64,000 nucleotides of DNA from NCBI RefSeq assembly GCF_022133705.1, contig NZ_JAKNHJ010000010.1:35657-99656 (forward strand), in the 5' to 3' direction. Under the pieces are notes generated by a model. It was not told the DNA's origin, did not search any database, and worked only from the letters and a program-made list of their open reading frames with translations. This DNA is from Varibaculum cambriense. Its GTDB lineage: Bacteria > Actinomycetota > Actinomycetes > Actinomycetales > Actinomycetaceae. A program made the translations under genes and the position numbers. Shown piece by piece: positions 1 through 64,000 of this stretch; position 1 is the first letter of the stretch; the number at the start of each line of letters is the position of its first letter.

Positions 1-1218
1 CTTTGGAGGCGTTAACCCCCGACTTTTCGTTAACGATGACTCGTTTATTAACCGAATATAGGCTTGCGCATCCTCGATAGCATTGTAAGTCGTATCGTGT
101 GCTCCTATGATTCTCCAGTATTGAGTTAGACTGCTTGCAGGGATAATACGTTTCGCGATTGCGCGCAGCAAGTGAATAGGGGCTAGCTTCCCGAACTTAT
201 CAACAGCCAGCAAGGTGTTGGTGGCCGGATTTTCTTTGATCCTGGCCGCCAATACAGCCAGATTCCTCAGATACCTTAAGGGATCTTTTGGATCTCGCAA
301 GTTACGCAGAGCCATTCTAGAGGGCATATCCAGAGAGAGCTTAGTGGGATTTCCAAAGTTTTTGTATACCATCTCCCTTAGCTTCTGGAGCGCCTCAACA
401 GAATTTTTTGCGTGGAACGCATCATAGGACACGAACCCCAGGAACCATCCCAATAATTCAGCTTTATATTGAGAGAATAGCCCCATCTGGTTCCAATGTT
501 GAAATACCTTTTTAGCTAGCAGAAGATGCTTCTCAAACATCTCAGAAGCATCTTGTATCTGCCAAAACATGGCAGATCCGGTTCTTTCAGCTCTATAGGT
601 ATAGAGCGTTTTTTCGATAGTAACCGTCAACTCTGCTCTAGCGTATGCGTCTAAATAGAATAACTGATCTTCCCCAATCGCCAACTCCTCGTCAAAGCGT
701 AAAGAATGCTTGTCGATGAATGAACGGGAAAAAGCTGATAGCCAAATATAGGGTCTTTCTCTAGCCTTTTTAAACAAGTTTTTATCAAACCCGTGCGCCA
801 CTGACTGCTTGGGGGAAAGAGCGTTCCTTAACCAGGGCGAAGGTTGCCCAAAGGTAATCCCGCTGGCGCCGAAGGTTAAAATATCTGGTTTATTATTGGC
901 AAAGGCTTGTGCCACCACTTTGCAGGCACCGGGTACCAGAAAGTCATCAGCATCCACAAACATGATGATCTCACCAGTTGCAGTGTCCAACCCCCGGTTA
1001 CGAGCAGCAGATACACCACTATTCGGCTGGTTAATAACCGTAATCCTTGGATCTAGCTGCGCTGATATCTCTAACAGAGACGATGATGCGTCTGAAGAAC
1101 CATCGTTAATACAGATAATCTCTAAATCAGAAAAATCTTGTTTCCGGATAGATTCTAGGCATCGGGGTAGATATTTCTCAACGTTATAAACGGGTACGAT
1201 TACAGATATCCTTGGCAC
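1..1218 (-). CDS. Family 2 glycosyltransferase, C-terminus beyond window edge
   Basis: The minus-strand frame starting at a GTG (1218-1216) stays open for 406 codons to base 1, so the 3' end lies outside the window. The N-terminus reads PRISVIVPVYNVEKYL, the classic start of a GT-A fold family 2 enzyme, followed by ICINDGSSD and a DxD-type motif MFVDADDF that would bind the nucleotide-sugar/metal. Family knowledge suggests transfer of a sugar from a nucleotide donor to a surface glycan at the inner membrane face. The GTG lies 35 bases inside the end of the upstream glycosyltransferase, so the two are probably translationally coupled. The conserved PVYNVEKYL is only a few codons from the GTG, which fixes the start. 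Acceptor and donor cannot be told from sequence. Confidence 0.85.
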   Translation of the reverse strand, partial: MPRISVIVPVYNVEKYLPRCLESIRKQDFSDLEIICINDGSSDASSSLLEISAQLDPRITVINQPNSGVSAARNRGLDTATGEIIMFVDADDFLVPGACKVVAQAFANNKPDILTFGASGITFGQPSPWLRNALSPKQSVAHGFDKNLFKKARERPYIWLSAFSRSFIDKHSLRFDEELAIGEDQLFYLDAYARAELTVTIEKTLYTYRAERTGSAMFWQIQDASEMFEKHLLLAKKVFQHWNQMGLFSQYKAELLGWFLGFVSYDAFHAKNSVEALQKLREMVYKNFGNPTKLSLDMPSRMALRNLRDPKDPLRYLRNLAVLAARIKENPATNTLLAVDKFGKLAPIHLLRAIAKRIIPASSLTQYWRIIGAHDTTYNAIEDAQAYIRLINESSLTKSRGLTPPK

Positions 1219-2299
1219 GATTTAAAAGTCCCTTCCCTTTATTGAATACTTTTACCCCACCGGCATAGGCAAAGCCTACAAAGCCGCGATCTTGAATTAC
1301 TCTACCAACTCGATGGCTTAAGGCTTCCCCCCGATTCCTATCATGGTGGTATTTTTCCGGAAGAATCATAATTTTTTGCATATCCAGCAACTTCCAGGGC
1401 TCGAACAACCGAATGTCCACGTTTCCCTGCGTAAAATCGTCCAGGAACATTGCACGTCCTTTACGCAACACCTCCACCTTGTGCTCCGCGGCGACTCTTT
1501 CATAGTTCCAGATCAACGCATCGTAAAGCATCTTGACTTTTACGGGTGAAAACGTCTTCTGCTTTTCAGGATCGGTTTCCAGCCAACGGCTAATCTCCCG
1601 ATATTCATTAAACAGAGCGTCCACTTTACCAGGAGAGTTTACTGAAGAGTTTTCGTTATCTTGCCGGTAATGCACAAATGCATCATGCAAATAGTAGACC
1701 TTGTGGGTGGAAGCCCAAACTTTAAAAGTAAAGCTGGTGTCTTGGAAAGAAGCACCGGGGGTTTCTAAAAACGAGATTTTTTCTGTATCCAGGAAAGACT
1801 TACGATAAATCGCAGACCAAATCGAAGGCTTAGTATAAAAAATAAATGGATCGCTGGCGGGATCAGCTATTTTCTCGCTCTTCCTTCCCGGTATCGCCTC
1901 AAAAAACTCGTTACGCTTTATGGGAATAGACCAGTACATCCAGAAGTTAGCTTTAACCACATCTGCTCCGGTGCTACTAATAGCCTGGTGTAGTTTGCTA
2001 AGCGCATCCTCTTCCATGAAATCATCCGATTCCAAAATCGCTACATAATCGCCCTGCGCTGCTTCCAGCCCGCGGTTCATGGACGCGCCGTATCCAGAGT
2101 TTTCCTTGTCAATGACTTTAAAACGGGAATCCTTATTCAGGAAATGCTCGATGATGTCACGTGAGCCATCTGTTGATCCATCATTAATACAGATAAACTC
2201 AGCTTGTTTGAAGTCCTGTGCAGCCAAACTTCCCAAACATTCCGACAAGTACTTCTCTACGTTATATATAGGAACCAATACTGATACCAATGGTTTCAT
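1184..2299 (-). CDS. Family 2 glycosyltransferase
   Basis: A 371-residue protein beginning MKPLVSVLVPIYNVEKYL, with FICINDGSTDGS, GYGASMNRGLEAA and the metal-binding ESDDF segment near residue 90, all typical of GT-A family 2 glycosyltransferases. No membrane segment is obvious, so it is probably a cytosolic, peripherally membrane-associated enzyme. The start is supported by an AGGGGA Shine-Dalgarno sequence about 7 bases upstream. It overlaps the next glycosyltransferase gene by 35 bases, and both share the same N-terminal pattern, suggesting a duplicated pair in a capsule, teichoic acid or surface-polysaccharide locus that extends leftwards. Substrate unknown. Confidence 0.88.
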   Translation of the reverse strand: MKPLVSVLVPIYNVEKYLSECLGSLAAQDFKQAEFICINDGSTDGSRDIIEHFLNKDSRFKVIDKENSGYGASMNRGLEAAQGDYVAILESDDFMEEDALSKLHQAISSTGADVVKANFWMYWSIPIKRNEFFEAIPGRKSEKIADPASDPFIFYTKPSIWSAIYRKSFLDTEKISFLETPGASFQDTSFTFKVWASTHKVYYLHDAFVHYRQDNENSSVNSPGKVDALFNEYREISRWLETDPEKQKTFSPVKVKMLYDALIWNYERVAAEHKVEVLRKGRAMFLDDFTQGNVDIRLFEPWKLLDMQKIMILPEKYHHDRNRGEALSHRVGRVIQDRGFVGFAYAGGVKVFNKGKGLLNRAKDICNRTRL

Positions 2300-2564
2300 C
2301 GATATTCCCCTCTAAGCTTCTCGTCTAACTTCCAGGCAAATGACCGTCATTATCAACAGTTATTCCAGCATTCAACCCCGATGTATTCGAATTAAGTTAC
2401 CGTCACTGCGACAACTGTCTGTTTTACTATTAACAGACTATCCAGTTTCGAGTACTTTTGGAGTCAGACTAGCCTGAAACGTGAATTTCTTAGACAGCTT
2501 TCAAAGGCATCAGCGGTAGCTAAGAAGTTGCATATCTCTTCCTCCGCCCTCATCTTTGCGAAAC

Positions 2565-2584
2565 TAGTATCATGTCAATTGACA
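2565..2584 (+). promoter_or_regulatory. Probable promoter/operator region of the aldo/keto reductase gene
   Basis: A perfect 12-base palindrome TGTCAATTGACA (2573-2584) lies 25 bases before the AKR start, directly after a -10-like TAGTAT (2565-2570). The position suggests a repressor operator overlapping the transcription start; no matching -35 is clear. The rest of the 2300-2608 gap shows nothing else I can support. Confidence 0.4.
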
Positions 2585-2608
2585 GTACAATTACTTTTGG
2601 AGGAGATA

Positions 2609-3550
2609 ATGTACCAGGTTAAGGGCACGGAACTTTCAGTTTTTGAACTGGCTTTAGGGGCTAACACTTTTGGTTGGACTAGCGATAAGGATGATTCCTT
2701 TGCGGTAATAGATGCGTACCGGGAAGCAGGCGGGAACTTCATTGATACTGCCGATGTTTATTCTGCCTGGGGCGAAGGGCTAAAAGGCGGAGAATCCGAG
2801 ACCGTAATTGGCGAATGGCTGCGCGAGCGCAAAGCACGTGACCAGGTTGTTATCGCTACTAAGGTTAGCCAACACCCCGATTTTCCCGGTCTGTCCCCCG
2901 AAAATATTCAGGCTGCCTGTGAGGCTTCCCTCAAACGGCTACAGACCGACTACATCGACCTGTATTACGCGCATTTCGATGACAATAAGACCCCTATCGC
3001 CGAGATGGCGAGGGCGTTCGATGCGCTAGTAAAAGCGGGCAAGATCCGTTACGTGGCCATGTCAAACTTTTCCCCTGCCCGGATGCGCGAATGGTTCCAG
3101 GTTGCTAAAGAGGAGAACCTGTCAGCACCAGTCGCGATCCAAAATCAATACAACCTAGTCTACCGTAAAGAGTTTGAAGAAAACTACCAGCCTATTTGCA
3201 GCGAGTTCGGGGTTGCCGAGTTCACTTACTTCTCGCTGGCTTCCGGCTTCCTCACTGGAAAATACCGTAAAGCAGAAGACCTGGCCGGCAAAGACCGCAG
3301 CGATTTCCTATCGGAATACAATCGCCCTGAATCTTTTGCACTGGTAGATACCCTGGTGAAGGTGGCTGAGGAACTCGGTTCTACCCCCACTGCAGTCTCG
3401 CTCGCCTGGCTGCGCGCCAAGGGCGTGGCTGCCCCGATTGCGTCCGCACGTAATCCGGAGCAGCTAAAGGATCTGGTGGCTTCCGTCAGCCTGAACCTAC
3501 CAGCAACAGCGATTGCGACCCTAGACGAAAAATCACGACCTTTCGCCTAA
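2609..3550 (+). CDS. Aldo/keto reductase family oxidoreductase
   Basis: A 313-residue (beta/alpha)8 NADPH-dependent oxidoreductase. The AKR catalytic tetrad is visible: Asp46 and Tyr51 in NFIDTADVYS, Lys85 in VIATKV, His122 in YYAHFD. The C-terminal part has the nucleotide-binding stretch PIASARNPEQL. I place the start at ATG 2609 because GGAGGAG sits 4 bases upstream; a longer frame begins 81 bases earlier but has no ribosome site and an atypical N-terminus. Family members reduce aldehydes and ketones in the cytosol; the substrate is not predictable here. It is monocistronic, with a strong terminator right behind it. Confidence 0.92.
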   Translation: MYQVKGTELSVFELALGANTFGWTSDKDDSFAVIDAYREAGGNFIDTADVYSAWGEGLKGGESETVIGEWLRERKARDQVVIATKVSQHPDFPGLSPENIQAACEASLKRLQTDYIDLYYAHFDDNKTPIAEMARAFDALVKAGKIRYVAMSNFSPARMREWFQVAKEENLSAPVAIQNQYNLVYRKEFEENYQPICSEFGVAEFTYFSLASGFLTGKYRKAEDLAGKDRSDFLSEYNRPESFALVDTLVKVAEELGSTPTAVSLAWLRAKGVAAPIASARNPEQLKDLVASVSLNLPATAIATLDEKSRPFA

Positions 3551-3576
3551 ATACATAGAAAGTAAAAAATTAAACT

Positions 3577-3618
3577 ACCGGCTTGGGTGAGGATGCACCT
3601 CACCCAAGCCGGTTTTTA
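3577..3618 (+). terminator. Intrinsic terminator after the aldo/keto reductase
   Basis: A perfect 16-base stem (3577-3592 pairing with 3598-3613) with a 5-base loop is followed by TTTTA on the plus strand. Confidence 0.92.
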
Positions 3619-3694
3619 TATGACAGTAGATTGCATATATTTATCGTGCTGCAATAGCATCCTTAGCAGGTTCACCTAGCGAAAGATCACCGAT

Positions 3695-5722
3695 ATGAGT
3701 TCTCCTGCCAATGCTGTAAATGACAAGACCCGGCGCTTCCGCCCCGAAATTCAAGGATTGCGCGCCCTCTGCGCCTTGCAAATCATAGTGTTCCACGCCT
3801 GGCAGGTAGGCTCCCCCATCGGGGTGGATGTATTCATCATGGTCTCTGCTTTCCTTTTAGCAGATTCCTTTATCCGCGGATCCGATGCTGGTAAGAGTTA
3901 TTCCGTATGCAAACGCTGGATTCAAACATTCCGCCGCCTGCTTCCTCCCTTGGTGGTCACCATCCTCTTAGCGATCGCGTTAACCATCAAGTATCTACCG
4001 AAGACCAGGTGGATGGAGATCATCAACCAGTCCTGGCCATCCTTGTTTTACTACCAAAACTGGTATTTGCAGTCAGAGTTAGTCGACTATTTTGCTGCTG
4101 ACCATTCCCTGTCCTCTCCGCTAATGCATATGTGGTGCATCGCAGTCCAAGGACAAATTTTCTTAATCTTCCCGGTAGTCTTCGCGGTAACCGCCCTGCT
4201 CTGCCGCAAATTAAAAATCTCCGTCCGCAAAGGGATTTTCACTGTTTTTTCTCTCTTAGCCCTGACTTCATTTGCCTGGTTACTAGTAAAGTTTTTCGAC
4301 GGTACCGCTTCACAATACTATTTCGACACTCGCATTCGATTTTGGGAGTTCGCGATCGGAGTTTTAGCGGCTCTTGCTATGAACAGGGTTAAGGCCGGAT
4401 CCAAATGGCATGACGCCCTGGGGTGGTTTTCCATCGCAATCATCGTGGTTTTCGGTCTGCTCTCCGTGGGCACCTACCCCGGTCCCATCTGCATCCTGCC
4501 CATAGTCGCAGCATGCCTAGTAATGCTATTTGTTCGCAGTGATTCGAACTCCAGCTCGGCACGGCTGTTGTCTTGCCGTCCTCTGGTATATATCGGGGAC
4601 AATTCCTACGCCCTTTACCTGGTACACTGGCCAATCTTCGCGGTTTATATGGGTGCGCGTCAGCAGGCTAACCTTTCTCTTTTCGAGGGCGGATTCTTAT
4701 TCCTAGTTTCCTTAGGGCTAGCAGTCCTTCTAACCGAGCTGGTTGATAACCCGGTACGTTCCCTGAAACTATTCAATAAGACCTGGCTGCATAAAGTCAG
4801 CGTTATTGTCTTGGCTTTGGCGGTTGGTGCCGGTGGCATTGCTACCGCCTCTTGGCAGATAAACAAGCGAATCTCTCCCGCCAAGCACGTCACAGTTTCT
4901 AGTCACCCCGGCGCGCGAATCCTCCTACAGAAAAATCCGTCCAGCAGTTTTAAAGAAGATCCCTTGCCCGCTCCTGGAGAGCTAGGTAAACAGTGGGCAA
5001 GCCTGCCGTACCAATGTGACAGCGCATTTGCTGGGGCACCAGATTTTGGAGAAGCCGCCGGTCATAACAATTCTTGTCGTCAGCTTCACCAGGAAGGTAC
5101 TGATGGTGCTAATGTCCTGGTATTTGGTGATTCCCATGCCGAGCAGTATCTGCCCGCTATCCAAAAAACGGCAGAGAAACGCAACTGGAATTTAGCCGCG
5201 CTGCTAATGGGAGGCTGCAAGATCTCCCGTGACTTTGACGGCCATGACGATACCTGCAAAAAATGGGTACAAGCCGGATTGGATTGGGCGTTAAATAAGG
5301 CAAAACCCGATGCGGTGATTATGGTTTCCACGCTTACGCAACCTGGTAGCCCTGATCAAGTATTACCTGGTCACCCCGATGTCGTGTCCGAGTTCCTGAC
5401 AAAGGGGATAAAGGTAATAGGGATGCGCGACACCCCTAATTATTCTCAAAATATCTATGAGTGCGCTGTGTCAGTCCCTAATCCCCAGTCCTGTGGCGTC
5501 CCCTATGGACAGGTGTATTCGAAGACTCTTAACGGTCTGCCTGTAGAAAACCCTGGTTTCCATTTCGTGGATTTATCGCCGCAGATATGTCCCAACGATG
5601 CGTGCAGTCCCTTGGTCGGTAATCTTTACGTTTATATGGATCATGACCACCTAACTAAGTATTATTCCCAGTCCTTAGAAGATTTCTTCACTCAGCAAAC
5701 CAAGGGGATCCTGGAACCCTAG
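3695..5722 (+). CDS. Membrane acyltransferase with C-terminal SGNH domain (OafA/YrhL type)
   Basis: A 675-residue protein. The N-terminal ~380 residues form an acyltransferase-3 membrane domain: RFRPEIQGLRALCALQ and IVFHAW carry the conserved Arg and His, GVDVFIMVSAFLL is the next family motif, and about ten hydrophobic segments follow. After a final membrane helix (residues ~365-385) comes an extracytoplasmic SGNH hydrolase-like domain with the nucleophile motif VFGDSHAEQY (near residue 475) and the C-terminal Asp-x-x-His block DHDHLT. Known relatives O-acetylate peptidoglycan or surface polysaccharides, moving the acyl group across the membrane. The neighbouring glycosyltransferases would fit glycan decoration, but that link is inferred. 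The ribosome site before ATG 3695 is weak. Confidence 0.9.
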   Translation: MSSPANAVNDKTRRFRPEIQGLRALCALQIIVFHAWQVGSPIGVDVFIMVSAFLLADSFIRGSDAGKSYSVCKRWIQTFRRLLPPLVVTILLAIALTIKYLPKTRWMEIINQSWPSLFYYQNWYLQSELVDYFAADHSLSSPLMHMWCIAVQGQIFLIFPVVFAVTALLCRKLKISVRKGIFTVFSLLALTSFAWLLVKFFDGTASQYYFDTRIRFWEFAIGVLAALAMNRVKAGSKWHDALGWFSIAIIVVFGLLSVGTYPGPICILPIVAACLVMLFVRSDSNSSSARLLSCRPLVYIGDNSYALYLVHWPIFAVYMGARQQANLSLFEGGFLFLVSLGLAVLLTELVDNPVRSLKLFNKTWLHKVSVIVLALAVGAGGIATASWQINKRISPAKHVTVSSHPGARILLQKNPSSSFKEDPLPAPGELGKQWASLPYQCDSAFAGAPDFGEAAGHNNSCRQLHQEGTDGANVLVFGDSHAEQYLPAIQKTAEKRNWNLAALLMGGCKISRDFDGHDDTCKKWVQAGLDWALNKAKPDAVIMVSTLTQPGSPDQVLPGHPDVVSEFLTKGIKVIGMRDTPNYSQNIYECAVSVPNPQSCGVPYGQVYSKTLNGLPVENPGFHFVDLSPQICPNDACSPLVGNLYVYMDHDHLTKYYSQSLEDFFTQQTKGILEP

Positions 5723-5793
5723 CGCTGCGAAAACCGCATCTTTAAGCCAGACTGAACTCGATAATCCCCGATAGGGGCTAATACACCCACCCA

Positions 5794-5875
5794 TAAAAAT
5801 ACTCCCGGGGCGGAGAGCTTTTGGGGGGTTATCCCAAAAGGCTCTCTGCCCCGGAACTTTCGGGCGTTAGCCCGA
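5794..5875 (-). terminator. Terminator of the iol operon, shared between convergent genes
   Basis: A long GC-rich stem (5805-5826 with 5832-5854, one or two wobbles) is followed on the minus strand by AGTATTTTTATG, giving an intrinsic terminator for iolD. A second small hairpin, TCGGGC-GTTA-GCCCGA (5860-5875), lies next to it. The plus-strand acyltransferase gene ends into the same structure. Confidence 0.8.
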
Positions 5876-5909
5876 CTCATTCACTATTAGATTTGCCAGA
5901 GACTATTGG

Positions 5910-7811
5910 CTACTGCTTCCAGTAGTGACGCTGATCCACCAGCGCTTCCTCGTATTCTTTCCGAGCCTGCTGGGTGGATTCAATGCGCGAAACTTCCGGC
6001 ACCGCCACGTCCCAGTACGAACAGTTCGGCGGGTTCGGACCAAACAGGTTGGTCTCGATATGAATCATCACTGCCCGCTCAGATTTCTCCGCCTGGCGAT
6101 AGGCATCCCGGAACTCTTCGATAGTGTGCACTTTCAGCACTTTAATTCCCCAAGATTCCGCGTTCTTGGCGATATCTACCGGCAGTAGCTCCCCGTCCTC
6201 GTTATGGGGATTGCCATCACCCATCCGGTAGCGAGTTCCGAAACGCTGAGAGCCGTGAGACTCCGAAAGCGAACCAATCGACGAGAACCCGTAGTTTTGC
6301 AACAAAACATAGATAACCTTGATGTTTTCCTGCACCACCGTCGCCAGTTCCATCGGTAGCATCTGGTAGGTTCCGTCCCCAACGATTGCCACCACTTCCG
6401 AATCCGGCAACGCCATCTTGACCCCCATAGCCGCGGGAATCTCGTATCCCATGCAGCTAAAGGCATACTCTACGTGGTATTGCACCGGAGTCTTCGCTTG
6501 CCACAGGCACTGCAAATCGCCTGGCATCGACCCGGCGGCGTTAATCACCACATCGTTGTCGCCCATCATGTCGTTAAGAGCCCCGAACACCTCGGTTTGC
6601 GCCGGCAGCTCTTGGTCGTGCGCCCCGTAGCATTCGGCGGTCTTTTCGAACCAGTCTTCGCGCTCGCTGGCGATCTCGCGGCTGTAATCTTCGGATACCC
6701 GGTAATCCCCGAGTGCCTCTTTCAAAGCAGCCAGCGCCAACTTGGCGTCAGCCACCACCATTTCACCCGCGTGTTTAGCCGCATCGAAGGCTTTCACGTT
6801 GATGTTTACAAAGCGCACATCCGGGTTCTTGAACTGGGTGTGGGAAGCGGTAGTGAAGTCCGAGTAGCGAGTACCCACCCCGATCACCACATCTGCTTTA
6901 TCCGCCAAATGATTTGCGCTATTGGCACCGGTAGAGCCGACGCCCCCTACGGCGCATTCATGGTCATAGTTGATGGCGCCTTTACCGGCCTGGGTATCGG
7001 ATACCGGAATCCCGGTAGCGCTCGCCAAATCGCGTAGCTCCTGGGAGGCTTCCGCGTAGATCGTGCCCCCACCGGAAACAATCAGAGGACGCTTCGCCGA
7101 CTTAATAATCGCTGCCGCCCGCGCCATCTCGGTCTCAGATACTGCCGGGCGGCGTACATGCCAAACCCGCTTTTCGAACATTTCTACCGGCCAATCGAAG
7201 GCTTCGGCCTGTACGTCTTGCGGCATTGCCAGCACTACTGCTCCGGTTTCGGCCGGGTCAGTCAGTACCCGCATGGCGTTCATCAAGGACGGCATTAGCT
7301 GTTCGGGCCGGTTGATCCGGTCGAAGAAACGTGAGACACAGCGGAACGCATCATTAACGGTTACGTCCAAAGAACGCGGATCCTCCAACTGCTGGAGCAC
7401 CGGATCCGGGTAGCGGGTAGCGAACTGGTCAGAAGGCAGCAGCAATACCGGCACCCGGTTAGTGGTGGCCAGCGCCGCGCCAGTCACCATATTCAAGGCG
7501 CCCGGACCAATCGAAGTGGTAACTGCCAGCGTCTGCAGCCGGTTCTTGGCTTTAGCGAAAGCCGCGGCCGCATGGACTGCGCCCTGCTCGTTACGCGGCA
7601 TGTAGTATTCCATTACACCCCCATCAGGGGTGGAATCTAGTTCGTTTTGCAGCAGTGCCTGACCGATGCCACACACGTTGCCGTGTCCGAAAATCCCGAA
7701 CGTACCCGGGATCAGGCGGTATTCTTTGCCGTCACGCTCGGAATACTGGTTGATTAAGAAGCGGATTGTCGCCTGCGCGGTGGTTAGGCGAACGGTCTCA
7801 AATTTTGCCAT
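5910..7811 (-). CDS. iolD: 3D-(3,5/4)-trihydroxycyclohexane-1,2-dione acylhydrolase
   Basis: A 633-residue thiamine-diphosphate enzyme of the acetolactate synthase superfamily. It has an N-terminal pyrimidine-binding domain (GHGNVCGIGQAL, then TSIGPGALNMVTGAA), a central domain (PLIVSGGGTIYAEA) and the C-terminal ThDP/Mg site VGDGTYQM with LLQNYGF. In myo-inositol breakdown IolD opens the ring of trihydroxycyclohexane dione to 5-deoxy-glucuronate. Start chosen at ATG 7811, preceded by AAGGAGGA at 5 bases; the frame continues upstream into iolB but without a site. Last gene of the iolC-aldolase-iolB-iolD operon, 2 bases after iolB. Confidence 0.95.
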   Translation of the reverse strand: MAKFETVRLTTAQATIRFLINQYSERDGKEYRLIPGTFGIFGHGNVCGIGQALLQNELDSTPDGGVMEYYMPRNEQGAVHAAAAFAKAKNRLQTLAVTTSIGPGALNMVTGAALATTNRVPVLLLPSDQFATRYPDPVLQQLEDPRSLDVTVNDAFRCVSRFFDRINRPEQLMPSLMNAMRVLTDPAETGAVVLAMPQDVQAEAFDWPVEMFEKRVWHVRRPAVSETEMARAAAIIKSAKRPLIVSGGGTIYAEASQELRDLASATGIPVSDTQAGKGAINYDHECAVGGVGSTGANSANHLADKADVVIGVGTRYSDFTTASHTQFKNPDVRFVNINVKAFDAAKHAGEMVVADAKLALAALKEALGDYRVSEDYSREIASEREDWFEKTAECYGAHDQELPAQTEVFGALNDMMGDNDVVINAAGSMPGDLQCLWQAKTPVQYHVEYAFSCMGYEIPAAMGVKMALPDSEVVAIVGDGTYQMLPMELATVVQENIKVIYVLLQNYGFSSIGSLSESHGSQRFGTRYRMGDGNPHNEDGELLPVDIAKNAESWGIKVLKVHTIEEFRDAYRQAEKSERAVMIHIETNLFGPNPPNCSYWDVAVPEVSRIESTQQARKEYEEALVDQRHYWKQ

Positions 7812-7813
7812 CC

Positions 7814-8704
7814 TTAGTCCTCCTTGATGGTGGCGTTGGTCATGGGCAGACGGGGGTCGACTTCGCCGCCACCCCAATCTTCGGTGAGCCAGACATAGTC
7901 GGGATCAATAGTTACCAGCCAGGTGGCGTCCTCAGCAGGGCCGGCCATTACGTTCAAATAATACAGGTGGTATCCGGGCGCGGCTACGGACGGACCGTGC
8001 CAACCGTGCGGCATTACTACTACATCTCCGCTGTGTACCTCGGCGCACACATCAATAGTGTGTCCTTTAGAGGGGTAGATGCGTTGCAGTGCCATTCCGG
8101 TAGTGCCATTGGCAGCCGGCTTTACCTGGTAGTAATAGATTTCTTCCAAAATCCGTTCAGTTTCGGAATGCTCATCATGTTTGTGAGGAGGATACGAAGA
8201 CCAGTTACCACCGGGAGTAATCACTTCGGTGACCAGCACGTGGTCAACCTCTACCGGATTGCCCATCGTGTAGTTGTGGACTTCCCGGGTGCAGTCGCCC
8301 TTACCGCGAATCATGGAGATGACTTCATCCTGGGGGCAGTAGCGCAGCGGTTTTTCGTTATTGGCCTTCGAGCTGGGCAGCGCGAACCGCCCGCCCTTTT
8401 CGCTGCTCACCGTAAAGGTGGTGTTAATCGGTACGTACAGGTAATCGGTGATTTCACTCCAGATATCCTTACGTCCCTTGATTTCGAAAGTTTCACCGCC
8501 AACCTTAACCGTGCAGCCGCCCTCGAGAGGTAAAACCAGCAGTTCCGAATTACCGGAGGTGACCTCTTGGCTGGCTCCCGCCGGCAGATTCAAGACTTTC
8601 AGTCCCGAGAACTCCCAACCGGCTTTTTCCGGGGTTAAATCCAATTCGTACTGGCCATTTTTTAGCTGACCGTCGCGGAATAAATAATTTTCGTTATTAC
8701 TCAT
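7814..8704 (-). CDS. iolB: 5-deoxy-glucuronate isomerase
   Basis: A 296-residue bicupin of the KduI/IolB family. The metal-binding cupin motif is visible in SYPPHKHDEHSETERILEEIYYY, and the second half has VVVMPHGWHGPSVAAPGYHLYYLN. It converts 5-deoxy-glucuronate from IolD to 2-deoxy-5-keto-gluconate, the substrate of the IolC kinase. It overlaps the upstream aldolase gene by 4 bases (ATGA) and ends 2 bases before iolD, so the four genes are one translationally coupled operon. Confidence 0.95.
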   Translation of the reverse strand: MSNNENYLFRDGQLKNGQYELDLTPEKAGWEFSGLKVLNLPAGASQEVTSGNSELLVLPLEGGCTVKVGGETFEIKGRKDIWSEITDYLYVPINTTFTVSSEKGGRFALPSSKANNEKPLRYCPQDEVISMIRGKGDCTREVHNYTMGNPVEVDHVLVTEVITPGGNWSSYPPHKHDEHSETERILEEIYYYQVKPAANGTTGMALQRIYPSKGHTIDVCAEVHSGDVVVMPHGWHGPSVAAPGYHLYYLNVMAGPAEDATWLVTIDPDYVWLTEDWGGGEVDPRLPMTNATIKED

Positions 8705-9591
8705 AGCAAACCTACCGTCTCGTCTACGGCCTGCGCCACATCGCCGCTGGCCGGGAATAATAGTGAACGACCGATGACCAACCCTAAGACATTGGGCAGC
8801 CGCAAAGCTTTACCCCATGACTGCATGGCGGCATCGGGATCCTTAGATACTTCTCCCCCTAGGATCAAAGAGGGAAGTGTAGTAGCTTCCATGACGCGTT
8901 CCATCTCGGCAACGCAAGGAAGTTTCAACCAGGTATAGGCACTGGTACGCCCCAGCCCAGCCGCTATCGCCATCGACTTGATAACAGCTTCCGGGGTGAG
9001 GACGTTGCTAACTTTTTCAGCGGGGCCTTCCGAAATAAACGGCTCGACCATCGCCATCAGTTTTCGCTCTGCCAGTTCATCGATGGCGCGGGCAGTCGCC
9101 TGCAAAGTGGAGACGGTGCCTGCATCTGCATAGTTGACCCGGGTTAGCATTTTTCCCCCGGCCAAACCGGCATCTTCCACGCCTTGAGCGTCGTAGCAGT
9201 TGAAGCGGTCATCCATCCCGAAACTAGCTCCCGCTAGTCCGGCGCGGTTCATGGATCCGAAAACCACTTTATTATCGAGGGCGCCCAGCAGTGCCAAGTC
9301 CTCGATCATATCGGCGGTCCCTAAGAAACCGTTTACTCCCGGTCGCGAGAGCGCTTCCACGCAGCGCGCCAGCAATTCTTCCCGATCGGCCATGGCGGAG
9401 GGATCGTCTCCTGCTGCCAGCGCCCCGCGCGCCGGGTGGTCGCAAGCAATGACCATCAGTTTTTCCGGTTTACCGTCTTTTCCTTGTAGCGCTTCTTTCA
9501 GGCTGGGACGAGGACGGTTTTGCAGAGTTTTCGCTATCCGTTCCGGTTCAAAGGTACGGATTTCTGCCAGTTTTGAGATTAGCTGTCCCAT
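8701..9591 (-). CDS. Class I aldolase-like (beta/alpha)8 protein of the inositol cluster (Cgl0159 type)
   Basis: A 296-residue TIM-barrel protein of the DeoC/LacD-like aldolase group, similar in pattern to the protein encoded beside iolC in corynebacterial inositol clusters. Visible features are LMVIACDHPARGALAAG near residue 45, AMVEPFISEG and AYTWLKLPCV with a candidate Schiff-base lysine. By position it probably cleaves 2-deoxy-5-keto-gluconate-6-phosphate to dihydroxyacetone phosphate and malonate semialdehyde, the IolJ step, which is inferred from context since no classical IolJ is present in the window. It overlaps iolB by 4 bases and begins 4 bases after iolC. Confidence 0.82.
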   Translation of the reverse strand: MGQLISKLAEIRTFEPERIAKTLQNRPRPSLKEALQGKDGKPEKLMVIACDHPARGALAAGDDPSAMADREELLARCVEALSRPGVNGFLGTADMIEDLALLGALDNKVVFGSMNRAGLAGASFGMDDRFNCYDAQGVEDAGLAGGKMLTRVNYADAGTVSTLQATARAIDELAERKLMAMVEPFISEGPAEKVSNVLTPEAVIKSMAIAAGLGRTSAYTWLKLPCVAEMERVMEATTLPSLILGGEVSKDPDAAMQSWGKALRLPNVLGLVIGRSLLFPASGDVAQAVDETVGLL

Positions 9592-9595
9592 CGTC

Positions 9596-10591
9596 TTACC
9601 TCTTAGTAATAATCGGAGCGGACTGCGGGTTCTTGGAAATCATGTCTAAGATTTCCGGTTCAGAAGGCATCGCCGTGGAGCATTCCAAACGGGAGCTTAC
9701 AATCGCCCCGGCGGTGGAGGCCGCCGAAATAATCTGCGGTAGTTCCCAGCCCGAGAGTAATCCGTGACAAAGCGATCCTCCAAATGAATCGCCCGCACCC
9801 AGTCCATTGGTGACTTTCACCGGAGTTACGGGGACTTCAATCCGCTCTTCCCGGGTCTTGCACAAAGTTCCCAGGGGCCCCTGCTTAACTACCGCGATTT
9901 CTACTCCCCGCTCCAGGAGGGCGTCGGCGGCGCGATCCGGCTCGGTTTCTCCCACCGCGATGCGGCATTCTTCTTTATTGCCCACTGCGACTGAAACTTT
10001 CTCTAGCATTCGCTCCACTTCGCGGTGAGCGGTTTCTTCATCGCTCCAGAAAGTAGAGCGGTAATCTAAGTCGGCAATCGTCCATTTATCTTTGTCTCCT
10101 AAATCCCGCAGGTCTAGGGCGTGGTGGTGGGCACTGCGCGAGGGTTCTTCCGAGAGGCCGGTAACGGAAATCCAGAAAATCCGGGCGTCTTTCACGGCGT
10201 CCTCGGGAATATCTGCTTCCGTTAACTCCAGGTCAGGGGTAGAAGGCTCCCGGTAGAAGTAGAGGGGGAAATCGTCGGGCGGGAAAATCTCGCAAAACGT
10301 TACCGGGGTGGCAAAGTTGGGATTATCCACCACATAGGTGTCATACACCCCCAAAGAGCGCATCTCGGAACGCACGAACTTACCGAAAGGATCTTTGCCC
10401 ACTCCGGTGATAATCGCGGACGAGTGGCGCAGCTTCGCGGCTGCTACCGCTACGTTCATGGGACTGCCACCCAAGAATTTTCCGAACTGTTCCACCTTTT
10501 CGAGCCCTACTCCGGTCTGCAGCGGATAAATGTCTATCCCAGAGCGCCCAATAGTAAGCACGTCTACGGCCGGCATCTTAAAACTGTTCAT
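9596..10591 (-). CDS. iolC: 5-dehydro-2-deoxygluconokinase (PfkB family)
   Basis: A 331-residue ribokinase-fold sugar kinase: N-terminal VLTIGRSGIDIYPLQ, substrate loop FGKFLGGSPMNVAVAAAKL, and the C-terminal PfkB signature NGLGAGDSFGGSL with the catalytic Asp. It phosphorylates 2-deoxy-5-keto-gluconate made by IolB. First gene of the operon; a GGGG ribosome site precedes ATG 10591. It is preceded by a promoter and an inverted repeat (see regulatory features), consistent with control by the divergent GntR protein. The inositol dehydrogenase (iolG), dehydratase (iolE) and semialdehyde dehydrogenase (iolA) are not in this window. Confidence 0.93.
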   Translation of the reverse strand: MNSFKMPAVDVLTIGRSGIDIYPLQTGVGLEKVEQFGKFLGGSPMNVAVAAAKLRHSSAIITGVGKDPFGKFVRSEMRSLGVYDTYVVDNPNFATPVTFCEIFPPDDFPLYFYREPSTPDLELTEADIPEDAVKDARIFWISVTGLSEEPSRSAHHHALDLRDLGDKDKWTIADLDYRSTFWSDEETAHREVERMLEKVSVAVGNKEECRIAVGETEPDRAADALLERGVEIAVVKQGPLGTLCKTREERIEVPVTPVKVTNGLGAGDSFGGSLCHGLLSGWELPQIISAASTAGAIVSSRLECSTAMPSEPEILDMISKNPQSAPIITKR

Positions 10592-10654
10592 ACCAGCGAT
10601 CCCCTTTTTGCATCGTTGTTGACTACCTTGTCAGCGCCACGCGCGATGGTTGCC

Positions 10655-10674
10655 ACAAAGCTGCGACGCTTTGT
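10655..10674. promoter_or_regulatory. Candidate operator in the iol operon leader
   Basis: A perfect inverted repeat ACAAAGC-N6-GCTTTGT lies about 13-32 bases downstream of the start predicted from the iolC promoter. Position and symmetry fit a repressor roadblock site, most simply for the divergent GntR-family regulator. No experiment or consensus comparison supports the assignment yet. Confidence 0.5.
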
Positions 10675-10693
10675 AATGACATTCTAGCAAAGT

Positions 10694-10722
10694 TCTATAG
10701 CGAGGGGAAGCCTGAAATTCAA
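10694..10722 (-). promoter_or_regulatory. Predicted promoter of the iolC operon
   Basis: On the minus strand TTGAAT (10722-10717) and TATAGA (10699-10694) are separated by exactly 17 bases, a good housekeeping sigma-type match, about 100 bases upstream of iolC. Confidence 0.6.
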
Positions 10723-10813
10723 ATTTCGAGTTCTAGAACCACCGAACGGGTGACAAAAATCAATTACGCACCCTTAACCAAAGATGCCTTCAACTTTAAT
10801 TTTAGGTGTATTC

Positions 10814-10825
10814 TACATTAATGTA
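10814..10825. promoter_or_regulatory. Palindrome upstream of the GntR regulator gene
   Basis: A perfect 12-base palindrome TACATTAATGTA ends 5 bases before a -10-like TATATA (10831-10836) that would serve the plus-strand regulator gene; it could be an autoregulatory operator. No good -35 box accompanies it. Confidence 0.35.
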
Positions 10826-10883
10826 ATAGCTATATAACAATGAGCGCTATTGTAGCCTGAAAGCGCCCTAGGAAGGAGTCCCC

Positions 10884-11624
10884 ATGGCAACGCTCAAAAC
10901 CTATGTAACCGATATTGAGCTCGACCATTCCTCTCCCATTCCCCTGTACCACCAGATTTCTGAACCCATTAAGGAGTTAATCCTAGACGGCACTATCCCG
11001 CCGGGAGCAAAACTTGAAGATGAGTTATCGATGGCCTCCCGCCTGGGAGTATCGCGCCCCACTGCCCGGCGCGCCCTGCAATCGCTAGTTGATTTACGTT
11101 TGGTGGTACGCAAACGCGCGGTAGGCACTATTGTTGCCCCTAAAGAAATACACCGTCAGGTTAAACTGTCTTCCCTCTATGACGACTTAAAAGACTCCGG
11201 ACAAAAGCCCACCACCAAGGTTATTTCCTATGAAGAGGTCGAGGCCAGCCAAGAGATTGCAGAGGATCTACGCCTTGAAGAAGGACAAACAGTTATCAAA
11301 GTTGTGCGCTTGCGCCTTGCCAATGGCGAGCCACTAGCGATTATGACCAACTACCTTCCCTCGGAAGTTGCCCCCACCGAAAAGGAGCTACGTTCGGGAG
11401 GACTTTATGACGCTATGCGCAGCCACGGGCACGAAGTGGTCAGTGCTTCGCAAACCATTTCCGCCCGTAAAGCCAGCAGCGAGGAAGCAGAAATCCTACA
11501 AGAATCACGGGGAGCTGCAATTTTGAGTATGCGACGCATTGCTTACAACCAATCCGGGGTTCCCATTGAAATCGGGGATCACGTTTATCGCGCCTCTAGA
11601 TATCGCTTCACCGTCAGCCTTTAG
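10884..11624 (+). CDS. GntR-family regulator with UTRA domain, likely inositol regulator
   Basis: A 246-residue HutC-subfamily regulator. Residues ~17-80 form the GntR winged helix (PLYHQISEPIKELILDG, then RLGVSRPTARRALQ), and the C-terminal half is a UTRA effector-binding domain ending VYRASRYRFTVSL. Clear AGGAAGGAG ribosome site before ATG 10884. Such proteins bind a sugar or sugar phosphate that releases DNA. Divergent placement from iolC and the intervening inverted repeat suggest it controls the iol operon, as the GntR-type IolR does in Corynebacterium, and perhaps the transaldolase-family gene downstream. This role is inferred from position. Confidence 0.85.
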   Translation: MATLKTYVTDIELDHSSPIPLYHQISEPIKELILDGTIPPGAKLEDELSMASRLGVSRPTARRALQSLVDLRLVVRKRAVGTIVAPKEIHRQVKLSSLYDDLKDSGQKPTTKVISYEEVEASQEIAEDLRLEEGQTVIKVVRLRLANGEPLAIMTNYLPSEVAPTEKELRSGGLYDAMRSHGHEVVSASQTISARKASSEEAEILQESRGAAILSMRRIAYNQSGVPIEIGDHVYRASRYRFTVSL

Positions 11625-11652
11625 TGACGAAGCTCACTCCCTCTTTGCTCTA

Positions 11653-11681
11653 TTGTCCTGTCAAAGTCTTGACGCTATAGT
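11653..11681 (+). promoter_or_regulatory. Predicted promoter of the transaldolase-family gene
   Basis: TTGTCC (11653-11658) and TATAGT (11676-11681) are spaced by 17 bases. The spacer contains the inverted repeat GTCAA-AGTC-TTGAC, a possible operator. It indicates that the downstream gene can be transcribed separately from the GntR gene. A small CACCG/CGGTG hairpin lies in the 5' leader. Confidence 0.55.
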
Positions 11682-11749
11682 TTTTTCCCCTTAACCTGGA
11701 AGGGAACCGGCACCGAAGGCGGTGTCCGTTAAAGAACGAAGGAGACTCA

Positions 11750-12838
11750 ATGACCGAGATTAAGATGACCCCCGGTCCCCTGCTAGATGCAGCCAAGAAT
11801 TCAAAGACCGCGCTGTGGAACGATTCTTCCGATTTGGAAGAACTACGTCAGTCGATCTCTTGGGGCGGAGTAGGTGCGACCTGTAACCCAACCATTGCTT
11901 ACACTACTATTTCCAAGCACCTAGACATCTGGGCTCCTCGCATCAAAAAGATTGCCGAGAGCATGCCCACCGCCACCGAATCCGAAATCGGTTGGCAGGC
12001 TGTTAAAGATATGTCCATTGAGGCCGCTAAGCTGCTAGAACCAGCCTTCGAAGCCTCCAATGGACGTAATGGTCGCCTCTCGGTGCAGACCGATCCGGCG
12101 AACTACCGCAACGCCAAGGCACTAGCCGACCAGGCAGTAGAGTTCTCCGAAATGGCTCCCAACATTGTGGTAAAAGTACCTGCCACCAAGACTGGGATTG
12201 AAGCTATCGAGGACGCCACCTACCGGGGCGTATCCATGAACGTAACCGTGTCCTTCTCCGTTCCCCAGGCAGTTGCCTCCGGTGAAGCCATTGAGCGCGG
12301 TCTGAAACGGCGCGAAGCTGAAGGCAAAGACATTTCCACTATGGGTCCGGTCGTAACCTTGATGGTTGGCCGTCTCGATGACTGGCTGAAGATCTGCGCA
12401 AACCGCGACAAACTGGTTCTAAACCCCGGACACCTGGAATGGGGCGGAATCGCTGCAGTCAAGAAGGCTGCTGCCGAGTTCGAAAAACGGGGCTTGCGTT
12501 CCCGCATGCTAGTTGCGGCCTTCCGTAACACCATGCAGTACACCGAGCTAGTTGGTGGCGACATCGTTATTTCTCCGCCTTTTGCTTGGTCCAAGCGGAT
12601 CCAAGAGTCCGATTACCAGTACGAGCCGCGCTTCGAAGAGCCAGTAGCGGACGAAATCATGGAAACTTTGATGAAGGTGGAAGATTTCCGCCGCGCCTAC
12701 GAGGTAGATGGCATGAGCGTCGAAGAGTTCGACACCTTCGGCCCCACGGTGCGTACCCTCCGCGGATTCCTCAAGTCCAACACCGACCTGCAGGAACTAG
12801 TCCGCGACGTGATTTTGCCGGCGCCGAAAGAAAAGTAG
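11750..12838 (+). CDS. Transaldolase family protein
   Basis: A 362-residue TIM-barrel aldolase. It shows GGVGATCNPTIAYT, the lysine-containing strand NIVVKVPATKTGIEAIE (the Schiff-base Lys region), GVSMNVTVSFSVPQA and RSRMLVAAFRN, all characteristic of the transaldolase family. Length is close to full-length transaldolases rather than the ~220-residue Fsa/TalC group. GGAG ribosome site before ATG 11750. Classical transaldolase exchanges dihydroxyacetone units in the pentose phosphate pathway. Its place beside the inositol genes and their regulator raises a specialised role, for instance in handling triose or ketose intermediates, but nothing in the sequence proves this. A terminator follows directly. 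Confidence 0.82.
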   Translation: MTEIKMTPGPLLDAAKNSKTALWNDSSDLEELRQSISWGGVGATCNPTIAYTTISKHLDIWAPRIKKIAESMPTATESEIGWQAVKDMSIEAAKLLEPAFEASNGRNGRLSVQTDPANYRNAKALADQAVEFSEMAPNIVVKVPATKTGIEAIEDATYRGVSMNVTVSFSVPQAVASGEAIERGLKRREAEGKDISTMGPVVTLMVGRLDDWLKICANRDKLVLNPGHLEWGGIAAVKKAAAEFEKRGLRSRMLVAAFRNTMQYTELVGGDIVISPPFAWSKRIQESDYQYEPRFEEPVADEIMETLMKVEDFRRAYEVDGMSVEEFDTFGPTVRTLRGFLKSNTDLQELVRDVILPAPKEK

Positions 12839-12871
12839 TTCCGCGTGGCGAAATAACAACTAAATAGCTTT

Positions 12872-12909
12872 AAAGTCGGGGGCGAGATTTTCTCTCCCCC
12901 GACTTTTTT
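12872..12909 (+). terminator. Intrinsic terminator after the transaldolase-family gene
   Basis: AAAGTCGGGGG-type stem closing on CCCCCGACTTTTTT, a strong GC hairpin ending in six T on the plus strand. Confidence 0.92.
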
Positions 12910-12953
12910 CATCACTGCAACGCTTGCTCCCGCAGCGGCAAGAGCAGACAAAA

Positions 12954-12981
12954 GGCGGGGTCGGATTTCTCCGACCCCGCC
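12954..12981 (-). terminator. Intrinsic terminator after groES
   Basis: Perfect 12-base stem GGCGGGGTCGGA (12954-12965) with TCCGACCCCGCC (12970-12981), followed on the minus strand by TTTTGT. It ends the groES transcript, so groES is monocistronic and groEL is not adjacent. Confidence 0.85.
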
Positions 12982-13030
12982 GATTGCTTTATGGCTTAAT
13001 GGCGCGAAAACCGCGCGGCCACGTTAATGC

Positions 13031-13327
13031 TTAGCGCTCAACCTTTGCCAAAATGTCACGCGCGGAAAGAATCAAGTATTCTTCCCCGCCGTACTTGACC
13101 TCGGTACCGCCATACTTGGAGTAAATCACGCTGTCGCCCTCGGCAACATCCATCGGAACCCGGTTACCCTGGTCATCAACGCGACCCGGTCCCACCGCGA
13201 TTACTTTACCTTCCTGCGGCTTTTCTTTAGCAGCGTCGGGGATAACCAGACCCGAAGCGGTCTTTTGTTCCGCTTCTGCCTGCTGAATCACGACGCGATC
13301 TTCTAACGGCTTAATGGAGACTGACAC
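13031..13327 (-). CDS. groES: Co-chaperonin GroES (Hsp10)
   Basis: A 98-residue protein starting [15 protein letters not shown] and carrying [17 protein letters not shown] and [21 protein letters not shown], the mobile loop and core of GroES. It forms the heptameric lid of the GroEL chamber in the cytosol. I chose the GTG at 13327, preceded by GGGAGG at 5 bases, which gives the normal family length; the frame runs 147 bases further upstream without a site. A CIRCE element lies upstream, so heat-shock control by HrcA is expected. No groEL follows; it must be elsewhere. Confidence 0.96.
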
Positions 13328-13459
13328 TGCAGACCTCCCTTTCTTTTTCCAAAAACTTTTCGGTTTTAGTACCGGAACTTTGACGTCGCGGGTTGCCAGA
13401 TTTCCGGTGCCAGTCTGGAGTCTTACAACTCCAAATGCACTATTTAGCTTAAGTGTATT

Positions 13460-13486
13460 CTGGCACTCAATCAAGCTGAGTGCCAG
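13460..13486. promoter_or_regulatory. CIRCE element (HrcA operator) of groES
   Basis: CTGGCACTC-N9-GAGTGCCAG is a perfect 9-9-9 inverted repeat matching the CIRCE form (TTAGCACTC-N9-GAGTGCTAA) at the core positions, located about 130 bases upstream of the groES start. Confidence 0.93.
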
Positions 13487-13591
13487 GTTTAGCTTACGCC
13501 CTCGGCGAATCCAGATATTTCCCGCTTCAACATTGCGAAACGACCAGGAGGCCAGCTCGGTTAAACTAAAAGTGTTAGAGGGGAGAAAACT

Positions 13592-14938
13592 ATGGTTACT
13601 GCCAAGCCGCTACTTAGTTACCCGCAGCTGCGGCAGCTAATCGCGCATTTTCCACCAGTAGAGGATCCGATGGTAGCGGCGCTTACCACCCAATCCGGCT
13701 GGCAGCTTTTACAAGAAAACCCTGCCCCAGACCCCTCCGAAACAGCAGCTATCGCTAAGCACCTGCGCCAGCACTACCCGGCAAATCTGGTTGCGTCTTT
13801 ACAGACCCAATGGAAACTGCGGGAGAAAGCCCAGGAAAAAATGGGGAGCTCGCAGGCCAGGAACTGTTTGTTTACCCGCGACGGGCTGGAACAGGCGACC
13901 CGGAGAATTGTGGCCAGGCAGCGAGCTAAACGTTTTGCAGCCGCCGGCGTTACCAGCCTGATAGATCTCGGGTGCGGGATTGGCGCCGACTCTTTGGAAC
14001 TGGCACGCATCTGCCCAGATTTTCGCGCAGTCGATCAGAGCCCGGCGGCCGCCACCTGTGCGGCGATTAACCTTGCTGACCAGCCAGGTGCCCAAGTTCT
14101 ATGCACAAGTGCCGAGCACCTTGTCGCCCAGAAAACTCTGCCCGCCCTGTTTGTGGATCCGGCACGCCGCGCCGCTACCGGACGTGTCCTCTCCCCTGCC
14201 GCCTGGTCCCCGCCCTTCGGGACAGTATTGGAATGGGGAAAGCGCGCACCCTATCTGGCAGTAAAAATAGCGCCCGGCATTGATCTCGCTAACCTGCCAG
14301 CTGGCTACCACGCCCAATGGGTGAGCGTAGCGGGCGACCTGGTAGAGTGCGCCCTCTATTCCCCCGGACTTGCCCCCGAAGGCCCCGGACGTTCGGCGCT
14401 AATCATCGAGGGCGGCGGGGTAACCCAATTCCGCTGCGCTAGTGCCCGCAATCCGGGAGACAGCCACGTGCAGGTTCCGCAGGCAGCTAGCTTGGGGCAC
14501 TATCTTTTCGATCCCGATCCTGCGATTATTCGCGCCGGAATCTTACCTGACATTTGCGACCGTTTAGAGGCCGCGCCAGTATCTAGCGCAATCGCTTATC
14601 TGACTGGAAACACTCTTCCCACCGGCGACGACGCCCCGGCACTGCACTGCTACCAGATAGTGGAAAACCTACCTTTGAAAACCAAGGTGATTAGCTCTTA
14701 CTTGCGCTCCCGCCAGGCTACTCGCTTGGATGTCCTAAAGCGGGGAGTCGCCCTCGACATTGCTGCCTGGCGCAAAAGAGTAATGCCCAAAAAGCAGCGG
14801 GACTGGACTCCCCGCACCGTAACCGTAGCGCTAACCCGGGTAAGTGGAGCGCACCGGTGCCTCGTGCTAGAGGGCGCGGCGAAACCTCAGGACGATAGCC
14901 CGGCGCTTCTTGCCGACTGCCCGTTCAGACCCCGATAG
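13592..14938 (+). CDS. Class I SAM-dependent methyltransferase with THUMP-like domain
   Basis: A 448-residue protein. The central Rossmann methyltransferase has motif [18 protein letters not shown] (near residue 130) and the motif-IV-like [10 protein letters not shown]. The C-terminal ~80 residues ([24 protein letters not shown] onward, read in two pieces as [11 protein letters not shown] and [11 protein letters not shown]) match the THUMP-like module that accompanies this actinobacterial family, implying RNA binding. The role is probably RNA modification in the cytosol; the modified nucleotide is unknown. GAGGGGAG ribosome site before ATG 13592. Divergent from groES and convergent with tsaD, ending 2 bases from it. 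Confidence 0.82.
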
Positions 14939-14940
14939 AG

Positions 14941-16446
14941 TTATCGGCGGGGCTCCACATCATCGGGCGGCTCGACCGTCACGGACGGTTCATCCGGATC
15001 TGACTTTTTCGCCTGCGAACGCTCGTGTAGGCGCTGCTGTGCTTGCTTGGCGTATTCGCGCCCCTTTTCCGCCGCCTGTTCCATGTAGGGGCGTGCCTTC
15101 TCCATGGTTTCTTCCGCATATTCACGGCTTTTCTCTGCCGCCTGCTCCACGTAGGGGCGAGACTTTTCTACCGCCTGCTCTACGTAGGGGCGTGCCTTCT
15201 CCACGGTTTCTTCCGCATATTCACGTCCCTGCTCTACCAGTGGTTTAATCCGGTCGGCAGCCTTTTCCAACCCGGGACGCATTTGGTCAAATGACTTCGC
15301 CATGTTTTCTTTCACCTTTCGATAGATACTCTCCGCATCTACCTGCTTTTCTTGGGGACTGTTGGTCTTAGTCGCTGGTTTTTCCGTATCCTCAGGGCTC
15401 GGAGCCATGTAAATCTGGGTGAGCGCCATCTGAGAGTCAGGGCCGAAATCTATTGGCAAGGGCGGCATTCCCGCTTTCACTAGCGCCTCGCCTAGGGCAG
15501 CGATTTGAGCACCATTGTCGGTACAGAAACGAATCGGAGGAATCCGCACGGTAATCTCCGCAGATTCGGCGCGTTGCGCAAGCAGCTCACGCAGGCGCGA
15601 ATTCGCGGAAAAACCGCCACCTACCACGATTTCGCGGCAATCAAAATCTTGAGCTGCCTGTACCGCTTTCTTGGTCAGGGAATCATTTACCGCCTCGGAG
15701 AATCCGGCGCAAATGTTTTCGCGGTTAATAGTTTCCCCGGTAGCCTCTAGCCCCTCAATATAGCGGGCAACCGCAGTTTTTAGACCGGAGAACGAAAAGT
15801 CATAGCGGTGACGTTCTTTGTCTTTTCCGGCCGCGAGTCCCCGCGGGAAACGGATAGCTTTCTTGTCCCCCGCCTGCGCCAAGCGGTCTACGTGCGGACC
15901 TCCCGGATAAGGGGTACCCAGCAGGCGCCCTACTTTATCGAAAGCTTCCCCGGCGGCATCATCAAGTGTGCCCCCCAGTTCCGTAATATCGGTGGCGAGG
16001 TCGCGCACCAGTACTAGGTTCGAGTGTCCCCCCGAGCAGATCAGCCCGATAAAGGGTGGGTGAAAGTCCCCCTCTACCAGGGCATCTACCGCCAGGTGTC
16101 CGATTACATGGTTTACGCCGTACAGCGGTTTATCTAGCGAAAGCGCCAGGGCTTTAGCCGCCGAAATACCCACGGTTAGCGACCCCACAAGTCCGGGACC
16201 TGCCGCACAGGCAATCGCGTCTACCTCGCTTAACGCTACCCCGGCCTCTTCACAGGCAGCCTGCAAAGTGGGCAGGAAAGATTCCAGGTGCGCCCGGGAC
16301 GCAATTTCGGGAATGATTCCCCCGTAACGAGCATGCTCGTCCATCGAGGTAGCAGTGCGATCTGCCAGTAGTTTTCCCCCGCGCACCAGCGCCACGCCGG
16401 TTTCGTCGCAGGTAGACTCGATTCCCAGGATCAGCGGTTCACTCAT
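14941..16446 (-). CDS. tsaD: tRNA N6-threonylcarbamoyladenosine transferase TsaD with C-terminal repeat tail
   Basis: A 501-residue protein. The first ~345 residues are a complete TsaD: ILGIESTCDETGVAL, RYGGIIPEIASRAH, the metal-binding VNHVIGHLAVDAL (HxxxH), LICSGGHSNLVL, and VVGGGFSANSRLR. It transfers the threonylcarbamoyl group made by TsaC to adenosine 37 of ANN-decoding tRNAs, with TsaB and TsaE (encoded at 21.3-22.5 kb). The remaining ~150 residues are an addition: a linker, a helix-forming segment, six tandem 11-residue repeats of the type VEKARPYVEQA, and an acidic end. Start set at ATG 16446 just before SEPLILGIEST. No in-frame stop or second start separates the two parts. Confidence 0.94.
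   Translation of the reverse strand: MSEPLILGIESTCDETGVALVRGGKLLADRTATSMDEHARYGGIIPEIASRAHLESFLPTLQAACEEAGVALSEVDAIACAAGPGLVGSLTVGISAAKALALSLDKPLYGVNHVIGHLAVDALVEGDFHPPFIGLICSGGHSNLVLVRDLATDITELGGTLDDAAGEAFDKVGRLLGTPYPGGPHVDRLAQAGDKKAIRFPRGLAAGKDKERHRYDFSFSGLKTAVARYIEGLEATGETINRENICAGFSEAVNDSLTKKAVQAAQDFDCREIVVGGGFSANSRLRELLAQRAESAEITVRIPPIRFCTDNGAQIAALGEALVKAGMPPLPIDFGPDSQMALTQIYMAPSPEDTEKPATKTNSPQEKQVDAESIYRKVKENMAKSFDQMRPGLEKAADRIKPLVEQGREYAEETVEKARPYVEQAVEKSRPYVEQAAEKSREYAEETMEKARPYMEQAAEKGREYAKQAQQRLHERSQAKKSDPDEPSVTVEPPDDVEPRR
15040..15237 (-). repeat. Six tandem 33-base repeats in the 3' part of tsaD
   Basis: Exactly 198 bases made of six 33-base units, encoding 11-residue repeats (GREYAEET and KARPYVEQA variants). 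The period of 11 with regularly placed Glu, Lys/Arg and Tyr resembles the amphipathic helices of apolipoprotein- or LEA-like proteins. Confidence 0.9.
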
Positions 16447-16533
16447 AGTCCCCATTTTACCCATACCCCAGATTCTCGGCCTAACGATATCGCCTCTAGC
16501 TGTAGTAACTCTCTTCGAACAGCATCCGGACAT

Positions 16534-16863
16534 GGCTTCTTCAAGGCATGGGGCTTCACCAAAAAACAGGACATTGAGGTCAAAAATCAGGACATTAGAT
16601 TAAAAAATCAGGACATTGCCTGGAAGGGGCTCAGTCCAGTCTCGGCTCGGCACGCCCAAAAACTCTACGATTTCTTCGGGAACGAGGACGTTTTCTCGCG
16701 TTCTCAGGTAACGGAGATATTGGGGATAACCCCCTCCCCGGCCTCTGAACTTTTGCGAAAACTCCTGGGTGCGTCCCTAATCACCAAAGTGAAAGGCAAA
16801 GGAAAAGGTAAGTACCGCTTCAGCTGCAATATAGGAGGACGGTCAGCTAAGTCAGGTAGCTAA
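16534..16863 (+). pseudogene. Remnant of a winged-helix protein (Fic- or AlbA_2-ATPase-like C-terminus)
   Basis: A plus-strand frame without start codon that ends at TAA 16861-16863. It encodes three heptads (KKQDIEV, KNQDIRL, KNQDIAW) followed by a good winged helix, FFGNEDVFSRSQVTEILG then TPSPASELLRKLLGASLI and KGKGKYRF. Such a C-terminal HTH is common in Fic-domain and AlbA_2-type ATPase proteins, but the catalytic part is missing, so the parent family is uncertain. The frame continues upstream into the tsaD start region without ATG, GTG or TTG, so this is most likely a truncated gene. The rest of 16447-17007 shows only the terminator listed separately. Confidence 0.55.
16561..16623 (+). 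repeat. Three 21-base direct repeats
   Basis: Three adjacent 21-base units share AAATCAGGACATT (the first has AAACAGGACATT) and encode heptads K-(K/N)-Q-D-I-x-x, suggesting a short coiled coil in the broken gene. Confidence 0.8.
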
Positions 16864-16931
16864 TAGTATACGGGGCTAAAAGATGCAGCGATTTTACTGC
16901 TAGCTACAGGGGCAGATCCTCAAATATATGG

Positions 16932-16966
16932 AAGGCGGGCTCGGAGAAAATCTCCGAGCCCGCCTT
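16932..16966 (-). terminator. Terminator hairpin after sdhB
   Basis: Perfect 16-base stem AAGGCGGGCTCGGAGA / TCTCCGAGCCCGCCTT with a 3-base loop, 42 bases beyond the sdhB stop. The T-tract on the minus strand (CCATATATTTG) is weak. Confidence 0.7.
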
Positions 16967-17007
16967 GGCCATGCAAAAGAACGGCTATTTAACTGTTAAC
17001 TGCAGAT

Positions 17008-17769
17008 TTAAACTCCAGATAGAACAGCTTTGCCGAGCTGCCGGTTTAGCACCGCGATAAAGTCCAGCGGAACCTGCTTGGGGCATACCGCCGAGCATTC
17101 ACCAAAGTTGGTGCATCCACCGAATCCTTCAGCACCCATCCGGTTAAGCATCTGGGTAACCCGCCGGAGATTCTCCGGTTTACCTTGCGGCAAAAGACCC
17201 AGGTGAGTCACTTTCGCAGCGGTAAATAGCATCGCCGAACCGTTCGGGCAGGCAGCCACGCACGCTCCACAACCGATACAGGCCGCGGCCTCGAAAGCCC
17301 GATCCGCATCCTTCTTGGGAACCGGGGTGGCATGTGCATCCGGAGCGGCGCCGGTATTAACCGAAATGTATCCGCCCGCCTGAATAATACGATCCAAAGC
17401 GTTGCGGTTAACCACCAGATCCTTAATGATCGGGAATGCCTTAGAGCGCCAAGGCTCAATGGTAATAGTGTCCCCATCCTTGAAGGAACGCATATGCAGC
17501 TGGCAGGTGGTGGCGTTATCCTTCGGATCCGGGGAATGGTTTCCATGCGGAACCCCGTTAATCACCAGGCCACACATACCGCAAATTCCCTCGCGGCAGT
17601 CCGAGTCAAAGGCGACCGGCTCTTCCCCGCGGGCAAATAGATCCTCGTTGAGGATGTCCAGCATTTCCAGGAAAGAGGAATCCTCGCTAACTCCGTGGAG
17701 CTGATATTCGTGGATAGCTCCCTCGGCGTCTGGGCCAGCCTGACGCCAGATTCGCAAAGTGATGTTCAC
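17008..17769 (-). CDS. sdhB: Succinate dehydrogenase / fumarate reductase iron-sulfur subunit
   Basis: A 253-residue electron-transfer subunit. The N-terminal 2Fe-2S domain has [10 protein letters not shown]; the C-terminal ferredoxin domain has [12 protein letters not shown] and [12 protein letters not shown], which would hold the 4Fe-4S and 3Fe-4S clusters. It passes electrons between the FAD of SdhA and the quinone/heme site of SdhC on the cytoplasmic membrane face. It overlaps sdhA by 4 bases. Whether the complex runs as succinate oxidase or fumarate reductase cannot be decided; in an anaerobic or microaerophilic actinomycete, fumarate respiration is plausible. Confidence 0.95.
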
Positions 17770-19751
17770 TTGTAGCTCCTTGTCTTGACCTCGATATTGT
17801 TGTAAATCAGATCCTCCTTGTGCAGGACAGGGGGCTGATTCTCACCTTTCCATTCCCAAGCGGCTACATACATGAAGTTTTCATCGTCACGCATAGCCTC
17901 TCCTTCCGGAGTTTGGTGTTCTTCCCGGAAGTGGCCGCCACAGGATTCTTCACGATGCAGCGCATCGATACACATCAGCTCGCCTAGCTCTAGGAAGTCA
18001 GCCAAGCGACCGGCGCGTTCTAGCGACTGGTTCATCTCGCCGCTCTTCTTGCCCGGGATCCGTACATTGGTCCAGAACTCGTTACGCAGGTTCCGAATCA
18101 AGCCGATAGCTTTCTGCAGCCCCTCACGGGTACGGGACATCCCGCAGTACTCCCACATAATGTGGCCAAGTTCCTTGTGGATAGAGTCCACCGAACGGGT
18201 ACCCTCAATCGCCATCAAGCGGTCAATACGCTCTTGCGCCTGGGCTTTGGCAGCTACCACATCAGGATGGTCTTGCGGCAAATCCTGCCAATCCAAGGTA
18301 TGAGCCAGGTAGTCATTTACCGTATTCGGCAACACGAAATAACCATCAGATAGACCCTGCATCAAAGCAGAGGCACCCAGACGGTTAGCACCGTGATCAG
18401 AGAAGTTAGCTTCCCCGCCCACATACAGCCCCGGGATAGTGGTCTCTAGGTCATAGTCAACCCAAACCCCACCCATGGTGTAGTGCACCGCCGGGTAAAT
18501 CCGCATCGGAACCTCATAAGGATCGTCATCGGTAATCCGCTTATACATATCGAACAGGTTGCCGTACTTGGCAGAAACAGCTTCCTTACCCATACGCTCA
18601 ATCGCATCCGCGAAATCCAAGTAAACACCGCGAGCAACGCCGTCAATCTCCGGACCTACCCCGCGACCCTCATCGCACATATTCTTGGCTTGCCTCGACG
18701 CAATATCGCGAGGAACCAAGTTACCGAAAGAGGGATAGATACGCTCTAGGTAGTAGTCACGATCTTCTTCCGGGATTTCCCGCGGGTCTTTCTTGCAATC
18801 CTCTTTCTTCTTGGGAACCCAAATACGTCCATCGTTACGCAAGGATTCACTCATCAAAGTGAGTTTAGATTGCTGATCACCATGCTGCGGAATACAGGTC
18901 GGGTGGATCTGGGTATAGCAAGGGTTAGCAAAATAGGCACCCTTACGGTGAGCCCGCCAAGCAGCAGTACCGTTACACCCCATAGCGTTGGTGGACAAGA
19001 AGAAAACATTCCCATAACCACCGGTCGCCAAAATAACAATCGAGGCAGTGAAAGTTTCCAGTTCACCAGTTTCCATATCGCGAGCCACAATCCCGCGCGC
19101 CCGACCGTCCGAAACGATAAGTTCTACCATTTCGTGACGGGAGTGAGATACCACGGTGCCCGCGTTGACCTGACGCTGCAGCGCCTGATAGGCGCCGATC
19201 AGCAGCTGCTGACCCGTCTGACCCCGCGCATAGAAAGTACGGGATACCTGCACCCCACCGAAAGAGCGGTTATCTAGCAGGCCGCCGTATTCGCGGGCAA
19301 AAGGTACTCCCTGCGCTACACACTGGTCAATAATATTGGCAGATACTTCCGCCAGCCGGTAAACGTTAGTTTCCCGAGCGCGGTAGTCTCCGCCCTTAAC
19401 CGTGTCATAGAACAGGCGATAGTCAGAGTCGTTGTCGTTGCGATAATTCTTCGCCGCGTTAATCCCGCCCTGAGCCGCAATCGAGTGCGCCCGACGAGCA
19501 GAATCCTGGTAGAAGAAAGCATCGACGTGGTAGCCCATTTCGCCTAGCGAAGCAGCAGCGGCGCCCCCTGCCAGGCCGGTGCCTACCACGATCACTTTGA
19601 TTTTACGACGGTTAGCCGGGTTAACCAGCGCCGCATTGAACTGGCGCTGCTTCCAGCATTTTTCAATCGGCACCTCGAGCGGTGCCTTCTGGTCAGCAAT
19701 CGGTTCGCCAACGGTGTACAGACCGTCGACTAGGTTTTGTTGTTCAGTCAT
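17766..19751 (-). CDS. sdhA: Succinate dehydrogenase / fumarate reductase flavoprotein subunit
   Basis: A 661-residue FAD protein: dinucleotide-binding [19 protein letters not shown], the covalent-FAD histidine region [17 protein letters not shown], the substrate site HPTCIP, and late [19 protein letters not shown]. It catalyses succinate/fumarate interconversion. I start at ATG 19751 (TEQQNLVDG) because the AGGGAAGG site is 9 bases upstream; an ATG 9 bases earlier touches that site. Middle gene of sdhCAB. The length and the SdhC type match the B-type complexes of Bacteroidetes and actinobacteria rather than the four-subunit proteobacterial enzyme. Confidence 0.95.
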
Positions 19752-19770
19752 CTTACGCATCCTTCCCTAA

Positions 19771-20529
19771 CTAACACGCCACCGGAGCGGGGTTGGTGAT
19801 TACCAGATACAGCGGTGGGATGGCGAACATGGCGAACAGCAATAGCCCCACGATCCCGGAAATATAAACGGTCGCTTTATGCGTGTTTTCCCGGATCCAA
19901 CCCATAGTTTGCAGGGCGGACCAAACGCCGTGCCCCACGTGCAGCGCCACAATCGCTACCGCACCCAGGTAAATGATCAGCGTCCACCAGTTAGCTGGCG
20001 AGAACGTGGTTACCATCATGTTCCACGGTGCTACCGGAATCATTACCCCGTCTACCTTGCAGGTGGCAGAGCTGTATGCATCAGCTGCGCCAATCTGCAC
20101 CCACTTCGTGGTGAAATGGAAGATATGGAAGAAGATAAACAGCACTAACAATACGGATCCGACACGTACGGTTCGGGTCGCGTAGTTGTTAACCACATTC
20201 TGTTTGACTACGTACTTCTGAGAGCCTCGTCCCTTGCTGGCGCGATGCCAGAGGTAGAAGGCACAGATCATATGGATAACAACGCAAGCAAGTAGCAGTA
20301 CGCGCAGAATCCAAAGCAGACCTTCATAAGGCAGGATAGGGGCACCGAAGACCCGTAGATGGTGGGCATAGCCGTTGTAGGCATCAGGCCCCGCCAGGAT
20401 CTTCAGGTTGCCGTAGGAATGCATTAACACAAACAGTACAAAAAATATGCCGGTAACAGCCATGCACTGCTTCGCGAAGACCAGGGTGTTCCAGCTTCGC
20501 CTCTTCTGAATTTCTTTTGTATTGGCCAC
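19771..20529 (-). CDS. sdhC: Succinate dehydrogenase cytochrome b subunit
   Basis: A 252-residue membrane protein with five hydrophobic segments (roughly residues 20-40, 70-92, 120-140, 180-205, 222-245) and histidines in helices (MHSYGN, VVIHMICAFYLWHRA, FFHIFHFTTKW, ALHVGHGVW) suited to two b hemes. It anchors SdhA and SdhB and exchanges electrons with (mena)quinone. The start is GTG 20529 with only a weak ribosome site. First gene of the operon. Confidence 0.92.
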   Translation of the reverse strand: MANTKEIQKRRSWNTLVFAKQCMAVTGIFFVLFVLMHSYGNLKILAGPDAYNGYAHHLRVFGAPILPYEGLLWILRVLLLACVVIHMICAFYLWHRASKGRGSQKYVVKQNVVNNYATRTVRVGSVLLVLFIFFHIFHFTTKWVQIGAADAYSSATCKVDGVMIPVAPWNMMVTTFSPANWWTLIIYLGAVAIVALHVGHGVWSALQTMGWIRENTHKATVYISGIVGLLLFAMFAIPPLYLVITNPAPVAC

Positions 20530-20705
20530 GATTCACAGGCTAACCCACCGGTTTTCTAAGACTTAGGAATTTGGGGCTAGATAGAGAAAAAGCCGCGAAA
20601 AAACCAAATAAGAACTAGCACCCTATTCCGGGTTTACCTGCAAAGATCGGGGAATAATCGACGGGGTGAGGAAGGAAAAACCAGGTGGGGATTTCCAGCA
20701 AGAAA

Positions 20706-20733
20706 ATAATAGAAGCAGGGATTTTTTAAACAA
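20706..20733 (-). promoter_or_regulatory. Predicted promoter of sdhCAB
   Basis: Minus strand TTGTTT (20733-20728), 16-base spacer, TATTAT (20711-20706), giving a leader of about 170 bases. No operator was recognised in 20530-20773. Confidence 0.45.
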
Positions 20734-20773
20734 TTGAGAAAGCTTGAAGTTGTTAAATACATTTCCCTGGTGC

Positions 20774-21259
20774 TTAAGGGGAGGTTATTTCTACGCCGAT
20801 CGGCCCGGGAGACGGGCTCGCTAAGCGCTTACGCATTACCAACGCATCCTCGCGGGGATGGGAATAATATCCGCGGCGCACACTCAAGGCCGCAAAACCG
20901 GCGCGTTCATAAAGTGCGATCGCAGCCTGGTTAGAGCGACGCACTTCCAAAAACATTTCAGTTGCTCCCCGTTTGCGGGCAGCGCTGAGAGCAGATTTTA
21001 AGAGGGCGGCTCCCAGTCCGCGGCGACGCTTTCCGGGCAACACTGCCAGGGAATGTAACTCAGATTCGGGAACTAACACTTCCAGGAGAGCTGCCCCCAC
21101 CAACAGAGAATCCTCCCAAATTCCCATGGCTAGCCCGTAACGGGCCGATAACAATTGCCGCAGTTGCGTGTCAGTAAAAGCCTCTCCCCCAAAACAGGCT
21201 TTCTCCAGGGCGAGCAGCGCGGGCACGTCCTCGAGACTTAAAGAAACGCAGCTACTCAC
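20774..21259 (-). CDS. rimI: Ribosomal-protein-alanine N-acetyltransferase RimI family
   Basis: A 161-residue GNAT: VPALLALEKACFGGEAFTD at the N-terminus, the acetyl-CoA loop LPGKRRRGLGAALLKSAL, and FLEVRRSNQAAIALYERAGF. RimI acetylates the N-terminus of ribosomal protein S18 in enterobacteria; in actinobacteria the gene normally sits in the tsaE-tsaB-rimI-tsaD cluster, as here minus tsaD. Start set at GTG 21259 with AGGGG upstream, 7 bases after the tsaB stop; a longer frame would overlap tsaB by about 70 bases. Confidence 0.88.
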   Translation of the reverse strand: MSSCVSLSLEDVPALLALEKACFGGEAFTDTQLRQLLSARYGLAMGIWEDSLLVGAALLEVLVPESELHSLAVLPGKRRRGLGAALLKSALSAARKRGATEMFLEVRRSNQAAIALYERAGFAALSVRRGYYSHPREDALVMRKRLASPSPGPIGVEITSP

Positions 21260-21266
21260 AAAACCC

Positions 21267-21962
21267 CTATTTTCCCTTATTTGGAGGCTGCACGTCCGGG
21301 CGGCGCAAATACAGGGGAGATACCGTATCGAGTAACTCATCAGCTGACTTCCCAGCCAAGCGTACCTGCGCGATCCGGCCGAGGACTGCCGCCTCTACCT
21401 CGGTAGGGAGCCCGGGATTTAACGCCAAGTCTTGGGGATAAAGCCTCGCGCCTGCTCCTGCCACAATCAGCTCGGGAGTCGCCGCTCGGTTAGCGAAAGT
21501 AGCGGGTCTGCCCACTTCCGGTCCCCACAGGCAGCAAACATCATCGGGGCCGTCCGCGCGATACTGGGCGCAATAAACCTCTTTACGGCGCGCATCGGTA
21601 GCCACAAAGACTTCTTGCGTGGGCGGAACCAGATCTAATACTGCGCGTGCCAGGGCATCTAGGGAACTAATCCCAATCACCGGAACTCCCAGCGCATAAC
21701 CAATCGTGCGGGCAGTAACCAACCCGGAACGCAATCCGGTAAAAGGAGCCGGGCCGCGTCCTACTGCCACCGCCTCAATACCGGCTTTCGCGAGGGCGCA
21801 CCCGCAAGCTTCTTGCACTACCTCACTTACCAGTTCGGAAAGATGCTCAGCATGAGACCGGGAATCTTGGCTAGACCGGCTAGCTAACACCGGGGTCTTG
21901 GCTTCACTATCCCACAGGGCAACCGAAGCACCCAGCGAAGTATCAATACATAAAATCCGCAT
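21267..21962 (-). CDS. tsaB: tRNA threonylcarbamoyladenosine biosynthesis protein TsaB
   Basis: A 231-residue ASKHA-fold protein starting MRILCIDTSLGASVALWD with VGRGPAPFTGLRSGLVTA, the TsaB signature, and DARRKEVYCAQY. It lacks the metal-binding HxxxH of TsaD and acts as its partner in t6A37 synthesis. It lies 8 bases after tsaE and 7 bases before rimI. Confidence 0.95.
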   Translation of the reverse strand: MRILCIDTSLGASVALWDSEAKTPVLASRSSQDSRSHAEHLSELVSEVVQEACGCALAKAGIEAVAVGRGPAPFTGLRSGLVTARTIGYALGVPVIGISSLDALARAVLDLVPPTQEVFVATDARRKEVYCAQYRADGPDDVCCLWGPEVGRPATFANRAATPELIVAGAGARLYPQDLALNPGLPTEVEAAVLGRIAQVRLAGKSADELLDTVSPLYLRRPDVQPPNKGK

Positions 21963-21970
21963 ACTATTAC

Positions 21971-22513
21971 CTACTTTTCTTGTCCGTCCTCAAACGCGGA
22001 AAAAATCTGTTCCCAGTCCGTTCCTTCCCAGCGCTTCCCCAGCGGGCGGATAGTGATTGTCCGTTTCCCATCATCCATTTCCGCCAGATCTACTACCCCA
22101 TCACTGCTGGTAGCGATCCCTCCTTGTTCCCGATGAATCTCGATCTCCAGGCGATCAGCCGACAGCTGTTCGGTTTTGCCTTCTCCCCATTCGATGACGG
22201 TAATCGCCTGATCCAAAGTGGAGTCCAAATCGAGGGTTTCTAGATCGGTTAAATCTTTGATCCGATAGGCATCGGCATGAATCAGATCCGGTCCTCCCGT
22301 CAGGGACGGGTGTACCCGGGCAACGATAAAAGTGGGGGAAGAAACCCGCCCTTTAACCTGCAGTCCAGATCCTATTCCCTGAGTAAAAGTAGTTTTACCA
22401 GCTCCTAGCCCTCCGGAGAGCATCACTAAATCACCACGCCGGAGGTTTTTGGCTAAGAGCTCTCCCGCGGCGCGCGTCTGCTCGGAAGAATTAACGGTGA
22501 TAGTAAAGGACAT
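21971..22513 (-). CDS. tsaE: tRNA threonylcarbamoyladenosine biosynthesis ATPase TsaE
   Basis: A 180-residue P-loop protein with Walker A GGLGAGKTTFTQGIG, SPTFIVARVH and the late VIEWGEGKTEQL. TsaE hydrolyses ATP in the TsaBDE complex. Slightly longer than the ~155-residue E. coli protein, with an extra C-terminal extension rich in charged residues. 8 bases separate it from alr and tsaB. Confidence 0.94.
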   Translation of the reverse strand: MSFTITVNSSEQTRAAGELLAKNLRRGDLVMLSGGLGAGKTTFTQGIGSGLQVKGRVSSPTFIVARVHPSLTGGPDLIHADAYRIKDLTDLETLDLDSTLDQAITVIEWGEGKTEQLSADRLEIEIHREQGGIATSSDGVVDLAEMDDGKRTITIRPLGKRWEGTDWEQIFSAFEDGQEK

Positions 22514-22521
22514 GTTTCCTC

Positions 22522-23685
22522 CTAGATATAGACTCGCGGCACCCGAGGATTAAGGCCAGTAACAATCGTATAGTTTATGGTTTCGGCGGCCTTCGCCCAA
22601 TCGTCGGCGGTGGGTTCCCCTTGGGAGCCATCTCCCCACACCCGCACCGTCGCGCCGGCTGCCAGCGGCGGTTTGTCCTCCTCGCCGCTACCTAAATCCA
22701 CCATGAATTGATCCATACAAATCCGGCCTACCTGTGGGTATTTCTGTCCGTTGGCGGCGACCCAGATTTTTCCCGAGGCATGGCGGTCAATTCCATCCGC
22801 ATATCCCAACGGCACAATCCCGATATAGGTATCCTGGGGCGCCACCCAAGTTCCCCCATAGGAAACCGGATGCCCGGCAGGCAGTTTCTTGACGCTGATC
22901 AAATCGGCCTCTAAACGCATAATCGGGGTGAGCTGCAAGCTGGCAGTAGTGGCACGTTCCGGATTCGGGGTGAGGCCGTACATGGCGATCCCATAGCGCG
23001 CCAGGTCAAAATGTGCCTGCGGATGCCACAGCAGTCCCGAAGAAGCCGAGAGGTGATGAACTAGCTGCGTAAAACCGCGTTGGAAAGCAAGTTCGCACGC
23101 CTGCTGGAAGGTAGCCAGCTGGCGCGCAGTTGCTTCTTCTCCCGCTCCGGCTTCGTCTCCGCGCGCTAAATGCGACCAGATCCCGCTAACTGCTACGGTG
23201 CCTTCTTCACTGGCGAGCGCTGCCGCCGAAAGTAATGGAGCGAGCTTTTCAGGCAGTGCCCCCTCGCGTCCCATCCCGGTATCCACCGCCAGGTGAATGC
23301 GGGCTTTCTTACCCGCAGCCCGGGCGGCACTGGCAACGCGCAGTAGGGTTTCAGGGTTAGAAACCGCAATATCCAGCTCCGCTTTAATCGCGGCTTCCAA
23401 ATCCGCATCGGGACTAAAAATCCAAGTAAAAATGCGGGTTTGCGGAAAATCTTTCAGTGCCTTGCGCAATTGCATTGCTTCCGCGAGCTGCGCCACCCCA
23501 AACCATTTGATCCCGAACTTAAGGGCGGCAAGCGCAATCTGCGCGCCTCCATGCCCGTAAGCATTGGCCTTTACAATCGCCATTGCCTGCACATTCGGGT
23601 CACATTTGCCCAGCTGTTGCAGATTTTTTTCCAGTGCCGACAGGTCAATAATCGCGCGCGCCGGAAAATCAGTATCCATGACCAT
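22522..23685 (-). CDS. alr: Alanine racemase
   Basis: A 387-residue fold-type III PLP enzyme: AMAIVKANAYGHGGAQIAL contains the PLP lysine, and HLAVDTGMGREG, ARYGIAMYGL, VSYGGTWVAP and VGRICMDQFMVDLG (with the catalytic tyrosine region) follow. It supplies D-alanine for peptidoglycan. Two in-frame ATGs (23685, 23679) precede the conserved start; the ribosome site is weak for both. It is linked to nnr upstream by a 12-base gap. Confidence 0.95.
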   Translation of the reverse strand: MVMDTDFPARAIIDLSALEKNLQQLGKCDPNVQAMAIVKANAYGHGGAQIALAALKFGIKWFGVAQLAEAMQLRKALKDFPQTRIFTWIFSPDADLEAAIKAELDIAVSNPETLLRVASAARAAGKKARIHLAVDTGMGREGALPEKLAPLLSAAALASEEGTVAVSGIWSHLARGDEAGAGEEATARQLATFQQACELAFQRGFTQLVHHLSASSGLLWHPQAHFDLARYGIAMYGLTPNPERATTASLQLTPIMRLEADLISVKKLPAGHPVSYGGTWVAPQDTYIGIVPLGYADGIDRHASGKIWVAANGQKYPQVGRICMDQFMVDLGSGEEDKPPLAAGATVRVWGDGSQGEPTADDWAKAAETINYTIVTGLNPRVPRVYI

Positions 23686-23697
23686 GACTATACCGCT

Positions 23698-25320
23698 CTA
23701 GGCTTGGCTCAAAGCATAGGCGATAGCCCGGGGAACCTGGCGGGCAATATCGGTAGCCACTATCGGTGCTCCCAAAGACGCCCCGCCGGACAGATCGTCA
23801 CCGGTAAACGGAAGTCCCGCCGCTTTGCGGGCTGCCATGGCATGTACCCAGGCAGCCGAGGCAACCGCGGCTGACATTTGGGAAGGAGTCAGGCGGCGCC
23901 CCGATTGCTCTGCGCGGGCTTGGTGTTGGGCTAATACTGCCGCGGTGATGCCCGCAAGTACATCACCTGAACCGGCAGTGCCCGTCCAAAAAGGCGCCCC
24001 GGCCTGGCTAAACATAGTTTCTTCGGGACTGGCAATCACAGTTACTGCCCCTTTAAGCAATACTGTTGCCCTGGTTTTATCCGCTAAGAACTGCGCCCAG
24101 GCAGCCGGAGAGGCCTCCACCTCGGCGCGAGTAACCCCGCCACGTCCTCCTCCGGCTCCTAGGGTAGAAAGTAGACGCGCCGCCTCCCCCGCGTGCGGGG
24201 TAAGCACCGCACGGTGACTAAGCTGCCCCCCGGGAACTTGCGCCACAATTTGGGGATAAAAATCAATAGCGCCCGCGTCCAGCACCAGGGGAATTCCGCT
24301 GGTAGCAGCCTGTACCGCTTGGTTAATCGCTTCGCGTACCCGGGCAGAATCTTTAGGGTCAATACCTGGCCCTGCCAGCAGGCATTGATGCTTGCCGGCA
24401 CCGGAAACTGCCTGCGGGAAACGAGACAATATTGCGAAGGCCGCATCCTCGGGCCCCACATAGCGCACCATCCCGGCACCGGCTCTGCCCGCGCCCTCAA
24501 CACACATCACCCCGGTTAGGGGGAAGGCGGAAGAACCGGCAACTACCTGTACTACCCCGCGAGTATATTTATGGTCTTCGGCGCCAGGAACCGGCCACAA
24601 AGCCCCCACGTCACTTGCCTCCAGGCGGGCTAGCCGCGCCTCTTTCATTGGCAAACCCAGATCTACCAGCCGGACTTGCCCGAATTGATAGGCGGCCGGA
24701 GGAAGCAGGCAGGAGGATTTGCGTCCTCCCATAGTTACGGTCACGTCAGCTGCCAGGAAAGGACCGGGCAGGCGCCCGTCATCGGTGAAAATCCCGGAGG
24801 GAATATCGATCGCCACCCGCAGCACTTTTAAACGCCGAGTTTCATATAAGCGATTCAATTCCTGCGCTACCTGCGCTAAGGGTTCGCGTAATTTACCGTT
24901 TACCCCGGTTCCTACCAGGCCATCAATCCATACCTGGGCGGCGCGGGCGCGGCGGGAAGTAAGGCGCGCAATCTGGCGGCTACTGCCCGCTAAATCCACC
25001 CGCTCGATAGTTACTTCCGCTTTTTCTGCCGCTGCCAGCGCTTTTTCATGCGGCTTGTCTGTCAGCAGTAACGCGAGGCAGGGATACCCCAGTTTCGCCA
25101 GATAGGACAGAGCATAGAGACAATCGCCCCCGTTATCGCCGCCGCCGACTAAACCCAGAATCCGGGTCTCCTCAACTTTGGCACCGCGGGCAAGTAGAAA
25201 TTCGACAGTAGTATCACTGACTTCGCCAGCCGCCTTTTTCATCAGTGATCCTTGTGGATGCTCGGCTACTACTTTGGCTTCAGCTTCCCTTACTGTCTGT
25301 TTCTCGAATGCCTCAATCAT
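23698..25320 (-). CDS. nnr: Bifunctional NAD(P)HX epimerase / ADP-dependent NAD(P)HX dehydratase
   Basis: A 540-residue fusion. The N-terminal epimerase half (~1-225) has ILGLVGGGDNGGDCLYALSYL and IDGLVGTGVNGKLREPL; the C-terminal dehydratase half (~240-540) is ribokinase-like with VVAGSSAFPLTGVMCVEGAGRAGAGMV (read as two adjacent parts), VLDAGAIDF, LTPHAGEAARLL, and the nucleotide site FWTGTAGSGDVLAGI. It repairs hydrated NADH and NADPH in the cytosol. It sits between glmS (24 bases upstream) and alr. Confidence 0.94.
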   Translation of the reverse strand: MIEAFEKQTVREAEAKVVAEHPQGSLMKKAAGEVSDTTVEFLLARGAKVEETRILGLVGGGDNGGDCLYALSYLAKLGYPCLALLLTDKPHEKALAAAEKAEVTIERVDLAGSSRQIARLTSRRARAAQVWIDGLVGTGVNGKLREPLAQVAQELNRLYETRRLKVLRVAIDIPSGIFTDDGRLPGPFLAADVTVTMGGRKSSCLLPPAAYQFGQVRLVDLGLPMKEARLARLEASDVGALWPVPGAEDHKYTRGVVQVVAGSSAFPLTGVMCVEGAGRAGAGMVRYVGPEDAAFAILSRFPQAVSGAGKHQCLLAGPGIDPKDSARVREAINQAVQAATSGIPLVLDAGAIDFYPQIVAQVPGGQLSHRAVLTPHAGEAARLLSTLGAGGGRGGVTRAEVEASPAAWAQFLADKTRATVLLKGAVTVIASPEETMFSQAGAPFWTGTAGSGDVLAGITAAVLAQHQARAEQSGRRLTPSQMSAAVASAAWVHAMAARKAAGLPFTGDDLSGGASLGAPIVATDIARQVPRAIAYALSQA

Positions 25321-25344
25321 GCCGCCAGATTTCCTTCCTGCTGA

Positions 25345-27309
25345 CTATTCCACGGTCACCGATTTGGCTAGGTTGCGCGGTTGATCTACGTCGTAGCCCT
25401 TGCTCTTGGCTACTTCACAGGCAAATACTTGCAGCGGAATCACCGTTAGCAAAGGCAGATAGAGGGTGGGGGTGCTGGGAACCCGGAAAATATGGTCAGC
25501 GTATTTGTCGACTTTATCGTCGCCCTCTTCCGCTACTACCAAGGTTATCGCGCCGCGAGCGCGTACTTCCTGCAGATTCGAAAGCACTTTTTGGTGCAGC
25601 TCGGGACGGCGCGGGGTAGGCACTACCACAAACACGAACTGTCCCGGCTCGATTAGGGCGATGGGGCCGTGTTTGAGCTCTCCGGCGGCGAAGCCTTCCG
25701 CATGTACATAAGCGATTTCTTTTAGTTTTAGCGCTCCCTCCATGGCTACCGGATAGCCCACATGCCGCCCTAAGAAAATCGTGGATTTAAGTTCGCTGCC
25801 ATAGCGTTTAGCGACCTCTACTACCGGTTCTATTTGATTGAGCAGGGTTTGCATCTTGTGGGGCACTGCCGCCAGTTTTTCCAGGTAATCCGCGATTTCA
25901 TCAATATATTTATTGCCACGTACCTGCGCCAAATACAGCCCCAGCAGGTAGCAGGCAGTGATTTGAGCAGTGAATGCTTTCGTGGAAGCTACCGCAATTT
26001 CTGGGCCGGCATGGGTTAGCAGCACCGCATCGGATTCGCGAGGAATCGTAGAACCGGGGGTGTTCACGATCGCCAGCACTTTCGCGCCCTGTTCGCGCGC
26101 GTGCCGCACCGCCATAATGGTGTCCATGGTTTCCCCGGACTGGCTGATCGCCACCACTAAGGTGCGCTGGTCAACAACCGGGTCACGGTAACGGAACTCG
26201 CTGGCCAGCTCGACCTCTACCGGAATCCGGCACCAATGCTCAATCGCATAGCGGGCAACCTGTCCAGCATAGGCGGAAGTGCCGCAAGCAATAATCACCA
26301 TTTTGTTTACTTGCCGCAACACGTCTTGACTGATACGCAGCTCATCTAGCGTCAGGTAGCCTTGCGCATCGGTTCGATCCTGCAAAGTGGCAGTAACTGC
26401 CTGAGGTTGTTCATGGATTTCTTTTTCCATGAAAGTACCCCACCCGCCCTTAGAAGTGCGGTCTACTGAAAAATCCACGGTGAATTGCTTGGGAGTAACC
26501 TCTTTGCCGGCACTGTCGGCTACCCGCACCTGTTGGGCGGTCACCATCACCAGTTCGTCTTGCCCAATTTCTAGGCAGTCTTTGGTGTGATCGGCGAAAG
26601 CTAAAACGTCCGAACCGAGGTAGTTGCAGTCTTCGCCTACCCCGATAACCAGTGGCGAGGAGCGCCGTGCGGCAACCACCATGCCGGGGGCATCCCGGTG
26701 AATCGCCAAAATCGTAAAAGTCCCTTTCAGCTGCGCCATAGTCTTTAGTAGCGCCCTTGATAGCCGCGCCGCCGCCAAGTGCGCCCCGCCAGCGACCTCC
26801 GCGGAAACTTGGGCTTTATCTAGCACCGGAGCAGGTACCTCAGCTGCGCCCTCCCCGAGAGACGTACCCGCGCCCTCGTCAGCTAAATAGGATGCTGCCA
26901 GCAGATTCGCGATTACTTCCGTATCGGTTTCAGAAACGAAACTGAAACCCTGATTTTCGAGGACGCGACGCAAGTTATCGGCGTTTTCGATAATGCCGTT
27001 ATGTACTACCGCGAGTTGCCCGTCGGAAGAAGCATGGGGATGGGCATTAATATCTGTCGGTCCGCCGTGAGTAGCCCAGCGAGTGTGCCCAATCCCCGCG
27101 AAAGCCTCCGGCAGGGGATTTTCCTGCAAATCTGCCCGCAAATTCGCGAGCTTTCCGCTCTTTTTACGAATCTCGATACCACCGGGGGTAGCTAGTCCAA
27201 TCCCCGCGGAGTCATATCCGCGATACTCCAGGCGGGACAGACCCCCCATAATCACTTCTTCTGCATCTTTAGTGGGCTCTCGCCCTACCATTCCTAAGAT
27301 TCCACACAT
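25345..27309 (-). CDS. glmS: Glutamine-fructose-6-phosphate aminotransferase (isomerizing)
   Basis: A 654-residue enzyme. Processed N-terminus CGILGMVG supplies the catalytic cysteine of the glutaminase domain (GHTRWATHGGPT, NGIIENADNL); two SIS domains follow (IACGTSAYAGQVARY, AISQSGETMDTI, LGRHVGYPVAMEGALKLKE), ending PRNLAKSVTVE. It makes glucosamine-6-phosphate for peptidoglycan. It is about 30-40 residues longer than usual because of an Ala/Glu-rich insertion near residues 125-165 in the glutaminase domain. First gene of the minus-strand operon to rimI and divergent from glmM, the next pathway enzyme. Confidence 0.96.
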   Translation of the reverse strand: MCGILGMVGREPTKDAEEVIMGGLSRLEYRGYDSAGIGLATPGGIEIRKKSGKLANLRADLQENPLPEAFAGIGHTRWATHGGPTDINAHPHASSDGQLAVVHNGIIENADNLRRVLENQGFSFVSETDTEVIANLLAASYLADEGAGTSLGEGAAEVPAPVLDKAQVSAEVAGGAHLAAARLSRALLKTMAQLKGTFTILAIHRDAPGMVVAARRSSPLVIGVGEDCNYLGSDVLAFADHTKDCLEIGQDELVMVTAQQVRVADSAGKEVTPKQFTVDFSVDRTSKGGWGTFMEKEIHEQPQAVTATLQDRTDAQGYLTLDELRISQDVLRQVNKMVIIACGTSAYAGQVARYAIEHWCRIPVEVELASEFRYRDPVVDQRTLVVAISQSGETMDTIMAVRHAREQGAKVLAIVNTPGSTIPRESDAVLLTHAGPEIAVASTKAFTAQITACYLLGLYLAQVRGNKYIDEIADYLEKLAAVPHKMQTLLNQIEPVVEVAKRYGSELKSTIFLGRHVGYPVAMEGALKLKEIAYVHAEGFAAGELKHGPIALIEPGQFVFVVVPTPRRPELHQKVLSNLQEVRARGAITLVVAEEGDDKVDKYADHIFRVPSTPTLYLPLLTVIPLQVFACEVAKSKGYDVDQPRNLAKSVTVE

Positions 27310-27374
27310 GAGATAGATTTTTTCACGAGTTGTTCCTCATTGCTATCTCGCGCGCCTAAGCAGTGTAAATACGA

Positions 27375-27403
27375 ATTATCGCCGACAGTTGGTTGCTTGA
27401 CAA
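27375..27403 (-). promoter_or_regulatory. Predicted promoter of the glmS operon
   Basis: Minus strand TTGTCA (27403-27398), 17-base spacer, GATAAT (27380-27375): each hexamer matches the consensus at five of six positions. It lies in the glmS-glmM divergent gap of 158 bases. A glmM promoter was not resolved, although a TTGACA (27396-27401) overlaps this site on the plus strand. Confidence 0.6.
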
Positions 27404-27467
27404 AACCATCCCGGCTTGGTGGGGTAGGCTGAGAAAGTCAGATTCTGCTAGTTGAAAGACAGGTAAA

Positions 27468-28808
27468 ATGGGCAGACTTTTTGGGACCGACGGAGTGCGC
27501 GGCCTAGCAAATAGAGATTTAACCCCAGAATTGGCTTTGGAACTGGGACGAGCCGCTGCAAAACAGGTACGCAAAGATGCGCCGAAGGGCAAAAAATTGC
27601 GGGCAATCGTTGCCCGGGACACTCGCATGTCCGGCGATTTTCTGGACCACGCGATCTCGGCGGGTCTAGCTTCCGAGGGCGTGGACGTTAACCGCATCGG
27701 AGTCGTAACCACTCCTTGCGTCGCCTACCTGACCGCGAAAGCTGACGTCGACTTGGGAGTCATGATTTCTGCCTCTCACAACCCGATGCCAGATAACGGG
27801 ATTAAATTTTTTGCCCGGGGCGGCTATAAACTCCCTGACGCAATCGAGGATCAGATCGAACAGCTGCTGGGTGAGGATACTGACCGCCCCACCGGCGATA
27901 AGGTCGGAGAGATTGAAGAAGAGCGGGAAAGCGCCGAAAAGCTTTATATTAAACACTTGGTGCGGGCAGTGGGGGATCTTTCTGGCCTGCGTGTAGCCGT
28001 GGATTGCGCCAATGGTGCGGCTTCCCATCTAGGTCCCGAGGCACTACAAGAGGCAGGAATCGACACCGTAGTAATCAACGCCTCCCCTGATGGACGCAAT
28101 ATTAACGACAATTGCGGTTCTACCCACCCCGAACAGTTACAGAGCCAAGTGGTAGCTGCCGGATGTGACTTCGGGGTGGCTTTCGATGGTGACGCCGACC
28201 GCTGCCTGGCAGTTGACTCCCAAGGAAACCTGGTCGATGGCGACAAAATCATGGGAATGTTAGCCGCCTACTTCAAGGAAAAAGGCGAGCTAACCGGAAA
28301 CACCCTAGTGATCACGATTATGTCGAATCTGGGGCTGATTTTGGCGATGAAAGAAAAAGGCATCAACACCGTACAGACCGCTGTTGGTGACCGTTACGTC
28401 CTCGAAAAAATGCGCGAACAAGGATTCGTCCTGGGCGGGGAACAGTCCGGTCACGTGATTAACGGTAACCACGCCACCACTGGGGATGGGATTCTGACCG
28501 CGCTATGCATCGCCCGGGCAGTTAAAGACGCTGGTCAACCTTTAGAGAAGATTTGCGAGTTCGTAAAACGCTTACCGCAGACCCTGATTAACGTACCGAA
28601 CGTGGACAAGACCCGCACCGATGATGCCGGGTTGCGGGCAGAAATCGCTAAAGCCGAGGAAGAGCTGGGCGATACCGGGCGGGTAGTGCTCCGTGCCTCG
28701 GGAACCGAACCGCTGGTGCGGGTAATGGTAGAGGCCGCTACCCAAGAACAAGCCGATGCGGTTTGTGAGCACCTAGCTGGGGTGGTAAAAGAGCGTCTGT
28801 CTTTGTAA
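27468..28808 (+). CDS. glmM: Phosphoglucosamine mutase
   Basis: A 446-residue phosphohexomutase: GRLFGTDGVRGLANRDLTPE at the start, the active-site serine loop GVMISASHNPMPDNGIKFF near residue 100, the metal loop AFDGDADRCLAVD, GGEQSGHVI and C-terminal RASGTEPLVRVMVEA. It converts glucosamine-6-phosphate, the GlmS product, to glucosamine-1-phosphate. Monocistronic or with coaA 114 bases downstream; that gap holds only a weak CGCCAG/CTGGCG hairpin. Confidence 0.96.
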   Translation: MGRLFGTDGVRGLANRDLTPELALELGRAAAKQVRKDAPKGKKLRAIVARDTRMSGDFLDHAISAGLASEGVDVNRIGVVTTPCVAYLTAKADVDLGVMISASHNPMPDNGIKFFARGGYKLPDAIEDQIEQLLGEDTDRPTGDKVGEIEEERESAEKLYIKHLVRAVGDLSGLRVAVDCANGAASHLGPEALQEAGIDTVVINASPDGRNINDNCGSTHPEQLQSQVVAAGCDFGVAFDGDADRCLAVDSQGNLVDGDKIMGMLAAYFKEKGELTGNTLVITIMSNLGLILAMKEKGINTVQTAVGDRYVLEKMREQGFVLGGEQSGHVINGNHATTGDGILTALCIARAVKDAGQPLEKICEFVKRLPQTLINVPNVDKTRTDDAGLRAEIAKAEEELGDTGRVVLRASGTEPLVRVMVEAATQEQADAVCEHLAGVVKERLSL

Positions 28809-28922
28809 GTTTTATGTTCTGCGTCTCGCCAGGGCTTTTCTTGGAGGGGCACTGGCGGGAGGCAGGAAACACCGAATCGACGCAAGTTTTGAGCGGATCC
28901 AACCTAGCGGAGCCTAATAGTT

Positions 28923-29927
28923 ATGCCAGCAAAATCCATTTATGAACAATTTGATCGGGACGCTTGGCGCGCCCTCGCCGCTAAAACCCCGATGCCGCTT
29001 ACCGAGGCCGATTTGCGTTCCCTGGCAGCGTTGGGTGATCCGATTGATTTAGAGGAGGCAGACGCAGTATATCGCCCCCTGTCAGCGCTGCTGCGTTACC
29101 GGGTTTTACATTCTCGCGCCCTGGGACGCGATCAGCAAGAATTCTTCGGGCGGCCCCGGAAGCGAAAAATCCCTTTCATTATTGGGGTTGCTGGTTCCGT
29201 GGCTGTCGGGAAATCCACCACTTCCCGGATTCTGCAAAACCTGCTTAGCCGCTGGCCGGAAACCTCGCGGGTCGCTTTAGTAACGACCGATGGATTTTTG
29301 TATCCGAACGCAGAGTTGGAGCGGCGGGGGCTAGTAGCCCGGAAAGGATTCCCCGAGTCCTATAACCGCCGCGCCCTCCTGAATTTTGTTACCCAGGTAA
29401 AAGCTGGGGAGCCGGAGGTGAAAGCGCCGGTATATTCGCACGTCACCTATGATGTGGTGCCGGATAAATACGTGACTGTTGCCAGCCCCGATATTTTGAT
29501 CCTAGAAGGGATCAACGTGCTGCAGCCCGCTTGGTTTTACCGGGGACATCAAGATCTGCCTAACCTGGAGAAAAAGCTGGATCAAGATGATGGACGCAGC
29601 GGGTTATATGATCACAAATCCCTGGCAGTCAGTGATTTTTTTGATTTTTCGATTTATGTTGATGCCCGCACCCGGGATATTGAACGGTGGTTTGTGGAGC
29701 GTTTCTTGTCGTTAAAGGAATCGGCCTTCTCTGATCCCAACTCATATTTCCAGGTTTATGCCGGCATTTCGGATTCGGTGGCGCGCCAGATCGCCCTCGA
29801 TATTTGGACCTCCATAAATCTGCCCAACCTGGAGCAACAGATTCGTCCTACCCGAGGGCGGGCGACGCTAATCCTGCGTAAAGACGCCCAGCATCGCCTA
29901 GAAAACGTCTACCTCCGCAAGATCTAA
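28923..29927 (+). CDS. coaA: Pantothenate kinase, type I
   Basis: A 334-residue P-loop kinase with FIIGVAGSVAVGKSTTSRIL (Walker A), VTTDGFLYPNAEL, GFPESYNRRALL and LILEGINVLQ. It phosphorylates pantothenate in the first step of coenzyme A synthesis and is normally feedback-inhibited by CoA. The length fits the bacterial type I family. A short GGAG lies upstream of ATG 28923. It converges with the toxin gene at 29929. Confidence 0.95.
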   Translation: MPAKSIYEQFDRDAWRALAAKTPMPLTEADLRSLAALGDPIDLEEADAVYRPLSALLRYRVLHSRALGRDQQEFFGRPRKRKIPFIIGVAGSVAVGKSTTSRILQNLLSRWPETSRVALVTTDGFLYPNAELERRGLVARKGFPESYNRRALLNFVTQVKAGEPEVKAPVYSHVTYDVVPDKYVTVASPDILILEGINVLQPAWFYRGHQDLPNLEKKLDQDDGRSGLYDHKSLAVSDFFDFSIYVDARTRDIERWFVERFLSLKESAFSDPNSYFQVYAGISDSVARQIALDIWTSINLPNLEQQIRPTRGRATLILRKDAQHRLENVYLRKI

Positions 29928-29928
29928 G

Positions 29929-30258
29929 TCATCCGGACGGCTGTCGAATATAGCTCTGAATATCTCGTTTACCGTAGAAGATACGAACAATCTGAACTGC
30001 GGGTTGGGTATCGTCGATGGTATAAAAGGCAATGAAATTATCGACCGGCATCTGTCGCATTCCCATACTGCGCCAGGGTTCCCAGGCGACCTTTTTATTG
30101 CGAGCAGGGAAATGTCCAAGACTACGTACCTGCTCGCGAATCCGGTTTATTTGAGCAGCCGCTATCGCCGGTTCCCGCAGCTCTCCAGCAATGTACTCAA
30201 AGATTTCTCTTAAATCTTGCAGGGCCTCATCTGAATAAATGATCAGATAGTTAGCCAT
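29929..30258 (-). CDS. Type II toxin, RelE/ParE family
   Basis: A 109-residue small basic protein: YSDEALQDLREIFEYIAGEL at the N-terminus, then RNKKVAWEPWRSMGMRQMPVDNF and VQIVRIFYGKRDIQ, the RelE/ParE fold pattern with the late RIFYGKRD strand. RelE-type toxins cleave mRNA on the ribosome, ParE-type poison gyrase; the sequence alone does not separate them, though pairing with a RelB/DinJ antitoxin favours an mRNA interferase. Its ATG overlaps the antitoxin stop (TAATG), giving coupled translation with the antitoxin first. Confidence 0.88.
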   Translation of the reverse strand: MANYLIIYSDEALQDLREIFEYIAGELREPAIAAAQINRIREQVRSLGHFPARNKKVAWEPWRSMGMRQMPVDNFIAFYTIDDTQPAVQIVRIFYGKRDIQSYIRQPSG

Positions 30259-30563
30259 TAGATTCCGTACTCTTTACTTAAGAGTTCATCTACTTGCTCT
30301 CCGGAATAGGATTTTCCCGCGAGAAGAGAATCGTAACCTTTCTGCAGTTCGGCACTTAGCTGCTCAGTAGTGAGTTCCGCCAGCGAAAGAGGCGCTTTTG
30401 CAGGAAGTTTTATCCCGAACGGAATACTTCTAGTTAGTTTGATCTGACTGTAGAGCATTTGTACCACCGAAGAGGGCGTGACCCCTAGGCGTGAAAGAAT
30501 GTCGTCTACTTCTGCTTTAAGCTCTGGGTCTATGCGAGCATAAACAGCTGCTGTATTCGCCAT
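30258..30563 (-). CDS. Type II antitoxin, RelB/DinJ family
   Basis: A 101-residue protein with an N-terminal ribbon-helix-helix segment (AAVYARIDPELKAEVDDIL, then LGVTPSSVVQMLYSQI) characteristic of RelB/DinJ, which binds its own promoter, and an acidic C-terminus ending DELLSKEYGI that would wrap the toxin. Upstream at ~30618-30640 is an imperfect inverted repeat around AGTTTTGCAAACACT that might be the autoregulatory operator; a weak TTGCTA-N17-TACATT promoter overlaps it. Confidence 0.88.
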   Translation of the reverse strand: MANTAAVYARIDPELKAEVDDILSRLGVTPSSVVQMLYSQIKLTRSIPFGIKLPAKAPLSLAELTTEQLSAELQKGYDSLLAGKSYSGEQVDELLSKEYGI

Positions 30564-30700
30564 ATTTCTACCTTCCTATTCTCGAGTTCAGATTAACACC
30601 AGAAGAAGGCTAATGTATAGAGTTTTGCAAACACTAGCAAGTAATATTCGCTTTTATATCAATCTCTGCCCTACGATCGGACCGCATTATTTTGATATAG

Positions 30701-30744
30701 TTTTGCCCGGTAAGGACGGAATAAACCGCCTTTACCGGGCAAAA
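30701..30744 (-). terminator. Strong stem-loop after rpsI
   Basis: TTTTGCCCGGTAAGG pairs with CCTTTACCGGGCAAAA (one mismatch), 18 bases beyond the rpsI stop. The flanking T and A runs pair with each other, so it has the shape of a bidirectional terminator but without an extra free T-tract. Confidence 0.7.
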
Positions 30745-30761
30745 TATATAAGCGTGAAAGC

Positions 30762-31253
30762 TTAGCGCTTAGAGTATTGCGAAGCCTTACGCGCCTTCTT
30801 GAGGCCGGGCTTCTTACGCTCAACAGCGCGTGAATCGCGGGTTAGGAATCCTGCCTTCTTTAGGGCAGGACGGTTCGCTTCCCGATCGATTTCATTTAGT
30901 GCGCGGGCAATGCCGAGGCGCACCGCTCCGGCTTGACCGGAGGTGCCGCCCCCAGAGACTCGAGCAATAACGTCAAAACGTCCCTCGAGATCTAGCAGGG
31001 TAAACGGAGCCCGCACTAGCTGCTGGTGCAGCTTGTTCGGGAAATAGTTCTCCAAAGTCCGGCCGTTAATCTTCCATTCGCCGCTGCCCGGCACCAACCG
31101 GACACGCGCAACTGCGCTTTTACGGCGTCCCAGCCCAATGCCGGGAGCGGTCACGGACTGTCCGGAGCCGGTCGACTCCGACTGGGTTTCCGTGGTGTAA
31201 GAGCTGGGGGCATTCTCCTCCAACAGCTCTTCGTTTTCGGTGGTATCAGCCAC
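30762..31253 (-). CDS. rpsI: 30S ribosomal protein S9
   Basis: A 163-residue protein. The S9 core starts near residue 42 ([19 protein letters not shown]) and ends with the basic tail [18 protein letters not shown] that reaches the P-site tRNA. About 35 acidic and Ser/Thr-rich residues precede the core, an extension seen in several actinobacterial S9 proteins. Starts with GTG 31253 preceded by GAGGAG. It is 27 bases after rplM and co-transcribed with it. Confidence 0.97.
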
Positions 31254-31280
31254 AATTCTCCTCAGGGTTTTGGCTCAGGG

Positions 31281-31727
31281 CTACTGGGCGATTTTCTTAA
31301 TTTCGTAAGGTTCTGGCTGCTGCGCCGCGTGGTTGTGTTCTGCACCCGCGAATACATGCAGCTTCTTCATCTGGGCACGTCCCAACCGAGTGTGGGGAAC
31401 CATGCCGCGCACCGCTCTTTCTACCGCAACTTCCGGTTTCTTAGCTAACAAGTCACCGTAGGTTACAGATTTCAAGCCACCCGGATATCCGGAGTGACGG
31501 TAGGCGCGTTTCTGCTGACGTTTGTTGCCGGTAAGTCCGACCTTGGCGGCATTCACGATAATTACGTGATCGCCCATATCCTCGTTGGGAGTGTAGGTCG
31601 GCTTATGCTTGCCACGCAGCAGCTTGGCGGCTACGGCCGCCAGTCGTCCGAGAACGACGTCTTCAGCGTCGATGACATACCATTTCTTGTCCTGGGTGTC
31701 ACCGGCTTTCGGATTATAAGTTCGCAC
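31281..31727 (-). CDS. rplM: 50S ribosomal protein L13
   Basis: A 148-residue protein: [26 protein letters not shown] (read in two parts) and the family signature [25 protein letters not shown]. Start is GTG 31727. First gene of the rplM-rpsI transcript; elsewhere in actinobacteria truA or rplQ usually lies directly upstream, whereas here a sugar-utilisation island intervenes. Confidence 0.97.
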
Positions 31728-31931
31728 GGGCTTAAGCCTTCGTTTCTTCTTTGGGGGCGAGAACTTTGAGAGCGCGACAACAGAATGGCAGGAACTGCCT
31801 AAAAATGTTGCGGACGCCGCCGAAGTGTCTTCACCCGACTTCGTATTTCTTTCCGTCTAGCGTCCTGTTTTTGCCAAAACCCCAGGTAGAGCACCCGTGT
31901 TTGGATTGTTCCAGGACACACAACATTTAGT

Positions 31932-31960
31932 ATTTTACGGAACCGCGGCTACCTGGTCAA
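31932..31960 (-). promoter_or_regulatory. Predicted promoter of rplM-rpsI
   Basis: Minus strand TTGACC (31960-31955), 17-base spacer, TAAAAT (31937-31932), a strong match. It leaves a leader of about 200 bases before rplM, long enough for an autoregulatory structure, though none was recognised. Confidence 0.7.
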
Positions 31961-32131
31961 AGTAATACCCTGTTGAACTGCACACATAGGCATAGGTTGA
32001 TGACGTCATGTACAGTTTGCACAGCTATAAGCCATAGGCTCTTTGGATTTCCAACCAACATAAGCCGTCAGGAGGATTTCACTTTGACAGGAGATCCTAA
32101 AACTCACTCTATCGCTTGCGTAGTACCGTGA
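31961..32131 (+). other. Gap between rplM promoter and the sugar island, with a stranded ribosome site
   Basis: The stretch holds a 10-base palindrome ATGACGTCAT (32000-32009) and, on the plus strand, AGGAGG (32070-32075) 8 bases before a TTG codon that opens a 15-codon frame (TGDPKTHSIACVVP) stopping at 32131 inside the tail of the GH16 gene. This looks like the beginning of a plus-strand gene cut off when the island was acquired, but it could be chance. Confidence 0.3.
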
Positions 32132-33407
32132 GTTGCGTCAAATCGGGAGCGTAATCTTGCTTGTTATAGAATCGGACAGAATTCCAACCCGCTTTTAGAT
32201 GCGTCAGAAACTCAACGGAAGCAGGTCTTCCGCTGAAACTACCGCTAGCTAGATTTGTTAGTTCAGCGACCGGATGCCCATTAACATCAACTGATAAATC
32301 TCTGTGTTCTTCACTTCGATATTGCAAATTTAGCCAGTATTCTCCATCTGTAGGGGCATATACATGAGGAAGGGTTACATCATTCCGATCCAGTCCAACC
32401 CAACGCACAGTTTCTTCTTTGGCACAAATAGATTTACCTCGTACGACACCATCACATAATTTATATTTTTCAGGCAGTGACTTTGGAATTCTCTGGTATG
32501 CACGAAAGTAATCAATTTCGAAGGTCTTCGGATATGGCACGCTATTATCAAACGGTCCAGTCCAAGAAGAAGCATCCTGTTTCTCATACACACCCAAGTA
32601 AGTCATCATGGGATAATTTGGAGACGCTTTCTTAGCTAAGACTTGCTTGCCATCCATATAAACTTTTATAAAATCTTCATCCCATTCAAAACCATACACG
32701 TGAAAGCTTTCGGCAAGATTAGTTTTACCATCGTCAAAACGGGATGTGTAAGACCATAGATTCGGCCAGTCTCCCCATGGATGTATTGCCGTCTGGGCAG
32801 TAGTAGCACCATTTCGACCTAGTATTTCGAAAATATCTATTTCTCCTGTCTCCCTAGATTTCGCATTTTTTCCCTCGGGCTGATCTTGATTTACACCCGT
32901 CATCCACCATGCGGAATGAACTCCTCCACCTAGAGCAGCTTTAGCCTTAATTTCGAAATAACCATATTTTTGAATAAATCCTCGGAATGGGGGGACGGAC
33001 TGTGCTATGTCTTTGTAATCCGTCCATTTGTGAATGTAGTCCTTCTCGTATGTCTGCAACGAAGAAACTTTAGTATCGGAATCATAGGTTGGATCCCATG
33101 GTTGCTGATCAGGCAAGATCTTTAACTTCAAAGTTCCATCACTAACTTCATATTTTGCTTTTGTCCCTGGCGATTTTGACCAATGTTCCAAATATTTATC
33201 AGCAAAAAGTCGACGATTAATATCGTCATTATTAAACTCATCTGATGCAGTCAATAAGTACCCAGGTTTTGACGGAGTATCTGGATCTGTCACCTGCGTA
33301 ACCTCAGCCGGTAAATCCGTATCAGCCACAGCCGGTAGAGCAGCGTAGCATGTAAGTGCCATCATCAGCACGAAAGTTAGAAAAATCTTCATTGATTTTG
33401 CAATCAT
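32109..33407 (-). CDS. Secreted glycoside hydrolase family 16 protein
   Basis: A 432-residue protein with a Sec signal peptide (KSMKIFLTFVLMMALTC, cleavage near AVADT). The GH16 jelly-roll spans ~45-300 with the catalytic ETGEIDIFEI: Glu199 nucleophile, Asp201 and Glu204 acid/base, all intact; Trp-rich strands (SAWWMTG, HVYGFEWDEDFIKVYMDG) follow. Residues ~310-432 look like a beta-sandwich carbohydrate-binding module. GH16 enzymes cleave beta-1,3/1,4 glucans, galactans or related polymers outside the cell; the target is not decided. AAGGAG precedes ATG 33407. The gene is only 18 bases after the ROK regulator, so probably co-transcribed and sugar-regulated. Confidence 0.9.
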   Translation of the reverse strand: MIAKSMKIFLTFVLMMALTCYAALPAVADTDLPAEVTQVTDPDTPSKPGYLLTASDEFNNDDINRRLFADKYLEHWSKSPGTKAKYEVSDGTLKLKILPDQQPWDPTYDSDTKVSSLQTYEKDYIHKWTDYKDIAQSVPPFRGFIQKYGYFEIKAKAALGGGVHSAWWMTGVNQDQPEGKNAKSRETGEIDIFEILGRNGATTAQTAIHPWGDWPNLWSYTSRFDDGKTNLAESFHVYGFEWDEDFIKVYMDGKQVLAKKASPNYPMMTYLGVYEKQDASSWTGPFDNSVPYPKTFEIDYFRAYQRIPKSLPEKYKLCDGVVRGKSICAKEETVRWVGLDRNDVTLPHVYAPTDGEYWLNLQYRSEEHRDLSVDVNGHPVAELTNLASGSFSGRPASVEFLTHLKAGWNSVRFYNKQDYAPDLTQLTVLRKR

Positions 33408-33425
33408 TAGTGCTCCTTATTTAAA

Positions 33426-34586
33426 TTATTGCCAAAATTTATCGGAATCAACAGCTGGGAAATAATCAGAGTTCAGTGCATGTACCCTGATCCGATCCCA
33501 AACACCATCTAGGGCGTATCGAATTCCCCCAAGAGCTACAGCCCGCCTCCCTAATGTGGATACCACAATCGAGGGCGCAAATGGACACAGTTTTCTGATG
33601 GTCTGCTCCATTTGCGGCAAAAACAGATCCGCATATTCACAAAATTGCCCCCCTAGCACCACACACTCAGGGTCAATAACCGCAATCATACTGGCAGTTC
33701 CCAGCCCTAATATCTCACCGAATTTCGCTGCGCCGGCAATCGCTAGTTTATTGCCTTCCCGAGCCTGTCTAAACATGGTTTCTCGATCGGGAGGCTGGTT
33801 AGGAGTGTAAATACTTTTTGCGAAACTTTCCGCTTCTAGCTCCCGCCACCTTAGTTGCGGAATTTCTCCAATTAAACCTGCGGCTCCCCGACTCCCCGCC
33901 CGCACCCTTCCGTCAAGGACACTTGCCGCACCAGTGCGAATTCCAGCTAGGATAAACACTACGTCGTTACGTTTGGCAGCCGCACCAACCCAGGATTCCC
34001 CACGAGCCCCTAGGGCACAGTCCCCAACAGTAGTGACTTTAACTCCAAGTTCCTCAGAAAGTACCTGATCAAGTTGCAGCCCCTGCCAGCCCGGCATTCC
34101 TTTGCCGCCAAAATAGGCAACTTTTCCCTGGTACTGAACGCCCGGGCTTCCGGTCACACAAACCCAGGTTTTACCACACTTGGTATCTTCCAAAGTTTTT
34201 TTACTAACAGTTAATGCAGCTGCTATACGCGTTTTGGTAGGGGTGTTCTCAGCTAAATCTTCTGTATTTTCAGCAAGAATATGCCCACTTAAATCTGCTG
34301 TGAGCGCACTGACGTGATGAGCTCCAATATCTAAGGAAAGGACATGCCCCGCTTGAGAAGAGAGTTTATAGTAGGTAGCCGGTCTACCCATTGCGATTAC
34401 CCCTTCAGGGGCGGGCATATCTTCTACCCATCCCAGTTTAACCAGGTCAGAAACAATTGATTCAGCCGCTGGGCGAGTTACTCCAATTTGTTTTGCAACA
34501 TTGGCAACGGTATCTGAGCAGCCTGTCAGGTAACGTAATGCAGCCTCCATATTGGTACGCCGCTGAATTCTTCGTTGAGCATTCAC
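33426..34586 (-). CDS. ROK-family transcriptional regulator
   Basis: A 386-residue NagC/XylR-type protein: N-terminal winged helix (VANVAKQIGVTRPAAESIVSDL), then a ROK sugar-kinase fold with VLSLDIGAHHVSALTADL, VCVTGSPGVQYQG and GAAGLIGEIPQLRWREL. The usual ROK zinc cysteine cluster is not evident, typical of a regulator rather than a kinase. I use GTG 34586, about 8 bases after GGGGG; a longer frame to 34658 starts with TTG inside the divergent promoter. It probably represses the ABC transporter/alpha-galactosidase operon across the 96-base divergent gap, and shares its own transcript with GH16. Confidence 0.85.
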   Translation of the reverse strand: MNAQRRIQRRTNMEAALRYLTGCSDTVANVAKQIGVTRPAAESIVSDLVKLGWVEDMPAPEGVIAMGRPATYYKLSSQAGHVLSLDIGAHHVSALTADLSGHILAENTEDLAENTPTKTRIAAALTVSKKTLEDTKCGKTWVCVTGSPGVQYQGKVAYFGGKGMPGWQGLQLDQVLSEELGVKVTTVGDCALGARGESWVGAAAKRNDVVFILAGIRTGAASVLDGRVRAGSRGAAGLIGEIPQLRWRELEAESFAKSIYTPNQPPDRETMFRQAREGNKLAIAGAAKFGEILGLGTASMIAVIDPECVVLGGQFCEYADLFLPQMEQTIRKLCPFAPSIVVSTLGRRAVALGGIRYALDGVWDRIRVHALNSDYFPAVDSDKFWQ

Positions 34587-34615
34587 AATGGTAAACCCCC
34601 ATTTACTGAAAATGC

Positions 34616-34644
34616 TTGACTTACTAAAGAAACTAACGTAATAA
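34616..34644 (+). promoter_or_regulatory. Predicted promoter of the alpha-galactoside operon
   Basis: TTGACT (34616-34621), 17-base spacer, TAATAA (34639-34644). The spacer contains the direct repeat ACTAA-AGAA-ACTAA, a candidate site for the ROK regulator. Confidence 0.6.
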
Positions 34645-34682
34645 TTGCTGTGACGCAAGTCTTACTAGCTGAGGAGTCGCGG

Positions 34683-35657
34683 ATGACTGCTACCGGATTA
34701 ATAAATAGCAAGGACGCTGCAGAGACCAGTACGTCTGAAACAAAAGAGACTAATACCCTGAACTTTTCAGGTAGAAAGCCTAGCAAGTTAAAGCTGGCAG
34801 AGAAGCGCGCCGGATACCTTTTCATAGCCCCTGCCGTAATCGGATTCCTAGTTTTTTATCTAGTTCCCATGATAAGAGGTCTAGCCATAAGTTTTACAGA
34901 TTGGGATTTAATTTCTCCTGCAAAGTTCGTAGGATTTGCGAACTATCAAAAGTTACTGGGCGACCATCACTTTGCTCATGCACTGGTAGTGACTGTCATC
35001 TACGTCCTCGTCAATATCACTACCCAAACCATAGCTGGTTTAGGAATAGCGGTACTAATGCAACGTATCAGCAAATCCAGCTTGGTTCGTTCGCTCTTAC
35101 TGGTTCCCTGGCTAGTACCAAACGTTACTATTGCGGTAATCACCTTGTTTTTACTAGACCCCAATGTAGGTCTCGTAAACCATCTATTGACTTTGGTTCA
35201 CAGCGAACCCATCGCTTTTTATGGCAATCCTGATATCGCTATCTTTACGGTTGCACTCGTTAACTCCTGGCGAAACATGGGATATACAGCCCTACTGATT
35301 TTCGCGGGAATGCAAATAGTTCCAAACATGATTTACGACGCCGCAAAAATAGATGGAGCTAGCACTACAAGAAGTTTTTTCTCGATAACTTTGCCACTGA
35401 TACGCCCCATCCTCGTGATGGTGATAGTGGTTTCTATGATTGGCTCATTCCAGATTTTTGACACTGTAGCCGTAGCAACTAAGGGTGGACCACTGGATTC
35501 CACTCGGGTTATCTACTTTTACATCTACGAGAAAGCCTTTCAACAAGGCCAAATGGGATATGCCGCTGCAATGGCCGTCATCTTACTAATCATCATTTTA
35601 GTTATGACTCTCGTCCAATTGCGTTTAACGAAAGCTAGCGAATCGGACTTGGGATAA
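34683..35657 (+). CDS. Sugar ABC transporter permease (MalF/LacF type)
   Basis: A 324-residue membrane protein with six hydrophobic segments and the permease EAA loop MIYDAAKIDGASTTRSFFSITLPLI, split here as IYDAAKIDGAS and FFSITLPLI. It carries an extra ~40-residue polar N-terminus (TATGLINSKDAAET...). Start chosen at ATG 34683 with GAGGAG 8 bases upstream. It forms the translocation channel with the next permease; the ATPase is not encoded in the operon, so a shared MsiK-like ATPase elsewhere is likely, as in other actinobacteria. Confidence 0.92.
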   Translation: MTATGLINSKDAAETSTSETKETNTLNFSGRKPSKLKLAEKRAGYLFIAPAVIGFLVFYLVPMIRGLAISFTDWDLISPAKFVGFANYQKLLGDHHFAHALVVTVIYVLVNITTQTIAGLGIAVLMQRISKSSLVRSLLLVPWLVPNVTIAVITLFLLDPNVGLVNHLLTLVHSEPIAFYGNPDIAIFTVALVNSWRNMGYTALLIFAGMQIVPNMIYDAAKIDGASTTRSFFSITLPLIRPILVMVIVVSMIGSFQIFDTVAVATKGGPLDSTRVIYFYIYEKAFQQGQMGYAAAMAVILLIIILVMTLVQLRLTKASESDLG

Positions 35658-35672
35658 CTTGAGGGGAAAACA

Positions 35673-36569
35673 ATGGAAAACAGAAATATATTGCGCAAGC
35701 TGAGCACGGAAAAGGTACTCGGATGGACGACCTTAATACTTATATTGATAGTCACCTTACTCCCCTTCGTATGGGCAATCCGCACAGCCCTAACTCCAAA
35801 CTCCCAAATTTTCAACGGCGACTATTCTTTGATCCCGACCGATGCCAGCTGGATAAATTTCAAGCGGGTACTCGGGTTTGCGACCACTGAAGAAGACTTA
35901 GCCGCGGGAGGATCGGGAGCAAAGATATATTTTTGGCTCTACCTGCGTAACTCTTTGATATTCACCGCCATCCTGGTGCTCGGCCAGGTAGTAACCTCCA
36001 CAATGGCCGCATACGCGTTCGCCCGTTTACATTTCCCCGGAAGAGATAAAATCTTCGCAATCCTACTCACAGGAATGATGATCCCCCCGATTTTTATCGT
36101 GCTACCGAACTTTGTATTAATAAAAAATCTGGGACTTCTAAACACTTTCACCGGCCTCTTGGCACCCTATGTTCTAGTTTCACCTTTCGCCATTTTCTTT
36201 TTGCGACAATTCTTTCTATCGATTCCTCGCGAGGTAGAAGAAGCTGCCCTTCTGGATGGGGCGAACCGATGGACGATATTTAGCAAGGTAGTAGTCCCTA
36301 TCTGCAAATCACCCATCACTACAATTGCAATTATTCAGGCAGTTTTTGCGTGGAACGAATACTTATGGCCACAACTGGTCGGTAAAGAACACGCCGTTCG
36401 ACTACTCAATGTCGCTCTGGCTACCTTTCAACAAGCTTCCCCCTCTACTAAACCAGACTGGGCGGGTCTCATGGCAGCTGCAACCTTGCAGACAATCCCT
36501 ATGTTGATCTTACTTTTAGTAGTCGGGAAGAAACTAGTTAATTCAATCGGTCTTACTTCGGCGAAGTAG
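35673..36569 (+). CDS. Sugar ABC transporter permease (MalG/LacG type)
   Basis: A 298-residue permease with six membrane segments, SLIPTDASWINFKRVL after the first helix, and the EAA loop REVEEAALLDGANRWTIFSK that contacts the ATPase. GAGGGG ribosome site before ATG 35673, 15 bases after the first permease. Together with the lipoprotein downstream it should import an alpha-galactoside such as melibiose or raffinose; this substrate is inferred from the alpha-galactosidase in the same operon. Confidence 0.93.
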   Translation: MENRNILRKLSTEKVLGWTTLILILIVTLLPFVWAIRTALTPNSQIFNGDYSLIPTDASWINFKRVLGFATTEEDLAAGGSGAKIYFWLYLRNSLIFTAILVLGQVVTSTMAAYAFARLHFPGRDKIFAILLTGMMIPPIFIVLPNFVLIKNLGLLNTFTGLLAPYVLVSPFAIFFLRQFFLSIPREVEEAALLDGANRWTIFSKVVVPICKSPITTIAIIQAVFAWNEYLWPQLVGKEHAVRLLNVALATFQQASPSTKPDWAGLMAAATLQTIPMLILLLVVGKKLVNSIGLTSAK

Positions 36570-36591
36570 AGCCGTCCCTAAGGAGAATGAA

Positions 36592-37941
36592 ATGAAAAAA
36601 ACAATCGCATTGACCTGCGGTGTAGCTGTATTTGCCACAGCAGGTCTAGCGGGGTGCGCCCCACAGGAAACAAAGGGAAACGACACAGATAATAGTAAGG
36701 TCACCTACAGTTTGTGGGATCCCAACCAAAAACCAGCTTACGAGGCTTGTGCTGCCGAGTTTAAAAAGAAAAGTGGGATTAGCGTCGACATTCAGCAAAC
36801 CGGGTGGGACGATTACTGGAAGAATTTGACTGTCCAATTATCTTCAGGAGAGGCGCCGGACGTCATTACCAATCACGTAGCTCAATACCCTGAACTAGCA
36901 GCTAAAGGGGTCTTGACCGATCTTAAACCATATATCCAAAAAGATAAGATTGACATGAGTCAATACACTGGCGATTTGGCATCCCTGTGGAATTACGAAG
37001 ATAAAACTTTTGGGATTCCACAAGACTGGGACACTATAGCTCTCGTCTATAACGTAAAGGACGTTAAAGACGCCGGAATTGATGAAGCTAGTTTGCAGAA
37101 ATTAGATTGGAATCCCCAAGATGGCGGTAGTTTTGGCAAAGCTATAGCTCACTTGACTATAGATAAGAACGGAAAACGCGGGGACGAGGCCGGGTTTGAC
37201 AAGAACAATGTTGAAACTTACGGCTGGGGACTGGAAACTAATTCTGGAGTAGTTGGTCAAGGCCCGTGGTCATGGTTCGCCCTTTCTAACGGTTTCAACT
37301 ACTTAGATAAGAATCCGTTTGGTCGCCATTACAACTTAGATTCTCCCAAACTGATTGAAGCCATGAAATGGTGGCAGCAGCAGATTCAGGCCGGATATGT
37401 TACCCCGGTTGAGAAGGCAGGCGACCTTGGTCTAGAACCTATGATGGAACAAAATAAAGCAGCTATAGTACCTGACGGCTCCTGGAGAATTAATACTTGG
37501 TCTCAATCAAAGACTCAAAAGTTCAAGTTCGCTCCTCTTCCCAAAGGGCCTATGGGACAAAAAACCATAATCAATGGTCTCGCGCCCTCTATAACCAAGA
37601 ATGCCAAAGATAAAGACAAAGCGTGGCAGTGGGTCAAATTCTTAACATCTACGGAATGTCAGAGCATTGTTGCGAAGAAAGCAATAGTGTTCCCCTCAAT
37701 TACCAGTCAATCAGAGGCAGCAGCTAAAGCCCATGAAGCCAACGGAGTCGACGTCAGCGCCTTCTTGAATATCACCAAAGACCCCAAGAACCTGGTCTAC
37801 TATCCGATCACTTTTAAGGCTGAAGAAATTAACTCTGAAGCAAACAAGGTTTTTGAAGGAATTGAGCGCGGAAGCGAAGACCCCGCTAAAGCGCTTCCAG
37901 AGTTGAACGAGAAAATAAACGAGCTCTTAGCAGAAAAGTAA
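36592..37941 (+). CDS. Sugar ABC transporter substrate-binding lipoprotein
   Basis: A 449-residue family 1 extracellular solute-binding protein. The signal peptide ends in the lipobox LAGC (Cys22), so it is lipid-anchored to the outer membrane face. SYNTAX of the fold is visible as VTYSLWDPNQKPAYEACA, APDVITNHVAQYPELA, QDWDTIALVYN and NKAAIVPDGSWRI. Trp-rich segments line the sugar site. It follows the permeases by 22 bases and precedes the alpha-galactosidase by 32 bases. Confidence 0.93.
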   Translation: MKKTIALTCGVAVFATAGLAGCAPQETKGNDTDNSKVTYSLWDPNQKPAYEACAAEFKKKSGISVDIQQTGWDDYWKNLTVQLSSGEAPDVITNHVAQYPELAAKGVLTDLKPYIQKDKIDMSQYTGDLASLWNYEDKTFGIPQDWDTIALVYNVKDVKDAGIDEASLQKLDWNPQDGGSFGKAIAHLTIDKNGKRGDEAGFDKNNVETYGWGLETNSGVVGQGPWSWFALSNGFNYLDKNPFGRHYNLDSPKLIEAMKWWQQQIQAGYVTPVEKAGDLGLEPMMEQNKAAIVPDGSWRINTWSQSKTQKFKFAPLPKGPMGQKTIINGLAPSITKNAKDKDKAWQWVKFLTSTECQSIVAKKAIVFPSITSQSEAAAKAHEANGVDVSAFLNITKDPKNLVYYPITFKAEEINSEANKVFEGIERGSEDPAKALPELNEKINELLAEK

Positions 37942-37973
37942 AACACTACTCCCCCACCACGAGGAACGGGATC

Positions 37974-39599
37974 ATGAAGATAAAATACCAGCACGGAAAA
38001 TTTATTTTTCCGGAACAGATTTCTAGCTCAGCTGCCAATATCTCTTGCGGACAAGTTGGTGACGCAACTAATCAACAGCCTCCCACCGGCAGCGGTGTCT
38101 CAGTAACCTGCGCGGAAATTCAGGTATCCTATCCTGACCTTAAAAATGTTGAGTTCTATCGACATGGCTGGAATTCTTGGTCCCCGACCTCGTGGTGGTC
38201 GGTAACTAAACCTCCTTACCGGGTTTGGAACAATCCCCCTCGCTCACTAACAGCCGAAGACGCGTATTCTGATGATCCCAAAGTTCATCAGTCGTATCTA
38301 TTAACTGCAATCAAGGTAGATCCGGAAAAGGAACTCATCATGCTTATCGGATCCTTAGGAGGGAAATCTGGATATTTTGAGATTGGAGAACATCTATTAA
38401 CCGCAAGAAAGTTACCAGACAAAACCGACAATTCTGCGCATCCTGCCCCATCAAAATGCGATAAAGATAGCTACGTCTCGTGGTGGGTTGGGATTGGTAC
38501 AGAACTGAGTGTTTTTCAGGCCTATGCCGCTGCCCTTAGAAAATCTCTAGGTAGTAAAGACAAACGACTCAACCGTTACCCAGGGACTATTTGGTCGTCT
38601 TGGTATTCCTGGTTTGAAGAGATCAGCGAAGAAACTATTGAAGCCGAAATCATTCCAGCTGGACGCAGCGGATATCAGGTACTTGAAATAGATGACGGGT
38701 GGGAGAAAGGGATAGGAGATTGGCAACCTAACGCAAAATTTCCCTCCGGCTTAGAGGCTTTGGCAAATAAGATAAGAAACAACGACCTGACACCCGGAAT
38801 CTGGGTTTCACCTTTTATTGCCTCAGGTAATAGTGCAATCGTCCAAGAGCACCCAGAATATTTCATTCATGATTTTTCCGGAAATTTGGAACCTGCTGGC
38901 TACAACTGGGGAGATTACTACTACGGATTAGACTGCACCCACCCAGGGGCGAAAACTTGGCTCAAAGAAATCCTTACAACTATTTATGAGTGGGGATTCA
39001 GGTATTTCAAACTGGACTTTCTGAACGCTGCTGCAATAGTAGGACGGCGTTATCGAACAGTTTCAAGGGAATACGCCTACCAGGAGGGACTGAAAACAAT
39101 ACGTGAAGCACTCCCAGATGCGTACCTAATGGCCTCAGGCGCACTGATCGGACCGTCTTTAGGGCTAGTCGACGGAATGCGGGTTGGACCTGATACCGCT
39201 CCTTATTGGGATAACACTGAACGTAAACAAGATCCCTCCGGGCCAGCTGTCCGCAATGCGGCTTTAAACTCGCTGTCTCGCTATTGGTTGAAGCCCCTGG
39301 TAGCGCTAGATCCTGATGTGGCGTTTACCCGTTCGCGAGGTTCTCTCCTGAGCCCCCAAGCGAATGAGTTTACCCAGAATCTAGCAAGAGTATGCGGTAA
39401 TTTTAGCTGTTCTGATCCATACTCTTGGCTAACTGATTCCGAAAAGAACCAGGTAAGAGAAATTTGCACGGAATTTAGGATGCCGCTCTCAGTCAAACAG
39501 ATATCTCGCTTCAAATTCCGTAGCGGAAATGAAGTGGTTGATTTTGCCCCCTGGCTCTACCCAACAGAGCGAATTTCCGATCGTATTTTAGCGAAATAA
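37974..39599 (+). CDS. Alpha-galactosidase, glycoside hydrolase family 36 type
   Basis: A 541-residue enzyme without signal peptide, so cytosolic. The TIM barrel contains YQVLEIDDGWEKGIGDWQ, GIWVSPFIA, and FRYFKLDFLNAAA whose Asp348 is the expected nucleophile; VDGMRVGPDTAPYW provides the likely acid/base Asp407. It is shorter than the ~730-residue GH36 group I enzymes, with a reduced N-terminal beta-sandwich. It would hydrolyse terminal alpha-galactosyl residues from imported oligosaccharides. Last gene of the operon; no clear terminator before truA, which converges at 39642. Confidence 0.88.
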   Translation: MKIKYQHGKFIFPEQISSSAANISCGQVGDATNQQPPTGSGVSVTCAEIQVSYPDLKNVEFYRHGWNSWSPTSWWSVTKPPYRVWNNPPRSLTAEDAYSDDPKVHQSYLLTAIKVDPEKELIMLIGSLGGKSGYFEIGEHLLTARKLPDKTDNSAHPAPSKCDKDSYVSWWVGIGTELSVFQAYAAALRKSLGSKDKRLNRYPGTIWSSWYSWFEEISEETIEAEIIPAGRSGYQVLEIDDGWEKGIGDWQPNAKFPSGLEALANKIRNNDLTPGIWVSPFIASGNSAIVQEHPEYFIHDFSGNLEPAGYNWGDYYYGLDCTHPGAKTWLKEILTTIYEWGFRYFKLDFLNAAAIVGRRYRTVSREYAYQEGLKTIREALPDAYLMASGALIGPSLGLVDGMRVGPDTAPYWDNTERKQDPSGPAVRNAALNSLSRYWLKPLVALDPDVAFTRSRGSLLSPQANEFTQNLARVCGNFSCSDPYSWLTDSEKNQVREICTEFRMPLSVKQISRFKFRSGNEVVDFAPWLYPTERISDRILAK

Positions 39600-39641
39600 G
39601 GGCAGCTGTCTTTAGCTTGGTACCTTACGGCTTTGGGTCAC

Positions 39642-40514
39642 TTAAGAGGGCGAGTTTTCGGGCAGGGTACGGACTACTTTGGCTTTTTGGGCTTGCAAGG
39701 CGTATTCGTCCTCCGGAGGATAGGCTACCTCCCAAAGAGTCAGCCCCCGCCCATCGGCAAGCGGAACCCGCTGGTCACGTACTCCGGCAGCCAGCAGCTC
39801 CCCTACCCAGTTAGGTTCGTATTTACCCCGCCCAATCTCGATTAAAGCTCCCATCATGAACCTGACTTGGGAGTGACAAAACGCGTCGGCGCGAATCATC
39901 GCTTGTACGATTCCGGCACCAGGACGGGAAATATTAAAGGAATGAAGCGTGCGCACTGTAGTCGCGCCCTCCCGAGGTTTCGCAAAAGGTAGAAAATCAT
40001 GCTCGCCACATAACGCCTGCGCTGCCACCTGCATTGTTGTCTCTTCCAGGGGCGAGGAGGTGCGGGCGATATCCAAGCGGCAAGGATCTTGGGCACGGGG
40101 ATCATCACAAATCAGATAGCGGTAGGTGCGAGAAAGCGCCGAAAAACGAGCATCAAAGTCCCTAGATACCACCCTGACCTGTTTTATTGCCAAAGCTCCG
40201 TTCAAACCGCGTCCCGCGAGGCCTTCTAGACGAGCCCGGAGCCGTTCCCCTCGCACCTGGTCGTTTTCCTCGCGCCCTCGGGACAGGGAAAGCCAAAAGT
40301 CTTTCGTCACGTCCAAGTGGGCAACCTGTCCGCGGGCATGCACCCCCGCATCGGTGCGCCCGGCGACGGTAAGCTGCGCCGGCTGGCGGGTAATCAGACT
40401 CAGCGCTTCTTCCAGGCGACCTTGCACGGTCAGCAAACCCGGTTGGCGTGCCCAACCGTGAAACGGTGCGCCGCGATAGGCCAGGTCTAGGCGCAAACGA
40501 ATCGAGCCGTCCAT
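39642..40514 (-). CDS. truA: tRNA pseudouridine(38-40) synthase TruA
   Basis: A 290-residue protein: RLDLAYRGAPFHGWARQP, the catalytic-aspartate motif VAGRTDAGVHARGQVAHLD, SRTYRYLI and late FCHSQVRFMMGALIEIGRGK (as two adjacent segments). It isomerises U38-40 in tRNA anticodon arms. The start at 40514 overlaps the stop of the upstream ROK kinase gene (TGATG); an ATG 18 bases earlier is possible. Normal position downstream of rplQ, but with the ROK kinase inserted. Confidence 0.94.
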   Translation of the reverse strand: MDGSIRLRLDLAYRGAPFHGWARQPGLLTVQGRLEEALSLITRQPAQLTVAGRTDAGVHARGQVAHLDVTKDFWLSLSRGREENDQVRGERLRARLEGLAGRGLNGALAIKQVRVVSRDFDARFSALSRTYRYLICDDPRAQDPCRLDIARTSSPLEETTMQVAAQALCGEHDFLPFAKPREGATTVRTLHSFNISRPGAGIVQAMIRADAFCHSQVRFMMGALIEIGRGKYEPNWVGELLAAGVRDQRVPLADGRGLTLWEVAYPPEDEYALQAQKAKVVRTLPENSPS

Positions 40515-41272
40515 CAGGTGGTCAGCCCCCAAGCCCGCACCCCGCCGCGAATACCGGCATCATTAGGCACGATCACCACTTCTTCACCGAGGGTTTTGCG
40601 TACCGATTCCACAATGTGCGCCGAGTTTCCTCCTCCTAGGTAGAGCCGATCCCACATAATTGCATCGCGTAGCACCCCTACTACGCGTCTTACCCGCCGT
40701 GACCAGTGGGCATCCCCCATGCGTACCCGTTCGGGCTCTCCCACGTAATCGTCGAAGAGCAAGCCCCAGCGGGCGACCATATGGGAAAGTTCCATATGGG
40801 GAGCCAGGCGTCCTCCATCCCAAATTGAATTCCCGAGCCCGGTTCCCAAGGTAATGATCATTTCCATGCCGGTACCAGAGATAACCCCGGCTCCCGCCAC
40901 TTCCGCATCGTTTAAAACTAGGGAGGGCAACGAAGTTTGTTGTTCTAACGCACCTGCCAGGTCAAAGTTTTCCCATGCCTGTACCATTTCGGGTAATACC
41001 CGGGTACGCGGCCCAGACCGGCACACATAATGGGGGGTGGAAATGACTACTCCGTGGCGGATCATGCCGGGCATACCTACGGTGATCCGATCGGTTTCCG
41101 CCTTAAATTCAGTGCGGAAATCCTCTACAATCTGGATTAACTTTTCCGGAGGCAACGGGTAGGGGGTGGGAACTCGCAGGGAAGGCGCCACCATGGTGCC
41201 GCGTTTATCGAGTACCGAGGCCTTGATCCCGCCTCCGCCACAATCAACAGACAAGGTCAGAGGGGTTCTCAT
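40514..41272 (-). CDS. ROK-family sugar kinase, polyphosphate-glucokinase-like
   Basis: A 252-residue ROK kinase: LSVDCGGGGIKASVLD phosphate loop, VGMPGMIRHGVV, SLVLNDAEVAGAG with the catalytic Asp, IITLGTGLGNSIWDGG, LAPHMELSH and RLYLGGGNSAHIV. The short length and LNDAE/GTGLG pattern resemble actinobacterial polyphosphate glucokinases, but the typical PPGK polyphosphate motifs are not decisive. Start set at ATG 41272 after GGGAAAAGAG. It lies between rplQ's terminator and truA and is translationally coupled to truA. Confidence 0.78.
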   Translation of the reverse strand: MRTPLTLSVDCGGGGIKASVLDKRGTMVAPSLRVPTPYPLPPEKLIQIVEDFRTEFKAETDRITVGMPGMIRHGVVISTPHYVCRSGPRTRVLPEMVQAWENFDLAGALEQQTSLPSLVLNDAEVAGAGVISGTGMEMIITLGTGLGNSIWDGGRLAPHMELSHMVARWGLLFDDYVGEPERVRMGDAHWSRRVRRVVGVLRDAIMWDRLYLGGGNSAHIVESVRKTLGEEVVIVPNDAGIRGGVRAWGLTT

Positions 41273-41362
41273 CTCTTTTCCCATGTTCTAAGCTTACCGG
41301 CAGATTATTACTTGCCGATCTGGTTGACCGCTAAGATTCAGTACCAGGTCTTAAAATCTGCT

Positions 41363-41412
41363 ACCAATAAATAATGCGGGCAGTTGGCATTATCTATGCC
41401 AACTGCCCGCAT
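41363..41412 (-). terminator. Intrinsic terminator after rplQ
   Basis: Perfect 17-base stem ATGCGGGCAGTTGGCAT (41374-41390) with 41396-41412, 5-base loop, followed on the minus strand by TATTTATTGG. It closes the infA-rplQ transcript. Confidence 0.88.
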
Positions 41413-41462
41413 CAAGTTATCACAACTTACCACGTCAGCTAGTGACGGATAAGTGCAAAGAA

Positions 41463-42041
41463 CTATTCTTCAGAATCTGCCGCTTCGTCCGCGTCTTCAG
41501 CTTTTTCAGCTTCCGCGTTCTCTTCGCTGGCGTCCGAAGTTTCGACTGCCTCTTCCGAAGCAGTTTCTTCGGCCTTTTCAGCCTCTTTGGATTCCTCCGG
41601 CTGTTCAGGCTTATCAGCTTCGTCCTTGGTCGGCTGCACTTTGGCTTTCGACTCTACCTTTTCGGTGACCAAAGAAATCTCGGCCATAGGCGCATTATCG
41701 CCCCGACGAGCAGGCAGTTTTACAATCCGGGTGTACCCGCCCTGACGGTTGGGATCCAGATCCGGAACTACTTCATCAAACAGGGTATATACCGCATCGA
41801 ATCCGCGGGTGTACTTATCTACCTGGGTGCTCAGCTTGCGGGCAACCATACGGCGATTGTGGATATCACCCTTCTTCGCCTTGGTGATCAGCTTTTCAAT
41901 GTAGGGCTGTAGGCGGCGAGCCTTCGCTTCAGTAGTGCGGATCGAACGGTGTTCGATCAGCGATTTCGCCAGATTCGCCAAGATTTTACGCTCATGTGCC
42001 GGGCCGGCTCCTAGCCGCGGACCTTTAGATGGCTTAGGCAT
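41463..42041 (-). CDS. rplQ: 50S ribosomal protein L17 with acidic tail
   Basis: A 192-residue protein whose first ~120 residues are L17 ([46 protein letters not shown]). The last ~65 residues are an almost pure Glu/Ala/Asp/Ser tail (for example [20 protein letters not shown]), a low-complexity extension found in many actinobacterial L17 proteins. 57 bases downstream of rpoA. Confidence 0.96.
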
Positions 42042-42098
42042 GTTTCTTCCTTTACTTTCCTAAAAAACTTTATTGTTTCAGCGCCGAGAAAACCCGAC

Positions 42099-43100
42099 TT
42101 AGTCGTCAGAGAACTGCAACGAACTGGAGTTGGTCAGATCATCTAGATTGACCGAGGAGGGCAGCGGAGAATCCTTTAACGCCATCCCCATTTCCGCCAG
42201 CTTCGCTTTAATCTCTTCGATTGACTTAGCGCCGAAATTCCGGATATCCAAAAGATCGGCCTCGGAGCGAGCAACCAGTTGCCCCACCGTGTTGATTCCT
42301 TCCCGCGTCAAAGCGTTGTAGGAACGAGACTGTAGATTCAGGTCATCAATAGACAGGGCCAGATCTTGAGCCAGCGCCTGATCCGTTTGCGGAGCGCCAA
42401 TCTCAATCCCTTCGGCCTCAATATTGAGTTCCTGACACAAACCGAACAGCTCTACCAGGGTTTTGCCCGCCGAAGCCAGCGCATCCCGGGGTGCTAGTCC
42501 CGGCTTGGTTTCCACATCCACAATCAAACGGTCAAAGTCCGTGCGCTGCTCTACACGAGTAGCCTCTACCTTGTAGCGGACTTTAACCACCGGAGAATAG
42601 ATGGAGTCGATGGGAATCCGAGAAATCTCGTGCCCATCAGACTTGTTCTGATCAGCAGAAACGTAGCCGCGACCGCGTTCTACCGTCAGCTCAATTTCTA
42701 GCTTTCCAGAATCGTTCAAAGTGGCCAGATACAAATCCGGGTTGTGGATCTCTACGCCTGCCGGAGGGGTAATGTCCCCAGCGGTAACCTGCCCAGCACC
42801 TGCTTTACGCAGATACATAACTACCGGTTCGTCATTCTCCGAAGAAAGCACAATCTGTTTAATGTTCAGAATGATCTCGGAGACGTCCTCCATTACTCCC
42901 GGAATAGTGCGGAACTCATGCGGCACCCCCTCGATACGGATCGAGGTGACTGCGGCTCCCGGAATGGAGGAAAGTAGGGTACGCCGCAAACTGTTACCTA
43001 GAGTGTGTCCAAATCCGGGTTCTAGGGGTTCAAGAGTGAAGCGGGAACGCTGATCGTTAACCGCTTGTTCTGATAGCACGGGTCGCTGTGAAATAAGCAA
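42099..43100 (-). CDS. rpoA: DNA-directed RNA polymerase subunit alpha
   Basis: A 333-residue protein starting [15 protein letters not shown] and containing the dimerisation motif [21 protein letters not shown], then a C-terminal domain [23 protein letters not shown] that binds UP elements and activators. The start is TTG 43100, preceded by GAAAGGA; homologues begin with the same MLIAQRP-type sequence, which supports it. The rpsD gene that often precedes rpoA is absent; the 162-base gap to rpsK contains only a CTGACC-AAA-GGTCAG hairpin (43151-43165). Confidence 0.97.
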
Positions 43101-43262
43101 CGTGTTGTCCTTTCTGTCGCCCAGCCCGCCATATGACTGGAACGGACGTCCTGACCAAAGGTCAGCCTTAGAGACAAGACTGCGAAATCTCCCAAATGAC
43201 GGCCTGGAGACTCACAGAAGTGTTTTACTATCTTCTTTTTTCTACTTCAGTTAGGACGCGCC

Positions 43263-43661
43263 TTATACGCGACGGCGCTTGGGAGGACGGCAGCCATTGT
43301 GGGCATGCGGGGTAACGTCCTGAATGGAACCGACTTCGAGGCCGGTAGCTTGCAGGGAACGAATAGCGGTCTCGCGACCCGACCCCGGTCCTTTCACGAA
43401 CACGTCAACTTTCTTCATGCCGTGTTCTTGAGCCCGCCGAGCAGCAGCTTCAGCAGCCATCTGTGCAGCGAAAGGAGTGGATTTACGGGATCCTTTAAAG
43501 CCCATCTGGCCAGCAGAAGACCAGGAAATAACGGCTCCGGACGGATCGGTAATCGAAACGATAGTGTTATTGAATGTGGACTTAATGAACGCTTTTCCCT
43601 GAACAACGTTCTTACGCGCAGCCCGACGCGGCTTACGGCTCTTAATAGAACTAGCAGCCAT
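43263..43661 (-). CDS. rpsK: 30S ribosomal protein S11
   Basis: A 132-residue protein with [21 protein letters not shown] and the ending [17 protein letters not shown], diagnostic of S11 on the 30S platform. 45 bases after rpsM. Confidence 0.98.
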
Positions 43662-43706
43662 ATCTTCCTTCTTTTCTCAGATCCAGCAGGTGGTGCCTGC
43701 GCTTAC

Positions 43707-44084
43707 TTATACAGCCTTCTTCTTACCGGCAACCGTGCGCTTAGGTCCCTTGCGGGTACGCGCATTGGTCTTGGTCCGTTGACCGTGCACCGGCAAGTGG
43801 AAACGGTGACGCAGACCCTGGTAGGAACCGATCTCAATCTTGCGGCGAATATCGGCTTGGACCTCACGACGAAGGTCACCTTCTACTTTGTAGTTCGATT
43901 CAATGAAGTCGCGAACTTTAATCAGATCTTCTTCAGAAATATCTTTTACGCGTACATCCGGGCTAACCCCGGTTTCTTGCAGCGTTTTTTGAGCGCGAGT
44001 GCGCCCTACGCCGTAAATGTAAGTAAGTGCCACTTCCAGCCGCTTCTCGCGGGGAAGATCAACACCGGCAATACGTGCTGCCAT
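43707..44084 (-). CDS. rpsM: 30S ribosomal protein S13
   Basis: A 125-residue protein starting [20 protein letters not shown] with [21 protein letters not shown] near the end. Start set at ATG 44084 after GGAGAG; the frame extends 81 bases further without site or similarity. It contacts the 50S subunit and P-site tRNA from the 30S head. Confidence 0.98.
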
Positions 44085-44212
44085 TAATTTTCTCTCCACA
44101 TTGTTTCCGGAGGCCGTCGCGCCACCTTCCGTTTTCCCGGCCCAGGCCTCCGGACCTGGGGTCACCTTCCGTATCTGAAAGGTGCTGGTAGCACGCTTAT
44201 TATTGTTCTCGG

Positions 44213-44326
44213 CTAGCCTTGACGCTGTTTATGCCGAGGGTTTTCGCAAATCACCATGACAACGCCGTGGCGACGAATCACCTTGCATTTTTCACAGATC
44301 TTCTTAACGCTGGGTTGAACCTTCAT
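44213..44326 (-). CDS. rpmJ: 50S ribosomal protein L36
   Basis: A 37-residue protein, [20 protein letters not shown] followed by [17 protein letters not shown]. The Cys-x2-Cys, Cys and His residues form the zinc site of the C-plus type L36. It lies between infA and rpsM, its usual place, with a GGGAAGTT-type weak ribosome site. Confidence 0.97.
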
Positions 44327-44369
44327 AACTTCCCTCTAGCTGCGACGAATTTCTTCGCTGTCCGCTGCT

Positions 44370-44591
44370 TTACTTGTATCGATAAACGATTCGGCCGCGC
44401 GATAAATCGTAGGGACTGAGCTCTACTACCACACGATCCTCTGGCAAGATCCGGATATAATGCTGACGCATTTTGCCCGAGATGTGCGCTAACACCTTAT
44501 GACCGTTTTCCAGTTCCACCCGAAAATATGCATTCGGGAGTGCCTCTGCTACGGTACCTTCGACCTCTACAACGCCTTCTTTTTTAGCCAT
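44370..44591 (-). CDS. infA: Translation initiation factor IF-1
   Basis: A 73-residue OB-fold protein: [39 protein letters not shown] and [13 protein letters not shown]. It binds the 30S A site during initiation. 43 bases upstream of rpmJ. The 234-base gap to the MazF-like gene contains no gene; a TAGTAT (minus strand, near 44634) may be its -10, without a good -35. Confidence 0.98.
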
Positions 44592-44825
44592 CTATCCTTC
44601 ACTAACCTTGTTCACATAGGATGACTAGCGGGTATACTATTCCCCTCTAGTCACAAACCCAATAGTCAACTTTACGTTAGTTGCGGGACTAACCTAAAGC
44701 TGATACGGGGTTAGATCGGTCACGCCTTTACCTTTTCTACTGTTATCAGCGTGTCGCAGGTTGCAAATCCTGTCCTTAATAACTAAGTTCTGCGCCCTCT
44801 CGAAACGCCCCTTGTCTGCTCCCTA

Positions 44826-45368
44826 CTATTTCAGTCTTTGCTGTTTGCGGATAGCCGCGGCTACCTGGTTAAAACGTTCGCGATCTAGCCGAGCCCCTTC
44901 CCGGCGTACTTCCCGGCGAGGAATCAGCAACAACCGATCCAAGCGGGCTTCAGATTCCCTCCCCTTAGAATCCCAAGCACCAGCGCCGATATCCATCCAG
45001 TAACGTCCCCAACGCGCCTCTTGCTCGGCATCTTTATCATGATCTTTACTGGTCAACTGGGATCCAATAACTGCATCTGCTAACGCCGCCATGACTAGCA
45101 CCGGGCGATCTTTACCGCGCCCATCCTCTTCCTCATAGGGAACCCAACACCAAATCACTTCACCAGGGTCGGCGGCTCCATTCCCGGTATCCGGGTCATA
45201 GGCAAAGGGAGGAATCTTATCGCCTTTGTTCAGGTAACGTGCCCGCCCAGCCGGACGCACATATTTTTGCTGCTGGCGCCGGCGATTGGGGTGGGAAGTA
45301 GCTTGTTCGAGCTGACTGCCCCCGAGCAGCGATATCATCCGGGTTAGTTTGCGGAAGGGAATACGCAT
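44826..45368 (-). CDS. PemK/MazF-family protein without adjacent antitoxin
   Basis: A 180-residue protein. The central part has GEVIWCWVPYEEEDGRGKDRPVLVMA, quoted as GEVIWCWVPY and GKDRPVLVM, the conserved N-terminal strand and RPVLVV-like motif of MazF/PemK endoribonucleases, followed by SQLTSKDHDKD where the family carries its catalytic Thr/Ser. A ~55-residue basic N-terminal extension and a basic C-terminal helix are unusual for a plain toxin. No RHH or AbrB-type antitoxin gene is next to it; it lies between infA and map. It may be a chromosomal, domesticated member. Confidence 0.75.
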   Translation of the reverse strand: MRIPFRKLTRMISLLGGSQLEQATSHPNRRRQQQKYVRPAGRARYLNKGDKIPPFAYDPDTGNGAADPGEVIWCWVPYEEEDGRGKDRPVLVMAALADAVIGSQLTSKDHDKDAEQEARWGRYWMDIGAGAWDSKGRESEARLDRLLLIPRREVRREGARLDRERFNQVAAAIRKQQRLK

Positions 45369-45497
45369 GGGCTCGCCTCCTTTTCAAAACCGACTCTATC
45401 AGGCACCCAGGGGGTAGCGCTCAGTAAAAGGTATCCCCAAAAGCGGGGCAAAAGGATTTTCGAGGGCGAGCGCGGCGGAGATATTTCCGGTAACGAT

Positions 45498-46391
45498 CTA
45501 TAGTTTGACCGGTTTTATTCCGAAAGGTGCCAAAGCCGCCTGCCCAAAATCCGGCTGGTTGAGGACGCAGATTCCCTCCGGCAATACCGCAACTTGCGCC
45601 TCCCAATGACAGGCGAGGGCGTGATCTACGGTTTTCACTGTCCAATCATCGGCCAAGGTGGTAACCCGATTAGATCCGCGCGTCAATATCGGCTCCACGC
45701 ACAGCACCATTCCCGGTTTAATCGCCGCTGACCGGCCGGCCTCCCGAAAGTTAAAAACATCTGGTGCCTGATGCATGGCAGTCCCGATCCCATGTCCGGT
45801 GAACTCTTCTACGATTCCCGCCGTCCAACCAAAACGTTCGCTGAAGGATTCAACTGCGTCCTCGATCGCGGCGCCAATATCATTTACGCGGGCTCGCGGA
45901 CCAGCTATAGCCGCCACGCCTGCCCAGGTGCTGTAGCGAGTTATCTCTAAAAGTTGTTCTTTTTCTGAGGACGTGGGGTAGGCGTGTGCGGAAATCGATG
46001 GATCCGGCTTGGGCGCTGGTTCCTCCCCAATAATCACCGAGAACGCCGAGTCTCCGTGCCACTGTTTCCCGTCTCGCTCCAGATAGCAGCCACAATCGAA
46101 ACTAACTAAGTCTCCGACCTCGAAAGGAACGTCACCGGGGATGCCGTGAACTACGGTGTCATTGACCGAGATGCAGATGGTGGCGGGGTAATCAAAATAT
46201 CCCAGAAAGTTGGAGTGAGCGCCTCCATCGGCGATTACCTGCGCCGATATTTCATCTATTTGCCGGGGAGTGACCCCGGCTCGCGCATTCTCCCAGACGG
46301 CCTCATGAATCTGATTAACGATGAGGGCAGCCTGGCGTATATAACCCAATTGGGTCCGGTTCTTTAGTTCGATGCCTCGCCCAAATAGCAT
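45498..46391 (-). CDS. map: Methionine aminopeptidase, type I
   Basis: A 297-residue pita-bread metalloprotease. Metal ligands appear in DLVSFDCGCYLERD (first Asp region), VEEFTGHGIGTAMHQAP (His) and CVEPILTRGS (Glu). It removes the initiator methionine co-translationally. Longer than the ~255-residue E. coli enzyme because of an insertion near residues 115-135 (EEPAPKPDPSISAHAYPTSS). Third of the secY-adk-map set. Confidence 0.95.
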   Translation of the reverse strand: MLFGRGIELKNRTQLGYIRQAALIVNQIHEAVWENARAGVTPRQIDEISAQVIADGGAHSNFLGYFDYPATICISVNDTVVHGIPGDVPFEVGDLVSFDCGCYLERDGKQWHGDSAFSVIIGEEPAPKPDPSISAHAYPTSSEKEQLLEITRYSTWAGVAAIAGPRARVNDIGAAIEDAVESFSERFGWTAGIVEEFTGHGIGTAMHQAPDVFNFREAGRSAAIKPGMVLCVEPILTRGSNRVTTLADDWTVKTVDHALACHWEAQVAVLPEGICVLNQPDFGQAALAPFGIKPVKL

Positions 46392-46425
46392 GGCTACCTA
46401 TCTTCTTCCCGATGCGGTTAACTGA

Positions 46426-46992
46426 TTACTGCAGCTGGGCCGCAATATTTTCCCAAACCTGTTCGATAGAGCCGTTACCGTCAATATTAATCAGCAGACC
46501 GGCCTCGCGATAATAGCGCACTAGCGGCTCGGTTTGTTCATGGTAAACCTGCAGGCGGCGACGAATCACCGGTTCGGTATCATCGGAGCGGTGTTCAATC
46601 TCGGCGCGCTTTAGTAGCCTGCCCACCACGTCCTCTAAATTGACGTCCAGGTTGATAACCGCATCCAGCTGGGTTCCCATATCTTTGAGCACCTGATCCA
46701 GGAAATGTGCCTGCTCCAGGTTGCGGGGGTAGCCGTCAGCCAAGAAACCGCCGCGGTAACGACCAGTTTTGAGTTCTGCTTCTACCAGGGCGCTAATCAC
46801 CGAATCGGGAACTAGCTCTCCCCGGTTGATTAGTTCTTTCGCTTTATTACCGAGCTCGGTGCCTGCTTGCATTTGCGCGCGCAGCATCGCGCCGGTTGAA
46901 AAAGTGGGAATATCCAGCAGTTCGCAGATCTGGTGCGCCTGGGTGCCCTTTCCAGCACCGGGGGCGCCCAGAATCACCAGGCGTTTTTTCAT
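46426..46992 (-). CDS. adk: Adenylate kinase
   Basis: A 188-residue P-loop kinase with LVILGAPGAGKGTQAHQI, TFSTGAMLRAQ, LADGYPRNLEQAHFLD and the short LID arginine region VIRRRLQVYHEQTEPL. The short, non-zinc LID is usual in actinobacteria. It interconverts ATP+AMP and 2 ADP. Overlaps secY by 4 bases (ATGA). Confidence 0.97.
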   Translation of the reverse strand: MKKRLVILGAPGAGKGTQAHQICELLDIPTFSTGAMLRAQMQAGTELGNKAKELINRGELVPDSVISALVEAELKTGRYRGGFLADGYPRNLEQAHFLDQVLKDMGTQLDAVINLDVNLEDVVGRLLKRAEIEHRSDDTEPVIRRRLQVYHEQTEPLVRYYREAGLLINIDGNGSIEQVWENIAAQLQ

Positions 46993-48281
46993 TTCAGGAA
47001 TCCTTCATAGTGGTGTTGCTGAAGCTGAGCATCGATCTGCTGTACGGTTTGCAGACCCACACCCACCATAATCAACAGGGTAGTCCCCCCGAAGGGCATC
47101 TGAGTTACCTTCAAAGGAATCAACGCTACGATCGGCACCATGGCTACCACTACCAGGTAGATCGCGCCCGCAGTGGTAATCCGGCTGATTACGTAGTGCA
47201 GATAGTCTGCCGTGGGAGCCCCCGCTCGAATCCCGGGAATAAATCCGCCGTACTTCTTCATATTGTCAGCGATTTCCTCCGGGTTGAAGGTGATTTGAGT
47301 GTAGAAGAAGGCGAAGCCAAGCACCAGTAGCGCATAACAAATCAGATACAGCAGGGAGTCGTGTTGGAAGTTATCGTTTATCCATTTGACCCAGCCGGCG
47401 GTTGGTTTACCGAAGCGGGAAATCATTTGCGGCATGGCTAGTAGCGAGGCCGCGAAAATCACCGGGATAACCCCGGACATATTGATTTTCATGGGGATAT
47501 AGGTGGTAGAGCCACCCACCATGCGCCTGCCTACCATCCGTTTGGCGTACTGTACCGGGATTCGCCGTTGGGCTTGTTCCACGAATACGATCGCCAGGGT
47601 AATCAATGCAACCAAAGCAATGATTACCAGTACTTTCCAGACTCCGCCGGAAGCCCCGATCGATTGCAAGTGGGCGGGCATGTTCGCCACGATCCCGGTG
47701 AAGATCAGCAGGGACATGCCGTTACCGATGCCGTTTTCGGTGATGAGCTCGGCCAGCCACATGATTAGTCCGGTGCCAGCGGTCATGGTGACCATCATGA
47801 TCAAGTAGTTGAGCGCTGACTGGTCGGGGATAATCGGTTTACTGGGGGCGCAGCCTTGCAGCAGTTGCCCTGAACGCGCCATATAAATAATGGTCACTGA
47901 CTGCAATACCCCGAGCCCGATGGTCAGGTAGCGGGTGTATTGGGTCATTTTAGCTTTTCCGGCTTGCCCTTCCCGGTGCAGGTCTTCGAAACGAGGAATC
48001 ACTACCCGCATCAGCTGGATAATAATCGAGGCCGTAATGTAAGGCATGATCCCCATGGCGAACACTGACAGGGACAGCAGGGCTCCCCCGGAGAACAGGT
48101 TCACCAAGTCGAGCAGACCATTCTGTTCATTATTCTTTAGGCAGGCCTGTAGGTTCGGATAGTTAACCCCCGGTGAGGGGATATGGGATCCGACCCGATA
48201 TAGCGCCATAATCGCCAAGGTGAACAGGAGCTTTTTCCTGAGATCGGGCGTTTTGAACGCCTGTACGAATACGCTTAGCAA
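46989..48281 (-). CDS. secY: Protein translocase subunit SecY
   Basis: A 430-residue polytopic protein with ten hydrophobic segments, GSHIPSPGVNY, FAMGIMPYITASIIIQLM (plug and lateral-gate region) and the cytosolic loop GFIPGIRAGAPTADYL. It forms the SecYEG channel. The start is TTG 48281 with GGAGG 5 bases upstream; the next candidate codons are too far inside. It begins a new transcript with adk and map because an unrelated gene and a terminator separate it from rplO. The 272-base upstream gap shows nothing else I can support. Confidence 0.96.
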   Translation of the reverse strand: MLSVFVQAFKTPDLRKKLLFTLAIMALYRVGSHIPSPGVNYPNLQACLKNNEQNGLLDLVNLFSGGALLSLSVFAMGIMPYITASIIIQLMRVVIPRFEDLHREGQAGKAKMTQYTRYLTIGLGVLQSVTIIYMARSGQLLQGCAPSKPIIPDQSALNYLIMMVTMTAGTGLIMWLAELITENGIGNGMSLLIFTGIVANMPAHLQSIGASGGVWKVLVIIALVALITLAIVFVEQAQRRIPVQYAKRMVGRRMVGGSTTYIPMKINMSGVIPVIFAASLLAMPQMISRFGKPTAGWVKWINDNFQHDSLLYLICYALLVLGFAFFYTQITFNPEEIADNMKKYGGFIPGIRAGAPTADYLHYVISRITTAGAIYLVVVAMVPIVALIPLKVTQMPFGGTTLLIMVGVGLQTVQQIDAQLQQHHYEGFLK

Positions 48282-48553
48282 GCTGCCTCCAGCAATCTGT
48301 GTTGTTTACGGCAAAAAAGATAATTCTTTAACCCTTAAAAGCCTACACAATTTAGCTTCGCAATAGCACATGCAGATACTTTTTGGGGTAATGTTCACGC
48401 GGGTTCAGCGATTTTTTGTCTTCTCCCCTGGTTCCGAGGACGTGCCTCGGGTCGTCAAGGTGAAGCGCCCTACGCACCTGTGCACCAGACGCGGCTTACC
48501 TTTGGGGCGCGGCCGCGGCGTGATTGCGCCTTGGGGTTCCCAAGGGGCGGTGT

Positions 48554-49198
48554 CTACAGGCAGCGGCCGGATCCGCTGTTGAAGCTGATGTGTACGTGAT
48601 CGAAGTGGTTGGCGGTAATCGAACCGCGATTTTCCATACCTTTCCAGCTGCGCCCGGGCATCCAGATTTTTTGTTTCCAGATCACGTATTTAATGTTTAG
48701 ATCCCCGCTATTGGCGATTGCCCAATTGGCGATGGAATCTCCAAGTCCACTGGATACCGGTACCATTACGTCCAAAGCTTGGCCTTTACCGTGATCGCGC
48801 GGATCTCCGGGACGCAAGCCGCCAATATTAGTTACCCCGAAACGCTGAGTAATCATAGTGCGTACCTGACGCGGCCAGGGCTGCACCCCGCTATCCCCGC
48901 TGGGAGGGGCACAATTGGGAGTTTCGGCGGCCGCAAGCGGAGAAGCATCTTCGCTCTTCGCGGAGGTAACGGGGGAAGCGCCTGCAGAGAAAGCACTTAC
49001 CTTATTCGTAGCTACTTTTACCTGTTCATCAACCGATACTGCCTGGTTGTAAAGATTTTCTTGCAGCATATTGTTAGCTAACTGGGAAACGTTAACTGTA
49101 GGTACGTTTGCTGCTACTGAGGGATGTACAGAATCTGCAGCTACTAGCCCAAATGCTGCCATAACCACGATTGGTGCCATCAACCAGGTTTTTCTCAC
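48554..49198 (-). CDS. Secreted protein with ARB_07466-like C-terminal domain
   Basis: A 214-residue protein. Signal peptide of ~29 residues (RKTWLMAPIVVMAAFGLVAA) is followed by a low-complexity region (~60-100) and a C-terminal domain (~110-214) with VRTMITQRFGVTNIGGLRPG, DPRDHGKGQALDVMVP and ANHFDHVHISFNSGSGRCL. The His/Asp pattern (DHGKGQALD, HFDHVH) resembles D,D-peptidase/LAS-like metal sites and matches the ARB_07466-type domain found in actinobacterial cell-wall proteins. Probably acts on or in the cell wall, but activity is not established. GTG start after AGGAGA. Its location between rplO and secY is unusual. Confidence 0.75.
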   Translation of the reverse strand: MRKTWLMAPIVVMAAFGLVAADSVHPSVAANVPTVNVSQLANNMLQENLYNQAVSVDEQVKVATNKVSAFSAGASPVTSAKSEDASPLAAAETPNCAPPSGDSGVQPWPRQVRTMITQRFGVTNIGGLRPGDPRDHGKGQALDVMVPVSSGLGDSIANWAIANSGDLNIKYVIWKQKIWMPGRSWKGMENRGSITANHFDHVHISFNSGSGRCL

Positions 49199-49275
49199 GA
49201 TATCTCCTGAGCTTTGGGGACGGATATCACTGTAAAGACACCCGCATATAACGTTTTTGTAACAAATCTATTATG

Positions 49276-49306
49276 AGTATAGCGGTTTGCCGACGTTTAA
49301 TGTCAA
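49276..49306 (-). promoter_or_regulatory. Predicted promoter of the ARB_07466-type gene
   Basis: Minus strand TTGACA (49306-49301) and TATACT (49281-49276), both near-consensus but 19 bases apart. It gives the secreted-protein gene its own transcription. Confidence 0.5.
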
Positions 49307-49373
49307 ACCTGGTGACCTAATCCACTTGAAAACCGAGTTAGCTGCAATATTGTGGTGGCTATAAATGTAAAAG

Positions 49374-49406
49374 TCTCGGGCGGGGAGATTTCCTCCCCGC
49401 CCGAGA
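49374..49406 (-). terminator. Intrinsic terminator after rplO
   Basis: Perfect 14-base stem TCTCGGGCGGGGAG / CTCCCCGCCCGAGA with a 5-base loop, followed by CTTTTAC on the minus strand. It ends the spc operon at rplO, before secY. Confidence 0.9.
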
Positions 49407-49456
49407 TTTTCTAGCTATCTAGATTTTTCAGCTGCAGTCAGACTGCTGGGTGCAAA

Positions 49457-49954
49457 CTAGTCTTGCTCCCGCTTGCTCAGCGAACCGCCGGCAGCTTCAA
49501 TCTTCTCTTTAGCAGAAGCAGACCAAGCGTCTACGATCAGTTCCAGTTTCACCGAGATTTCCCCGGTACCTAGAACTTTCACCAAAGAGTTCTTGCGAAC
49601 TGCTCCCTTGGAAACTAGATCATCAACCGTGACCGTTCCGCCTTCGGGGAATAGTTCTTGCAGGCGATCCAGGTTCACTACCTGATAGACGGTAGCGAAG
49701 GGGTTCTTGAATCCGCGCAGTTTCGGCAGACGCATATGCAAAGGCATTTGCCCGCCCTCGAAACGAGGATGAACATTCTTGCGAGCGCCGGTGCCTTTAG
49801 TACCGCGACCGGAGGTCTTACCTTGCGATCCTTCACCGCGACCCGCGCGCTTGCGGCGCTTATTGGAGCCGGGAGCCGGACGCAAATCATGCAAGCGGAT
49901 TACGTCCTCTTTAGCAGTGTCTTCTGCTTCGGTTACCTTAGTATCTTCAGCCAT
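49457..49954 (-). CDS. rplO: 50S ribosomal protein L15
   Basis: A 165-residue protein: [32 protein letters not shown]-like [17 protein letters not shown], and [21 protein letters not shown] short acidic N-terminal extension precedes the core. Start overlaps the rpmD stop by one base. Confidence 0.97.
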
Positions 49955-50136
49955 TAACCAATCTCCTCTACCTGCACCAGGTGGGAAACCTTGCGGATCT
50001 GCCCGCGAATAGCCGGGTTATCCTGGTGTTCCACACTCTGGTGAATCTTGCGCAGACCCAACGACTGCATAACGCGGCGCTGATTCTGGTTGGTATTAAC
50101 CAGGCCTTTAACCTGGGTGATCTTGAGCTTACTCAT
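49954..50136 (-). CDS. rpmD: 50S ribosomal protein L30
   Basis: A 60-residue protein, [20 protein letters not shown] and [20 protein letters not shown], complete for the bacterial family. Its first and last bases overlap its neighbours rpsE and rplO (TAATG junctions). Confidence 0.97.
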
Positions 50137-50825
50137 CAGGCATTCACCTCTTCAGCGACACCAGCGGCGGCTTTCTCCGCTTCGTCTTTCTTCGCTTTCT
50201 CGGCTTTTTCTGCCCGTGCCTCCGCTTGAGCCCGCAGCATCGCTTCCGGAACTACCCGCTCAACGGGCAGTCCGCGGCGCGCCGCGACCTCTTCCGGACG
50301 CTGCAGCATCTTTAGAGCAGCTATCGTGGCCTGCACGATATTCAAAGCGTTGGCGCTACCCAAAGATTTGGTTAGCACGTCATGAATACCGGCGCATTCC
50401 ATAACTGCACGCACCGGGCCACCGGCGATTACCCCGGTACCGGGAGAAGCCGGACGCAAAAGTACAATACCGGCAGCTTCTTCACCCTGTACCAAGTGGG
50501 TGATAGTCCGCCCAATCATCGGTACTTGGAAGAAGTTCTTCTTCGCGTCCTCCACGCCCTTGGAAATAGCCTGGGGAACCTCTTTAGCCTTGCCGTATCC
50601 GACACCGACCATACCTTCACCGTCACCGACTACTACTAGTGCGGTGAAAGCGAAACGACGTCCGCCCTTAACTACTTTAGAAACACGGTTAATGGTAACT
50701 ACGCGCTCTAAATACTGGTTCTTTTCCTGCTCACGACGATTGTCGCGGCGGCCCTTACGCCCCCGGTCTTCGCGGCCTTTGCCACGGGATTCCCGGGAAT
50801 CGGCGTTTTTATTTTCTTCAGCCAT
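50136..50825 (-). CDS. rpsE: 30S ribosomal protein S5
   Basis: A 229-residue protein with the double-stranded RNA-binding-like core [20 protein letters not shown] and [39 protein letters not shown]. Long charged extensions flank it: ~35 Arg/Glu/Lys-rich residues at the N-terminus and an Ala/Glu/Lys helix at the C-terminus. Confidence 0.98.
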
Positions 50826-50840
50826 TATTTTCCCTCTCCT

Positions 50841-51212
50841 CTACAGCTTCAGACCGCCATCGCGGGCACCTTCAGCCACCGCGGCAACGCGACCATGATA
50901 TTTGTTGCCACCGCGATCAAACACGACAGCCGTGATGCCTGCCTCTTGGGCACGCTTCGCGATACGTTCACCTACCAGGCGAGCCGCATCAACTTTCTTC
51001 ATCTTCTCGCCTCGCTGCTCCGCTTCCAAGGTGGAAGCTGAAACCAAGGTGTGCCCCAAGTCGTCATTGACAACCTGGGCAACCATGTGGCGGTTAGACC
51101 GAGTAACCACCAGACGAGGGCGCTGCGCCGTACCATATACGCGTTTACGAACCCGAATATGGCGGCGTTTGCGAGCGACGAATTTGCCTTTACCTTTAGG
51201 GGTATACGACAT
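50841..51212 (-). CDS. rplR: 50S ribosomal protein L18
   Basis: A 123-residue protein: [27 protein letters not shown]-like [13 protein letters not shown], and [20 protein letters not shown]. Binds 5S rRNA. Directly abuts rplF. Confidence 0.98.
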
Positions 51213-51749
51213 TTACTTACCCGCCTTTCCGGCCTTGCGACGAACGAATTCGCCCTTGTAACGAATACCTTTGCCCTTATAGGGTTCCGGAGGACGAATC
51301 TTACGGATCTTCGCAGCGGTTTCGCCCACTAGCTCTTTGCTAATGCCAGAGATAGTGAAAGATAGCGCGCTATTAACCTTAAATTCGATACCTTCGGGAG
51401 CTTTGAACGGTACCGGGTGTGAGAAGCCCAGCTGCAGCTCAATATCGCTGCCGCGGGTCAACACGCGGTAACCGGTACCCACGATTTCCATTTCTTTGGA
51501 GTAACCGTTGGTTACGCCCTCGATCATATTGGAAATCAGCGAGCGGGTAAGGCCGTGCAAAGAGCGAGCTTCCCGGGATTCTACTTCCCGCTCCACTAGG
51601 ATTTTGCCGTCCTCTTCCCGAATCTTCAGCGGTCCGGTAAAAGTGCGATCCAGCTGACCCTTGGGGCCTTTAACTGAAACGTTCAGACCGTCGATCTTTA
51701 CTTCTACTCCGGAGGGTAGGGAGATCGGGTTCTTGCCAATACGTGACAT
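51213..51749 (-). CDS. rplF: 50S ribosomal protein L6
   Basis: A 178-residue two-domain protein: [37 protein letters not shown]-like segment, and the signature [20 protein letters not shown]. Confidence 0.98.
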
Positions 51750-51761
51750 CCTTATTCCCCC

Positions 51762-52160
51762 TTACCAGATGTAGGCTAGGACTTCCCCGCCTACACCCTT
51801 GTCTTGTGCCTGACGGTCAGTCATAAGACCGGAAGAGGTGGACAGAATCGCCACCCCGAGGCCTCCCATGACCTTGGGCAATTGAGTAGATTTTACGTAT
51901 TTACGCAGACCCGGTTTGGAAACCCGCTTGCAACCGGTGATTGCCCGTTCGCGCTTGCTTCCATATTTTAGGGTCAAAGTGAGGGTCTTGCCCACGCGGG
52001 CATCACTGACTTCACTTTTGGCAATATAGCCTTCGGTTTCGAGAATCTTCGCGATTCCCGCCTTCATTTTCGATGAAGGCATAGACACTTTGTCCAGATG
52101 CGCCGCATTGGCGTTACGCAGACGTGTCAGCATGTCTGCGATGGGATCTGTCATAGTCAT
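51762..52160 (-). CDS. rpsH: 30S ribosomal protein S8
   Basis: A 132-residue protein: [20 protein letters not shown], and the C-terminal [20 protein letters not shown] with LAYIW end. Two in-frame ATGs (52160, 52154) are possible. S8 is a translational autoregulator of spc operons in E. coli; no equivalent site was recognised here. Confidence 0.97.
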
Positions 52161-52219
52161 TTTGGGGTTCTAACCCTTCCTCGCTGCGGTTTCTGTTTCA
52201 GACCTGCAACGTAGTAGTT

Positions 52220-52405
52220 TTACCAACTGCTCTTAGTGACGCCCGGAAGTTCGCCCCGCAGAGCGAGCTCACGTAGGCAGACACGGCAAAGTCCGAACTT
52301 GCGATATACCGAATGAGGACGGCCGCACCGGTTGCACCGGGTGTAGGCACGCACCTTGAACTTCGGCTTACGCTTCGCTTTATTCTTAAGCGCCGTTTTC
52401 GCCAT
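52220..52405 (-). CDS. rpsN: 30S ribosomal protein S14, type Z
   Basis: A 61-residue zinc-binding S14: [20 protein letters not shown] and VCLRELAL hold the two Cys-x2-Cys pairs. Overlaps the rplE stop by one base. A zinc-independent paralogue is not in the window. Confidence 0.98.
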
Positions 52406-52971
52406 TAACGTTCCTCCTTAAACGGGAAGCCCAGCGCGCGCAGGAGCGCCCGCCCCTCTTCATCACTGTTCGCAGTGGTAACCAGGGTAATATCCATGCC
52501 CCGCACGCGATCGATCGAGTCCTGATCGATTTCGTGGAACATGGCCTGTTCGGTTAAACCGAAAGTGTAGTTCCCGCGGCCATCGAACTGTTTGGGGCTT
52601 AGTCCCCTAAAGTCACGGATACGCGGCAGAGCGGTCGAGATCAGACGATCTACGAACTCCCACATCCGGTCTCCGCGAATGGTCACATGCGCACCGATCG
52701 GCTGGCCGGCACGCAGTTTGAACTGCGCGATAGATTTACGTGCCTTAGTGACAACCGGTTTTTGCCCGGTAATCGCGGTCAGGTCACGAATCGCGCCCTC
52801 CATCAGTTTGGAGTCGTGCGAGGCTTCACCGACACCCATATTCACAACCACTTTTTCGAGGCCGGGAATCTGGTTTACGTTCTTGTATCCGAACTCTTTT
52901 TCTAAGGAGCTACGGATTTCTTCCTGGTAGCGCACCTTTAGGCGCGGAGCCACAGTTTTTGCTTCAGCCAT
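52405..52971 (-). CDS. rplE: 50S ribosomal protein L5
   Basis: A 188-residue protein with [40 protein letters not shown] and [19 protein letters not shown]. Binds 5S rRNA and P-site tRNA. Confidence 0.98.
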
Positions 52972-53390
52972 TAGATGTCCTCCCCGGAACGCTTCGCGTA
53001 ACGCACCCGAACCGTACGGAGACGGCCGCCACGTTCTGCCTGTTCCTCACGGAACCCAACTCGCGTAGGCTTCTTAGTCTTGGGATCAACCAGCGCCACG
53101 TTGGAAACGTGAATCGGTGCCTCGCGGTATTCGATACCGCCAGTTACCTGTCCCTGCTGGTTTTGCCCCTGGCGAGAGTGGTGGGTACGAATGTTTACGC
53201 CCTCGACCAGTACCCGGTCACTGGAGCGGTATACCTCTAGTACCCGACCTTGTTTGCCCTTGTCCCCCGGTTTTAGGGCGGGCAGGCCTTTTTCGGCGCG
53301 ACGTTCGTTGCGCTTGGCCAGTTTCTTTTCGTCACTGGTGCGGCCAGCAATGACCTCTACCAGATCGCCTTTCTTTATTTTCGCTCCCAT
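52971..53390 (-). CDS. rplX: 50S ribosomal protein L24
   Basis: A 139-residue protein with the KOW motif split: [20 protein letters not shown], then an insertion of ~25 charged residues ([15 protein letters not shown]) before [20 protein letters not shown]. The insertion inside the KOW loop makes it longer than the usual ~105 residues; similar insertions occur in some actinomycetes. Confidence 0.96.
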
Positions 53391-53759
53391 TTACAGCACC
53401 TCCGGAGCCAGAGAGATAATGCGCATGAATTTCTTGTCACGCAGTTCCCGGCCGATGGGGCCGAAGATACGCGTGCCACGCGGTTCTCCACTGGGCTGGA
53501 TAATAACTGCGGCGTTTTCATCAAAGCGGATGTAGGAACCATCCTGGCGGCGACGCTCTTTACGAGTGCGCACGATTACCGCTTTAACAACTTCGCCTTT
53601 CTTGACATTGCCGCCGGGAATAGCGTCTTTTACAGTGGCGACAATGGTGTCACCGATACCTGCAAAGCGCCGCCCGGAGCCGCCCAACACGCGAATGCAA
53701 AGCAGTTCCTTTGCACCCGTGTTGTCGGCGACCTTCAGTCGCGACTCTTGTTGAATCAT
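53391..53759 (-). CDS. rplN: 50S ribosomal protein L14
   Basis: A 122-residue protein, [20 protein letters not shown] and the signature [20 protein letters not shown]. First gene of this spc operon; rpsQ, rpmC and rplP are not upstream. The leader 53760-54008 contains a GCCAC-N4-GTGGC hairpin (53839-53852) but no confident promoter. Confidence 0.98.
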
Positions 53760-54008
53760 CGTGTTCTCCTAAAACTGGGCACAATGCACCCCTTAGGTTG
53801 TTTCTTCCTGTTGCCCGGCGAGGCCGGCTCCCCAGTTGGCCACGAAAGTGGCAGACTCAAAATGCTCTGCTTTTGCAGGTCACCAGGTCTCTGCCGTGAC
53901 TTTCCAGGGCGGAACGCAACCCCTTCAGCTTAGTGCAAAGGTGCAGGCAAATGAAAGTTCGCACCCCTATTTGTGCTGTAAGTTTCCTCACCCGCCCGGG
54001 CGCTGAGC

Positions 54009-54239
54009 TCAATCTTCCAGGCCAAGTTCCGCCTTCACTTCCTCAAGGGAGTAAGTTTTCGCTTTACCAGCGCGAATTTCTTCGACTTCGTTTAGTAAGG
54101 TGTACTCATAGAGCAACTGGTCAATGGAGGATTCAATAGCCTCACGAAGATAATACGACTTTGAGCGTCCAGTTAGGCGCGATAACTTATCAAGCTTTTC
54201 TGCAGTCGTATCGCTCATGCGAACCGAAGTAGCGACCAT
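54009..54239 (-). CDS. Orphan ribbon-helix-helix antitoxin-like protein
   Basis: A 76-residue protein. The N-terminal TSVRMSDTTAEKLDKLSRLT and GRSKSYYLREAIESSIDQLL form a ribbon-helix-helix DNA-binding fold of the RelB/CopG antitoxin kind; the acidic C-terminus ends VKAELGLED. Start at ATG 54239 after a strong AGGAGGGGG. No toxin gene follows within the 250 bases to rplN, so the partner is lost or elsewhere. Confidence 0.82.
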   Translation of the reverse strand: MVATSVRMSDTTAEKLDKLSRLTGRSKSYYLREAIESSIDQLLYEYTLLNEVEEIRAGKAKTYSLEEVKAELGLED

Positions 54240-54366
54240 TATTACCCCCCCTCCTTCCTCCAGCATAGCAAAATGACTACAAGTAGTCACCCCTTATTTT
54301 CCAGCTCATACCGAGGTAGCGTCCGGATTGGTTCTTATCTAAGCTACGCCCAGAGTACGCAGTCGC

Positions 54367-55095
54367 CTAGTTGTTTTCGGATTTTACTAGGCGGGTTACT
54401 ATTTGGCTGCGGCCAGAAAAGTTGGGGGTAATGATTGCCGCGTCCCATCTTTCCCGGTGGCGGGAAATTGCGGATAACTTGCTGCTCGGAACAGTTTCTA
54501 CGGTTGCTAGCTGGTAGCGGTATTCGTGTCCGGAAATATCGGTAAACACTACTTCGGAGCCGTCTGGCAGATCTTTGAGTCCTGAAAACTGCTGGTTGTC
54601 GGCACCATCGGCAATCACCAGATCCCCGCTGGCGGGATTGCCCCCATAGATGCTCGGGATTTTCGCGGTCGCCGCCGCATCGCCGCTTGCGATAATCGGC
54701 CAGCTGCGGTTCAGATCTGGGATCTGCAAGATCCCGGTTACCTCATATCCGGACAGGTTCACTGTCTCGAGGTAGGGGCTGGCACCGCCCGGGGCAGTGG
54801 TATCGGCAGTACCGCCCTGCCCCTTACCAGCTGCTTTCCCCGAGGACGCCCCGGATTCTTTCGCATTTTCCGGGGTTTGGGTAGCGATTACTCCCACCTG
54901 GCGGGAGCTGGGGATAACCTCCTGGGTTTTAATCAGGAGGCCATCTATTTCGCTATCACCGGTACGCCCCTGCCACCAGGAGTATCCCAGCAGCGCCACT
55001 AGCAGCAAGCTCAGCGCGATACAAATGACTTGTATCCACCGCACCCAGCGAGCCCGGCGGGTTTTACCCGCGGCGGCGATAACGCATCCAGCCAT
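54367..55095 (-). CDS. Sortase-like membrane protein lacking catalytic His and Cys
   Basis: A 242-residue protein: a membrane helix at ~21-38, a Gly/Ser/Thr-rich linker (~75-105), and a C-terminal domain (~115-238) that aligns by eye with class C sortases (GYEVTGILQIPDLNRSWPII, then IYGGNPASGDLVIADGADN, FSGLKDLPDGSEVVF, YRYQLATVETV, IITPNFSGRSQIVTRLV). Where the real sortase has SGHRG the sequence reads ADGAD, and where it has VTCTPY it reads ITPNFS, so His and Cys are both missing. It overlaps the giant surface protein by 32 bases and ends the pilus operon. It is therefore probably an inactive sortase relative with an accessory role, or a decaying gene. Confidence 0.7.
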   Translation of the reverse strand: MAGCVIAAAGKTRRARWVRWIQVICIALSLLLVALLGYSWWQGRTGDSEIDGLLIKTQEVIPSSRQVGVIATQTPENAKESGASSGKAAGKGQGGTADTTAPGGASPYLETVNLSGYEVTGILQIPDLNRSWPIIASGDAAATAKIPSIYGGNPASGDLVIADGADNQQFSGLKDLPDGSEVVFTDISGHEYRYQLATVETVPSSKLSAISRHRERWDAAIITPNFSGRSQIVTRLVKSENN

Positions 55096-58000
55096 AGACT
55101 GCTACCCCACAGATCATTAGGCCGAACAGGGTGAAGGGCAGGGTACCGACGCCTCCCGCCTTCGGCAGCTCATAGGGCTGGTAGTTCTTGACCGTGACCG
55201 GATGCTCGGCACTGCCTGGCTGTTCACCAGCCACGCCGGGAGCCGGCTTTTGGAATAGCTGTCCGTTCCAGGTGGCGGTGTAGTTGTCGGGAGTTTTCAG
55301 TTCCTTTACGAAGTATTCCGCTTCACTTAAGTCCGGGAACACAACTTTGCCGTTGTCAGTAGTCTTAACTACGCGCGACAGGTAATAGGTCTTCTCTCCC
55401 TGCTTGACCGTCTTATCACTGTCAGCTAGGCCTGCGAGGCCGACCTCCTGCAGCTTGTCGGCGCTGATCTGCTGGGACTGATCCGGGGAATACAACCCGA
55501 ATACCGCTCCAGCAAGCCCGTTTGTGCAGGCACCATCTTCGCCGCAGTTATCTCCATCTGCTTTAAACAGGTTGATTTCCCACTTGCTGCGGATGTTTAT
55601 ACCGATAACGGTAAGGTTTTCGCCAGAGTTATAGCTGAAGGAATATTCTCCCTGGTGTTCAACCGGGTTCTCAGTGCTGCCCGTGGCCACCTGGTACTTA
55701 GAGAACTTCGTTCCGTCGGTGGGAGGTAGCTCCGCCAGGGTGTAGCGTTCCCCGTTCTTCCACGTCCAGGTTCCCGAGGGACTGGCGGGTTTGCCTGCCA
55801 GGGCGGTCAGGGAAATCTTTTCCGAGGACGAGGCGCCTTTGGCTACCGGTACCTTCACCTCAATATAGGAGCGGCCAGCTTTCTTGAGGTTTTCGATCAA
55901 GGTTTTCTCGGTCATTTCTTCGGGGGTTAGTTTTTCCCCGGTGTAGACCACGAAGTTATATACCGTTGCCTTGCTTAGCTGCAACGGCTCCTTATTTTCG
56001 TCTTGTACCTGCTTTAGCAATTGCATTTCGGCTGGTACTTTCACCCCAACTTTGAGCGGGATGGCCTCTAAGTCCAAGTCTCCGGCTCCGGGTGCACGGT
56101 AGTTGTAGCCGAAAGTGTTCCAGGCAATGTCGCCCGGCTTGGGGTTTGCCCCACCGGCGATCTTGGCGTCAAAGCGTACCCGCAGGGAGGCGCCTCCCTT
56201 GAGGATATCGGTGCTGTCCTTCAAATTAACGCGCAGGGAACGGGAACTTGCCTTTCGTTCAGTTCCCCAATCGCTAGTGGCACTACCGTTCCAATCTTTT
56301 TCGGTGAACCCGATAGCTTTATCGGAGTATTCCACCGTGTATTTACTGGGATCTACTGCTGTCCAGGTTCCATTCGCGTCCTTAACCTCTACCGTCAGAT
56401 TGGGCTCATCCGCAAAACCTACCTTAAACTGTGATCCCCGCTCGGGGGCACCCGTAAAGGTGTAGTTATCGTTAGTTTGCGGCAGGTTATCGATCAGGGT
56501 GATACGCGGAATCGAGTCATCCGTATTGTTCTTCACCTCTAAGGTATAGGTGAATAATGAGCTTTGACCGGGCAGCGAAATATAGTTCTTCTCGTCCGTG
56601 GAAGTAACTTTGTTATCCGGCTTCGCCTTTTCTTCTACGCTCTTTATTGAGGAGGTATAGGCATCTTGGGCAATCGGCACAAACGCGTCAGCCTGTACGC
56701 TGGGGAGATTAGTCTTGTTCTCGCTAGCACACACGTCGCCTTTAGCATTGTCCTTCCAGCAATAATAGGGATTAACCGTAGAATCGGGCTGTCCCGGATC
56801 ATTAAGGTTTTCACTGGTAGTGGTGGATAGCTTCAGATCTTGAGTAGCGTTCGAACCATGCTTAAGAGCTCCCTGGTCGAAAGATTCGCCAATCGGAGTC
56901 ACATAGGCATTGTTGAACACCATCCGATAATCACCCGTTTGTTTCGGATTCTTGCTCGAAAGCTGCAAAGTAGCGGTGCCTTCCGGCAATAGGGGATTAC
57001 CCGGAACTGAATATCTTGTTTGCCCAGGGGTCTTTTGCCCATCGGTACCGGGAACAACCCGTACATTAAGCTGCAGCTTCCCGTCTTTCGAGGTGAGAGA
57101 CACATGGAACACGGTTCTATTCCCCAACACAGCCAGAGGCTCACCGTTGACTGTCAAAGTGTTTGTAGTCGAAAAATAAGCGGGATTCCGGTATCGAACG
57201 GTTACGCTCTGGGGGTTCCCCTGTGCGTCATATTTCCAGTCGTCGAGGAACGTAAGCAGCTGGTATCCTTCATCGCAGTCATTGCTTCCCCAGCCGCCAC
57301 CGCTAGTGTTGTCCAGCTTCGGAGGATGACAAGTGTAAGTAACCGTACCGGTAAAGACATAGTTGGGATCCAGACGGTCACTGATTACATAGTCGGTGAT
57401 CGGTTGTTTTCCGTCATTGTGGGCGGTTACTTCCCAAGTTAAAGTATCCGGGTATCCAGCGGCCTTGGGATCTTTAGTAGTGGTACCAGCCGCATTCTTT
57501 TTAGCGACTAACTTTTTAGAGACTCCCGGCAAGATTGCTCCGCGAGTCAGATCCACTTGGGAGGATAGCCACTGGGTATTATCGTCTCCACCTACAAAAC
57601 CCTTTTGGTTAGCGTTGTTGGTGTCAATTATCTGGCGATCCCCGTCATTGGCTGGTGCCTGCCCTAAGGGCTGTGAGGTGATCTCAATGTCGGGATTGAC
57701 TTGTATTTTTTGCCCCTGTTGATTGTCATAGGGCATAGCGATCTGGTTACGACTTAAATCTTCGGTTTTGACTTTTTCGGCAACTGCTACCAGGTAGCTA
57801 TACCCCACGGTTTCCCCGGGGTTCAAATAGTATTTATCCCGTTCGGCGTCATATCCCAGATTGGAACCGGCCTTAGAGTTATCTAGGCGGAAAGTTACAT
57901 GGCGCGGATTTTGCGCATCTACTATCGCCCGCAAAGAAGCTACTTTGGGTTTTTCTCCCGGGAAATCCACGGGAGTGTTTTCAGCGCTAGATCTCCAGGT

Positions 58001-61000
58001 TTTGCGGATTGGCAACCCTTCGTCTCGGGGCTGTTCTTCGGGGAATAGCCCGGTGTAATAGACGTCATCTCTGAATTCCAGCTTGATACCAATCCCATCT
58101 GGCACCGGTTTACCGGTATCGTAGTCTTTATAGGTGGTGCAGACGTCGTTTCCTTCTTCATTCTTGTGGCACTGACCATTTTTCATATATGACTGGTCAT
58201 CAATACCGGCAAAGAAATGGAAGCCTTCAGGCAAGACGTCTTGAATGTCATTAATGTACAGGCGCGATTCCCCGTCGTTATGCAAAACGTTATAGTAGCG
58301 CACATATTTGTACAGGTTAGTTTGTTCATCTTGCGCCGAGTTGGTGTAAGTAACCCGGCCGCTGGCAGTATCATCGGGTCGGAGTACGGTGTAATTATCT
58401 GAACCGCTGCTGGTACCGATACCGCCCCACGGATAACGGGTCTCTTTTTCGTACTTATATCGTTGTTTCGCAACTACCCCGGTGTCAGCTACGCCTTTTT
58501 GCAGGGTAGCTCCCGCTTTTCCGCCCAGGTAGTGGCTTACCGAATAGGAGTCATTCTTTACATGCCAAGTGTTAAATAGGGTGTCTGACTGGTATTTCTT
58601 GCGATAGTTATCCCAGTCGGCTCCCTCAGGTAGCTGCCAGGTTACATACATATATACCGAGCCGGATACTTCCAGTTGCAGATCCTGATCCCAAACAAGG
58701 TATTGCTGGGTGTCACTGGAAGAGGCATCGGCCGGGTTCGTATCGGTAATCTTCCAGTTCTTGAGGTCGCCGGCAGTGACCTTTAGCCCGTTTTGCCCCT
58801 CTGGAATCTCCAGGGATAACTGGTCTTTGGTCCAGGGTTTACCCGGCAAACTGGGGGGCAGCGCATCATATATGTCCTTGCCAGTTACTATAAAAGGATC
58901 ATCCCCAAACACTGACAGAGCCAGGCGATAGGTAACCTTCTTCCCGGCATTCAGGGGGCTTTGGCTTAGTAAAGAGTCTTCATCAAAAGTAGCGCCCCGC
59001 TTGGTGACTATCCGCTTGTCTGCCCCCAGCTTGGAGATACTCATCTCGGTCTTATCGGTAATGCTGTATTTCGGCGACTCGACTCCCCCAATATTTAGCG
59101 CATCGGGGTGCCCGTCTTTAACCTTGGTATATCCGGTCTTTTCCGGATCGGTGAGGGTCAGGTAGTCCACGCTAACCTTAGACGGGTTGGCAAAATCTTG
59201 GCTGGCCATATACCAATAGGTCGAGGTGGCGATACCCGCCCCGTTATCAAGTTTCTTCACTTCGATGCGATCGGCAATGAAGTCTTTGCTTGAAGAGGAA
59301 TCGCCTACCTTTTCGGTAGCACTGAAATGAACATTTTTATAAGTCCCTGGTTTATCTAACAGGTAATAATCTTGTCCGTCATAGTTGTATTTCTTCAGCC
59401 CTTGCAGATCCGGGTTAGTTGCGTTATCCCCTTTAACTGGCACTAACAGTACTTGCGCTCCCGAGAGCTTATCGGTAAAGGGCAGGGCGTTATATTCGGC
59501 TTTCCCGCCTTTACGTTCTAGGGAGAGTTGATATTTAACCACGGTTCCCACTGGAATTGGCTTTCCGTTTTGTTCTACCTTCTCATTTTTCACATAGGCG
59601 GCTTTTTTAACCTCGAAAGAGTTGACCGTAGTTACCGTATCTGGAACGTCTTGATCGTTCAGATTCACTTTGTTAGTGGTTTGCTGCTCGGTAAAATCTT
59701 TCCCGGCCATAAAGTCATCTTTAACGGTCGCCCTTACCACGTGTTTAATGCTGTCTCCACCGTAAATCACGTGGTTCGGTACTTCCCAAGCCACTTGATA
59801 GCGAGTAGCTTGCACTACTATCAAGTCTTTTAGGGCATCCTGCAAGGCGGCCGCAGTGCTATCAACTGTCTTAGTCGCTCCCGCCTGGGTAATCGCTATC
59901 TTCCCATCGGCTTGTTTCTCTAGTTTCAAATCTGCGGGCTTAGCCTTAGCGCAATCTAGATGCACCTGCCCCGTACCCTCTTTACCGCTGGTAGTGGTGT
60001 GTTTTGCGGGTACATAGTTTTCACAGATCTGGGCGCCGGTGATGTTAATCGTGAGGCCATCCCCGTCCTCACTAAACATTTTGGCCATTTGCGCGGGGGC
60101 AAGGTAGTAGGCTTCGGGCAGGTGATCGGCAATAATGCCTTCGTCATCCTTACCTTCTTTAATCTTCCAGGGGCCAGATCCCTTGTTAGTGGCAGTAATC
60201 GTAAAGTCAATGGGGTCGCCCCGATAGAAGCTTTGCCCTTTTCCGCCTTCGTGGGTCTTAGTTACCTCGGGAACCGGGCCTTGCATGGTCACCGGGTTGG
60301 TGACTGCTGCCTTAGATGAAGCGCGATCAGTGTGGGTGTACTCGGTGGTTGCCGCAAACTCATTGTGCAAATTGTAGGTTTGATTCGGCTTTGGATCCTT
60401 CACCAGCAAGAAGTTGTCACCAAACCGAATTTTTACATTTCGATCAACCAGATTTGGTTTATTCTGTCTTGCCCCCACATCGTAGGTAATTTTTAGAGTG
60501 CGCTTCGCAGGATCGAACTGGTAACTAAGGGAACTTAGGTAAATATTGGAACCGCGCAGGGCGAATAACGGGACTGTTTCACCATTATTATCAATATTTA
60601 AGGTTATATATTGGCCGTTGCTATCTTTGTCCCCTGGTCTGATTGTCCACCCTGGGATCTGGGTATACCAATCGCGAATTGAGCCAGTGTTCCCCACCTT
60701 CTTTAGGTATTCGGGGTTAAACTCCACCCCTTCGGGCAGGGTAAAAGTATCTACATAGGTAGAATCAACAGCGGGATCCTGACCAACTTTGGCTTTGGGC
60801 ATTCCCTCGGTGGTTACCGGGGTATTGCGGAAAGTGTAACGCAGGTTCTTAATATAATAGTTTCCGCTTTGCTGGTCATAGGCAATACTGGGGTCAGTCG
60901 CCGATCCCCAAACCACGTCTGGTATCGGTTTATCCAACCAATCAAGCGGGTCTTTGTTGAGCAGCTCTTTCTTAGCTTCATATTTTTGCCGAATAGTATC

Positions 61001-61750
61001 CCAAGTATTTTCCTGTACCTGGCAGCTGGGTTCTTGGCCTTTCTTGCCCAGTGCTGCTTTGTCCTCGGGAGTAAGTTCCTCGATCCAAACTTTCAGATCC
61101 CCACCGGCGGAAGTGGGAGAATCATGCTTGGCTTTCACCGGGAGTGTGAATGCATCCCCAATTTCAGAACCGGCAATCTCGATGTAATAGTAGCCAGCTA
61201 CCGCTTTACCGTCATCATCTTGCACCTGATTAAAGGTGTAGGGGTTCTTATCCCCCTCCGCCTGATAGTAGGTCTTGCCTACCTCCAGTTTGGTGTCAGC
61301 TTCCCCGCCCAAAACATAGCCGGGAGCGGCAGGGGGTTTTTTGGCGGTAAAGCGGAAATAGACCCGATAAACTTTGGCTTTAGCGGCTGCCGTGTTGGAG
61401 ATCCCGATGTTTTGGCTAAAGGCTTCCCCAGTCCAACGCTGGCTAACGTTCTCCGAGGTAATCGCCTCGGCCTTTTCAGTCTCGGGATTATCTTCGCCGG
61501 GCTGGGTATTTACTATCGCTACCTTTCCATCGCCGGCCTTTAACAGTTCAGTAGTTACCGTACCGGGTTCAACCTGGCAGGAGGTCGGCGCCCGCATCGG
61601 CCGCGAAACGTTAGTTGCCCCCAGATTATTGGCCTCTTTAATGCCTAAAGAGTAGGAAGGAATCGCCAGTAACAGCGTGGTTACCAGGAAAGAAAGCGCC
61701 GCCAGGATAGCTAGCAGCCGAGTGCGGTCTTTATAGAGTTGATTAAACAC
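55064..61750 (-). CDS. Very large pilus tip / surface protein with LPKAG sorting signal
   Basis: A 2228-residue protein starting at GTG 61750, overlapping the pilin stop by one base. Residues ~12-35 are a signal/membrane segment. The body is a series of beta-sandwich, isopeptide or DUF11-like repeats: near 497 (TKTHEGGKGQSFYRGDPIDF), 713, 903 (SISKLGADKRIVTKRGATF), 1408 (GVSKKLVAKKNAAG) and 1700. Two SpaA/Cna-B like domains follow at ~1905 (AEMQLLKQVQDENKEP) and ~2058 (WEINLFKADGDNCG). It ends with LPKAG at ~2193, a hydrophobic helix and RYRRRG. By size and operon position it is most likely a pilus tip adhesin; ligand unknown. The frame is uninterrupted over 6.7 kb. Confidence 0.87.
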   Translation of the reverse strand: MFNQLYKDRTRLLAILAALSFLVTTLLLAIPSYSLGIKEANNLGATNVSRPMRAPTSCQVEPGTVTTELLKAGDGKVAIVNTQPGEDNPETEKAEAITSENVSQRWTGEAFSQNIGISNTAAAKAKVYRVYFRFTAKKPPAAPGYVLGGEADTKLEVGKTYYQAEGDKNPYTFNQVQDDDGKAVAGYYYIEIAGSEIGDAFTLPVKAKHDSPTSAGGDLKVWIEELTPEDKAALGKKGQEPSCQVQENTWDTIRQKYEAKKELLNKDPLDWLDKPIPDVVWGSATDPSIAYDQQSGNYYIKNLRYTFRNTPVTTEGMPKAKVGQDPAVDSTYVDTFTLPEGVEFNPEYLKKVGNTGSIRDWYTQIPGWTIRPGDKDSNGQYITLNIDNNGETVPLFALRGSNIYLSSLSYQFDPAKRTLKITYDVGARQNKPNLVDRNVKIRFGDNFLLVKDPKPNQTYNLHNEFAATTEYTHTDRASSKAAVTNPVTMQGPVPEVTKTHEGGKGQSFYRGDPIDFTITATNKGSGPWKIKEGKDDEGIIADHLPEAYYLAPAQMAKMFSEDGDGLTINITGAQICENYVPAKHTTTSGKEGTGQVHLDCAKAKPADLKLEKQADGKIAITQAGATKTVDSTAAALQDALKDLIVVQATRYQVAWEVPNHVIYGGDSIKHVVRATVKDDFMAGKDFTEQQTTNKVNLNDQDVPDTVTTVNSFEVKKAAYVKNEKVEQNGKPIPVGTVVKYQLSLERKGGKAEYNALPFTDKLSGAQVLLVPVKGDNATNPDLQGLKKYNYDGQDYYLLDKPGTYKNVHFSATEKVGDSSSSKDFIADRIEVKKLDNGAGIATSTYWYMASQDFANPSKVSVDYLTLTDPEKTGYTKVKDGHPDALNIGGVESPKYSITDKTEMSISKLGADKRIVTKRGATFDEDSLLSQSPLNAGKKVTYRLALSVFGDDPFIVTGKDIYDALPPSLPGKPWTKDQLSLEIPEGQNGLKVTAGDLKNWKITDTNPADASSSDTQQYLVWDQDLQLEVSGSVYMYVTWQLPEGADWDNYRKKYQSDTLFNTWHVKNDSYSVSHYLGGKAGATLQKGVADTGVVAKQRYKYEKETRYPWGGIGTSSGSDNYTVLRPDDTASGRVTYTNSAQDEQTNLYKYVRYYNVLHNDGESRLYINDIQDVLPEGFHFFAGIDDQSYMKNGQCHKNEEGNDVCTTYKDYDTGKPVPDGIGIKLEFRDDVYYTGLFPEEQPRDEGLPIRKTWRSSAENTPVDFPGEKPKVASLRAIVDAQNPRHVTFRLDNSKAGSNLGYDAERDKYYLNPGETVGYSYLVAVAEKVKTEDLSRNQIAMPYDNQQGQKIQVNPDIEITSQPLGQAPANDGDRQIIDTNNANQKGFVGGDDNTQWLSSQVDLTRGAILPGVSKKLVAKKNAAGTTTKDPKAAGYPDTLTWEVTAHNDGKQPITDYVISDRLDPNYVFTGTVTYTCHPPKLDNTSGGGWGSNDCDEGYQLLTFLDDWKYDAQGNPQSVTVRYRNPAYFSTTNTLTVNGEPLAVLGNRTVFHVSLTSKDGKLQLNVRVVPGTDGQKTPGQTRYSVPGNPLLPEGTATLQLSSKNPKQTGDYRMVFNNAYVTPIGESFDQGALKHGSNATQDLKLSTTTSENLNDPGQPDSTVNPYYCWKDNAKGDVCASENKTNLPSVQADAFVPIAQDAYTSSIKSVEEKAKPDNKVTSTDEKNYISLPGQSSLFTYTLEVKNNTDDSIPRITLIDNLPQTNDNYTFTGAPERGSQFKVGFADEPNLTVEVKDANGTWTAVDPSKYTVEYSDKAIGFTEKDWNGSATSDWGTERKASSRSLRVNLKDSTDILKGGASLRVRFDAKIAGGANPKPGDIAWNTFGYNYRAPGAGDLDLEAIPLKVGVKVPAEMQLLKQVQDENKEPLQLSKATVYNFVVYTGEKLTPEEMTEKTLIENLKKAGRSYIEVKVPVAKGASSSEKISLTALAGKPASPSGTWTWKNGERYTLAELPPTDGTKFSKYQVATGSTENPVEHQGEYSFSYNSGENLTVIGINIRSKWEINLFKADGDNCGEDGACTNGLAGAVFGLYSPDQSQQISADKLQEVGLAGLADSDKTVKQGEKTYYLSRVVKTTDNGKVVFPDLSEAEYFVKELKTPDNYTATWNGQLFQKPAPGVAGEQPGSAEHPVTVKNYQPYELPKAGGVGTLPFTLFGLMICGVAVYGWMRYRRRG

Positions 61751-62889
61751 TATTTCGCCTCCCTATCTGCGCGGTTTTGCTTAGAATTGGTCGCGCTTTC
61801 CGATTTGAAATCACTGCTGCCTGCCGTCGCTACTTGCCGACGCCGCGCAGCAATTCCGCCTGCCCCTAAAACCATCAGCAAGGGGGCTAGCCATAAGTAA
61901 TTTAGATTCGCGCCCGTCTTTGATAACGGAGGACGCTTGGGGGGATTTTTGGGAACTAAAGTATTGGTAACTGTGAAAGCCTGGCCAATCTTTTCGTAGC
62001 TAACCGTGTAGGGGCTGTTTCCCAGCTGTTCGGCTACTGCCCAGCGATGTCCTTCGCTGTCTTCCCAACGGTAAGTCCAGTTATTTGCGTTGTTTAGCTC
62101 GATGGTTTGGAATAGTTTTTCGTCCCGCAAAATCTGTATTTTTACTGCTTTAGGACGCGCGGTTTGGTTGCCGCCGTCCTGCCAATGTTTAACCACCTGG
62201 TATTGCGCCGGCTTGGGCAGTACTTTTTCTAGCTTCGCCACTGCGTTTACGTCGTATTGCAGTTTTCCGTCAACTAGGCTCGGCACAGTAACTAGCGAGG
62301 GATTAAAAACATAGGTTTCCCCGCTGGCACCCGCATTGGTAAAGGGATCCGCCAGCAACAGATAAACCCCTACCTTCAGGTTATTAAAGGTGGCTTTCCC
62401 ATTGCTATCCGAGGTCGCCGTCGCCTCTGGCGCTACCTGGTCAGCATGGATATGGTTAGCGAGGTTGCCCGCGAAGTCCGCCCATTTACTGGCGTCAACG
62501 CTACCCGCGGGAATCGCCCCGCTTTTATCTTGAAAGTCATTCCACTTTAATGCTTGTAAATACTGCTGATAGGCCGGCAGTGCAGGGAAATGCCGCTTCA
62601 CCTCGGCTATCCGATAGGCGGAGACTTTCACCCCCGCTAAAGGCGCGCCCTCGTAGTGAAAATCGAGAGTGATAGTGCCTTTTGCGTTTTGATCAATCTT
62701 TTCTAGATTTACTAAATCCAGAGAGGTAGTGCCGGAGGATGCACTGGTTTCGCCACCAGTGCCTGAGGGACCAGCCGGGGGTGCAGCGTGCGCGGCGGCG
62801 GGAGTGAGCATCCCAATTCCCAGCAGCGTGGCCAAAAGCGTCGCAGCCAGCGTCCCTAATAAGCGGTTGAAACTAATTGCTTTGCTCAT
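61750..62889 (-). CDS. Major pilin, SpaH/EbpB family, LPxTG-like anchor
   Basis: A 379-residue protein. Signal peptide of ~35 residues (RLLGTLAATLLATLLGIGML, AHAA). A first domain (~60-215) contains GTITLDFHYEGAPLAGVKVS and FNNLKVGVYLLLADPF; a possible pilin-motif lysine lies near residue 220 (AKLEKVLPKPAQ). A Cna-B domain (~225-310) includes YQVVKHWQDGG and WTYRWEDSEGHRWAVAEQLG. The sorting signal is LSKTG rather than LPxTG, followed by a hydrophobic helix and ARRRQ, and then about 27 more residues (VATAGSSDFKSESATNSK...), an unusually long cytoplasmic tail. Its ATG overlaps the sortase stop (ATGA). It should be polymerised by the adjacent class C sortase. Confidence 0.88.
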   Translation of the reverse strand: MSKAISFNRLLGTLAATLLATLLGIGMLTPAAAHAAPPAGPSGTGGETSASSGTTSLDLVNLEKIDQNAKGTITLDFHYEGAPLAGVKVSAYRIAEVKRHFPALPAYQQYLQALKWNDFQDKSGAIPAGSVDASKWADFAGNLANHIHADQVAPEATATSDSNGKATFNNLKVGVYLLLADPFTNAGASGETYVFNPSLVTVPSLVDGKLQYDVNAVAKLEKVLPKPAQYQVVKHWQDGGNQTARPKAVKIQILRDEKLFQTIELNNANNWTYRWEDSEGHRWAVAEQLGNSPYTVSYEKIGQAFTVTNTLVPKNPPKRPPLSKTGANLNYLWLAPLLMVLGAGGIAARRRQVATAGSSDFKSESATNSKQNRADREAK

Positions 62890-63902
62890 AGTGCTTCCGT
62901 CTTTCCTCCCGCTTGATTTCGGCGACGCCGCAGATGCGTCACGGTGATCGCCACAATGATTCCTAACACTGGCACCGAGATGGCTAACGAAACCATCACC
63001 GGATCCATAGCGACCGCATCGGCAGCCACATAACCGGCGTCCCCTCCATAGGGAACCCGGTGACCGCGAACGAGTAGCCGGTGGGTATTAATCGCATAGG
63101 GCGTGCAGGTTACTAAAGTCGCGTAGTCTTGCCCAGGAATAATTTTTAGATTCGATAGTTCTTTGGGTTCGACTACCCGGATTTGGTCAACTTGATAAGC
63201 CAGGTCACGATCTAGTACGTGTAACACGAAGCGATCGCCCTCCTCTAGCTCGTCAAGATTGGTGAATAGTTTGGCACTGGGCAATCCTCGGTGCCCAGAC
63301 AAAATCGTGTGGGTGCCGGCTCCGCCGGTAGGTAGCGAACTGCCGGGCACATGCCCTGCCCCTACCTGTAGTACCGAGTCCTCGGTGCCGTGGTAGATGG
63401 GTAGATCTACCCCTAGTTTTTCGATTTCGATATGACCCATCATCCCGGTTTTCCCCACATCTAATAGGGAAAGGTAGCGTTGCATTTGCGAGTGGGACAG
63501 ATGGTAGCGCGCCGGGTTGGACAGCAGTTCCCGGTTATAGGCTTCGGCCTCATCCCAGGTCTGCTGGATTTCTCCGGGGCGCATCTTATTTACGGTTTGG
63601 GTGTATTCCGCGATTGCGCGGCCTTGTTGCAGGGTGTTCCAGTAATTACTGATAGTGGGGTAAAAGAACACCAACATGCCGCCCAAGAATACTGCTATGA
63701 AGGCAAGATCGGGGATTCGTGATCGCTTAGCACCCTCCGGGGTGCCGGTTGCTTGGCCAGATGCGGAGGCCGAGTCCTGACGGCGCGAAGTTCCCTGAGC
63801 ATCCAGGTTCTGTTCTTTGGGGTCAGAATCGGATTTTAGGTGCCGTTGATCCAGGTCATCAGCGGCCGAAGCCACTTGCTGATCTACCGGGAGCGGTTGC
63901 AC
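62886..63902 (-). CDS. Class C (pilin-polymerising) sortase
   Basis: A 338-residue membrane enzyme starting at GTG 63902 after AGGAAA. An unusually long polar N-terminus (~1-60, Ser/Asp/Gln-rich) precedes the first membrane helix (~66-82). The catalytic domain has GHIEIEKLGVDLPIYHGT, His204 in LSGHRGLPSAKLF, Cys266 in TLVTCTPYAINTH and Arg275, all present. A second helix near residues 305-325 and RRRR end the protein, the class C topology. The usual Asp-Pro-Phe/Trp lid motif is not seen before the catalytic domain. It should cleave LSKTG/LPKAG signals and build isopeptide-linked pili. First gene of the operon, with a 24-G tract 72 bases upstream. Confidence 0.94.
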   Translation of the reverse strand: MQPLPVDQQVASAADDLDQRHLKSDSDPKEQNLDAQGTSRRQDSASASGQATGTPEGAKRSRIPDLAFIAVFLGGMLVFFYPTISNYWNTLQQGRAIAEYTQTVNKMRPGEIQQTWDEAEAYNRELLSNPARYHLSHSQMQRYLSLLDVGKTGMMGHIEIEKLGVDLPIYHGTEDSVLQVGAGHVPGSSLPTGGAGTHTILSGHRGLPSAKLFTNLDELEEGDRFVLHVLDRDLAYQVDQIRVVEPKELSNLKIIPGQDYATLVTCTPYAINTHRLLVRGHRVPYGGDAGYVAADAVAMDPVMVSLAISVPVLGIIVAITVTHLRRRRNQAGGKTEAL

Positions 63903-63973
63903 TTATTTTTCCTTTCCTAGCCCTGCCGGGGAGCCTTGGATGGGTTACGCACTAAAAAATGGAATTGGCGCTT

Positions 63974-63997
63974 GGGGGGGGGGGGGGGGGGGGGGGG
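63974..63997. repeat. Homopolymeric tract of 24 G upstream of the pilus operon
   Basis: Twenty-four consecutive G (C on the pilus-coding strand) begin 72 bases before the sortase start, at or just upstream of where the -35 region would fall. Slipped-strand changes could alter expression. Its place at the very end of the window means it could also be a low-quality sequence end. Confidence 0.75.
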
Positions 63998-64000
63998 CGG

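What the first reader, a model, noticed from the sequence alone, without database searches (positions are those of the whole stretch)
54367..55095. Catalytically dead sortase-like protein at the end of a pilus operon
Seen: a membrane-anchored sortase-fold domain coupled by a 32-base overlap to the giant pilus protein, in an operon that already has an intact class C sortase. The catalytic His position reads ADGAD and the Cys position reads ITPNF, while the surrounding strands (PIIASGDAAATAKIP, GSEVVFTDISGHEYRYQ) remain well kept. Coding integrity and operon coupling argue against simple decay. Inference: a pseudo-enzyme that could hold pilin intermediates, recruit the active sortase, or occupy the sorting signal without cleavage.
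Basis: partly seen in the sequence, partly recalled or inferred. Interest (0 to 1): 0.72.

Follow-up and report, generated by a model that had tools for sequence, protein, structure and literature searches.

The report
Recurrently inactivated sortase in pilus operons
A protein with the shape of a pilus-building enzyme but without its working parts is kept intact by selection at the end of this bacterium's pilus gene cluster, and related bacteria seem to have switched off the same enzyme more than once while changing the tag on the pilus base protein it probably served.

The parts
54367..55095 (-). pseudo-sortase CDS, 242 aa, last gene of the pilus operon
   Evidence: orthologues; purifying selection
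54973..55047 (-). N-terminal membrane anchor, residues about 17-41 of the pseudo-sortase (borders by eye)
   Evidence: best Kyte-Doolittle window of 19 is 2.38 at residues 18-36; best beyond residue 60 is 0.69
54370..54783 (-). sortase-fold core, residues 105-242
54604..54606 (-). codon at the catalytic His position: Gly164
   Evidence: alignment; residue check; DNA
54424..54426 (-). codon at the catalytic Cys position: Pro224
   Evidence: alignment; residue check; DNA
54403..54405 (-). codon at the catalytic Arg position: Gln231
   Evidence: alignment; residue check; DNA
55064..55095 (-). 32-base overlap of pseudo-sortase start and giant pilin end (translational coupling inferred)
55064..61750 (-). 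giant pilin/adhesin, 2228 aa, C-terminal LPKAG-type sorting signal, SpaA and DUF11 domains
61750..62889 (-). small (basal-type) pilin, 379 aa, Cna_B domain
61912..61926 (-). its unusual sorting motif LSKTG (ANLNYLW follows); position counted by eye
62886..63902 (-). intact class C sortase (SGHRG, TLVTC)
   Evidence: NF033745 274.6 bits

Best explanation
The gene descends from a second pilus sortase, distinct from the class C polymerase, whose job was probably to attach the small basal pilin, and with it the finished pilus, to the cell wall. In intact operons that pilin carries a distinctive signal (typically LPQTG-x-LWWPV). In this lineage and others the sortase lacks both His and Cys and the basal pilin lacks that signal (here LSKTG; elsewhere mostly ...TGD). 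Anchoring presumably passed to a housekeeping sortase (a class E sortase is encoded elsewhere in this genome). The dead protein is nevertheless kept, so it must do something without catalysis: most likely it is a membrane-bound handling or docking factor that holds the basal pilin or the class C sortase during assembly, as the dead signal peptidase SipA is proposed to do in streptococcal pili. Shown: fold, loss of catalytic residues, retention under selection, operon position, co-variation with the basal pilin signal. Inferred: substrate, hand-over to the housekeeping sortase, docking role.
For: Fold; profile comparison with SrtC, probability 93.8%, E 1.8e-7. Homology to an intact accessory sortase: 27% identity, E 6e-18 for a single comparison; the profile of the dead family finds intact G332 at 5e-29. 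Dead orthologues at the operon end: L027, L028, L029, L030, L031. Purifying selection: dN/dS 0.086 (95% 0.041-0.143, core), 0.119 (0.059-0.210, whole gene), 0.075 (0.033-0.137, core); other dead pairs 0.037-0.46. More than one loss: the SrtC tree rejects one dead clade, p-AU 5.1e-5, at least 3 changes on starred branches. Signal co-variation: Trp at TG+3/+4 together with Pro/Ile in 10/10 intact and 0/23 dead operons; in operons found after the pattern had been seen 3/3 and 0/7; one row per hand-made clade 8/8 and 0/9. The gene directly upstream of SrtC keeps an LPxTGG-type signal in 7 of 7 intact and 13 of 18 dead operons that have a gene there; the 5 without are all in the Cys-to-Phe clade. 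Class E sortase in the genome: 230.9 bits.
Against: The accessory-sortase tree alone does not reject a single loss (p-AU 0.08), and only 2-3 independent contrasts exist on starred branches, too few for a sign test. L030/L031 (dead) still carry TG-x-x-x-W in the basal pilin, without the Pro. Short or broken copies (G004, probably G005, G646, one of two in G993) show that the gene can decay. One dead pair has weak constraint (L131/L158, dN/dS 0.46), and the whole window gene has 0.190, with a looser linker. Four dead rows (L121, L163, L134, L164) have a Cys two residues before the catalytic position, and the His column of L133 is uncertain. The Cys-to-Phe clade's operons also differ in other ways (no LPxTGG gene directly upstream of SrtC in 5 rows), so the basal signal is not always the only change. 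Nothing shows binding to any pilin or sortase. The model rests on five sequences.
Confidence: 0.55

Rival explanations
1. A decaying gene: catalysis was lost and the open frame has simply not yet broken.
For: Short or broken copies exist in relatives: G004 (110-codon frame), a weak 43-residue match in G005, G646 (70 codons) and an in-frame stop in a second copy of G993. The Pfam score is only just over the cut-off.
Against: dN/dS 0.086, 0.119 and 0.075 in three within-genus pairs; the active SrtC in the same pairs has 0.256, 0.082 and 0.209, so the dead gene is the more constrained in two of three. Full-length frames in six genomes of three genus groups with an invariant TPxxSG loop.
Confidence: 0.07
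2. A decoy or brake: the dead domain still binds a sorting signal and competes with the active sortase, limiting pilus number or length.
For: Sortase fold kept; membrane anchor; encoded at the operon end, overlapping the giant pilin.
Against: The basal pilin signal differs when the enzyme is dead, which argues that this signal is no longer recognised in the same way; no direct data.
Confidence: 0.2
3. It still catalyses by other residues, as a hydrolase or ligase with a different nucleophile.
For: Substitutes in other dead clades include Ser and Asp (L133, L124); four have a Cys two positions upstream.
Against: In the window clade the replacement is Pro and the core has no Cys; the residue at the His place is Gly, Ser or Val.
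Confidence: 0.05
4. The co-variation of enzyme state and pilin signal reflects exchange of a two-gene cassette (basal pilin plus accessory sortase) between operons, not repeated loss.
For: The accessory-sortase tree and the SrtC tree disagree; the one-clade test on the accessory gene itself gives p 0.08; in the G079/G081 pair the giant pilin has far lower dS than its neighbours (0.13 against 0.65-0.89), so single genes of these operons do seem to move.
Against: On the accessory gene's own tree the Cys-to-Phe dead clade lies inside a starred group with intact L033, L126 and L168; the replacing residues differ between clades. This rival would still leave the pairing itself unexplained except as functional.
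Confidence: 0.25

Closest known systems
SipA of Streptococcus pyogenes FCT pili (dead signal peptidase; PMC4049620, abstract and first of two parts of the Discussion read)
   Same: Pilus-operon protein with an enzyme fold and lost catalytic residues; needed for polymerisation; proposed to bind a key component at the surface.
   Different: Signal-peptidase fold, not sortase; here the dead enzyme is the second sortase, its function is untested, and intact versions sit in equivalent operons of other species. In G002, the window's closest relative, the operon's signal peptidase keeps its Ser and Lys motifs (L038).
SrtG2 of pneumococcal pilus islet 2 (PMC3178606, passages read)
   Same: A second sortase of a pilus islet, predicted functional in oral streptococci and lost in most pneumococci.
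   Different: There the loss is described as a pseudogene; here full-length frames lack His and Cys and are under purifying selection. Homology between the two was not tested.
Class C and class B pilin sortases (SrtC; Spy0129, PMC3019223, abstract and outline read)
   Different: No catalytic residues; no class-specific NCBIfam model reaches its cut-off for the window protein, nor for the intact relatives L102 and L033.
Basal pilin SpaB of Corynebacterium diphtheriae, LAFTG (PMC12445094, one passage read)
   Same: Basal pilin whose sorting motif lacks the Pro that SpaA and SpaC of its pilus have (LPLTG), as LSKTG does here.
   Different: The passage gives the motifs only; that a housekeeping sortase reads LAFTG is recalled, not read here.

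Membership tests
Sortase superfamily (PF04203), by descent and fold | sortase beta-barrel fold / profile match | tested here: met
Sortase superfamily (PF04203), by descent and fold | N-terminal membrane anchor | tested here: met
   hydropathy peak 2.38 at residues 18-36, no other peak beyond residue 60 above 0.69; no topology program run
Sortase as an enzyme (Cys transpeptidase) | catalytic His | tested here: not met
   Gly164
Sortase as an enzyme (Cys transpeptidase) | catalytic Cys in TLxTC | tested here: not met
   Pro224; no Cys in the core
Sortase as an enzyme (Cys transpeptidase) | catalytic Arg | tested here: not met
   Gln231; the place is still Arg in 7 of 25 dead rows
Class C sortase | class C profile over cut-off | tested here: not met
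   no NF033745 row at E up to 10 for the window protein (HMMER filters apply); orthologue L030 has 21.7 bits against 160; the operon's SrtC scores 274.6
Class D sortase | class D profile over cut-off | tested here: not met
   19.1 and 21.8 bits against 165 and 140
SipA-type dead pilus-assembly factor (works like) | required for pilus assembly without catalysis | not testable with these tools
   needs a deletion strain
SrtG2-type second sortase of pilus islet 2 | homology to SrtG2 | not tested
   no SrtG2 sequence was fetched

The most novel reading that the evidence does not exclude
There is an undescribed class of pilus-base sortase, specific for LPQTG-x-LWWPV basal pilins, with two separable jobs. 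Its catalytic job has been abandoned several times in the phylum, each time with a change of the substrate's tag to one a housekeeping sortase can read, while its second, non-catalytic job in assembly has kept the dead protein under selection.
Probability: 0.5. Interest if true: 0.82.

Novelty: new variant of a known kind. Interest (0 to 1): 0.7.

Why it matters
It offers a natural separation of catalysis from another function in a sortase, with intact and dead versions in otherwise similar operons, and it predicts an enzyme-substrate pair (accessory sortase and LPQTG-x-LWWPV basal pilin) from co-variation alone. That makes two points testable: what anchors the base of these pili, and what else a pilus sortase does besides cutting and joining.

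Tried and rejected
PDB by sequence gave 17 chains at E up to 10, one of them a sortase (4tqx, E 0.14), the others chance-level matches to CEACAM-type molecules and one GTPase-activating protein. A plasmid search with the intact relative found 13 records, all class A sortases at 26-32%. Whether loss of the signal peptidase goes with loss of the sortase: of 21 stretches where a peptidase was found (26 examined), both Ser and Lys motifs are missing only in Gleimia L028/L029, so in general no; two further rows missed one simple regular expression (L124 Lys, L126 Ser) and were not checked further.

Sorting signals: my automatic pickers chose wrong T-G positions, in many rows, in four (L122, L125, L166, L184); moves those four to the next T-G in the same string. 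With the uncorrected picks the Trp contrast is 7/10 against 2/23 (p 0.0008). The Trp criterion was worded after seeing the first 17 operons, and the later set is not fully independent: five of its seven dead rows belong to the Cys-to-Phe clade already seen. Fisher p-values ignore relatedness. Rows dropped from the signal count: L032, L163, L164 (no basal pilin readable), L169 and L185 (broken copies), fragments in L025 and L026. Rows dropped from the trees: L032 (both); L123, L130, L163, L164, L168 (no SrtC in the stretch); L184 came later. L184's residues were read by eye; L165's Cys column is a gap in the HMM alignment (by eye Glu); L133's His column is uncertain. Decay, decoy, altered catalysis and cassette exchange were considered as rivals. 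The class of G332 is named by no call; that it is Coriobacteriia is my guess.

Full report
WHAT IS THERE. ORF 54367-55095 on the minus strand encodes 242 residues and starts 32 bases inside the end of a 2228-residue LPxTG-type pilin. The operon reads SrtC (62886-63902), small pilin (61750-62889), giant pilin (55064-61750), this gene. The window stops at the end of its contig. In the nearest relative, G002, the same genes continue upstream with a main pilin (LPGTGG) and a divergent signal peptidase with its Ser and Lys motifs (L038).

IS IT DEAD? At the His, Cys and Arg places stand Gly164, Pro224 and Gln231. The protein's two cysteines are residues 4 and 25; the core has none in any of the six full-length dead members of this family checked, so a displaced Cys is excluded for them. 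By contrast the operon's own SrtC keeps its motifs and scores 274.6 bits for class C.

IS IT KEPT? In 213 genomes of the family, a single-sequence search gave matches in 19 at E up to 0.01; the profile search gave 29 at 0.001, most of the weaker ones ordinary sortases with a TC motif. G164 has a short form with no SrtC recognised beside it. G004 keeps a fragment beside the same ribosomal cluster as in the window, with no SrtC-pilin operon in the stretch read; G005 has a weak, shorter match. dN/dS is 0.086 (0.041-0.143) for the core of window/G002 (0.190 for the whole gene), 0.119 (0.059-0.210) for the whole gene of the Gleimia pair and 0.075 (0.033-0.137) for the core of the Arcanobacterium-type pair. 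The active SrtC in the same pairs gives 0.256, 0.082 and 0.209. The pseudo-sortase is thus broadly as constrained as the live enzyme beside it.

WHERE IT CAME FROM. In the phylum sample (396 genomes) the dead-family profile finds, outside the window's own genome, one strong match: G332, E 5e-29, in another class; the next is 6e-11. That protein has His, Cys and Arg and is the last gene of an operon with signal peptidase, giant pilin, main pilin, SrtC and small pilin. In the window's own family G082 has an intact one in the same position. Searches around G332 gave matches in 2 of 65, 16 of 346, 16 of 140, 6 of 138, 1 of 3, 1 of 1 and 29 of 396 genomes; the sets overlap, and some of the weakest rows are other sortases (L174, L177). 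I read 36 accessory sortases in full or nearly so: 10 have all three catalytic residues, 26 lack both His and Cys (35 rows, plus L184 by eye). By this alignment no row has lost only one of the two, with L133's His column uncertain. The residue in place of Cys differs by clade: Pro in the window's family, Phe in the largest other clade, Asp, Gln, Val, Tyr, Ser or Glu elsewhere. Four rows (L121, L163, L134, L164) have a Cys two residues before the place, without His. The two intact relatives scanned (L102, L033) reach the cut-off of no class-specific NCBIfam model, so the intact group may be an unnamed class.

HOW OFTEN WAS CATALYSIS LOST? On the tree of 34 accessory sortases without their catalytic columns, intact/dead needs 5 changes, 2 on starred branches alone, and a single dead clade is not rejected (p-AU 0.08). 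On the tree of the neighbouring SrtC, 29 operons, at least 3 changes are forced by starred branches and a single dead clade is rejected (p-AU 5.1e-5). In that tree intact L102 and dead L121 are sisters (100/99). Exchange of genes between operons could explain part of the disagreement. Dead pairs outside the window's family are also constrained (dN/dS 0.037, 0.065, 0.181, 0.117, 0.239; some with dS above 1, so rough), with one exception of 0.462.

THE SUBSTRATE CLUE. In all 10 intact operons the small pilin carries an LPQTG-like signal followed by Trp: seven have LWWPV, one LKWPV, two TWYLVPP or LWHLVPP (strings). In 23 dead operons with a readable small pilin, 16 have TGD or TSD, one has TGM, and the six of the window's family have LSKTG, LTKTG or LKETG. 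Trp at the third or fourth place after TG: 10/10 against 2/23; together with Pro or Ile at the second place of the motif: 10/10 against 0/23. I saw the pattern in 17 operons (7/7 and 0/10) and met it again in 10 found later (3/3 and 0/7). With one row per hand-made clade it is 8/8 against 1/9 (Trp alone) or 0/9 (both) (all). Relatedness is not removed by these tests; on starred branches only 2-3 independent contrasts exist, all in the expected direction or neutral. As a control, the gene directly upstream of SrtC: of 29 stretches examined, 25 have one; it carries LPxTGG (LPASGG in one) in 7 of 7 intact and 13 of 18 dead operons. The five without (L127, L131, L159, L160, L161) are all in the Cys-to-Phe clade, whose operons are rearranged. 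Outside that clade, then, the small pilin's signal differs while the main pilin's does not.

HOW IT PROBABLY WORKS. The accessory sortase most likely joins the small basal pilin to the wall, ending assembly. Where its catalysis is lost the pilin's tag is different, and another sortase must do the anchoring; a class E sortase exists in this genome (230.9 bits). That the dead protein stays under selection implies a second job. The nearest worked example is SipA, a signal peptidase without its Ser and Lys that is essential for pilus polymerisation and is proposed to bind and orient a component (PMC4049620, abstract and first part of the Discussion). Docking of the basal pilin or of SrtC at the membrane is my preferred guess; no binding data exist.

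WHAT IS KNOWN. Searches of the held library for inactive, dead or pseudo sortases and for pili of these genera (20 of 112 papers listed), and four related ones, listed no paper whose title or printed abstract start describes such a family; most subscription papers are not held. The closest is pneumococcal SrtG2, a second sortase that is a pseudogene in most pneumococci and predicted functional in oral streptococci (PMC3178606, passages). C. diphtheriae SpaB, a basal subunit, has LAFTG (PMC12445094, one passage).

VERDICT. The larger finding is that this is one case of a pilus sortase found dead in several lineages, whose death goes with a change in the tag of its likely substrate.

Noticed in passing
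L028 16137-16646 and L029 3355-3864: In the Gleimia operons the signal-peptidase-like gene has also lost the Ser and Lys motifs and is under purifying selection (dN/dS 0.116), so two enzymes of one pilus operon look dead at once.
   Followed up: partly
window 54009-54290 (-): A 93-aa ribbon-helix-helix-like antitoxin ORF (resemblance recalled, not searched) lies just downstream of the operon; an ORF with a similar C-terminus lies near the Gleimia pilus operon (L029 2995-3273).
   Followed up: no
L030 7161-11261 against L031 7512-11639: The giant pilins of this pair have dS 0.13 while SrtC, the main pilin and the pseudo-sortase core have 0.65-0.89, which suggests recent exchange of the giant pilin gene alone.
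   Followed up: no
L025 7549-7785, L026 about 7116-7248, L027: The operon seems to occupy two chromosomal sites in this genus: beside the ribosomal cluster in the window (fragment in L025) and near a 226-aa gene in G002 (L027 8862-9542), where L026 has the same neighbour and a weak fragment.
   Followed up: no
L185 6131-6340 and L169 1882-2499: A 70-codon remnant (G646) and a copy with an in-frame stop (G993) of the accessory sortase.
   Followed up: no
L127, L131, L159, L160, L161: In the Cys-to-Phe clade the gene directly upstream of SrtC lacks an LPxTGG signal, unlike in the other operons read, so these pili may be built differently.
   Followed up: no
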